A stretch of 35,918 nucleotides of DNA from Solirubrobacterales bacterium (lineage in GTDB: Bacteria; Actinomycetota; Thermoleophilia; Solirubrobacterales; 70-9). Location: positions 1 through 35,918 of the forward strand of contig JAJNAZ010000023.1 of the NCBI GenBank assembly GCA_021155855.1, read 5' to 3'. The notes below the pieces were generated by a model. It searched no databases and was not told the origin of the DNA. It worked only from the letters and a program-made list of their open reading frames with translations. Positions 1 through 35,918 of the stretch are shown here, in pieces. Both the position numbers and the translations under genes were made by a program. Every line of letters starts with the position of its first letter. The stretch's first letter is position 1.

Positions 1-290
1 GTGACCTCGAGCGCGCCGGGATTGGCGCTCGGCTCGGGCAACCGCTCGGCCGCGGCCGCATCGAGGTCGAGCACCACCCCGCGCTCGAAGATCTCCTCCA
101 CCTGCGAGGCATCGACGAAGCGGTGGCCGCCGGGCAACACGCTGCCGTCGATCACGATCCCGTCGAAGATGTCGGTGTCCTCGTCGGCGAGCACGTGCTC
201 GACCTCGCCGAGCTTGACGCCGTCGCTGGAATAGACCGGCGTGCCGTCGGCGAGCGCGAGATACGAGCTCGGTGCTCCGTAGTCCGCCAT
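1..290 (-). CDS. PRC-barrel domain protein (partial, C-terminus outside window)
   Basis: The minus strand reads ATG at 290-288 and stays open to the window edge, giving 96 residues without a stop. The sequence has the PRC-barrel pattern: a short beta strand, then SDGVKLGEVEHVLADEDTDI, then a strand ending DGIVIDGSVL and a glycine-rich GGHRF turn. Such domains occur in RimM, the photosynthetic reaction centre H subunit and many small actinobacterial stress proteins. The protein looks cytoplasmic, with no signal peptide or membrane segment in the visible part. It lies 31 bp downstream of marR on the same strand, so the two may be co-transcribed. Its partner or ligand cannot be told from the sequence. 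Confidence 0.7.
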   Translation of the reverse strand, partial: MADYGAPSSYLALADGTPVYSSDGVKLGEVEHVLADEDTDIFDGIVIDGSVLPGGHRFVDASQVEEIFERGVVLDLDAAAAERLPEPSANPGALEV

Positions 291-321
291 CGCCGGCGAA
301 ATCTACTCGCCGGTCGGCGGG

Positions 322-834
322 CTACTCGCCGACCGCGCGCCGCAGGATGTCGCGCAGGGTGCGCTGGTCGCTTGGCGACAGGGCCTCGAGCGCCTCGGGG
401 GGCTGCGCGATCGCCCGGCTGAGTCGCTCGCGGATCCGCTCGCCCTCCTCGGTGAGCGCGATCAGCTTCACCCGGCGGTCGTGCTCGGCGACGAGTCGCC
501 GCACCAGCCCGCGCTCCTCGAGCCGGTCGATGATCCCGGTGATGTTCGAGTTGTCGCAGTGCATCATCCGCGCCAGCTCGCCCATCGGCCGCGGCGCGTG
601 CAGAAGGCGCAGCGCGTGGCCCTGGGGCGGCGAGAGGTCGAGCTCCTGGCCGACCGCCACGAAGCGCGGCTTGCCGCTGGTGAAGAACAGCCTCATCGCC
701 AGCGCCCACGCCTCCCCGGCCGGCCCCTCCGCGTAGCGGGTCAGCTCGAGGCCCGGGTCGCCGCCCTTCGACGGCATCGGCGTGGCGGCCGGGGCCTGCG
801 CGGCGGGAGCTGGTTTCGGCGAGGACGCGCCCAT
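322..834 (-). CDS. MarR-family transcriptional regulator
   Basis: 170 residues. A flexible Ala/Pro-rich N-terminus of about 30 residues precedes a MarR winged-helix domain. The recognition helix region is MHCDNSNITGIIDRLEERGL, followed by the beta wing (RRLVAEHDRRVKLIALTEEG) and a C-terminal dimerisation helix. MarR proteins are dimeric repressors released by small ligands. The gene is divergent from the ABC exporter at 959-3622, the usual arrangement for a repressor and the efflux pump it controls. A palindrome in the shared intergenic region is a good operator candidate. The ligand is unknown. A later ATG exists about 20 residues in, but the first ATG is kept. Confidence 0.85.
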   Translation of the reverse strand: MGASSPKPAPAAQAPAATPMPSKGGDPGLELTRYAEGPAGEAWALAMRLFFTSGKPRFVAVGQELDLSPPQGHALRLLHAPRPMGELARMMHCDNSNITGIIDRLEERGLVRRLVAEHDRRVKLIALTEEGERIRERLSRAIAQPPEALEALSPSDQRTLRDILRRAVGE

Positions 835-848
835 GGCGGATCGATGTT

Positions 849-880
849 ACTCTATCCCAGCAAAGATTGATGGGATCAAA
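849..880. promoter_or_regulatory. Probable MarR operator/promoter between marR and the ABC exporter
   Basis: TTGAT-GGG-ATCAA (867-879) is a perfect inverted repeat with 5-bp arms, in the only AT-rich patch of the 124-bp divergent gap. On the minus strand TTGATC (879-874) could serve as -35 and TAGAGT (854-849) as -10 with a 19-bp spacer, so repressor bound here would block marR. MarR sites are usually palindromes of this kind, but binding is inferred. Confidence 0.5.
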
Positions 881-958
881 TATCTAGGGGGTCTGAGATC
901 GCGCACCTCACTGAGCATCTGGAGATGGCCAAAGAGGCGAGACGGAGGCTAGACCGCA

Positions 959-1969
959 ATGGAGACGGCAAACGGGATCGAGGTCGAAGGCCTCGTGCGC
1001 GAGTTCAAGAAGGGGCCGCGGGCGGTCGACGGGATCGACCTCCGCGTCGGCGAAGGTGAGATCTACGGCTTCCTCGGCCCCAACGGCGCCGGGAAGTCGA
1101 CCACGGTCCACATGCTGACCACCCTCTTGCCGCCCACCGCTGGCACCGCGCGGGTCGCCGGTCACGACATCGTTCGCGAGGGCCCCGCGGTGCGCGACGC
1201 GATCGGGGTGGCGCTGCAGGAGGCAGCGCTGGACCAGTATTTGACGGCGCGCGAGCACATGCGGCTGCAGGCCGGGATGCACGGGATCCCGAAGGGCGAG
1301 GCGTTGCGCCGGGGCGACGAGCTGATCGACCGAGTCGGCCTCGCCGACGCCGCGGATCGCAAGGTCGGCGGCTACTCGGGCGGGATGAGACGACGGCTCG
1401 ACCTCGCGCTGGCGCTGGTCCACGGGCCCCGGATCCTGTTCCTCGACGAGCCGACCACCGGCCTCGACGTGCAGAGCCGCACCTCGCTCTGGGACGAGGT
1501 CGCGCGACTCGCCAACGACGAGGGCGTGACCGTCTTCTTGACCACTCAGTACCTCGAGGAGGCGGACTCGCTCGCCGACCGGGTCGGGATCATCGACGTC
1601 GGCAGGATCGTCGCCGAGGGGACCCCCGACGCGCTCAAGGCCGAGATCGGCCGCCCGACGGTCGAGGCGGCGCCGCTGGAGCGGGAAGACATCGAGCGGA
1701 TGGGCGCCGTGCTGCGGCGCTTCGGCTCCCCGCAACGCGCGGAGCGCAACCACCTCGCGGTCCGGCTCGACGAGGGCAGCGCCGAGCTCGCCGACGTCGT
1801 CCGCGCCCTTGACGCCGAGCAAATCCCGGTCCGGGAGCTGGAGATCCACGCTCCGACGCTCGACGACGTCTTCCTCGCCAAGACCGGCCGGCGCCTCGAG
1901 GGCGCGGCGAAGGAGGGTGAGGAGTCGGCGGCCGAATCCACCGGCGAGCTCGAGGCCGTGCCGGCGTGA
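959..1969 (+). CDS. DrrA-type ABC transporter ATP-binding protein
   Basis: 336 residues, the size of daunorubicin-resistance DrrA ATPases. Walker A is GPNGAGKS (40-47), the signature is YSGGMRRR (139-146) and Walker B is ILFLDEP (159-165). The H-loop position reads TTQY (195-198), with Gln in place of His, as is usual in this subfamily. The C-terminal part (about 230-310) is the DUF4162-like regulatory domain common to DrrA proteins. It should energise export by the two permeases immediately downstream. GGAGG lies about 10 nt before the ATG. The last 25 residues are Glu/Ala-rich and probably disordered. Confidence 0.92.
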   Translation: METANGIEVEGLVREFKKGPRAVDGIDLRVGEGEIYGFLGPNGAGKSTTVHMLTTLLPPTAGTARVAGHDIVREGPAVRDAIGVALQEAALDQYLTAREHMRLQAGMHGIPKGEALRRGDELIDRVGLADAADRKVGGYSGGMRRRLDLALALVHGPRILFLDEPTTGLDVQSRTSLWDEVARLANDEGVTVFLTTQYLEEADSLADRVGIIDVGRIVAEGTPDALKAEIGRPTVEAAPLEREDIERMGAVLRRFGSPQRAERNHLAVRLDEGSAELADVVRALDAEQIPVRELEIHAPTLDDVFLAKTGRRLEGAAKEGEESAAESTGELEAVPA

Positions 1970-2021
1970 GGCGGAGTCCGAGAGGACGAAGCCGACCCGC
2001 GCCGCCGTTGAGGCGCCTGCC

Positions 2022-2846
2022 GTGAACGCGACGGCGACAGCCCTGCGCGGCGTCGGCCTCGGCGGCGTCAGCGCCGGGACCCTGACCCAGGTCGGCTACC
2101 TGGCGCGGCGCTCGATCACCCGCACCGTGCGCCAGCCGATCTTGATCATCCCGAGCCTCGTCTTTCCGCTCTTCCTGCTCGCGGTCAATTCGAGCGGGCT
2201 CGACGCCGCGACCCTGCTGCCGGGTTTTCCGACCAACTCCTACCTCACCTTCGCGCTCGGGCTCACGTTCATGCAGGGGGCGCTGTTCGCGACCATGGGC
2301 GCCGGGCAGTCGATCGCCGGCGACATCCAGCACGGCTTCTTCAACCGCCTGCAGCTGACGCCGCTGCGCGGCCCGGCGCTGATCGGCGGCCAGCTCGCCG
2401 GGGTCACCCTGCAGGGGCTGATCCAGGGCGTCGCGTACCTGATCATCGCGCTCGCCTTCGGCGCCCACCTCGAGGCGGGGATCGCCGGTGTCCCCGTGCT
2501 GTTCGCGCTCTCGGCGCTGGTCGGCGTCGCGTTCGGCTCGCTCGGGCTGGCGATCGGTCTGCGCACCGGCAACGGCGAGGCGGTCCAGGGCGTCTTCCCG
2601 CTCATGTTCGTGCTCCTGTTCTTGAGCTCCGGAGCGCTGCCGCGGCACCTGATCGAGGCCGACTGGTTTCAGACGGTGGCGACGATCAACCCGGTCAGCT
2701 ACCTGATCGAGGGCTTCCGCAGCCTGTTCGTCAGCGGCTGGGACGGCGAGGCGCTCGGGCTCGCCTTCGGCGTCGCGCTCGCCGTGCTCGCCTTTGGCAT
2801 GTGGGCCGCGACCACGGCGCTGCGGGGAAGGATGGAGCGCACGTGA
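2022..2846 (+). CDS. ABC-2 type permease (DrrB-like), first of two
   Basis: 274 residues from GTG 2022, the only plausible start after the upstream ATPase stop in this frame (GAGG lies about 9 nt before). It has about six hydrophobic segments, starting with ILIIPSLVFPLFLLAVNSSG, and the ABC-2 features GHAL-like loop, long cytoplasmic segment NGEAVQGVFPLMFVLLFLSS and terminal NPVSYLIEGFRSL motif typical of DrrB permeases. It should form the membrane channel with the neighbouring permease and the DrrA ATPase. The gene is 52 bp after the ATPase and overlaps the next gene by 4 bp. The exported compound is unknown. Confidence 0.88.
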   Translation: MNATATALRGVGLGGVSAGTLTQVGYLARRSITRTVRQPILIIPSLVFPLFLLAVNSSGLDAATLLPGFPTNSYLTFALGLTFMQGALFATMGAGQSIAGDIQHGFFNRLQLTPLRGPALIGGQLAGVTLQGLIQGVAYLIIALAFGAHLEAGIAGVPVLFALSALVGVAFGSLGLAIGLRTGNGEAVQGVFPLMFVLLFLSSGALPRHLIEADWFQTVATINPVSYLIEGFRSLFVSGWDGEALGLAFGVALAVLAFGMWAATTALRGRMERT

Positions 2847-3622
2847 ACCCGTTCACGACCAGATTCGGGCGCGCCGCGCGAGCGATCGCCTGGCGCCAGC
2901 TGCACGTAATGGTCACGAAGCCGACGCTGATCCTGCCCTCGGTGATCTTTCCGTTGTTCTTCTTCGCCGCCTTCGCCGGCGGCCTCTCGGCGGTGAGCGC
3001 GGCGCCGAGCTTCGACTATCCGAGCTACACGACCTTTCAGTACGTATTCGTGCTCATGCAGTCCGCGATCTTCGGCGGCGTCTTCACCGGCTTCGCGATC
3101 GCCGCCGACTTCGAGTTCGGGTTCGCGCGCCGGATGCTGCTCGCGACCCACAACCGCTCCGCACTGATCGGCGGCTACGCGATCGCCGCGCTGGTGCGCG
3201 CCCTGCTCGTCTGGGTCGTGGTCACGGTCGTCGCCCTGGCGACCGGCGCCGAGGTCGCCGGCAGCGTCGGCGACCTGCTCGGGATCCTCGCGATCGCGGT
3301 GATGCTGAACTTCGCCGCGACGCTGTTCGCATCCGGGGTCGCAATGCGCTTTCGCACCCTGCAGGCGGCGCCGTTGATCCAGCTACCGGCCTTCCTGATC
3401 ATCATGACCGCGCCGGTCTACGTGCCCCGTGACCTGATCGAGGGCTGGGTGGCGACTGTCGCCGACTTCAACCCGATGACGGCGACGCTCGAGGCCGGGC
3501 GCGCCCTGATCATCGGTGCCCCGGCCGAGACGCTGCTCGCGCTCGGCGTCGCCGGCGGCCTGATCGCGGTGATGATCAACTGGGCCCGGACCGGTCTGCG
3601 ACGCGCCGAGGCGGCCGGCTAG
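2843..3622 (+). CDS. ABC-2 type permease (DrrB-like), second of two
   Basis: 259 residues from GTG 2843, whose GTGA overlaps the previous stop and suggests translational coupling. The fold matches the first permease: a hydrophobic N-terminal segment (LILPSVIFPLFFFAAFAGGL), a central cytoplasmic loop (EFGFARRMLLATHNRSALIGG), and a C-terminal FNPMTATLEAGRALI motif equivalent to NPVSYLIEG. The pair probably makes a heterodimeric pore. A start further upstream at 2801 is open but has no support, and would overlap the first permease by 46 bp. Confidence 0.87.
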   Translation: MNPFTTRFGRAARAIAWRQLHVMVTKPTLILPSVIFPLFFFAAFAGGLSAVSAAPSFDYPSYTTFQYVFVLMQSAIFGGVFTGFAIAADFEFGFARRMLLATHNRSALIGGYAIAALVRALLVWVVVTVVALATGAEVAGSVGDLLGILAIAVMLNFAATLFASGVAMRFRTLQAAPLIQLPAFLIIMTAPVYVPRDLIEGWVATVADFNPMTATLEAGRALIIGAPAETLLALGVAGGLIAVMINWARTGLRRAEAAG

Positions 3623-3654
3623 CCACCCCGGGCCGCGCTTCGCCCGCGAGCGCA

Positions 3655-3660
3655 TAGGCT
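3655..3660 (+). promoter_or_regulatory. -10 box of a leaderless promoter (crotonase gene)
   Basis: TAGGCT ends 7 nt before the ATG at 3668, so transcription would begin at or next to the start codon. There is no Shine-Dalgarno sequence. Confidence 0.5.
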
Positions 3661-3667
3661 TGCGCCG

Positions 3668-4453
3668 ATGGCCCACGAGACGGTGAAGCTCGAGGTCGCC
3701 GAGGGCGCCGCGCGGATCACGCTCGACCGGCCCGAGACGCTCAACGCCTGGAACGAGCAGTTCGGGCGCGACCTGCTCGAGGTCGTGGAGCAGGTCGCCG
3801 GCGACGAGGCGGTTCGGGCGGTGATGGTCACCGGCGCCGGGCGCGCGTTCTCCTCCGGCGCCGACCTGCGCGAGCAGCGCGGTGACGGCGGCGCCCCCGA
3901 CCTGAGCCGGCGCCTGCGTGAGCTCTATCACCCGATCATCTTCGGCATCCGCGAAATGCCGAAGCCGGTGGTCGCGGCTGTCAACGGGCCGGCGGCGGGG
4001 ATCGGCTGCTCGCTGGCGCTGACCTGCGACCTGGTGGTGGCCGCGGAGTCGGCCTTCTTCGTGCTCGCGTTCGTCAACATCGGCCTCGTCCCCGACGGCG
4101 GTTCGACCGCGGTCGTCCCCGCTCGGATCGGCGCCGCGCGGGCGTTCGAGATGGCGCTGCTCGGCGAGCGGGTCTCGTCGACGACCGCGCTCGAGTGGGG
4201 GCTCGTCAACCGGGTGCTCCCCGACGCCGACCTCGAGCAGGGGACGAGCCTGCTGCTCGCCCACCTCGCCGGCGGGCCGACCCGCGCCTACGCGAACGCG
4301 AAGCGGCTGCTCAACCGCACCCTTTACCCGGGACTGGGCGACCAGCTCGAGGCCGAGGCCGAAGCGCAGCGCGAGCAGGGCCTGACCTCGGACTTCATCG
4401 AGGGGGTGATGGCATTCGCGGAGAAGCGGCCGCCCAGGTTCTCCGGTACCTGA
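3668..4453 (+). CDS. Enoyl-CoA hydratase/isomerase family protein (PaaG/ECI-like)
   Basis: 261 residues, the normal crotonase length. Oxyanion-hole segments are SSGADL (62-67) and NGPAAGIGC (106-114). The two glutamates that catalyse water addition in classical hydratases are absent: aligned to rat hydratase, Glu144 corresponds to Ser115 and Glu164 to Phe135. An acid is present instead at Asp143 in GLVPDGG, the position used by PaaG and enoyl-CoA isomerases. A double-bond isomerase on an acyl-CoA is therefore more likely than a hydratase. It acts in the cytoplasm, perhaps in phenylacetate-like or fatty acid breakdown, but no other paa gene is in the window. It is transcribed alone. Confidence 0.85.
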   Translation: MAHETVKLEVAEGAARITLDRPETLNAWNEQFGRDLLEVVEQVAGDEAVRAVMVTGAGRAFSSGADLREQRGDGGAPDLSRRLRELYHPIIFGIREMPKPVVAAVNGPAAGIGCSLALTCDLVVAAESAFFVLAFVNIGLVPDGGSTAVVPARIGAARAFEMALLGERVSSTTALEWGLVNRVLPDADLEQGTSLLLAHLAGGPTRAYANAKRLLNRTLYPGLGDQLEAEAEAQREQGLTSDFIEGVMAFAEKRPPRFSGT

Positions 4454-4583
4454 GCCGCCGCTGTCTCGCTTTCGGGGCAAAGACGCACGACTCGGCGCTC
4501 GCCGCGGCTTCGCCGGCCTGGAACCAGTGTCAGCCGCAGTCGCCCTCGAACGGCGGCGGCTCGTTGCGCTCCTACTTCCGCCC

Positions 4584-6146
4584 CTACCCGGCCGCCTCCC
4601 GGGCCTCGGCGAGTTTCGCCTCGACCGTGCCGAGCTGGCCGTCGTCGAACTCGAGCCGTTGCTCGAGGTAGGGGATCGCCTCGTCCGGGCGCCCGGCCTG
4701 GACCAGGGCGTCGCCGAGGTTGTAAAGCGCGTAGTAGTAGGTCGCTCCGCCGCTGCCCTCGAGCGCATTCACGGCTTTCTCGAGCACCGGGACCGCCGCC
4801 TCGGGATCGCCCGACTGCAGCAGCTGGAAGCCCTCCTCGTTGAGCGCCGCCCCGTCGTTGGTGGCCGGCTCCTCGGCGGGGGAGTCCTCGACGGGCTCGG
4901 TGGCCGAGCCGTCGTTGGAGACCGGCTCCTCGGCGGGGGCGCCCTCGGCGGGCTCGGTGGCCGAGCCGTCTGGGGGCGGAGTCGGGGTCGTCGCGGGGCC
5001 GCTCTCCGGTCCGCCTCCCGCGGTCGCGTTTTGGGACCCCTCACCGCGCTCGCGCACGTTGACGCCCGAGGGGTCGTCGCCGCCATCCGACCCCAGGGCG
5101 AGGCCGATGACCAGCGCGAGGCCGATCAGGCCGAGGGCGATCAGCCCGACTACGGTGCGCCGGCTGCGCGCCTCCTGCACCCGGGTCGGCGAGGGGCGAA
5201 ACGGCCGCGGCGCGGGCGGGCCGTCGGCCTCGGCCCCGGCCGCCGCGGGCGCGGCCGGCTGCGTCGCGGGCGGGCCGTCGGCCTCGGCCTCGGCCGCATC
5301 GGTGGGCGTGAACGGCTGCGTCGCGGTCCCCGAGAAGCCGGCGGGGGCCGACCGGCGCTGGGCCAGGGTCCCCAGGGCGGCGGCGGCGGAACGGGGTCGG
5401 CGATCTGGATCGGGATCCCGCAGCCGCTCGGTCAGCTCCCGGACACCCGCGCCGGCGCCCTCGCGGGCGAGGTCGGCGAGGACCACCCCGAGCGCGAACA
5501 GGTCGGCGCGCTCGCTGGCGGGGGCCCCTTGCTTGACCTCCGGCGCGAGGTAGGTCTCGGTGCCGATCACCTGGCCCGTCTTGGTGAGCGCGGTCGCGTC
5601 GCGGGGCTGGGCGATGCCGAAATCGGTCAGCCGCGCATGCCCGGCGGCGTCGATGAGCACGTTCTGCGGCTTGATGTCACGGTGCAGGACACCCGCCGCG
5701 TGGATATGTCGCAGGGCGGAGAGCAGCTCCTCGGCGAGGCTCTCGACATCGGGAACGTCGCCGGCCTCGACCCGCTCGGCGAGATCGCCGCCGGGGATGT
5801 ACTCCATCACCAGGTAGGGCCGCTCGCCGGCGCCGAAGTCGTAGACCGGGACCAGGTTCGGGTGCTGGAGGCCGGCGGCGACGCGCGCCTCGCGCCGGAA
5901 GCGGTACAGGTACTCGGCGTCGTGGGCGAGCGTGTCGGAGAGGACCTTGACCGCGACCGAACGGCCGAGCCGCTCGTCGGTCGCCAGCCAGACCGCCGCC
6001 ATCCCCCCGTGGCCGAGCGCCCGCTCGAGCCGGTAGCGACCTCCGAGGCGCCGGCCGGAGGCGATCAGGAACGGGTTAACGACCGCCGTTGCCGCCTTGT
6101 TCCCCGGCAGGTCCGTCTCGTCGGTCGGTTGGTTCTCGTGTGCCAC
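4584..6146 (-). CDS. Membrane Ser/Thr protein kinase with extracellular TPR region
   Basis: 520 residues from GTG 6146. Residues about 38-265 are a PknB-like kinase: glycine loop GHGGMAAV (45-52), ATP lysine K67, catalytic HRDIKPQN (155-162), DFG (175-177) and APE (201-203). A Pro/Ala-rich juxtamembrane linker leads to one membrane segment (331-352). The outside part has two 19-residue repeats (394-431) and a tetratricopeptide-like region (433-520) ending in a glutamate/alanine helix. Typical actinobacterial PknB has PASTA sensors here; a TPR region suggests a protein ligand instead. All catalytic residues are present. It lies 76 bp after the secreted glycosidase gene on the same strand. The substrates are unknown. 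Confidence 0.92.
   Translation of the reverse strand: MAHENQPTDETDLPGNKAATAVVNPFLIASGRRLGGRYRLERALGHGGMAAVWLATDERLGRSVAVKVLSDTLAHDAEYLYRFRREARVAAGLQHPNLVPVYDFGAGERPYLVMEYIPGGDLAERVEAGDVPDVESLAEELLSALRHIHAAGVLHRDIKPQNVLIDAAGHARLTDFGIAQPRDATALTKTGQVIGTETYLAPEVKQGAPASERADLFALGVVLADLAREGAGAGVRELTERLRDPDPDRRPRSAAAALGTLAQRRSAPAGFSGTATQPFTPTDAAEAEADGPPATQPAAPAAAGAEADGPPAPRPFRPSPTRVQEARSRRTVVGLIALGLIGLALVIGLALGSDGGDDPSGVNVRERGEGSQNATAGGGPESGPATTPTPPPDGSATEPAEGAPAEEPVSNDGSATEPVEDSPAEEPATNDGAALNEEGFQLLQSGDPEAAVPVLEKAVNALEGSGGATYYYALYNLGDALVQAGRPDEAIPYLEQRLEFDDGQLGTVEAKLAEAREAAG
4854..4967 (-). repeat. Two tandem 57-bp repeats in the kinase linker
   Basis: Residues 394-412 and 413-431 are two copies of a 19-residue unit, GSATEPxExxPAEEPxxND, acidic and proline-rich. 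They form the extracellular stalk between the membrane segment and the TPR region. The nucleotide copies are also very alike, so the repeat number may vary between strains. Confidence 0.8.
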
Positions 6147-6181
6147 GCCTGCTGTCTGGTTTCCCGCTCCTGCCCGGACCT

Positions 6182-6208
6182 AACCTCCGCGGCTGCGCTT
6201 GTGAGGTT
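6182..6208 (-). other. Inverted repeat between glycosidase and kinase genes
   Basis: AACCTC (6182-6187) and GAGGTT (6203-6208) form a 6-bp stem with a 15-nt loop just after the glycosidase stop. It could be a weak terminator or an operator for the kinase; there is no T run. Confidence 0.25.
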
Positions 6209-6222
6209 CAAAACGCTCCCGG

Positions 6223-7314
6223 TCAGCGAGCCACGCGCTTGTACGCCCGCCACGCGGGCTTCGCCTTGGCGCCCTTCGAGTACAGGCCCGAGCTCGCGCA
6301 CCACTCGCAGATCGAGGTCCGCGAGTCCCGCCAGCTGAACCAGGTCACGTTCTTCACGTTCATCCGTCGGCGGTTTCGCTGGAAGTAGCGGTATGCCTGT
6401 CCGAGCCGCCTCGCCTGGCCCCGCTTGCCGACGCTGAGCGGGTTGCTCCCCCGGGCAGAACCCCAGCCGATCTCGGTGACCCAGAGGCCGACCCCGTGAT
6501 CACCGGCGCGCTTGATCTCCCTGCGAAAGCCCGCGACCTGTTGCCGCACGCCTTTCAATTGCGCGCCGTAGGGATGCGGCGCCACCCCGTCGAAATCGCG
6601 CTTCACCCCCTTGCGGCGGTAGAGCTTGCGCAGGTAGTTGGAGCCGGGAACGGCGGCGCGCACGCCCGCGAGCTCTGCCATCCCGCCGAGGACGACGTCG
6701 GAGCGCCGGTCGCGGGCGTTGATCGCCGCGGCGGCCGCATCGAGCAGCTTCGCATAGCCCTTCACCGTCGGGCGCGGCGCGTAGAAGCTCGCCGAGTTCT
6801 GCTCGTTCCAGATCTGCCAGGCACGGATCGGGCGCTTCGGCAGGCGCGGGTTCTCGGCCCAGAACTCCCCCCCGCGCCCGTAGCGCTCGGCGGCCTCGCC
6901 GAGGAACGCCCGCCACGCCTCGCGTGCGGCCTTGCGTCGCGGCGCGTAGTGCTCGCAGCTCGAGCCGCAGTTGCGGCCGTCGAGGCCCTTCGCCACCCAA
7001 TTCGGGGTGCCGAAGATGAACGGCAGCACGGTGATCTTGTGCTGCGCTGCCTCGGCGACTACCGCGTCGAATCCGCCCCAGCGGTAGTCGCCCTCCGCCC
7101 GGGTCGGGTTGGCCGAGGCCCAGTTCAGCATCGAGCGCAGGGTGCCGACCCCACCCGCGCCCATGCGCTGGAACTCGCGCCCTTCGAGCGACGTCTGCGG
7201 GGAGACGCCGTAGAAGGTGCGCGGCGCCGCCTGCGCCTGCGTCGCGACGCCCACGGCGAGCGCCAGCGCGAGCATGGATACGACTGTGCCTGCCCCCCGG
7301 CGTAACCCGATCAC
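6223..7314 (-). CDS. Secreted glycoside hydrolase, clan GH-A (GH39/GH5-like)
   Basis: 363 residues from GTG 7314. An N-terminal signal peptide has arginines (RRG), a hydrophobic core and a probable AQA cleavage site near residue 29. The mature part is a TIM barrel with the two clan GH-A acids: E171 in WQIWNEQN (acid/base) and E281 in LWVTEIGW (nucleophile), plus HPYG at 247-250. Four cysteines (C116, C120 and the pair in SICEWCA) could form disulfides, consistent with export. The sequence resembles secreted glycosidases common in soil actinobacteria; the sugar target is not evident, but cell-surface or plant polysaccharide is likely. It lies between a peptidase gene and the kinase, all on the minus strand. 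Confidence 0.8.
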   Translation of the reverse strand: MIGLRRGAGTVVSMLALALAVGVATQAQAAPRTFYGVSPQTSLEGREFQRMGAGGVGTLRSMLNWASANPTRAEGDYRWGGFDAVVAEAAQHKITVLPFIFGTPNWVAKGLDGRNCGSSCEHYAPRRKAAREAWRAFLGEAAERYGRGGEFWAENPRLPKRPIRAWQIWNEQNSASFYAPRPTVKGYAKLLDAAAAAINARDRRSDVVLGGMAELAGVRAAVPGSNYLRKLYRRKGVKRDFDGVAPHPYGAQLKGVRQQVAGFRREIKRAGDHGVGLWVTEIGWGSARGSNPLSVGKRGQARRLGQAYRYFQRNRRRMNVKNVTWFSWRDSRTSICEWCASSGLYSKGAKAKPAWRAYKRVAR

Positions 7315-7363
7315 GCCTCCCCGAACACATCGCGGCGGTCGAGGTTGCGTTGGACCCGGGGCG

Positions 7364-8515
7364 CTAGGGCTCGAGGTCGTAGCGGTAGTCGGTGAGCGTC
7401 TCGCAGCCGTCGTCGGTGACCAGCAGCAGGTCTTCGAAGCGCACCCCGCCGAGCGCTCGGTCCCAGAGGCCCGGCTCGACCGCGATCACGTCGCCGGCTA
7501 CCAGCACCTCGTGGCCGGATTGGCCGAGGCTGGGCGCTTCGTGGACCTGGAGGCCGACGCCGTGGCCGAGCGAGAACTGAAATCCCTCGCTCGGATCGTC
7601 CCCGGGGCCGGTGCGCTGGGTCCGGTGTCCGGCGCCTTCGAACACCTCGCAGGCGAGCGCGTGCAGCTCGCGGCCGCTGACGCCGGGCCGGGTCGCCTCG
7701 TGCGCCCGCTCGAGCGCCTCGCGGACCAGCGCCTCCTGCGCGCGCACCTCCTCGGGCACCTCGCCGACGACGAAGGTCCGGGTCATGTCGGCCCAGCACC
7801 CCGAGCGCTCGTCGCGCGGCCAGACGTCGACCTGGATCGGCAGGCCGGTGGGCAGCGGGCCCGAGCCCGCCTCGTGGCCGAAGCCCTGGCGGACCGAGGC
7901 GACGATCACCTCCGGAGGTGCCGGGGCCCCCTGCGACGCGCACGCCGCGCGCAGCGCCGCGCGCAGCGCCTCGGCGGTCAGGACATCGCCGTCGACCGTG
8001 AGCGTGCCGCCGTCGTCGGCGACCGACCGCCGCAGCAGTCCCGCCGCCGACGCCATCCCGGCCTCCGCCGCCCGCTGGGCGCGCCGGATCCCCTCGAGCT
8101 CGGCCGCCGATTTCACCCGTCGCCGTGCCTCGAAGGTCTCGGCGTCCGCCGTCAGCGAGATCCCGTCGGCGCGCAGCCGATCGGCCACCAGGAGCGGGAA
8201 CTCCGGGTCGACGATCGCCTCGCTCACCCCCATCCGGGCGGCGGCGCGACTCGCGAGCTCGAGGTCGAGCTCGGTCGACGAGATGCCGCTCTCGAGCAGC
8301 TCGTGGAAGCCGAGCTCGCCGAGCTCGTGCAGCTCGGCGTCGGGGACGACCGCGGCGATCCGCTCGCGCTCGATGATGCTGGTCAGCACGTGCCGGCGTC
8401 CGTCGACGATCCCGAACAGCAGCGGATCGCCGATCGCGAGCGGCAGCTCGTGGCGCAGGGCGGCGCTGCGCTCGGTATCGCCGTAGAACAGCAGCGCGGG
8501 AGCGTCGGCTGCCAC
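7364..8515 (-). CDS. M24-family metallopeptidase (Xaa-Pro aminopeptidase-like)
   Basis: 383 residues from GTG 8515, which directly follows the TGA of the upstream ligase gene. A creatinase-type N-terminal domain (about 1-130) precedes the pita-bread catalytic domain. The five metal ligands can be seen: the two Asp in QVDVWPRD and WADMTRTF, His in SLGHGVGLQVHE, Glu in VEPGLW and the last Glu in VRFEDL. Such enzymes remove N-terminal residues before proline, with two Mn or Zn ions. The protein is cytoplasmic and probably translationally coupled to the acyl-CoA ligase. The functional link between the two is unclear. Confidence 0.85.
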   Translation of the reverse strand: MAADAPALLFYGDTERSAALRHELPLAIGDPLLFGIVDGRRHVLTSIIERERIAAVVPDAELHELGELGFHELLESGISSTELDLELASRAAARMGVSEAIVDPEFPLLVADRLRADGISLTADAETFEARRRVKSAAELEGIRRAQRAAEAGMASAAGLLRRSVADDGGTLTVDGDVLTAEALRAALRAACASQGAPAPPEVIVASVRQGFGHEAGSGPLPTGLPIQVDVWPRDERSGCWADMTRTFVVGEVPEEVRAQEALVREALERAHEATRPGVSGRELHALACEVFEGAGHRTQRTGPGDDPSEGFQFSLGHGVGLQVHEAPSLGQSGHEVLVAGDVIAVEPGLWDRALGGVRFEDLLLVTDDGCETLTDYRYDLEP

Positions 8516-10018
8516 TCAGCCGTCGGCCGGACCCGCCGGCGGCTCGATCTCGCGCTTGAGGATCTTCCCGGTCGGGCCCTTGGGCAGCTCGTCCACGAAC
8601 CAGACCTTGCGCGGGTACTTGTAGGCGGCGACCTGCTCCTTGCAGTGCTCGCGGATGTCGTCCTCGGTGCAGGGGGCGTCCTCCTTGAGCGCGATCGCGG
8701 CGCCCACCTCCTCGCCGAGATCGTCGTGGGGGACTCCGACCACGGCCGCCTCGCGGACCGCCGGGTGCTCGTAGATCACCTCCTCGACCTCGCGCGGGTA
8801 GACGTTGTAGCCGCCGCGGATGATCAGGTCCTTCTTGCGGTCGACGATGAAGAAGTAGCCGTCCTCGTCGACGGTGGCCACGTCGCCGCTCTTGAACCAG
8901 CCGTCGTCGGTGATCGCCTCCGCGGTCGCCTCGGGCCGGTCCCAATAGCCCTTCATCACGTTGTGGCCGCGGATCACGATCTCGCCCGGCTCGCCCGCGG
9001 GGACCTCGTTACCGGCGTCGTCGACCACCTTCATCTCGACGCCCTCGATCGGGATGCCGATCGAGCCCGGCTTGCGCTCGCGGTCGGGATGGTTGAAGGA
9101 GGCGACGGGCGAGGTCTCGGAGAGTCCGTAGCCCTCGAGCACCTTGCAGTCGAAGGCCTGCTCGAACGCCCGCATCACCTCGACCGGCATCGCCGAGCCG
9201 CCGGAGGCACAGAGCTCGAGACAGGAGGTGTCGAAGCTCGCCTTGTCGGGGTGATGGAGCATCGCCGCGTACATCGTCGGCACGCCCTCGAACACGGTCA
9301 CCCGGTCGCGGTCGATGATCTCGAGCGCCTTGCCGGGGTCGAAGCGCGGGATCAGGCTCAGGCAGGCACCAGCCCGGACCGCCGCGTTGAGCCCGCAGGT
9401 CTGGCCGAAGGAGTGAAACAGCGGCAGCGCCCCGAGCACGACCGCGGTGTTGTCGACGCCGGCGAAGCCGACGAAGGCGTCGACGTTGCGAGCCAGGTTG
9501 GCGTGGGTGAGCTCGGCGCCCTTCGGTGTCCCGGTGGTCCCGGACGTGTAGAGGATCACCGCGGTGTCGTTGTCGGCGCGCTCGGCGGTCTCGAAGCTGT
9601 GCTCGTAGCGGCCTATCAGCTGCTCGAACTCGCCCGGCTCGACCAGGATTAGGTCCGCTCCGGCCTCCCCCGCCCCGGCCTCCGCCGCCTCCGCGAACCC
9701 GTGCCAGGCGAACAGCAGCTTGGCACCGGAGTCGGAGAGGTAGAAGCCGACCTCGCGCTGCTTCAGCAACACGTTCATCGGCACGACCACGGCCCCAAGC
9801 TTCAGCACGCCGTAGTAGATGACCGGGAAGTAGGGAACGTTCGGGAGCATGATCCCGACCCGGTCGCCGGGCTCGATCCCGCGGTCGGCGAGCAGGTTCG
9901 CCACTCCGCTGGCGGCCGCGTCGAGGTGCTTGTAGGCGAGCTCGGCGTCATCGAGCTTGATCGCTACCGAGTCCGCGTGCTCGCGCGCCGACCGGGACAG
10001 ATTCTCGGCCAGGTTCAT
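8516..10018 (-). CDS. Long-chain acyl-CoA ligase (AMP-forming)
   Basis: 500 residues from ATG 10018, which has a strong purine-rich ribosome site (GGAGAGGAGACGAGG); an upstream GTG at 10039 is less likely. ANL-superfamily motifs are in order: P-loop YTSGTTGTPKG (157-167), VLEGYGLSETSP, the hinge region VDRKKDLIIRGGYNVYP and the C-terminal lysine motif GPTGKILKRE. It should adenylate a carboxylic acid and transfer it to CoA. The length and the GYNVYPREVE segment fit the FadD/medium-to-long chain group. The crotonase at 3668 could act on its products but is not in the same operon. Confidence 0.9.
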   Translation of the reverse strand: MNLAENLSRSAREHADSVAIKLDDAELAYKHLDAAASGVANLLADRGIEPGDRVGIMLPNVPYFPVIYYGVLKLGAVVVPMNVLLKQREVGFYLSDSGAKLLFAWHGFAEAAEAGAGEAGADLILVEPGEFEQLIGRYEHSFETAERADNDTAVILYTSGTTGTPKGAELTHANLARNVDAFVGFAGVDNTAVVLGALPLFHSFGQTCGLNAAVRAGACLSLIPRFDPGKALEIIDRDRVTVFEGVPTMYAAMLHHPDKASFDTSCLELCASGGSAMPVEVMRAFEQAFDCKVLEGYGLSETSPVASFNHPDRERKPGSIGIPIEGVEMKVVDDAGNEVPAGEPGEIVIRGHNVMKGYWDRPEATAEAITDDGWFKSGDVATVDEDGYFFIVDRKKDLIIRGGYNVYPREVEEVIYEHPAVREAAVVGVPHDDLGEEVGAAIALKEDAPCTEDDIREHCKEQVAAYKYPRKVWFVDELPKGPTGKILKREIEPPAGPADG

Positions 10019-10061
10019 CCTCGTCTCCTCTCCTCGCACAGGAACGCGAGTCTATTGCGGC

Positions 10062-10411
10062 GTGGTTGTCGCCGTTCACGGTGAGCTCGACGTCCGCCAC
10101 GTCGGCGACTTCAACCGCACCCTGCTCGAGCTCGTCCCGGATCCCGATCGTGCCCTGATCGTCTCGCTGATCGAGTGCGACTTCGTCGACTCGGTCGGGG
10201 TCGCGGCGCTGCTCGCCGCGTACCGGCGTGTGCAGGCCCGCGGCCGGCGTCCGATGGCGATCGTCAGCCCCGCCGGCTCGGAGGTCCGCGGGCGCCTGCG
10301 CCGGGCCGGGCTCGAGGAGCTGATCCCCACCTTCGGGTCCTCGAAGATGCCGACGCGGCGACGCTCTCGCTGCCGCCGCGCGACCGGCCCACGGAGATGT
10401 TCGGACCCTAG
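10062..10411 (+). pseudogene. STAS-domain protein, interrupted by an apparent frameshift
   Basis: From GTG 10062 one frame encodes a clear STAS fold (VVVAVHGELDVRHVGDF to AGLEELIPTFG, about 92 residues). That frame then degenerates into arginine-rich sequence up to 10646, inside the opposite gene. The missing end is in another frame from about 10337: VLEDADAATLSLPPRDRPTE and a stop at 10411, typical of STAS C-termini. Adding one base near 10335 (TTCGGGTCC) restores a protein of about 117 residues. This could be a real deletion or a sequencing error. The loop that usually reads DSSG in anti-sigma antagonists reads DSVG, so the serine normally phosphorylated is Val. It is divergent from the acyl-CoA ligase. 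Confidence 0.75.
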
Positions 10412-10449
10412 TCGACGGCGAGGTGGACGGCCTCCGGCCGTCCTCGGGA

Positions 10450-12099
10450 CTAGATCCGCACGGTCTCGGCGCCGAGCTCTTCGGCGATCGCGATCTCCGG
10501 CGAGTAGTCGACCGGGACGACGATCAGCGAGGGCAGACCCAGGGCCAGCGCCTCGGCCAGGCGACGGCCGTAGTCGTCGACCGATTCACAGCGCCAGGCC
10601 GGCATCCCGAACGACTCGGCGAAGCGGACGAAGTCGGGATTGGTGAAGTCGGTGCCGAAGTGGCGCCCGAAGCGCTGGTCCTGCTTCCAGACGATCGAGC
10701 CGTACTGGCGGTTCTCCAGGACCACGTTGACGAAGCCGGTCCCGAGGCGCTTCGCGGTCTCCAGCTCCTGGGCGTTCATCAAAAAGCCGCCGTCGCCCGA
10801 GACCGCGACCACCTTGCGGTTCGGGCGCACCAGCTTCGCCGCGATCGCCGCCGGGACCGCGAACCCCATCCCGGCGAGGCCGTTGGCGATCAGCACCGTG
10901 TTCGGCTCGTGGGCGGGCCACAGGCGTCCGATCCAGAGCTTGTGCAGGCCGACGTCGGAGACGAGGATGTCCTCGCGGCCGAGCAGCCTGCGGATCTCGA
11001 GCAGGGCGCGGGGCGGGCGGATCGGAAAGGCGTCGTCGGAGCCGGCGACCTCGAGCCTGCCGATCACGGCCTCACGCAGCCGGGAGCCGCCCGAGAGGGT
11101 CGTTCGACGGCACTCCTCCGCCAGCCGCGAGAGGGTCGTGTAGGGGTCGCCGATCAGCTCGACCTCGCAGATGAAGTTCTCGTCGGTCTCCGCCGGCACC
11201 GAGTCGATGCAGACGATGCGCCGGTCGCGGTCCGGGTTCCAGAGCGCCGGCGAGTGCTCGACCAGGTCGTAGCCGACCGTGATCACGAGGTCGGCCTCGT
11301 CGAAGCCGGCCATGTCGAAGTCGCCCGCCTGCAGGCCGACCGCGCCCAGCGCCCGCTCGGAGTCGGCGTCCATGAGGCCCTTGGCCATGAACGTCTCCGC
11401 GACCGGGATCCCGGTCGCGCGCGAGAACTCGCGCAGCGCCGGCGCCGCCCGCGCCCGGACGACCCCGTTGCCGGCGAGCACGATCGGGCGCTCGGCGCCG
11501 TTGATCAGTGTCGCCGCCTGGAGGATCAGCCGCGCCGGGGGCTCCACGTTGGTCGCCGGGGGGTGGGCGAGCGGCGCGGCGGGCCCGTCCGCGGGCACCG
11601 GCGCCGCCATCACGTCCTCGGGCAGTTCGAGGTGCGTCGCCCCCGGCTTCTCCTGCTCGGCGAGCTTGAATGCCTTGCGCACCGCCTCCGCGGTGATCCC
11701 GGGATCGGAGATCCGCGCGTTCCACTTCGTGATCGGGCGCATCAGGCTGACCACGTCGATGTGCTGGTGCGACTCCTTGTGCTGGCGCTCGAGCTCCGCC
11801 TGGCCGGTGAGCGCGACCAGCGGCGCGCGGTCGAGGTAGGCGTCGGCGACCGCGGTGACCAGGTTGGTGGCCCCGGGGCCGAGCGTGCCCAGGCAGACCC
11901 CGGCGTGGCCCGTGAGCCGGCCGTAGACGTCGGCGATGAACGCCCCACCCTGCTCGTGTCGGACCGGGACGAAACGGATCGCGCTCGCCTCCAGGGCCGC
12001 GTTGAGGTCGAGCGTCTCCTCGCCCGGGATCCCGAACACATACTCGACCCCCTCGGACTCGAGGCAGCGGACGAGCAGCTCGGCGGCGGTTGGCGTCAC
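10450..12099 (-). CDS. Thiamine-diphosphate enzyme, acetolactate synthase large-subunit-like
   Basis: 549 residues from GTG 12099, supported by TAGCCT ending 8 nt upstream (leaderless). Three domains are visible. The N-terminal Pyr domain has the catalytic glutamate E49 in VRHEQGGAF; a central domain follows; the C-terminal PP domain has the metal/ThDP motif starting GDGGFLMN and ending NRQYG. FGTDFTNPDFVRFAESFGMP resembles AlsS/IlvB. It probably joins two pyruvates, or pyruvate and another oxoacid. No regulatory small subunit lies nearby, which fits a catabolic AlsS type or another decarboxylase-like member. It is divergent from the amidase. Confidence 0.85.
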   Translation of the reverse strand: MTPTAAELLVRCLESEGVEYVFGIPGEETLDLNAALEASAIRFVPVRHEQGGAFIADVYGRLTGHAGVCLGTLGPGATNLVTAVADAYLDRAPLVALTGQAELERQHKESHQHIDVVSLMRPITKWNARISDPGITAEAVRKAFKLAEQEKPGATHLELPEDVMAAPVPADGPAAPLAHPPATNVEPPARLILQAATLINGAERPIVLAGNGVVRARAAPALREFSRATGIPVAETFMAKGLMDADSERALGAVGLQAGDFDMAGFDEADLVITVGYDLVEHSPALWNPDRDRRIVCIDSVPAETDENFICEVELIGDPYTTLSRLAEECRRTTLSGGSRLREAVIGRLEVAGSDDAFPIRPPRALLEIRRLLGREDILVSDVGLHKLWIGRLWPAHEPNTVLIANGLAGMGFAVPAAIAAKLVRPNRKVVAVSGDGGFLMNAQELETAKRLGTGFVNVVLENRQYGSIVWKQDQRFGRHFGTDFTNPDFVRFAESFGMPAWRCESVDDYGRRLAEALALGLPSLIVVPVDYSPEIAIAEELGAETVRI

Positions 12100-12107
12100 T
12101 GCGAGGC

Positions 12108-12113
12108 AGGCTA
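12108..12113 (-). promoter_or_regulatory. -10 box of a leaderless promoter (acetolactate synthase-like gene)
   Basis: On the minus strand TAGCCT is followed by 8 nt and then the GTG start. No Shine-Dalgarno sequence is present. Confidence 0.45.
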
Positions 12114-12168
12114 CGAGATGCGCGCGCCCCGCCCCGCCGCTCGTGCGCCCGGGCAGCCGGCGCTGGAC

Positions 12169-12174
12169 TACGCT
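12169..12174 (+). promoter_or_regulatory. -10 box of a leaderless promoter (amidase gene)
   Basis: TACGCT ends 8 nt before the ATG at 12183. The divergent -10 box for the neighbouring gene is only 55 bp away, so the two promoters share one short region. Confidence 0.45.
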
Positions 12175-12182
12175 GGCGCGCG

Positions 12183-13676
12183 ATGGCCACCACGACCGCC
12201 GCGACCGCACCGATCACCGAGCGCTCGGCGACGGCACTTGCCGGTGCGATCCGTGCCGGAGAGCTGCGCTCGCGCCAGGTCGTCGACGAGCACATTGAGC
12301 TGATCGAGCGGGTGAACCCGCGCCTGAACGCGCTCGTCGCCGACCGCTTCGAGGCGGCGCGCGCGGAGGCGGATGCCGCCGACGCCCGCGTCGCGAAGAG
12401 CGCGGGCCAGGGCGAGCTGCCGCCGCTGCTCGGCGTCCCGTGCACGATCAAGGAGTCGTTCGCGGTCGCCGGACTGCCGAACTCGGCCGGGCTGCACCAC
12501 CGCAGGGACGTCTGCGCACCGGCGCACGCGGTCGCGGTCGAGCGCCTGGTCGAGGCCGGCGCGATCCCGCTCGGGGTCACCAACGTCTCCGAGCTGACCC
12601 TGTGGATCGAGTCCACCAACCGCGTCTACGGGCGCACGAACAACGCCTACGACCACCGGCGCACCGCGGGCGGCTCGTCGGGCGGCGAGGGGGCCGCGAT
12701 CGGCTCCGGCTTCGCCCCGTTCGGGATCGGCACCGACTTCGGCGGTTCGATCCGGATCCCGGCGTTCTTCAACGGCGTCTTCGGCCACAAGCCGACCGGC
12801 CGCCTGGTCCCCCACACCGGCCACTTCCCGGCGCCGAAGAACGAGATCGGCGCGCGGCTGCTCGGGATCGGCCCGCTCGCCCGCCGGGCCGAGGACCTGT
12901 GGCCGGTGGTGCGGGCGCTCGCCGGACCCGACGGCGTCGACACCACGGTCGAGGAGTTCGAGCTCGGCGATCCTGGCGAGGTCTCGATCGAGGGCCTGCA
13001 GGTGACGATCACCGACGACGCCACCGTGCTCCCCGTGTCGGCCGAGCTTCGCAACGCGCGCCTGCACGCAGCGAGCGCGCTCGCCGAGCGCGGCGCCCTG
13101 GTGCGGCGGGTCTCGCTGCGCGGCCTGCGCCGGGCGGTCCAGCCCTATCTCGAGGCGGTGCGCCAGTCCGGCAGCCTCACCGAGATGTTCGAGGAGGAGG
13201 GCTATGACTTTCCGCCTCTGCGGCGGCTGCTCGTCGACGGGATTCGCCGACGATCCGTCCACACCCCGGCCCTGGTGATCTCGCATCTGGCCGAGAAGGC
13301 CTCCGGGCGCCTACCCGAGCGGCTCGAGCGGCGCGCCGCTGCCGCTACCAGGACGCTGGAGGCCGAGGTCGAGGAGGCGATCGGCGACGGGGTCCTTTTG
13401 CACCCGCCGTTTGCTCGCGTGGCCCCGCGCCACGGGGGCACCGTCGGACGCCCGTGGATCCTCGGCCCGATGGCCGCCTTCAACCTGCTCGGCCTACCCG
13501 CGACCGAGATCCCCCTCGGCCTCAACCAGCGGGGCCTGCCGCTCGGCGTCCAGGCCGCCGCCGCCCGCGGCCACGACCACCTGTCGGTCGCGGTCGCAGT
13601 CGAGCTCGAGCGCGCCTTCGGCGGCTGGGTGCCGCCGCGCCCAAGCGCCGGCCCCGGGCGCGCTATTCGACCGTGA
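12183..13676 (+). CDS. Amidase-signature family hydrolase
   Basis: 497 residues from ATG 12183. The amidase-signature triad is complete: K90 in CTIKESF, cis-Ser S165 in GGSSGGEG and nucleophile S189 in DFGGSIRIP. Spacing between the two serines is 24, as in fatty-acid amide hydrolase (FAAH), and GGSSGGEGAAIGSG resembles FAAH more than GatA. A nearby GatB/GatC is absent, so this is a stand-alone amide hydrolase acting in the cytoplasm, with unknown substrate. Its last 14 bp overlap the end of the convergent cupredoxin gene. Confidence 0.87.
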   Translation: MATTTAATAPITERSATALAGAIRAGELRSRQVVDEHIELIERVNPRLNALVADRFEAARAEADAADARVAKSAGQGELPPLLGVPCTIKESFAVAGLPNSAGLHHRRDVCAPAHAVAVERLVEAGAIPLGVTNVSELTLWIESTNRVYGRTNNAYDHRRTAGGSSGGEGAAIGSGFAPFGIGTDFGGSIRIPAFFNGVFGHKPTGRLVPHTGHFPAPKNEIGARLLGIGPLARRAEDLWPVVRALAGPDGVDTTVEEFELGDPGEVSIEGLQVTITDDATVLPVSAELRNARLHAASALAERGALVRRVSLRGLRRAVQPYLEAVRQSGSLTEMFEEEGYDFPPLRRLLVDGIRRRSVHTPALVISHLAEKASGRLPERLERRAAAATRTLEAEVEEAIGDGVLLHPPFARVAPRHGGTVGRPWILGPMAAFNLLGLPATEIPLGLNQRGLPLGVQAAAARGHDHLSVAVAVELERAFGGWVPPRPSAGPGRAIRP

Positions 13677-14106
13677 CCGTGCCCTCCATCCCCTCCTCGC
13701 GATGCCCGGGGATCGCGCAGTACATCTCGTACTCGCCCGGTTCGAGCTCGACCGTGAGGTCGGTCTTCTGGCCGCCCTCGACCGTGTCGGAGACCTCCTC
13801 GACCCCGTTGCCCTCGACCTCGAGGTTGTGCGGGGCCGAGCCGTCGTTGCTGACCGCGAACGTCACCTCGCCCGCCTGCGCGGTCACGTCGGCGGGCTTG
13901 ATCGCGAACTCGACCTCGGAGATGTCGATCGTCTCGCCACCACCCCCGCCCGCGACCTCGGTGGTGGTGTCCTCGGTGGTGGTCTCCTCGGCAGTCGTCT
14001 CGCTTGCCGCCGGCGTGGTCTCGTCGTCGTCATCGTCCCCGCAGGCGGCGACTGCAAGCGGGATCGCGAGCAGGATGGCGACGAGGGCGAAGGATTTGCG
14101 GATCAA
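13663..14106 (-). CDS. Cupredoxin-like lipoprotein (plastocyanin/azurin family)
   Basis: 147 residues from TTG 14106, chosen because GAGGAGG lies 6 nt upstream and the reading continues as a lipoprotein signal peptide (lipobox AVAAC, C22). After a Thr/Glu-rich linker (about 28-58) comes a blue-copper domain with all four type 1 copper ligands: H93, C130, H135 and M140 (APHN, MYCAIPGH, EGM). It should sit on the outer face of the membrane and carry electrons or bind copper. The gene is divergent from an ECF sigma gene, and the two share a promoter motif (CAATCC-N16-CGTA). An upstream ATG at 14190 would place the signal peptide 28 residues in and is rejected. Confidence 0.88.
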   Translation of the reverse strand: MIRKSFALVAILLAIPLAVAACGDDDDDETTPAASETTAEETTTEDTTTEVAGGGGGETIDISEVEFAIKPADVTAQAGEVTFAVSNDGSAPHNLEVEGNGVEEVSDTVEGGQKTDLTVELEPGEYEMYCAIPGHREEGMEGTVTVE

Positions 14107-14152
14107 GTTAGCCTCCTCGAGGAGCTTTGGATGGATCCCCTCTGCCTGTCGA

Positions 14153-14178
14153 TACGGGCGAGCCCGGCCGCGGGATTG
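14153..14178 (-). promoter_or_regulatory. ECF-type promoter of the cupredoxin gene
   Basis: On the minus strand CAATCC (14178-14173) and CGTA (14156-14153) are separated by exactly 16 nt. The same pair and spacing occur on the other strand before the sigma gene. The predicted start of transcription leaves a leader of about 40 nt containing GAGGAGG. Confidence 0.65.
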
Positions 14179-14187
14179 CGCGCCCGA

Positions 14188-14213
14188 CAATCCCGGCGCA
14201 CGCGGCGCTCGTA
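14188..14213 (+). promoter_or_regulatory. ECF-type promoter of the sigma/anti-sigma operon
   Basis: CAATCC (14188-14193), 16 nt, CGTA (14210-14213), then 7 nt to the ATG, so the transcript would be leaderless. CGT is a common -10 core for ECF sigma factors. Autoregulation by the encoded sigma factor is the simplest reading. Confidence 0.65.
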
Positions 14214-14220
14214 AGACCGG

Positions 14221-14802
14221 ATGTGGTCGCTTTCAGATGAGGCGCTCGTAGCCGGCCTCGCCGCCGGCGACCAGGGCGCGGCAACCGCGTTCGTGCGTCG
14301 CTTCCAGGCGCGGGTCTTCGGGCTCGCGGTGACCATGGTCGGCGATCGCGCGGTCGCCGAGGAGATCGCGCAGGAGGCGTTCACGCGGGCGTGGCGCCAC
14401 GCGGGCGCCTACGACGCGCGCCGCGGCCGGGTGACCACGTGGCTGCTCTCGATCACCCGCAACCTGGCGATCGACCATCTGCGGGCGAAGCGAACCGAGC
14501 CGCTCGACCCGGACGCGATCGGCGACGCGGAGCGCGCGATGTGGGCGACCGCGGCACGCTCGGCGGCGACGCCGGGGGACGGTGAGACCGATGAGCTGCG
14601 CGCGATGCTCGGCGACTTGCCCGGCGAGCAGCGCCGCGCCTTGCTGCTCGCCGCCCTGTTCGGCTACACGGCGCGCGAGATCGGCGCGATCGAGCAGATC
14701 CCCCTGGGGACGGCGAAGACGCGAATCCGCGCCGCGATGCGGAAGCTCGGCCGCGACACACCCGGCCGCGACGACGAACGACGCCGGGGAGGGATGCGAT
14801 GA
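14221..14802 (+). CDS. ECF-subfamily RNA polymerase sigma factor
   Basis: 193 residues. Sigma region 2 (about 10-90) has FVRRFQARVFGLAVTMVGDR, then EEIAQEAFTRAWRHA and TTWLLSITRNLAIDHLRAKR. Region 4 (about 115-180) has LPGEQRRALLLAALFGYTAREIG and the HTH PLGTAKTRIRAAMRKL. Region 3 is missing, as in ECF factors. It overlaps the next gene, its probable anti-sigma factor, by 4 bp (ATGA). It probably switches on its own operon and the divergent cupredoxin, which share a promoter motif. The stimulus is unknown; the neighbours suggest copper or redox stress. Confidence 0.93.
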   Translation: MWSLSDEALVAGLAAGDQGAATAFVRRFQARVFGLAVTMVGDRAVAEEIAQEAFTRAWRHAGAYDARRGRVTTWLLSITRNLAIDHLRAKRTEPLDPDAIGDAERAMWATAARSAATPGDGETDELRAMLGDLPGEQRRALLLAALFGYTAREIGAIEQIPLGTAKTRIRAAMRKLGRDTPGRDDERRRGGMR

Positions 14803-15479
14803 GCACCGACTGCGAGCGGGTGCGCGAGATCGCCGCGGAGCTGGCGCTCGGGATCGCCGACGGCGAGGACCGCGCCCGAGCGCTGGAGCACCTCGCGGAG
14901 TGCACCGGCTGCAGGGCCGCGGTCGAGCGGCTCTCGTCGGTCGCCGACGAGCTGCTTTTGCTCGCACCGGCCCAGGAGCCGCCGCCGGGGTTCGAGGGCC
15001 GGGTCGCCGAGTCGCTGCGACCGGCGGCGCGGCGCGCCTGGCGTGGCCGCCGCCTGGCACTGCCGGTGGTGGCCGCGCTCAGCGCTGCGGCGCTAGCGGC
15101 GGGCGCCGTCTGGTTCGCGCTCGGCGACGATCGCGAGCTCGCCGATTCCTACCGCCAGGAGCTCGCGGTCGCCAACGGCGAGTACTTCGACGCCTCCTCC
15201 CTGGAGCTTCCCGGCGGCGAGAAGGTCGGCTACATCTACGGCTATCAGGGGCGGGCGTCGTGGGTGCTGGCCCTGATCTACGACGGCGTTGACGACGGCA
15301 CCTACCGGCTCGAGCTGGTCGCCGAGGGCGGCGAGAAGCTGCCCCTGACCGAGCTCGAGATTGCCCGCGAGGAGGGCAGCGCCGGCGCCGCGACCCCGAT
15401 CGACTACGAGCGGCTGACCGAGGTGCGGCTGCTCGACGAGCGCGGGCGCGAGGTGGCCGACTCGGAGCTGCGGGAGTAG
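14799..15479 (+). CDS. Anti-sigma factor, single-pass membrane protein (zinc-finger ZAS type)
   Basis: 226 residues. The N-terminal cytoplasmic part has the ZAS zinc motif HLAECTGC (H31, C35, C38), which in this family clamps sigma regions 2 and 4. One membrane helix follows (about 86-107), then a 119-residue external domain (RskA-like, many acidic residues). Its ATG overlaps the sigma gene stop by 4 bp, so the two are made in equal amounts. The outside domain probably senses a signal or undergoes regulated proteolysis to release the sigma factor. No other function is evident. Confidence 0.88.
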   Translation: MSTDCERVREIAAELALGIADGEDRARALEHLAECTGCRAAVERLSSVADELLLLAPAQEPPPGFEGRVAESLRPAARRAWRGRRLALPVVAALSAAALAAGAVWFALGDDRELADSYRQELAVANGEYFDASSLELPGGEKVGYIYGYQGRASWVLALIYDGVDDGTYRLELVAEGGEKLPLTELEIAREEGSAGAATPIDYERLTEVRLLDERGREVADSELRE

Positions 15480-15493
15480 GCGAGCTTCTCGCT

Positions 15494-15510
15494 ATACCCC
15501 TAAGGGGTAT
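15494..15510. promoter_or_regulatory. CsoR-like operator upstream of the DUF4396 gene
   Basis: ATACCCCTAAGGGGTAT is a perfect inverted repeat with 8-bp arms around one central base. It has the ATACCCC/GGGGTAT form known for CsoR copper repressors (and related RcnR/FrmR-type metal or formaldehyde sensors). It lies immediately before the -10 box TATCGT (15515-15520), so bound repressor would block the promoter. No csoR gene is in the window. Confidence 0.7.
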
Positions 15511-15514
15511 GTGA

Positions 15515-15520
15515 TATCGT
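15515..15520 (+). promoter_or_regulatory. -10 box of a leaderless promoter (DUF4396 gene)
   Basis: TATCGT ends 7 nt before the ATG at 15528. The palindromic operator fills the spacer just upstream. Confidence 0.5.
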
Positions 15521-15527
15521 CCCGGCC

Positions 15528-16109
15528 ATGGAGGCCCAGGCCGATGCTCACGCGCACGCCCATGAGATGCCGACCCAGGGCAGCGCGCTCACCGCGGTCG
15601 CGGTCAGCGCCACCCTGCACTGCCTCACCGGCTGTGCGATCGGCGAGGTCCTGGGAATGGTCCTCGGCACCGCCTGGGGATTCTCCGATTGGGGCACGGT
15701 CGCGCTCGCGGTCGCGCTTGCCTTCTTCTTCGGCTACCTGCTGACCAGCATCCCTCTGCTGCGGGCCGGGCTTGCGATCGCCGCCGTGATCCCGATCGCG
15801 CTCGCCACCGACACGCTCAGCATCGCGGTGATGGAGGTGGTCGACAACGCAATCATCCTCGCGATTCCGGGAGCGATGGAGGCCGGGCTCGGCGACGTCC
15901 TCTTCTGGGGCACGCTCTCGTTCGCGCTCGCGATCGCGTTCGTCGTCACCGTGCCGGTCAACCGCTGGCTGATCACCCGCGGCAGGGGCCACGCCGTCCT
16001 GCACCGGACCGGCATCCACGGCGGCCCGCCGATCTGGCTGATCGGGGCGCTGACGGCCGTAGGGGCGGCCTTCGGGCTCGTGGTCCTGCTCGCCGAGGCC
16101 TTCGGGTAG
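15528..16109 (+). CDS. DUF4396 multi-pass membrane protein
   Basis: 193 residues with about five membrane segments. The family signature ATLHCLTGCAIGEVLGMVLG (about 28-47) is visible, with His and two Cys in the first membrane helix and a histidine-rich N-terminus (DAHAHAHEM) that could bind metal. DUF4396 has no proven function that I know of. The CsoR-like operator and the neighbouring cupredoxin and ECF genes suggest a metal, probably copper, transport or handling role; this is inference. It has its own leaderless promoter, so it need not be co-transcribed with the anti-sigma gene 48 bp upstream. Confidence 0.78.
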   Translation: MEAQADAHAHAHEMPTQGSALTAVAVSATLHCLTGCAIGEVLGMVLGTAWGFSDWGTVALAVALAFFFGYLLTSIPLLRAGLAIAAVIPIALATDTLSIAVMEVVDNAIILAIPGAMEAGLGDVLFWGTLSFALAIAFVVTVPVNRWLITRGRGHAVLHRTGIHGGPPIWLIGALTAVGAAFGLVVLLAEAFG

Positions 16110-16114
16110 CGCGA

Positions 16115-16141
16115 TTGACATCGTCGGCGCGCGGGTAGCTG
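16115..16141 (+). promoter_or_regulatory. Possible promoter with consensus -35
   Basis: TTGACA (16115-16120) is a perfect housekeeping -35. TAGCTG (16136-16141) lies 15 nt later and 6 nt before the GTG start of the next gene. The spacing is short, so the -10 assignment is weak. Confidence 0.35.
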
Positions 16142-16147
16142 ACCGGC

Positions 16148-16510
16148 GTGTCAACCGCACTGATCATCGTCATCGTCATCGCCGCGATCGTCCTCGTCGC
16201 CGTGATCGCGATCCTGCTCCGCCGTCGCGCCGCCGAACGCGAGATCGAGCGCCGACGGCTCTCGGGCGAGGCGAGCGCCCATCGCGATCAGGCCGACTCG
16301 AACGTCTCGCGGGCGCGCGAGCTCGGCCGTGAGGCCGGCCTGCATCGCCGCCAGGCGGAGCAGCACTCGGCCAAGGCCGACGAGCACGCCGCGGTGGCCG
16401 ACGAGCACGCCGCCAAGGCGGACGAGCTCGACGAGAAGGTCCAGACCGCCGGCAAGGCGGCCGCCTTTCACGACGAGCAGGCCGCGGAGCGCGAGCAGAA
16501 GCTGAGCTGA
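16148..16510 (+). CDS. Small membrane-anchored coiled-coil protein
   Basis: 120 residues from GTG 16148. An N-terminal membrane helix (about 4-24, ALIIVIVIAAIVLVAVIAIL) is followed by a long charged helix with 7-residue repeats of the KADEHAA type (three in a row near 75-95). It has no cysteine and no known domain. It resembles small stress- or envelope-associated proteins with a membrane anchor and cytoplasmic or external coiled coil. I do not recognise a family. It is probably transcribed alone. Confidence 0.65.
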   Translation: MSTALIIVIVIAAIVLVAVIAILLRRRAAEREIERRRLSGEASAHRDQADSNVSRARELGREAGLHRRQAEQHSAKADEHAAVADEHAAKADELDEKVQTAGKAAAFHDEQAAEREQKLS

Positions 16511-16542
16511 GCGCGGCCCACCGCGTCGATTACCGGCACCGC

Positions 16543-16548
16543 TAGGTT
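16543..16548 (+). promoter_or_regulatory. -10 box of a leaderless promoter (sulfatase gene)
   Basis: TAGGTT ends 7 nt before the GTG at 16556; no Shine-Dalgarno sequence is present. Confidence 0.45.
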
Positions 16549-16555
16549 TCAGCTG

Positions 16556-18022
16556 GTGCGATTGGCTACGCCCAGGCAGCCGGCCGGCGCAGTGGCTGTC
16601 GCGATCACGGCGGTGGCGCTGCTTGTCGCCGGTTGCGGCGGCGCCGGCGGCGACGCCGAGCCCAGCGCCGCAACCGGTGCCTTCGAGCGCCAGGCGCCCA
16701 ACGTGGTCGTGGTGATGACCGACGACCAGGCGCTGGACACGATGGGCGCGATGCCGCTCACCCGGCGGCTGATCGGCGAGCGGGGGACCAGCTTCGAGCG
16801 TGCGTTCGTCAGCTTCCCGCTCTGCTGCCCGTCGCGGGCGACCTTCCTCACCGGCCAGTACGCGCACAACCACGGGGTGCGCGACAACAGAGGGCCCAAC
16901 GGCGGCTATCAGAGCCTCGACCCCGAGCACACGCTTCCGGTCTGGCTCTCGCGCGCCGGCTATCGCACCGGCTTCGTCGGCAAGTTCCTCAACGGCTACG
17001 GCGAGGGGGCCGCAGTGCGCGAGGTCCCGCCCGGGTGGAGCGATTGGTACGGGCTGCCGGGGAAGAACAAGCAGCGCGCCTTCGACTTCGACCTGATCGA
17101 AAACGGCGAGATCGTCCACTACGGCGATTCGGGCGAGCAGAGCCCGTACAAGACCGACGTGCTCTCCGACAAGGCGGCGGGCTTTGTCCGCGACGCCGCG
17201 GCCAAGCGCCGCCCGTTCTTCCTCTGGGTGGCGACCAACGGCCCACACAGGGACTCCGGCCTGCCCGACGAGGCCGAGCGCAACCCCGAGCCCGCGCCCC
17301 GCGACCGGGGCAAATTCGACGGCCGCCGGGCACCGCGGCGCGCCGCCGTCGACGAGAGCGACGTCTCCGACAAGCCGCGCGACGTGCGCAAGCGGCCACG
17401 GCTCGACCGCAGGGCGCGCGAGCGGCTCGACCGCGAGTACGTGAGCCAGCTCGAGTCGCTGGCGAGCATCGACCGGCTCGTCGGCCGCCTAATCGCCCGT
17501 CTGCGCGCGGCCGGCGAGCTCGAGCGGACCCTGTTCGTGTTCACCAGCGACAACGGCTACCTGCGCGGCCAACACCGACTCGAGGGCAAGTCGCGCCCCT
17601 ACGACGAGGCGATCCGGGTGCCGCTGCTGGTCCGCGGACCCGGGTTCGCCGCCGGCGAGCGCGAGCGCCGCCTGGTCGCCAACGTCGATCTCGCGGCGAC
17701 GATCCTCGAGGCGGCGGGGGCGAAGGCCGACCGCGAGCTCGACGGATGGTCATTGCGGCCCGGCGCCGATCGGCCCGGAACCCAACGCGACGCGGTGCTG
17801 CTCGAGGTGTTCGAGCGCAAGCAGGCGTTCACGGGTCTGCGCACCCACCGCTACACGTACGCCGAGTACGAGAGCGGCGACCGCGAGCTCTACGACATGC
17901 GCCGCGATCCCGAGCAGCTCGACAACCTCGCCAGGGGCGACCGCCGGCCGCAGGTGCGGTTGCGCCTCGCCCGGCGGCTGGCCGAGCTGCGCGCCTGTGC
18001 CGGCGCGCAGGAATGCGGCTGA
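16556..18022 (+). CDS. Sulfatase, exported lipoprotein
   Basis: 488 residues from GTG 16556. The signal peptide ends in a lipobox (LVAGC, C27). The sulfatase core has metal ligands in MTDDQ (D56, D57), the formylglycine motif C90-C-P-S-R in PLCCPSRATFLTGQ, and the second metal site in FTSDNGY followed by a lysine (LEGKSRP). The cysteine type needs a formylglycine-generating enzyme encoded elsewhere. It probably removes sulfate from a sulfated sugar or glycan outside the cell; arylsulfatase-like substrates are also possible. An Arg-rich insert (about 255-290) is unusual for the family. A sulfotransferase is encoded at the far end of the window. Confidence 0.9.
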   Translation: MRLATPRQPAGAVAVAITAVALLVAGCGGAGGDAEPSAATGAFERQAPNVVVVMTDDQALDTMGAMPLTRRLIGERGTSFERAFVSFPLCCPSRATFLTGQYAHNHGVRDNRGPNGGYQSLDPEHTLPVWLSRAGYRTGFVGKFLNGYGEGAAVREVPPGWSDWYGLPGKNKQRAFDFDLIENGEIVHYGDSGEQSPYKTDVLSDKAAGFVRDAAAKRRPFFLWVATNGPHRDSGLPDEAERNPEPAPRDRGKFDGRRAPRRAAVDESDVSDKPRDVRKRPRLDRRARERLDREYVSQLESLASIDRLVGRLIARLRAAGELERTLFVFTSDNGYLRGQHRLEGKSRPYDEAIRVPLLVRGPGFAAGERERRLVANVDLAATILEAAGAKADRELDGWSLRPGADRPGTQRDAVLLEVFERKQAFTGLRTHRYTYAEYESGDRELYDMRRDPEQLDNLARGDRRPQVRLRLARRLAELRACAGAQECG

Positions 18023-18216
18023 GCCGCGCGGCAGCGGCTGGCTGATCCGCCGCGATCACGCACCCTGACAACGGGGCGAACCCAAGATGCGGATTTTTCG
18101 ACGCTCGTACAGGGGGAGGCGGCACCCCACCCCCTAGGCTAAGCGGCGAAATTGCCACGCAAACAGATCGCGGACCTCGCGCCGAGGCCCGCTGCCGCAA
18201 GGAGGAAGACCCGAGG

Positions 18217-20364
<2,148 letters not shown>

Positions 20365-20432
20365 GCCCGGCTCGACGCCTGCTCGTGCCGATCATCACCG
20401 GCTGAGGGAGGCGGTCAGGGAGTAGAGGATGC

Positions 20433-20449
20433 CTCGCCGGGTAGGCGAG
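20433..20449 (+). other. Short hairpin in the leader of the 79-residue gene
   Basis: CTCGCC-GGGTA-GGCGAG is a perfect 6-bp stem with a 5-nt loop, 33 nt before the start codon at 20483. It could influence translation or mark an attenuator after glnN. Confidence 0.35.
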
Positions 20450-20482
20450 TGGTGAACGCACGAACGAGGAGGAGATGACGAG

Positions 20483-20722
20483 ATGGAAGCGACGACCGCG
20501 ACCGAGACCGGCCAGCTCACCGGGACCAAGGACAAGGACTACAACGTGATCTGGTTCACGGAGCAGTGCCTGAGCAACGTGCTGCGCCTCGAGCAGTACA
20601 TCGAGGACGCCGAGCGCGACGGCGACTCCGAGCTCGCCGAGTTCTTCCGCCGCGCCCAGGGCGCCAGCCGCAAGGGCGCCGAGGAGGGCAAGGCGCTGCT
20701 CAAGCAGCGGCTGGCGAGCTGA
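20483..20722 (+). CDS. Small helical protein of unknown function, downstream of glnN
   Basis: 79 residues with a strong ribosome site (AGGAGGAG, 10 nt). After a 17-residue Thr-rich start come two predicted amphipathic helices (DYNVIWFTEQCLSNVLRLEQ and DGDSELAEFFRRAQGASRKG) that probably form a hairpin. One cysteine (C29). No membrane segment. I do not recognise a named family. It is 118 bp after glnN on the same strand and is closed by a strong terminator, so it might be read with glnN and bind or regulate glutamine synthetase; this is inference only. Confidence 0.8.
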   Translation: MEATTATETGQLTGTKDKDYNVIWFTEQCLSNVLRLEQYIEDAERDGDSELAEFFRRAQGASRKGAEEGKALLKQRLAS

Positions 20723-20744
20723 CCGCAGCGCACCCTTGAACCCG

Positions 20745-20768
20745 AAAGGCCCGCAGCTGCGGGCCTTT
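20745..20768. terminator. Intrinsic terminator-like palindrome
   Basis: A perfect 24-nt palindrome (AAAGGCCCGCAG and its reverse complement) starts 22 nt after the stop of the small gene and ends TTTCTCG. It can form a 10-11 bp GC-rich hairpin in either direction and separates this gene from the convergent zinc-ribbon gene. Confidence 0.85.
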
Positions 20769-20788
20769 CTCGTTGCGGTGGGGGCGCG

Positions 20789-21163
20789 TCAGCGGCGCTT
20801 TTCGGAGCTCGCCTCGAGGCGGCGGCGGGCCTTGAGCACCGCGGGAACCGAGCAGCGCACGACCTTGGCGATCTCGCCATTGGGGCGATCGGGGTCGCGC
20901 CGGATCTCGAACTCGATCAGCGCCTCGGCGCGGAGCTTGGCCCGCTCCTCGCGGGTCGCGCCCGCCGGTGCGGTCTCGTTCGCCGCCTCGGCCGCTATCG
21001 CGCGCCGGCACTGCAGGCAGTGAGCCTTGTCGCCACGCCGCGTCCAACCTGCCGGCAGCCCCTTGCAGTCGAAGCCGGGCATCCAGGTGATCGTGACCGC
21101 GCAGCGGTCACAGCACCAGGCGGCGCGGGTCGAATTGCGGGTGGGCGTGGCGGTCGCTGACAT
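20789..21163 (-). CDS. Zinc-ribbon and helix-turn-helix protein
   Basis: 124 residues from ATG 21163, with AAGGAGTT 10 nt upstream. The N-terminal half holds a cysteine knuckle pair (C18-x2-C21 and HC49-x2-C52, plus C17 and C33) typical of a zinc ribbon. The C-terminal half is basic and has a helix-turn-helix (about 78-116: EFEIRRDPDRPNGEIAKVV followed by SVPAVLKARRRL). It should bind DNA or RNA in the cytoplasm. I do not recognise a named family. A start further upstream would run through the structured leader and is unlikely. Its leader is duplicated in front of the DEAD-box helicase gene, suggesting shared control. Confidence 0.75.
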   Translation of the reverse strand: MSATATPTRNSTRAAWCCDRCAVTITWMPGFDCKGLPAGWTRRGDKAHCLQCRRAIAAEAANETAPAGATREERAKLRAEALIEFEIRRDPDRPNGEIAKVVRCSVPAVLKARRRLEASSEKRR

Positions 21164-21300
21164 GGGCGTGCAGAACTCCTTGGATAAGCGCGTTTCAGAA
21201 AGAGGGAGAGGTCCTGAGACCCCGCGCGCGCTCAGCAGGGCACGCGGCGGTACGGAACTCCTCGGGCGCCAGGCAGGCAACCCGACCCGGGCAGGATAGC
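21164..21300 (-). ncRNA. Structured 5' leader, copy A (upstream of zinc-ribbon/HTH gene)
   Basis: Read on the minus strand: hairpin 1 (21283-21264; GGGUUGCC, 5-nt loop, GGCGCCC), then GAGGAGTTCCGT, hairpin 2 (21244-21227; CGUGC, 8-nt loop, GCGCG), then GGGTCTCAGGA (21222-21212) and the ribosome site AAGGAGTT (21181-21174). The same order occurs before the helicase gene, with GGCGCCCGAGGAGTTCCGT (19 nt) identical. Loops and spacers differ, but paired positions keep pairing (U-G here for C-G in copy B in hairpin 1; G-C for G-U in hairpin 2). I cannot match it to a known RNA family from memory. A -10 (TATCCT or TACAAT) may lie at 21298-21326. Confidence 0.7.
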
Positions 21301-21375
21301 AAGGACATCAGTTCGTAACGATTGTATCTAATGCCGAGGTCGGCGCATGGCGTGGGCGGCCCCGGACCCGGCGCG

Positions 21376-21381
21376 TAAGCT
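21376..21381 (+). promoter_or_regulatory. -10 box of a leaderless promoter (DDN gene)
   Basis: TAAGCT ends 7 nt before GTG 21389, which is why that start is chosen over the ATG at 21347. Confidence 0.5.
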
Positions 21382-21388
21382 GCCAGCC

Positions 21389-21844
21389 GTGAACTACCTC
21401 GACCTCGCCGAGCGCAGCTGGCCGGTGCTCAACCGGCTGATGGACGTCCACACCTGGGTCTACCGGGCGAGCGGCGGGCGGATCGGCGAGCACGTCCCGT
21501 TCGTGAAGGCGCCGATGCTGCTGCTCGACCACGTCGGCGCCCGCAGCGGCGCCCACCGGACCTCCGCCCTGCTCTACATCGCCGACGGCGACGAGGTCGC
21601 GATCATCGCCTCGAAGGGCGGCTTTCCCAGGCACCCCGCCTGGTACCACAACCTCAAGGCGAACCCGGAGACGAGCGTGCAGATCGGTTCCGAGCGCCGG
21701 CCGGTGCGGGCCCGCGAGGCGACGCCCGAGGAGCGCGCGCGGATCTGGAAGCGCGCGGTCGAGCTCTGGCCGCAGTACGCGGCCTACCAGACGCGGACCG
21801 AGCGCCAGATCCCGGTGGTCGTGCTCGAGCGCCGCGCGAGCTAG
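21389..21844 (+). CDS. Deazaflavin (F420)-dependent nitroreductase (DDN) family protein
   Basis: 151 residues from GTG 21389. Split-barrel DDN features are present: LLLDHVGARSGAHRTSALLYI, then GGFPRHPAWYHNLKANPETS, the family signature for F420 binding. Members reduce quinones, nitro groups or related compounds with F420H2, and some sit at the membrane. The N-terminal residues NYLDLAERSWPVLNRLMDVH form the usual helix. The gene is transcribed alone, between copy A of the leader and the ArsR-ArsC gene. Substrate unknown; F420 use is assumed from the family. Confidence 0.85.
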   Translation: MNYLDLAERSWPVLNRLMDVHTWVYRASGGRIGEHVPFVKAPMLLLDHVGARSGAHRTSALLYIADGDEVAIIASKGGFPRHPAWYHNLKANPETSVQIGSERRPVRAREATPEERARIWKRAVELWPQYAAYQTRTERQIPVVVLERRAS

Positions 21845-21941
21845 CGCCGGCCCCGCCCCTCGCTCGTACTGGACGACAACGACTCGGTCGCCGGCATCGA
21901 TGATCTCGGTGGCCTCCAGGATGTATTGCCCAATCACAATC

Positions 21942-21959
21942 CATCAGATTGATTTGATG
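21942..21959. promoter_or_regulatory. Probable ArsR operator
   Basis: CATCAGATTGATTTGATG is an imperfect palindrome (CATCA and TGATG arms, 8-nt spacer, 14 of 18 positions symmetric), next to the TATATT -10 box of the arsR-arsC gene. ArsR/SmtB repressors bind AT-rich palindromes in this position. The region is unusually AT-rich for the window. Confidence 0.55.
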
Positions 21960-21965
21960 TATATT
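21960..21965 (+). promoter_or_regulatory. -10 box of the arsR-arsC promoter
   Basis: TATATT is followed by 7 nt and then TTG 21973, the same layout as the other leaderless promoters. The operator palindrome ends at the base before it. Confidence 0.5.
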
Positions 21966-21972
21966 TCTCAGC

Positions 21973-22752
21973 TTGGTCGCTGCATCGATGCCGAACCCCG
22001 CGCCACCCACGGTGCTTCGCACCGTCGGCCACCCGCTGCGCTGGGGGCTTTTGAGCGAGCTCGCGCGCAGCGACCGCAGGGTGCGGGAGCTGTGCGACTT
22101 GCTCGGCCAACCCCAGAGCCTCGTCTCCTACCATCTCGGCCGCCTGCGAGCGGACGGGCTCCTGTCGACCCGTCGAAGCGCCGCCGACGGCCGCGACAGC
22201 TACTACACGCTCGATCTCGCCCGCTGCGGCGAGCTGCTCGCGGTGGCAGCCGGTGCGCTGCACCCCGGGCTGCGCGCGGCCGCGCCGCCGGGCCCTGCGT
22301 GGGAGAAATCGCTGCCGCGCGTTCGGATCCTGTTCCTCTGCACCGGGAACAGCGCCAGATCACAGATCGCTGAGGCCTTGGTCGAACATCTGACCGGCGG
22401 CGCGATCGAGGTTGCGAGTGCCGGCAGCCACCCGAAGCCGCTGCACCCGAACGCCGTACGCGTGATGCGCGACCACGGCATCGATCTGCGGGGGCGGCGC
22501 TCCAAGCACCTCGACGAGTTCGCCGGGCAACCGTTCGACCGGGTGATCAGCCTCTGCGACCGCGTGCGCGAGGTGTGCCCCGAGTTTCCCGGGCGTCCCG
22601 ACCTGATCCATTGGAGCATCCCCGACCCGGCCCGAGAGGGCGACACCGACGAAGAGAGTTACCCGGCGTTCGAGCGAACCGCCGCCGAGCTCGCCGCGCG
22701 AATCCCTTTCCTGCTCGCACTGATCGAGCACACCGAGTCAACCAGGAGGTGA
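21973..22752 (+). CDS. ArsR-ArsC fusion: HTH repressor joined to a LMW-phosphatase-type arsenate reductase
   Basis: 259 residues from TTG 21973 (leaderless rule), or 254 from ATG 21988; residue numbers here count from the ATG. Residues about 5-90 are an ArsR-type winged helix (RELCDLLGQPQSLVSYHLGRL). A short linker leads to an ArsC domain (112-250) with the P-loop CTGNSAR (C118-R124), the redox pair C190 and C197 in LCDRVREVCP (spacing as in C82/C89 of Staphylococcus ArsC), and D213 in IPDPA. The N-terminal domain has only one Cys where E. coli ArsR has ELCVCDL, so As(III) sensing is uncertain. It probably reduces arsenate and represses its own promoter. It is 7 bp from the VOC gene. Confidence 0.9.
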   Translation: MVAASMPNPAPPTVLRTVGHPLRWGLLSELARSDRRVRELCDLLGQPQSLVSYHLGRLRADGLLSTRRSAADGRDSYYTLDLARCGELLAVAAGALHPGLRAAAPPGPAWEKSLPRVRILFLCTGNSARSQIAEALVEHLTGGAIEVASAGSHPKPLHPNAVRVMRDHGIDLRGRRSKHLDEFAGQPFDRVISLCDRVREVCPEFPGRPDLIHWSIPDPAREGDTDEESYPAFERTAAELAARIPFLLALIEHTESTRR

Positions 22753-22759
22753 CCTGAAT

Positions 22760-23152
22760 ATGTCCGAGGACCTGGTCAGCGTCCGCTACATGGTCGACGA
22801 CGTCGACACCGCCGTCGACTTCTACACCCGCCACATCGACTTCGAGCTTCGCTCGAGCGCGGCACCCGCGTTCGCCGACGTTGTCCGCGGCCGTCTGCGG
22901 CTGCTCCTCGCCGGGCCGACGAGCTCGGCCGGACGGCCGATGCCCGACGGCCGCACCCCCGGTCCCGGCGGCTGGAACCGAATCCACCTGATCGTCGACG
23001 ACATCGCCGGCGAGGTGGAGCGCCTGCGCGCGGCCGGGCTTACCTTCCGCAACGACATCGTCACCGGGCCGGGCGGGCAGCAGATCCTCCTCGACGATCC
23101 GTCCGGCAATCCGATCGAGCTCTTCCAGCCGGCCGACCGAGCTGAGCGTTAG
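22760..23152 (+). CDS. VOC-family (glyoxalase/dioxygenase-fold) protein
   Basis: 130 residues, two beta-alpha-beta modules. The N-terminal module starts VSVRYMVDDVDTAVDFYTRH, and the C-terminal module has RIHLIVDDI and ends PSGNPIELFQP. The His and Glu positions of the second module could bind metal; a matching His is missing in the first module. A ribosome site (AGGAGGTGAC) lies inside the end of the ArsR-ArsC gene, so they are one operon. Arsenic operons sometimes carry VOC enzymes such as the C-As lyase ArsI, but the ArsI cysteines are absent here, so function is open. Confidence 0.85.
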   Translation: MSEDLVSVRYMVDDVDTAVDFYTRHIDFELRSSAAPAFADVVRGRLRLLLAGPTSSAGRPMPDGRTPGPGGWNRIHLIVDDIAGEVERLRAAGLTFRNDIVTGPGGQQILLDDPSGNPIELFQPADRAER

Positions 23153-23175
23153 GCGACGGCTGCGAGCGGGAGGTC

Positions 23176-24360
23176 TCAGCGCCGGCGGCGACGGCGTCGC
23201 CCGCCGCCTCCGCGCTCGTGAGCGCGCCCGTGTGAGCCCGGCGCGCCGTTGCGCCCCGGACGGGCCCGATCAAACTCGGAGGCGAGGCCGAGCCCGGCGG
23301 CGATCCGCCGCATCTCGGCGTCCTGGTCGGGGATCACGAAGCTGATCCCGGCGCCGTCGCGACCCGCGCGGCCGGATCGGCCGACCCGGTGCACGTAAGC
23401 GTCGCGATCGCCGGGGGCGTCGAAGTTGATCACGCGAGCGATCTCTTCGACGTCGATGCCGCGAGCGGCAACGTCTGTGGCGACCAGGGTGTCGATCTTG
23501 CCGGAGGCAAAGCTCGCCAGGGCCCGCTGGCGCTGGCCCTGCGACTTGTTTCCGTGCATGGCGACGGAGGCCACGCCCCTCTGCTGCAGGCGCTTGACCA
23601 GCCGGTCGGCCCCTCGCTTGGTGCGCACGAAGACCAGCGTCCGGCCGTGCTCGCCGTCGCGCAGCTCGGTGACCAGCGCGCCGACCTTGTCGGCGTGCTC
23701 GAGGTGGACGAAGCGGTGCTCGACCTCGCCGGCGTCCTCGATCGTCGGCTCGTGCACGTGGCGGCGGGCGTCGCGGGTGTAGGCGCGCGCGACCTTGCCG
23801 GCGGCGGCCTCCAGCGTCGCCGAGAAGAACAGGGTCTGGCGGTCCCGGGGGGTGCGGGCGACGATCCGGTCGACGGCGGGCTTGAAGCCCATGTCGAGCA
23901 TCCGGTCGGCCTCGTCGATGACCAGCACGCGGACGTGGTCGAGGGTGAAGGCGCGGCGCTGAAGCAGGTCCTCGAGCCGGCCAGGGGTGGCGACGACGAT
24001 GTGGGCGCGCGCGGCGCGCTTGGCCTGCTCTTCGAGCCCCACGCCGCCGTAGACCGGGGCGACCGAGAGTGCCCGGGCGGCGGCGAGATCGCGCAACTCG
24101 TCGACGATCTGCAGCGCGAGCTCACGCGTCGGCGCGAGGATCAGCGCCGCGGGCCGGCGGTCGCCGGCCTCGATCAGATCCGCAAGCGGCGCGCCGAAGG
24201 CGAGCGTCTTGCCCGACCCGGTCGGCGATTGGACGAGGACGTCGCGGCCGTCGAGCACGTCGGCGATGACGAGCTCCTGGACCGCGAAGGGCGCGGTGAT
24301 GCCGCGCTTTGCGAGCGCGCCCGCAACAGGGCGCGAGACGCCGAGATCGGCGAAAGACAT
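23176..24360 (-). CDS. DEAD-box RNA helicase
   Basis: 394 residues from ATG 24360, with AAGGAGTT 7 nt upstream. RecA-like domain 1 has the Q motif (Q28), motif I SPTGSGKT (45-52), PTRELA, motif II DEAD (149-152) and SAT (180-182). Domain 2 has VFVRTKRGADRL, TDVAARGID and HRVGRSGRAG. The C-terminus is a short basic tail with GGGG and seven arginines, likely RNA binding. It belongs to the RhlE/DeaD type that remodels RNA or ribosomes, often at low temperature. Its leader matches that of the zinc-ribbon gene. Confidence 0.93.
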   Translation of the reverse strand: MSFADLGVSRPVAGALAKRGITAPFAVQELVIADVLDGRDVLVQSPTGSGKTLAFGAPLADLIEAGDRRPAALILAPTRELALQIVDELRDLAAARALSVAPVYGGVGLEEQAKRAARAHIVVATPGRLEDLLQRRAFTLDHVRVLVIDEADRMLDMGFKPAVDRIVARTPRDRQTLFFSATLEAAAGKVARAYTRDARRHVHEPTIEDAGEVEHRFVHLEHADKVGALVTELRDGEHGRTLVFVRTKRGADRLVKRLQQRGVASVAMHGNKSQGQRQRALASFASGKIDTLVATDVAARGIDVEEIARVINFDAPGDRDAYVHRVGRSGRAGRDGAGISFVIPDQDAEMRRIAAGLGLASEFDRARPGRNGAPGSHGRAHERGGGGRRRRRRR

Positions 24361-24480
24361 GTGGTGCAACTCCTTGTGAGCGGTGGGATTCCTGAGACCC
24401 GGACGCACTCACGAGTGCACGGAAGAAACGGAACTCCTCGGGCGCCTGATTGGCGACCCGACGCAGATCACGGTAGCAGG
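24361..24480 (-). ncRNA. Structured 5' leader, copy B (upstream of DEAD-box helicase gene)
   Basis: Minus-strand order is the same as copy A: hairpin 1 (24459-24440; GGGUCGCC, loop AAUCA, GGCGCCC), GAGGAGTTCCGT, hairpin 2 (24421-24404; CGUGC, 8-nt loop, GUGCG), GGGTCTCAGGA (24400-24390) and the ribosome site AAGGAGTT (24375-24368). Hairpin 2 could also pair as GCACTC/GAGTGC with a 2-nt loop. GCTACCGT at the far end may hold the -10. The distance from GGGTCTCAGGA to the ribosome site is shorter (14 nt against 30 in copy A). Confidence 0.7.
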
Positions 24481-24665
24481 TGCGCTGAAAACCACTGAAT
24501 TTGCGGGGGAGTTGGGCAGGCTCGCCCGCCAAGGCGGCGCTGGAGGCCGCCGCTACCGCTGTGACGGCGGCAGTACACTCATATCACCGCCGGCTGGGCC
24601 CTTTCACCTCCTCCTCCGCCCTTCTCGAGACCGGCCTTCTGCGAGGAGAAGGGAAAGGGGTTGCG
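24481..24665. other. Intergenic region between the helicase leader and the DUF2294 gene
   Basis: With copy B this makes a 305-bp gap without a gene. It should hold the helicase promoter (minus strand) and the promoter of the plus-strand gene. TACACT (24574-24579) is a possible plus-strand -10, leaving a leader of about 80 nt that ends in the ribosome site AGGAGAAGGGAAAGGGG. I see no other ordered structure. Confidence 0.45.
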
Positions 24666-25040
24666 ATGAGCGACCCAGTGGGCGACGTTGCGGAGACCCG
24701 GCGAAGGCCGGGAGTATCGGACGAACTGACGAGATCGCTGAGCTCGATCTGGGAGCGACATGCGGGCGGGCGGCCGAACGACGTCAGCATCGAGATCTCG
24801 GGCGATGTGGTCAAGTTCGTGATCCGCGATGCGGTGATCGCCGTCCCCGACGAGAACGGGGACGGGTCTGAGCCGGCCGAGCTCCTCTCGCCGGACTCAC
24901 CCGGCTACAGGCATGAGGTGATCACGGCGGTCGGGAGGATCACCCGCCGCCGAGTGCGCGGCTTCATCCCCAAGCGCGACCCGAAGATTGAGGTCGCCAG
25001 CGACACCTTCATCCTCGAGCCGGTCCACATCGCGCGCTGA
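24666..25040 (+). CDS. DUF2294 (MpsC-like) domain protein
   Basis: 124 residues from ATG 24666, preceded by AGGAGAAGGG. The sequence fits DUF2294: a helix with LSSIWERHAGGRPNDVSIEI, strands KFVIRDAVIAV, a helix ending GRITRRRVRGFIPKRDPKIE and the closing strand TFILEP. The middle of the usual domain (after DAVIAV) is short here, replaced by an acidic loop (PDENGDGSEPAE). In Staphylococcus MpsC has been linked to membrane potential and bicarbonate, but other roles are possible. It seems cytoplasmic and is transcribed alone. Confidence 0.65.
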   Translation: MSDPVGDVAETRRRPGVSDELTRSLSSIWERHAGGRPNDVSIEISGDVVKFVIRDAVIAVPDENGDGSEPAELLSPDSPGYRHEVITAVGRITRRRVRGFIPKRDPKIEVASDTFILEPVHIAR

Positions 25041-25089
25041 GCCCCCGACGCCCGGAGGCGGAATCGCCACCAATCGCGCGAATGCGTGG

Positions 25090-25111
25090 CATCGCCCCCG
25101 CGGGGGCGATG
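25090..25111. terminator. Bidirectional terminator-like palindrome
   Basis: A perfect 22-nt palindrome (CATCGCCCCCG and its complement) lies between the stops of two convergent genes. Flanking GGAGGC/GCCTCC can add an outer stem. There is no T run. Confidence 0.7.
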
Positions 25112-25135
25112 TCCGGCGGCGCCTCCGCCCCAGGA

Positions 25136-25555
25136 TCAGCCCTGGCGCCCGAGCACGCCGCGGCTGCTGATCTTGCCGCCGCGGAAGACGTACTCGACCC
25201 TGTCGTCGGTCAGCGGCGTCAGCGCGACCGTCCCGGTTCCCTTGCACTTCTTGCCCTCGCCGCGGTCGATCACCTCGCGGAAGCGGTAGGCGGTCTCGGT
25301 CGCGCCGAGGTACTCCCAGGTCCCCGCGCACTCGATCCCGCCGTAGCGGACGACGTTCTGCTTCGAGCGCTCGAGCGAGACGATCGTCGCCGTGACCGTG
25401 AACGGCTCGAGGTTCTTCTGGGTCAGCCGCCCCCGCCACTCGCCGGTGATCTCGAACTCCGGCTCCGCCATGGTGACCTCCGGCTCCTCCCTCTCGCCGC
25501 AGCCGACGACGGCGATTGCGACGAGCGCGAGGGCGATGGCTGCTGCCTTGCGCAC
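25136..25555 (-). CDS. Small exported lipoprotein, unknown function
   Basis: 139 residues from GTG 25555, starting with a lipoprotein signal (AAAIALALVAIAVVGC, lipobox VVGC). The mature part reads FEITGEWRGRLTQKNLEPFTV and later YGGIECAGTWEYLG, GEGKKCKGTGTVALTP, which look like an all-beta, lipocalin-like fold with two cysteines that may form a disulfide. TTAGAT ends 6 nt before the start, so the mRNA is probably leaderless. It is anchored outside the membrane. I cannot name the family. It is convergent with the DUF2294 gene. Confidence 0.75.
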   Translation of the reverse strand: MRKAAAIALALVAIAVVGCGEREEPEVTMAEPEFEITGEWRGRLTQKNLEPFTVTATIVSLERSKQNVVRYGGIECAGTWEYLGATETAYRFREVIDRGEGKKCKGTGTVALTPLTDDRVEYVFRGGKISSRGVLGRQG

Positions 25556-25644
25556 GCCGTGATCTAAGCAACTCGCGCGGCGTCCCCGAGCCGTGCGGCC
25601 GGTCGCCGCAGACGCACCACCGGCTGCTTCAGAGCGGCGCTCGC

Positions 25645-25650
25645 TAGAGT
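25645..25650 (+). promoter_or_regulatory. -10 box of a leaderless promoter (first epimerase gene)
   Basis: TAGAGT ends 7 nt before the ATG at 25658. Confidence 0.45.
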
Positions 25651-25657
25651 CGCGGCG

Positions 25658-26626
25658 ATGAGCTCGGCGGCCTCGAGGGTGCTGGTGACGGGCGGCGCGG
25701 GCTTTATCGGCTCGCATCTCGCCGAGCGGCTCTACCGCGAGGGCCAGCGCGTCCGGGTGCTCGACAACCTCGCCACCGGCAGGCGCGAGAACCTGCTCGC
25801 GCTGCCCGACGAGATCGAGTTCATCGAGGGCGACGTTCGCAGCTACGAGCAGGTCCACCGCTGCGTGCGCGAGTGCGACCTGGTGTTTCATCAGGCCGCC
25901 GTCCCGTCGGTGCCGCGATCGGTCCGCGACCCGCTGACCAGCCACGCGGCAAACGTGACCGGGACGCTCAACGTGCTACTCGCCGCGCGCGACGAGGGGG
26001 TTCGCCGGGTGGTCTTCGCCTCGTCGTCTTCGACCTATGGCGCGAATCGCGAGTTGCCGGCGCGCGAGGAGACGCCCGCGCTGCCGATCTCCCCCTACGC
26101 GGTCGGCAAGCTTGCCGCCGAGGGCTACTGCCGCGCGTTCTTCGAGGTCTACGGGCAGGAGACGGTCGCGCTGCGCTACTTCAACGTCTTCGGACCGCGC
26201 CAGGACCCGCTCTCGGAGTATGCGGCGGTCGTGCCCCGGTTCATCACCGCGATGCTGGAGGGGCGCTCCCCGGTGGTCCACGGGGACGGCGAGCAGTCGC
26301 GCGACTTCACCTATGTGGACAACGCCGTCGCGGCCAACCTGCTCGCCGCTGATCGCGACGGTGTCGCGGGAGAGACCTTCAACATCGCCTGCGGAGAGAC
26401 GATCACGCTGAACGCGCTGCTGGAGGAGCTACGGGGGATCATCGGGGTCGAGGCCGAGGCGGATCACGGCGAGCCGCGGCCGGGAGACGTGCGGAATTCG
26501 CTCGCCGACATCTCCCGGGCCCGCGCCGCCTTGGGCTACGAGCCCGCGATCGGGCTGCGCGAAGGATTATCGAGGACCGTGGAGTCGCTGAGGTCCGCGG
26601 CCCAGACTGCGGTATTACCCGGTTGA
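25658..26626 (+). CDS. NAD-dependent sugar-nucleotide epimerase (WbpP-like UDP-GlcNAc 4-epimerase)
   Basis: 322 residues, extended SDR fold. NAD motif GGAGFIGSH, catalytic Ser in SSSSTYG, then YAVGK (Tyr and Lys) in SPYAVGKLAAEGY. The stretch ALRYFNVFGPRQDPLSEYAA, followed by VVPRF, closely resembles WbpP-type epimerases that convert UDP-GlcNAc and UDP-GalNAc. The substrate could also be UDP-glucose or a uronate form. First gene of the polysaccharide locus, with its own leaderless promoter. It ends 130 bp before the next epimerase. Confidence 0.87.
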   Translation: MSSAASRVLVTGGAGFIGSHLAERLYREGQRVRVLDNLATGRRENLLALPDEIEFIEGDVRSYEQVHRCVRECDLVFHQAAVPSVPRSVRDPLTSHAANVTGTLNVLLAARDEGVRRVVFASSSSTYGANRELPAREETPALPISPYAVGKLAAEGYCRAFFEVYGQETVALRYFNVFGPRQDPLSEYAAVVPRFITAMLEGRSPVVHGDGEQSRDFTYVDNAVAANLLAADRDGVAGETFNIACGETITLNALLEELRGIIGVEAEADHGEPRPGDVRNSLADISRARAALGYEPAIGLREGLSRTVESLRSAAQTAVLPG

Positions 26627-26644
26627 GGTTGCGGCACTTCCCCC

Positions 26645-26674
26645 TTGACGCGCGGCAGACGGAGCGGATAGCGT
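26645..26674 (+). promoter_or_regulatory. Probable housekeeping promoter before the second epimerase gene
   Basis: TTGACG (26645-26650), 18-nt spacer, TAGCGT (26669-26674). The leader would be about 75 nt. It would start an operon of second epimerase, GT4 and the small membrane protein. Confidence 0.5.
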
Positions 26675-26756
26675 TGGCGGTCAATCATTCAGCGGGATCA
26701 GCCACCGGCGATGGATCGCGTAGGCGTGTTCGACCAAGGGGAGCTGGGAGTCTAGG

Positions 26757-27740
26757 TTGCGGCATTTGATCACTGGCGGGGCGGGCTTCGTCGGCTCGCA
26801 TCTTGCGGACAAACTGGCGGGAAGAGGCGACGAGGTGACGATCCTCGACGACCTCAGCACCGGGAAGATCGAGAACGTGGATGCCGTTCTCGACGGTGGG
26901 CGGGCGCGCCTGGTCGTCGAGTCAGCGGAGGACGCAGGCGTGATCGACGAGTTGATGGGGGGCGCGGACACGTGCTTCCATCTGGCCTCGGCGGTCGGAG
27001 TGAAACTGATCGTCGAGCGACCGCTCGACTGCGTGCTTCGCAACGTGCGCGCAATCGACACCGTGATGGCCGCCGGCGCCCGCCACCGCACCAGGCTCCT
27101 GTTCACCTCGACGTCGGAGGTCTACGGAAAGAGCAACGGCGTGGCGCTGCGAGAGCACGACGACCGGCTCGTCGGATCGCCGGCGGTCTCGCGCTGGTCG
27201 TATGCGACGGCGAAGGCCTTTGGAGAGGTGCTGGCCCATGGATACACGCGCGAGCAGGGCGCGAGGATGACGGTCGCGCGGCTGTTCAACGCCGTCGGCC
27301 CGCGGCAGGCGAGCGCCTACGGGATGGTGCTTCCCCGGTTAGTGCGCCAGGCGCTCGCCGGGGACGACCTGACCGTGTACGGAGACGGGGGTCAGTCGCG
27401 CTGCTTCACTCACGTCCACGACACGGTCGAGGCGCTCGTCGACCTGATCGACGCGGACGCGGCGATCGGCAACGTCTACAACGTCGGGGCAACCGAGCAG
27501 ATCACGATCCTCGAGCTCGCCCAGCGCGTGCTCGAGCGCACGGGCTCGAGCTCGAGCCTCCGCCTGGTCCCCTACGAGGAGGCCTATGCCGGGGGCTTCG
27601 AGGAGCTCGGGAACCGGCAGCCGGATTGCACTGAAATCGAGCGCCTGATCGGCTGGCGGCCGCGGCGCTCGGTCGACGACGCGATCGACGACGTGATCGC
27701 CTGCGAGGAGGCAGCGACCCGGCTTAGCGTGGCGGCCTGA
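26757..27740 (+). CDS. NAD-dependent epimerase/dehydratase (UDP-glucuronate decarboxylase- or GalE-like)
   Basis: 327 residues from TTG 26757 (GGGAG about 9 nt upstream). A second TTG at 26766, 7 nt after a TAGGTT box, is an alternative but would shorten the first strand. NAD motif GGAGFVGSHL, Ser/Thr in TSTSEVYG, YATAK (Tyr, Lys). The pattern FTHVHDTVEALVDLI and DLSTGKIENV fits sugar-nucleotide 4-epimerases or dehydratases/decarboxylases; the substrate is not clear. It acts in the cytoplasm to supply a sugar for the glycan. The next gene overlaps its stop. Confidence 0.87.
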   Translation: MRHLITGGAGFVGSHLADKLAGRGDEVTILDDLSTGKIENVDAVLDGGRARLVVESAEDAGVIDELMGGADTCFHLASAVGVKLIVERPLDCVLRNVRAIDTVMAAGARHRTRLLFTSTSEVYGKSNGVALREHDDRLVGSPAVSRWSYATAKAFGEVLAHGYTREQGARMTVARLFNAVGPRQASAYGMVLPRLVRQALAGDDLTVYGDGGQSRCFTHVHDTVEALVDLIDADAAIGNVYNVGATEQITILELAQRVLERTGSSSSLRLVPYEEAYAGGFEELGNRQPDCTEIERLIGWRPRRSVDDAIDDVIACEEAATRLSVAA

Positions 27741-28987
27741 CCGGAGCGCCCGGCCCGGCCCGCATCCGCGTCCTCCGGGTAATCGCGAGGATGAACCTGG
27801 GCGGTCCCGCCCAGCAGGCGGCGCTGCTCAGCGGGCGACGACTCGACCCGAGTCGTTACGAGACCCTGCTCGTCCACGGCTCCGTGGCCGCCGGCGAGGA
27901 GTCGATGGCCGATCTCGCCGACCGGGAGGGAGCCCGGACCGAGTTCGTGCCCAGCCTCAGTCAGGCCCCACACCCCCCTCACGACGCCGCCGCCCTGGCG
28001 CGGATCGTCGCCATCGCCCGTCGCTTTCGCCCCCACCTGATCCACACCCACATGGCGAAGGCCGGCTTTCTCGCTCGGCTGGCGGCGCTTACCACGCTGC
28101 GGTCGCGTCCGGTAATCGTCCACACCTACCACGGGCACGTGCTCGAGCGCTACTTCGGCCCGCGAAAGAGCGCGCTGTACCGCTCACTGGAGCGGCTGCT
28201 CGGGCGGCGAAGCGACTGCCTGATCGGGGTCAGCCAGGCGACGGTCGATGATCTGGTCCGACTCGGCGTCGCGGCGCGGGATCGCTTCCGCGTGATCCCG
28301 CTCGGGCTGGACCTGGAGCCGTTCGCGAACAGCGACCGGGGGGCGGGGGGCGAGCTTCGTCGCCGCCTCGGGATCGGCGAGGACGACATCGTCCTCAGCT
28401 TCGTCGGCCGGGTGGTGCCGATCAAGCGCTTGGACGTCCTGCTTCGCGCCCTGGCGCTCACAGGAGACGCCGCACCGCTGCGGCTGCTGGTGGTCGGCGA
28501 CGGCGAGATCAGGCCCCGCCTGCAGCCGATCTCGCGCGAGCTCGGGATCGAGGATCGGATCCGGTTCCTGGGCTACCGGCGCGACCTGACCACGATCACG
28601 GCCGCCGCCGACATCGCGGTCCTCACCTCCGCCAACGAGGGGACCCCCGTGTCGCTGATCGAGGCGGCTGCCGCCGGGTTGCCCGCCGTGGCGACCCGGG
28701 TTGGGGGCGTCGGCGAGGTGGTGACGCCGGACACCGGGGTCCTCGTCCCCCCGGATGATCCCGAGGCGGTGGCGACCGCGCTCCTGCGGCTCGCCGCTGA
28801 ACCGGAACTACGCGCCCGGCTCGGCGCCGGCGCCCGCGAGCACGCCCTGCGCCGCTACTCTGCCTCCCGCCTGGTCGCCGACATCGACGCGCTCTACGGC
28901 GAGCTGCTGACTCGTCGCGGAGTGAATGACAGAATGAGGGTCCGTTCCGCACGACGGCAGGGCAGGCGCCAAGCACCAATCCGATGA
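27737..28987 (+). CDS. GT4-family glycosyltransferase; likely CTG start
   Basis: 416 residues if translation starts at CTG 27737, whose CTGA overlaps the previous stop by 4 bp. The first ATG (27791) would remove the first Rossmann strand (IRVLRVIARM) that belongs right before NLGGPAQQ. An in-frame stop at 27725 leaves no ATG, GTG or TTG earlier. GT-B features: HTYHGHV, VPIKRLDVLLRAL for the nucleotide loop, and the EX7E motif EGTPVSLIEAAAAGLPAVAT. It should transfer a sugar from a nucleotide donor to a lipid-linked or growing glycan at the cytoplasmic face. The tail (about 30 residues) is arginine-rich and overlaps the next gene. Confidence 0.85.
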   Translation: MTGAPGPARIRVLRVIARMNLGGPAQQAALLSGRRLDPSRYETLLVHGSVAAGEESMADLADREGARTEFVPSLSQAPHPPHDAAALARIVAIARRFRPHLIHTHMAKAGFLARLAALTTLRSRPVIVHTYHGHVLERYFGPRKSALYRSLERLLGRRSDCLIGVSQATVDDLVRLGVAARDRFRVIPLGLDLEPFANSDRGAGGELRRRLGIGEDDIVLSFVGRVVPIKRLDVLLRALALTGDAAPLRLLVVGDGEIRPRLQPISRELGIEDRIRFLGYRRDLTTITAAADIAVLTSANEGTPVSLIEAAAAGLPAVATRVGGVGEVVTPDTGVLVPPDDPEAVATALLRLAAEPELRARLGAGAREHALRRYSASRLVADIDALYGELLTRRGVNDRMRVRSARRQGRRQAPIR

Positions 28988-29283
28988 ACGTTTTTTCAAG
29001 CGGCCAGCACGAGAAGGAGATCCGGCAGCTCGAGCCGCAGATCCTGCCGAGACAGCTTCGGGCCCTGGAACTGATCGCCGCGCGGCTCAGCGACCAGCGG
29101 CCGGCACCCGACCAGGCCTTCGTCGCCCGGCTCGAGGATCGGATCGCCGGGCTGCCGCGCGACACCGACCAGCCCCGGGATTATGCCCCGCGGTCAAGCT
29201 GGCTGCTCGGGACCGCCGTATGCCTCGCGATCGGCTTCGGCCTGCTCCTGGTCGCCGCCCTGCTGGTCGCCGGCGGGTCCTGA
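28984..29283 (+). CDS. Small single-pass membrane protein, possible anti-sigma-like partner
   Basis: 99 residues. Its ATG overlaps the GT4 stop (ATGA), with no separate ribosome site, so it is translated by coupling. The N-terminal 70 residues are cytoplasmic and helical (RQLRALELIAARLSDQRPAP, then FVARLEDRIAG), the C-terminal helix (about 72-96) is a membrane segment. This layout, without zinc ligands, resembles small actinobacterial anti-sigma proteins. An ECF-like sigma gene lies opposite and overlaps it by 90 bp. The pairing is inference; a structural role in glycan assembly is another option. Confidence 0.7.
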   Translation: MNVFSSGQHEKEIRQLEPQILPRQLRALELIAARLSDQRPAPDQAFVARLEDRIAGLPRDTDQPRDYAPRSSWLLGTAVCLAIGFGLLLVAALLVAGGS

Positions 29284-29742
29284 TCGAGGCTCGGCCGGAT
29301 CGGGACGCTGCGAACGCTCGAGCTCGGTCCGCACACGGCGAAGCCCGCGGGAGTGGGCTCTGCGAACGCGATTCTCGCTCACACCGAGCACCCGGGCGAT
29401 CTCCGGGGCCGCAAGGCGGGCACCGTAACGGAGGGAAAGCACGGAACGGTCGAGCCGCTCGAGCCGCTCGAGCGCCCCGGCCAGGTCCGCCTCGATGCCC
29501 AGATCGTGCCGGTCCGCAATCCCCGCCCGCTCCCCGTTGCGCCGCGTCTCGCGCGCGATCTTCAGCAGGTGGACGCTCGTCTCCTTGCGCTCGGAGCCGA
29601 ACGTTGCCCGCTCGCGAAATGCTCGCTCGAAAGTGGCCTGGGTCAGCTGCTCGGCCTCTGCTCGCGATCCGACTCGGTAGGCGAAGTAGCCATAGACATC
29701 GGCGACGTGCTCGTTGTAGAGGCGGCTGAAGCTGTCGCTCAT
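29194..29742 (-). CDS. ECF-like sigma factor within the polysaccharide locus
   Basis: 182 residues from ATG 29742. Region 2 reads FSRLYNEHVADVYGYFAYRV, then QLTQATFERAFRERATFG; region 4 reads LERLDRSVLSLRYGARLAAP and then EIARVLGVSENRVRRAHSRGLRRVR. Region 3 is absent. The last 35-40 residues are Gln/Asp/Glu-rich and overlap the end of the membrane protein gene on the other strand; no earlier stop exists. A purine-rich AAGGGAA lies right before the ATG, closer than usual. It probably controls genes of this locus. No anti-sigma gene is co-directional. Confidence 0.82.
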   Translation of the reverse strand: MSDSFSRLYNEHVADVYGYFAYRVGSRAEAEQLTQATFERAFRERATFGSERKETSVHLLKIARETRRNGERAGIADRHDLGIEADLAGALERLERLDRSVLSLRYGARLAAPEIARVLGVSENRVRRAHSRGLRRVRTELERSQRPDPAEPRSGPAGDQQGGDQEQAEADREAYGGPEQPA

Positions 29743-29877
29743 TTCCCTTGCCGGGCCGTTCGGGATTACCCTTAGCCTCGCGGTCGCGACCCGCGCACCG
29801 CTAGTCGATCGAGGCTCGAACTCACCATACCCACGATAGGCGACCAGCAGATCCACGACTACCTGGCTGCGGCGCTG

Positions 29878-31116
29878 ATGCTCCTGCTGGTGGGCTTCGC
29901 CCTGTACGGCCTGATTCGGCTGCTCGCTCGCGGCCGTCCCGGGTTGGCGATCGGGTGGCCGATCGCGGTCGCCGTGGTCCTTCGGGTTGTCGCCGCGGCG
30001 GGCGTCTCGCTGACCTCGATCGCCTCGGAGCTGCGCGGCGGCGACGAGCGCACCTTCTTGGGCAACGCGAGGGAGGTGGCGGACTCCGGCTTCGGCTCCG
30101 AAGAGTGGCTCTCGTCCCTGACCGGCACGCTGCATGAGTGGCTACTCGCCGCCCAGGCCTGGACGGTCGACGCGCCCGATTTCGCGCTTCGCATCACCGA
30201 GATCGGGCTCGCGGTCGCCGGGCTCGTGCTGCTCGTCACCGCTGTCTACGAGCTGGTGGGTCCCAAGCCGGCGATCATCGCCGCCTGGATCCTCGCCTTC
30301 GAGCCCAGCGGGGTCTTCTTCTCCAGCCTCCTGCACAAGGAGTCCGCCATGTTCCTGGCCGAGGGCCTGGTCGCCTTCGGCGGGGCCCGCCTCTGGAAGC
30401 GAGGCGACTTCACCTCCTTCGCGGTCATCGTCGCCGGCTGTCTGGTCGGGGTCGCCACTCGCCCCTACGCCGGCTGGCTCCTGATCACTGCCGGGGTCGT
30501 GATCGCCCTGCACGCCAGCGTGCGAACCTCGCGGACAAGCGAGGCCACCTCCATGGCCCTGATCGCGATCGTCGCCGCGTTCGTCGTACTCGCGACCCCC
30601 ACCGTGCTCGAGGCATCCTCCGACGAGAACCTGGATCAAAACGTCCAGCAATCCCAGGACGCAAACGCGGCCGACGACGCCAACCTGGCGCTGGAGCAGG
30701 TCGACTTCTCGACCCGCGAGGCGATCATCACCAACCTACCGACCCGGATCTTCGACGTCACCTTCAAGCCATTCGTGTGGCAGCTCGGGAATTCGAGCCA
30801 GCGGCTGGGAGCGATCGGGGGGCTCATCACTCTCGCCCTGCTGTATTTCCTCGCGAGGGCGCTGACAGACCGCCGCGGCGAGATCTTCGCCCGCGCCGGA
30901 CCCCTGATCTACCTGGCGTTCTTTCTGCTGGTCGCCTACTCGCTGAGCACCGGCAACGCCGGCACCGGCTTTCGCTACCGCACCCACCTCGTGGCGATCG
31001 CGATCTGCATCGTGGTCGCGCTGTGGCACTGGCGCACCGAGCGAGCCGCTCAGCCGCTGCCGACCGCCGCGCCGGAGACCGCTCCAAGGGAGCGCTACGT
31101 GCCGACGCCGACGTAG
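29878..31116 (+). CDS. Polytopic membrane protein of the polysaccharide locus
   Basis: 412 residues with about ten hydrophobic segments. An external loop after the second helix has GGDERTFLGNAREVADSG, and a later loop has ENLDQNVQQSQDANAADD, both acidic. GNAGTGFRYRTHL near the C-terminus resembles the conserved tail of GT-C type glycosyltransferases and polymerase-like proteins. A Wzy-type polymerase or a GT-C enzyme using a lipid-linked sugar is likely; neither can be fixed from sequence alone. No ATG, GTG or TTG lies upstream in frame before a stop at 29773, so ATG 29878 is used. It is divergent from the sigma gene. Confidence 0.75.
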   Translation: MLLLVGFALYGLIRLLARGRPGLAIGWPIAVAVVLRVVAAAGVSLTSIASELRGGDERTFLGNAREVADSGFGSEEWLSSLTGTLHEWLLAAQAWTVDAPDFALRITEIGLAVAGLVLLVTAVYELVGPKPAIIAAWILAFEPSGVFFSSLLHKESAMFLAEGLVAFGGARLWKRGDFTSFAVIVAGCLVGVATRPYAGWLLITAGVVIALHASVRTSRTSEATSMALIAIVAAFVVLATPTVLEASSDENLDQNVQQSQDANAADDANLALEQVDFSTREAIITNLPTRIFDVTFKPFVWQLGNSSQRLGAIGGLITLALLYFLARALTDRRGEIFARAGPLIYLAFFLLVAYSLSTGNAGTGFRYRTHLVAIAICIVVALWHWRTERAAQPLPTAAPETAPRERYVPTPT

Positions 31117-31262
31117 GGGTCGGCGCTCAGGCGGCGGGCCGCTCCAGCTCGGCGAGCGGGATCGGGGGTGGATCCTATGTGTCCCGCCGTACCGCGATGC
31201 CTCTCGGTGCGGCTCGGGTATCTTGCGCAGGAGCCGGGGCCCCGATAACTGGACGATACGAC

Positions 31263-32138
31263 GTGAGCAACGCAGAAGTGCAGGAGCGCGCGACCCTTGA
31301 GTCGCCCGTGGCCGCCCCCCTCGTGTGGCCTGCCGAGCGGGTGATCCGGCCGACCAAGCGACGGCTGCGGCTTCGCGACTTCGTCGCTAACGCTCCTGTC
31401 ACCCGGGTTCTCACGGCGCGCGACCTGAAGGTGAAGTACAAGCAGTCCCTGTTCGGGCCGCTGTGGCTGGTGTTTCAGCCGCTGGCCCTGCTCGCCGGCT
31501 TCCTGGTCGCCTTCCAGGGCCTGGCGGGCGTGGATACGGGCGGGCTGCCCTACGTGGTCTTCGCGCTAGTCGGCCTTAGCGTGTGGTCCTTCTTTCAGGC
31601 CGCGATGACGATCGGCACGGCCTCCTTGATCTCGAGCGCCAACCTGGTCCGCTATACGCCGTGTCCGCGCCTCGCATTCCCGCTGGCGGCGGTGATCGCC
31701 TCGCTGCCGGCCTTCGGGGTCACGGCGACCGGCGCCGTGGTGGCCACGACCGTAACGGGCCATATCACGATCAAGGTCCTCCTGCTGCCGCTGGTGCTGA
31801 TCTGGCTGGTGTTGCTCACGCTGGCGGTGGTCGCGATCCTGTCGTCGCTTGCGGTGCGGTACCGCGACATCAACAGCGCGCTGCCGTTCCTGCTTCAGGT
31901 GGGAGTGTTCCTTGCCCCGATCGGCTATCCGCTTGCCGAAGTCTCCTCCACCGCCCGTGCGCTCCTCGGCCTCAACCCCCTGACGGGCGTCATGGAGGGC
32001 GCCCGCTGGATGGTGCTATCGGGATACCAGCCGGACATCGAGCCGATCGTCATCTCGCTCGCGGCTACGGCATTGCTCGTGGTGGCCGGCTGGCGGCTGT
32101 TCTCGCGGCGCGAGACCACGATGGCGGACGAGATCTGA
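31263..32138 (+). CDS. ABC-2 polysaccharide export permease (Wzm/TagG type)
   Basis: 291 residues from GTG 31263; an ATG at 31197 would add an unlikely N-terminus. Typical features are RVLTARDLKVKYKQSLFGPL before the first membrane helix, about six membrane helices, the AVRYRDINSALPFLLQVGVF loop and SGYQPDIEP before the last helix. It should form the channel that exports an undecaprenyl-linked polysaccharide with the ATPase encoded next. The stop overlaps that gene (TGATG). A 146-bp gap upstream may hold its promoter (TATCTT at 31219-31224). Confidence 0.9.
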   Translation: MSNAEVQERATLESPVAAPLVWPAERVIRPTKRRLRLRDFVANAPVTRVLTARDLKVKYKQSLFGPLWLVFQPLALLAGFLVAFQGLAGVDTGGLPYVVFALVGLSVWSFFQAAMTIGTASLISSANLVRYTPCPRLAFPLAAVIASLPAFGVTATGAVVATTVTGHITIKVLLLPLVLIWLVLLTLAVVAILSSLAVRYRDINSALPFLLQVGVFLAPIGYPLAEVSSTARALLGLNPLTGVMEGARWMVLSGYQPDIEPIVISLAATALLVVAGWRLFSRRETTMADEI

Positions 32139-32965
32139 TGTCGGCGACGGCTCACGATGCGGCGCCGCCGATCGCGATCCGCGCCGAGGGACTGCGAAAG
32201 CGCTACCAGCTCGGCGAGCACCGCAGCCTGCAGCAGACCGTCGCCAGTCTGCTGCGCCGACGAGCGACTACGGTGACCTTCGAGGCTCTCGCCGGCGTGG
32301 ACCTCACCTGCCACCGCGGCGAGGCGATCGGCCTCGTGGGGATCAACGGGTCGGGAAAGTCCACCCTGCTTCAGATCCTGGCGGGCATGATTGTGCCCAC
32401 GGGCGGGGAGATGCGAGTCTGGGGCCGGGTGCTGCCCCTGCTGGCGGTCGGGCAGGGATTCCATCCCGAGCTGACCGGCCGCGAAAACGTCACTCTGTTC
32501 GCGTCGTCGCTCGGCTTTCCGCCCAAGACGGTCGCGGAGCGGATGGACGCGGTCATGGAGTTCGCCGAGCTTGAAAGCCACATCGATACTCCCACGAAGC
32601 GCTTTTCGAGCGGGATGATCTCGCGGCTTTCGTTCGCCGTCGGAATCATTTTCCCGGCCGACATCTACGTCTTCGATGAGGTCCTCGCGGTAGTCGACGG
32701 CGAGTTCCAGGCTCGCTGCCTGGAGGAGATCAAGGGCCTCCACGCGGCCGGACGCACCGTGATCTTCGTCAGCCACAACCGCAACCAGGTGGCCGAGGTC
32801 TGCGAACGGGTGTTCTGGCTCGAGGCGGGAGTAGTGCGGGAGCACGGTCCCACCGCGGATGTGCTCGACCAGTACGAGCGCGAGCACGGCCGCGCGAGCG
32901 CTGAACGACCGCGTGCCCGTCGGCGATTTCGTGGGCCACGCCCGTCCAGGTCGTCGCCCCGCTAG
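32138..32965 (+). CDS. ABC polysaccharide export ATPase (Wzt/TagH type)
   Basis: 275 residues from ATG 32138. Walker A is GINGSGKST, the Q-loop region VGQGFHPELTGRENV, the signature SSGM in RFSSGMISRLSFAVG (a Wzt trait), Walker B IYVFDEVLAVVD, and the switch VSHN. Residues after about 240 are short and Arg-rich, with no C-terminal carbohydrate-binding domain, so export is probably not tied to end-capping as in Wzt O9a. It pairs with the Wzm protein. The next genes lie on the opposite strand. Confidence 0.92.
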   Translation: MSATAHDAAPPIAIRAEGLRKRYQLGEHRSLQQTVASLLRRRATTVTFEALAGVDLTCHRGEAIGLVGINGSGKSTLLQILAGMIVPTGGEMRVWGRVLPLLAVGQGFHPELTGRENVTLFASSLGFPPKTVAERMDAVMEFAELESHIDTPTKRFSSGMISRLSFAVGIIFPADIYVFDEVLAVVDGEFQARCLEEIKGLHAAGRTVIFVSHNRNQVAEVCERVFWLEAGVVREHGPTADVLDQYEREHGRASAERPRARRRFRGPRPSRSSPR

Positions 32966-32975
32966 CCCCCGCACC

Positions 32976-32993
32976 GGCGCTCCGATGAGCGCC
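32976..32993. terminator. Hairpin between convergent operons
   Basis: GGCGCTC-CGAT-GAGCGCC is a perfect 7-bp stem with a 4-nt loop between the stops of the Wzt gene and the GT2 gene. It lacks a T run but can act in both directions. Confidence 0.6.
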
Positions 32994-33008
32994 GCCCTGA
33001 GCACGGGT

Positions 33009-34058
33009 TCAGCGGCTGCGGCGTCCTCCGCGCCGGTACTTCGCGCCGAGGTACCGGCGCGCCCTCGGCGAGAGCAGCCGACGTCCGTAGCGAAGGGTCA
33101 ACCCCCCCGCAGCCAGACGGACCGCCGTCGTGCCCTTGAGAGCCGCTTGGACGAGGACGTCCACCCTTTGCTCGTCGGCGATTCCGGCGATCTCCAACAC
33201 CGAGCGGGGTTCGCGGGCCATGAAGCTTTCTTCGATGCGGTCGAGACAGCGCAGACCTTCGCTCAGGTCCCGGGCGGTCACGGCTCGATCGATCCGATTG
33301 ACCAGCACCCTGTGGGCGCCGGGCTTCGGCCGGAGGTCAAGCGTCCGCTCCAGGTGGCGGCGGGCACAGGTGACGAAGTTGTCGACCTGGATGGTCTCGT
33401 GACGCCGGGAGACGCCCTCGCTGCCGACGCGATAGGCGACCAGCGGCTCGTCGAGGTTCAGGAATCCGACTCCGGCGGCAAGCATGCGGGTGAAGAGCTC
33501 GTAGTCCTCCGTGTGGAGGCTGTCGTCCGATGCCCCGTACGAGTGCGTCCGCATCACCGAGGCCCGCGCGAGAAGCGTCGGATGGGCGAGAGGGGTGGCG
33601 AAGAGGGCCATGAACCGCGCCGCCCCCGGCTCAAGGGAGCGTGGTCGCACCGGGCGCCCAATAACGCGGCCTTCTTCGTCGATCAGCTCGACGCCCGTTG
33701 CCACCACGCCGATCTCGGAACGAGGCGCGAGGGCCTCGACCTGACGCTCAATGCGTTGAGGTGCCGAGATGTCGTCGGCGTCCATGCGAGCGATGAACTC
33801 GCCCCGGGCCTCGGCGACGCCCCGATTGAGCGTCCGGATCAGCCCGAGATTCGTCTCGTTACGCAGGATCCGAACCCGCTCGTCTCTGGCGGCGGACCCC
33901 TCGAGGATGCCGGGTGTCGCGTCGCGGGAGCCGTCATCGATGGCGATGATCTCGAGATGCCCATGGGTCTGCCCAAGCAGCGAGTCCAGGGCCTCGGGTA
34001 GGAAGCGCTCGGCGTCGAAGCAGGGAAGGACGACCGAGACCAGCGGGGCATGGCTCAT
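33009..34058 (-). CDS. GT2-family glycosyltransferase
   Basis: 349 residues from ATG 34058. GT-A fold: SVVLPCFDAERFLPEALDSL, IIAIDDGSRD for the nucleotide site and ARMDADD as the metal-binding DXD-like motif; TEDYELFTRML follows. The C-terminal 100 residues are basic and without known motifs. AAGGAG directly abuts the ATG, and the ATG overlaps the stop of the upstream gene by 4 bp, so it is translationally coupled. It should transfer one sugar to the glycan made by this locus. Confidence 0.88.
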   Translation of the reverse strand: MSHAPLVSVVLPCFDAERFLPEALDSLLGQTHGHLEIIAIDDGSRDATPGILEGSAARDERVRILRNETNLGLIRTLNRGVAEARGEFIARMDADDISAPQRIERQVEALAPRSEIGVVATGVELIDEEGRVIGRPVRPRSLEPGAARFMALFATPLAHPTLLARASVMRTHSYGASDDSLHTEDYELFTRMLAAGVGFLNLDEPLVAYRVGSEGVSRRHETIQVDNFVTCARRHLERTLDLRPKPGAHRVLVNRIDRAVTARDLSEGLRCLDRIEESFMAREPRSVLEIAGIADEQRVDVLVQAALKGTTAVRLAAGGLTLRYGRRLLSPRARRYLGAKYRRGGRRSR

Positions 34059-35089
34059 CTCCTTAGTGCCATTTTCAAACGATGCCGCAAGGCCGGATTG
34101 GCAGGCCAGTCCCAGGTCGCGGCCACGAGGGCGCTCGCTCGCTCTGAGAGCGTCGCGGCGGACTGGGAGCGCCACAGGTTGTAGTCGGAGCGACACTGGC
34201 GCCGCTCTCCGCCGTCGACCAGCGGATACCGCTCCCCAGCGTCGAAAACCGCCGCAAGTCGGGCCGGGCGACCGAGTGGTACTGCGTTCACGTGGTGGGC
34301 AGATATCGTCTCGACGGATACGTGGGTCAGCTCTTGGTCCATGAGCTCGCGCTCCGGCGCGGCGATCTGATCGGCGTCGATCGGCACCCCATCCACGCGC
34401 GTCACCGCCGGCGGCGAGTGCCAGATGCAGGCATCGGCCAGGTCCTCCGCCACGTTGAATGGTGCGGGTGCCAACCCGGCGCGAACGAAGCGATAGCTGT
34501 GCTCTGTGTGACCCCACCGACGGTACTCGGCAAAGCGGGGGTGCCATCCTCCAACCTGCCTTAGGCCGGCACCTGTGTAAAAGCTGAAGTCAGCGCCCCC
34601 GTAGAGACCATGCAGGACCCGATGACCGGCCGCCATCGACTGCGTCGTGACCTTCCGTGTGCCGCCACGCTCGAAGAGGGTGAAGTGGTGGATCCCGCTT
34701 GTTTGGGACAGCTCGACGTGAGCTGGAAACACCCGACCATCGACGACCTCGACGTCGTCCTCGAGGAAGAAGTAGCAGTCGAAGTCGGGAAAGCGCTCGA
34801 GCACGCGGTTCTTCGAGATCCCGACACCCTCGCGTTGGTCTGAATAGACCAGCGGCACCTCCCACCTCTCGCAGAAGCGTCGGGTATCGGCCCCGTCTCC
34901 GTCGAGGGAGACGAGCAGCGAGAAGCGAGAGTCCCGTGCACAGAAGCTGGCCAGGTGTGGCAGGTAGCGCCGCAGGTACCGCAGTCGCTGGCAGGTAGTG
35001 ACGCACACAAGAGCCTGGTAGTCCACCGGATCGACGAAGACCTGCAAAGGCCGGCCATTCGCAGGGACGGAAGCGGACATCGGTCGCAT
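34055..35089 (-). CDS. GT-A fold glycosyltransferase-like protein
   Basis: 344 residues. The N-terminal half starts ALVCVTTCQRLRYLRRYLPH and holds FFLEDDVEVV (110-115 acids), like the EDD motif of GNT-I and related GT-A enzymes. GVGISKNRVLERF precedes it, as in enzymes that use nucleotide sugars. The C-terminal half has many conserved-looking aromatic residues but no named domain. Its first ATG shares a base with the stop of the upstream sulfotransferase gene (TAATG); an ATG three codons later is another option. It is the middle gene of a three-gene minus-strand operon. Confidence 0.75.
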   Translation of the reverse strand: MRPMSASVPANGRPLQVFVDPVDYQALVCVTTCQRLRYLRRYLPHLASFCARDSRFSLLVSLDGDGADTRRFCERWEVPLVYSDQREGVGISKNRVLERFPDFDCYFFLEDDVEVVDGRVFPAHVELSQTSGIHHFTLFERGGTRKVTTQSMAAGHRVLHGLYGGADFSFYTGAGLRQVGGWHPRFAEYRRWGHTEHSYRFVRAGLAPAPFNVAEDLADACIWHSPPAVTRVDGVPIDADQIAAPERELMDQELTHVSVETISAHHVNAVPLGRPARLAAVFDAGERYPLVDGGERRQCRSDYNLWRSQSAATLSERASALVAATWDWPANPALRHRLKMALRR

Positions 35090-35871
35090 TATGGTCGGGT
35101 CCGCACCCAGCGAACGAGCTTGTCCTCCGCGGACACCATGCGCCTTAACCCCGCCAGCTCGGGCCTGGTCGGCTCGAACGTCGCCTCTGACTTCCTGACC
35201 CCTGCGACGTTGGGTAAGCGCAGCCCCAGCTTGGTGTTCAGCTGCTCCAGTCCCTTGGTGAACTCCTCCATGACCATGACGTGGGAGCAGGATGCGACGT
35301 TCGCGATCGCCTCATCGACGTCGAAGGACCGCGAGAACATGTAGAGCTGCTGCTGAACCATCTCCCGCGGCAGGCGCTCGAGGAAGTCCGAGAACGAATC
35401 GCCCATCCAGTGGCGCTCGCGGAAGAACCACGCCGGAGCATTCCCCTCGTCCTGAGCCAGGTCGAGGTACATGCGGTAGAGCGAGATCATGCGATCGACC
35501 GGATCCCGCAGGCAGGTGATGGTGAAGGTTCCGGGCGGCAGAGCGATCTCGTGCATCGGATAGTGCGACGCCGCGTAGTGGAAATAGCCACGCTCGATCA
35601 GCTCCTTGTTCCAGATCACAAAGATCTTGTCGCCCGCGATCGCGAAATCGCCTCGCGAGGCGGTCAGGCGCCGGTAGAGGGCGGCGGGCTCCTCCCCGCT
35701 CAACGAGAAAAAGCAGTGGTTGAGTGCGGTGCCGGCTGTCTTTCTGACGTGGTAGAGGTAGACGTGTCGGTAGCCGTTCATATTGAAGCTAGACTTCTCG
35801 TACGCCCTGCCGACCGTCCGGTTAGCCCGCATCCGTGTGAGCTTGCCTCGTACGCGCGCACCGATCGTCAT
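35089..35871 (-). CDS. Sulfotransferase-family protein (PAPS-dependent)
   Basis: 260 residues from ATG 35871 (AGGTG 7 nt upstream); GTG 35880 is an alternative. The PAPS 5'-phosphosulfate loop is HVRKTAGTALNH (41-52, K44), and the 3'-phosphate site is LRDPVDRMISLY (R122 and S130). It belongs to the sulfotransferase type 2 group, which sulfates carbohydrates. No signal peptide or membrane helix is seen, so it acts in the cytoplasm. Its place upstream of two glycosyltransferases suggests that the glycan, or its lipid carrier, is sulfated. More genes of this operon may lie outside the window. Confidence 0.82.
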   Translation of the reverse strand: MTIGARVRGKLTRMRANRTVGRAYEKSSFNMNGYRHVYLYHVRKTAGTALNHCFFSLSGEEPAALYRRLTASRGDFAIAGDKIFVIWNKELIERGYFHYAASHYPMHEIALPPGTFTITCLRDPVDRMISLYRMYLDLAQDEGNAPAWFFRERHWMGDSFSDFLERLPREMVQQQLYMFSRSFDVDEAIANVASCSHVMVMEEFTKGLEQLNTKLGLRLPNVAGVRKSEATFEPTRPELAGLRRMVSAEDKLVRWVRTRP

Positions 35872-35918
35872 CGCGGGCACCTCATGCGGCGACCTGTTCT
35901 GCGAGCCGTTCCATGACC

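What the first reader, a model, noticed from the sequence alone, without database searches (positions are those of the whole stretch)
14153..14213. Divergent ECF promoters with identical motif and spacing: CAATCC-N16-CGTA on both strands
Seen: the gap between the cupredoxin and sigma genes has CAATCC, exactly 16 nt, and CGTA on each strand (14178-14153 minus; 14188-14213 plus). The spacers differ. The plus-strand copy is 7 nt before the ATG. Known: ECF factors recognise such two-part promoters and commonly regulate themselves. Inference: the encoded sigma factor activates its own operon and the cupredoxin, so the regulon can be searched with this pattern.
Basis: partly seen in the sequence, partly recalled or inferred. 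Interest (0 to 1): 0.75.

Follow-up and report, generated by a model that had tools for sequence, protein, structure and literature searches.

The report
Conserved divergent ECF sigma autoregulatory promoters
Two identical back-to-back promoters sit between a sigma-factor gene and a secreted copper-protein gene, and comparison across actinobacteria indicates that this sigma factor switches on itself and a small set of secreted lipoproteins; this is a textbook kind of switch in an apparently uncharacterised family.

Summary
It is not chance. The strict form precedes the sigma gene in 8 of 43 orthologues from scattered Actinomycetota (0.01 expected in shuffles); a slightly relaxed form in 14 of 43, against 0 of 99 paralogous or distant ECF genes. 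A second copy facing the divergent gene recurs in 13 gaps; in one non-congeneric genome that gene is again a cupredoxin and both sites keep N16. The distance between the two -35 elements varies (1-28 nt) while the inner spacing stays 16-17, arguing for two promoters, not one palindromic operator. PF03640 secreted lipoprotein genes carry the motif in 7 of 16 cases in genomes with this sigma and in none of 26 scannable genes from same-family genomes without it. Pattern-only regulon prediction is partly reliable: the thioredoxin-cupredoxin site is not conserved in the congener. An ordinary kind of system with a newly delineated promoter and partial regulon; the inducing signal is unknown.

The parts
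14188..14213 (+). Sigma-operon promoter: -35 CAATCC (14188-14193), N16, -10 CGTA (14210-14213)
   Evidence: sequence; conserved in orthologues; absent before 99 other ECF genes
14153..14178 (-). Cupredoxin promoter: -35 CAATCC (14178-14173), N16, -10 CGTA (14156-14153)
   Evidence: sequence; counterparts in congener (CGATCC-N17-CGTA) and in L227 (CAATCT-N16-CGTA before a cupredoxin)
14221..14802 (+). ECF sigma factor, 193 aa, regions 2 and 4
   Evidence: Pfam Sigma70_r2 5e-19, Sigma70_r4_2 2e-11; NCBIfam sigma70-ECF
14799..15479 (+). Membrane anti-sigma factor, 226 aa, N-terminal HLAECTGC zinc-finger motif, probable TM helix near residues 85-107 (by eye); its start overlaps the sigma stop codon, so probably co-transcribed
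13663..14106 (-). Cupredoxin lipoprotein (TTG start), type-1 copper ligand set H93, C130, H135, M140, lipobox cysteine C22
   Evidence: Pfam Copper-bind 8e-11, Cupredoxin_1 1e-10; residues
14112..14117 (-). Shine-Dalgarno AGGAGG of the cupredoxin leader; the sigma side has room for none
   Evidence: sequence

Best explanation
The two sites are back-to-back promoters of the ECF sigma factor encoded at 14221-14802. Shown: two identical -35/-10 pairs with equal spacing, conserved in orthologous gaps and tied to this sigma subfamily. Inferred mechanism: the membrane anti-sigma factor (ZAS motif HLAECTGC, TM helix, external domain) holds the sigma at rest. An unknown envelope signal, plausibly redox or copper related because of its targets, releases it. 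Sigma region 4 then reads CAATCC and region 2 reads CGTA. Transcription to the right gives a leaderless or nearly leaderless sigma/anti-sigma mRNA (positive feedback plus the brake). Transcription to the left gives the cupredoxin mRNA, with a leader of about 40 nt and an AGGAGG ribosome site. The same sigma also transcribes PF03640 secreted lipoproteins elsewhere in the genome.
For: Strict motif before the sigma gene in 8/43 orthologues vs 0.01 in shuffles; relaxed NAATCC-N16/17-[CG]GTA 14/43 vs 0.06; minus-strand copies 6/43 vs 0.05. None of 99 paralogous or distant ECF genes has it. Congener: identical + site at the same distance with a changed spacer. Divergent pairs in 13 gaps, including L227, where sigma and cupredoxin are divergent with CAATCT-N16-GGTA / CAATCT-N16-CGTA. 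CGTA-to-start distance 6-9 nt in most orthologues. PF03640 genes: motif in 7/16 with the sigma vs 0/26 scannable genes without, Fisher p = 4e-4. The orthologous PF03640 genes of both congeners have it 9 nt before ATG.
Against: No transcription data. About half the orthologues show no close form; the -35 drifts to TGAACC in one branch and some gaps show none. The congener's cupredoxin copy is weaker (CGATCC, N17). One PF03640 gene in each congener (L264, L267) lacks the motif. The own-genome thioredoxin-cupredoxin site is absent in the congener's orthologue. Orthologues are related, so they are not fully independent. For leaderless initiation the start would have to lie closer to the -10 than in the numbering used for Mtb SigL promoters (PMC6372665), so the exact start is uncertain.
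Confidence: 0.87

Rival explanations
1. The motif is real for the sigma operon, but the cupredoxin-facing copy is fortuitous or decaying, so the cupredoxin is not a dependable target.
For: In the congener the copy is CGATCC-N17-CGTA; the cupredoxin is the divergent neighbour only in this genus and in L227 among the gaps studied.
Against: Perfect second copy here; L227 has CAATCT-N16-CGTA facing its cupredoxin; divergent copies recur in 13 gaps.
Confidence: 0.08
2. GGATTG-N9-CAATCC is a palindromic operator of a separate regulator, and the CGTA matches are incidental.
For: The two copies do form an inverted repeat with a 9-nt centre.
Against: The distance between the two halves varies from 1 to 28 nt in orthologous gaps while the -35 to -10 spacing stays 16-17; single copies stand before PF03640 genes.
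Confidence: 0.03
3. Another ECF sigma of the same genome (17 matches to the sigma query were found) reads these sites.
For: One search lists many paralogues; cross-recognition between ECFs is known in general.
Against: The motif is not found before 99 other ECF genes, and PF03640 genes lack it in family members that have other ECFs but not this one.
Confidence: 0.05
4. Chance coincidence of two short motifs.
For: Ten specified bases per site is not much in 2.8 Mb.
Against: About 3e-5 expected per strand in this gap, plus conservation.
Confidence: 0.005

Closest known systems
Mycobacterium tuberculosis SigK/RskA (ECF18/ECF19)
   Same: Closest named models: NCBIfam SigK is the top hit and SigK 4nqw the top solved structure. 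Sigma next to a membrane anti-sigma; secreted protein targets; SigK sites reported conserved across actinobacteria (PMC7509140).
   Different: Scores 110.9 bits against a SigK cut-off of 226. The protein has no cysteine, while Cys133/Cys183 are conserved in 94% of ECF18 and 56% of ECF19 (PMC7509140). No fasciclin targets seen; -35 is CAATCC here (SigK CCATCC is recalled, not tested), although two orthologues do show CCATCC-N16-CGTA.
Mycobacterium tuberculosis SigL promoters
   Same: C-G preferred just upstream of a -10 that begins with T (PMC6372665); the TGAACC branch of this family resembles the SigL -35 as recalled.
   Different: CGTA rather than CGTG at the position where SigL is most specific; the sigma profile matches SigL more weakly than SigK.
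Mycobacterium tuberculosis SigC (copper acquisition)
   Same: An actinobacterial ECF sigma linked to copper (PMC7924339).
   Different: SigC is monocistronic with no known anti-sigma, and a title cited there reports it is not autoregulatory; different targets.

Membership tests
ECF (group IV) sigma factor | Only regions 2 and 4, about 190 aa | tested here: met
   193 aa; Sigma70_r2 24-91 and r4 124-176, nothing between
ECF (group IV) sigma factor | Two-part promoter with about 16-nt spacing upstream of its own operon | tested here: met
   function itself not tested
ECF (group IV) sigma factor | Directs transcription from that promoter | not testable with these tools
   needs in vitro transcription or a deletion
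Class I zinc-binding (ZAS) anti-sigma factor | HxxxCxxC motif in an N-terminal domain | tested here: met
   HLAECTGC at residue 31; zf-HC2 20.7 bits, just under the cut-off of 22.2
Class I zinc-binding (ZAS) anti-sigma factor | Single TM helix and external domain | tested here: inconclusive
   hydrophobic stretch near 85-107 by eye; no TM predictor available
SigK (ECF18/ECF19) | Passes the curated SigK model | tested here: not met
   110.9 bits vs 226
SigK (ECF18/ECF19) | Cys133 and Cys183 pair | tested here: not met
   no cysteine in the 193 aa; frequency from PMC7509140; not universal in ECF19
A numbered group of the 2021 ECF classification | Match to group HMM | not testable with these tools
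   the paper and its HMMs are not held

The most novel reading that the evidence does not exclude
An undescribed, patchily distributed actinobacterial ECF subfamily with its own promoter code (CAATC[CT]-N16-CGTA) and a conserved leaderless, divergent architecture. It controls a secreted copper/redox lipoprotein set (cupredoxins and PF03640 proteins of unknown function), giving PF03640 a regulatory assignment.
Probability: 0.4. Interest if true: 0.5.

Novelty: new member of a known kind. Interest (0 to 1): 0.42.

Why it matters
It gives a predicted promoter code and partial regulon for an ECF sigma family spread thinly over the Actinomycetota. It also ties the unknown secreted repeat PF03640 to cupredoxins and an envelope stress switch, so a function for PF03640 becomes testable. 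The same gap offers a compact, natural two-way ECF promoter.

Tried and rejected
Dyad-operator reading: rejected because the gap between the -35 elements varies 1-28 nt. Thioredoxin-cupredoxin operon (L008, CAATCC-N16-CGTA) as a core regulon member: the 86%-identical thioredoxin of the congener lacks the motif and no cupredoxin was seen behind it, so it is only a possible lineage-specific target. L004 (CAATCC-N16-CGTA 10 nt before ATG): the congener matches only its C-terminal Ig-like domain, so conservation could not be tested. L133 CHRD gene of the congener: no clear one-to-one orthologue in the own genome. N15 and N17 hits: L002 and L003 are not promoter-like (L003 inside a gene) and L007/L009 are unsupported; L001 (N17) is supported by its orthologue. 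One-mismatch sites: mostly inside genes, near background. Literature searches for an ECF linked to PF03640/COG4315 or to cupredoxins gave nothing relevant in the held library, which covers open-licence papers only.

Full report
OBSERVATION. The gap between the cupredoxin start (TTG, 14106) and the sigma ATG (14221) is 114 nt. The pattern with N15-17 occurs nowhere else in the window, and shuffles give 0.04 on average. In the whole 2.83-Mb assembly it occurs 9 times against 2 for the reversed control.

GENES. The plus-strand gene is a 193-aa ECF sigma (regions 2 and 4). It overlaps a 226-aa anti-sigma gene with a HLAECTGC zinc-finger motif and a probable TM helix. The minus-strand gene is a lipoprotein cupredoxin with a full type-1 copper ligand set (H93, C130, H135, M140). 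Behind the anti-sigma gene lies a DUF4396 membrane protein.

ORTHOLOGUES. Only one congener (G049 = L040, Solirubrobacterales Dino_bin17) and one other order member (G127) carry the sigma among 232 genomes of the order. In named genomes it also occurs in an Acidimicrobiaceae MAG, Actinomadura, Nonomuraea and other Actinomycetes MAGs at 53-59% identity. A profile (A1) found it in 17 of 396 genomes sampled over the phylum (the own genome included) and in 28 of 300 around Actinomadura. The distribution is patchy.

CONSERVATION. The congener keeps CAATCC-N16-CGTA 7 nt before ATG with a changed spacer, and CGATCC-N17-CGTA on the other strand. Acidimicrobiaceae L041 has GAATCC-N16-CGTA (+) and CAATCC-N16-CGTA (-). 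Over 43 orthologues the strict form stands within 90 nt of the sigma gene in 8 (0.01 expected), NAATCC-N16/17-[CG]GTA in 14 (0.06), and a broader form including TGAACC in 24 (1.7); minus-strand copies of the second form occur in 6 (0.05). None of 99 paralogous or distant ECF genes has the second form on either strand. Near-duplicate orthologues are included in the 43, so the counts are not independent events.

ARCHITECTURE. Divergent pairs were found in 13 orthologous gaps besides the window's (three of them near-identical relatives). The distance between the two -35 elements ranges from 1 to 28 nt, while the spacing within each site stays 16-17. This separates two promoters from a fixed palindrome. 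In L227, from another family of the phylum, sigma and a cupredoxin (Cupredoxin_1, 5e-15) are divergent with CAATCT-N16-GGTA and CAATCT-N16-CGTA. Other divergent partners are PF03640 proteins (L041, L178, L223) and an Ig-like protein with a cytochrome b561 (L042, L244, L245, L248). The -10 to start distance is 6-9 nt in most orthologues, so the sigma mRNA is probably leaderless or nearly so. The cupredoxin side has a leader with AGGAGG. The transcription starts are inferred.

REGULON. The own genome has four exact N16 sites, all upstream of genes: sigma, cupredoxin, a secreted Ig-like protein (L004) and a thioredoxin-cupredoxin pair (L008). With N17 the pattern stands 9 nt before a PF03640 lipoprotein gene (L001), and the orthologous gene of the congener (L126, same neighbours) has CAATCC-N16-CGTA 9 nt before its ATG. 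PF03640 genes of sigma-bearing genomes have such sites (NAATC[CT]-N16/17-[CG]GTA) in 7 of 16 cases. The same scan of 28 PF03640 genes from same-family genomes without the sigma gave none; two of those have almost no upstream sequence, hence 7/16 against 0/26, Fisher p = 4e-4. The thioredoxin site is not conserved in the congener.

MECHANISM. Shown: motif, spacing, conservation, linkage to this sigma subfamily. Inferred from established ECF biology: anti-sigma sequestration, release by an envelope signal, autoactivation, and simultaneous activation of a secreted redox/copper protein. The signal is not known; the external domain of the anti-sigma here has no Cys, His or Met (by eye), which argues against direct copper binding there.

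KNOWN KINDS. Autoregulated ECF/anti-sigma operons with divergent targets are a known kind. SigK is the closest named relative, but the curated SigK score and the SigK cysteine pair are not met. The numbered ECF group could not be assigned because the classification is not held. No held paper found links such a sigma to PF03640 or cupredoxins.

VERDICT.

Noticed in passing
window 15495-15509 (TACCCCTAAGGGGTA), before DUF4396 at 15528-16109: A near-perfect palindrome resembling CsoR-type copper-repressor operators (resemblance recalled, not tested) stands between the anti-sigma stop and the DUF4396 membrane protein with a His-rich N-terminus, hinting at separate, perhaps metal-responsive, control.
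   Followed up: partly
L042, L243, L244, L248 upstream of sigma: Several orthologues have no ATG/GTG/TTG in frame at the expected start; the conserved W-x-L-S-D-E N-terminus is preceded by CTG or CAG, suggesting unusual or downstream starts.
   Followed up: no
G040, G041, G043, G037, G033, G032: PF03640 genes also lie 1.2-1.6 kb from other ECF sigma genes in same-family genomes, so PF03640 may be a common ECF-linked protein class.
   Followed up: no
window 22012-22752 (+): Fusion of an ArsR/MarR-type DNA-binding domain with a low-molecular-weight phosphatase (arsenate-reductase-like) domain.
   Followed up: no
L318, L319 and L008, upstream of thioredoxin: A conserved CTATACTTTTTGAAG-like element precedes the thioredoxin gene in G049 and G127 and in altered form in the own genome, probably its housekeeping promoter.
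   Followed up: no
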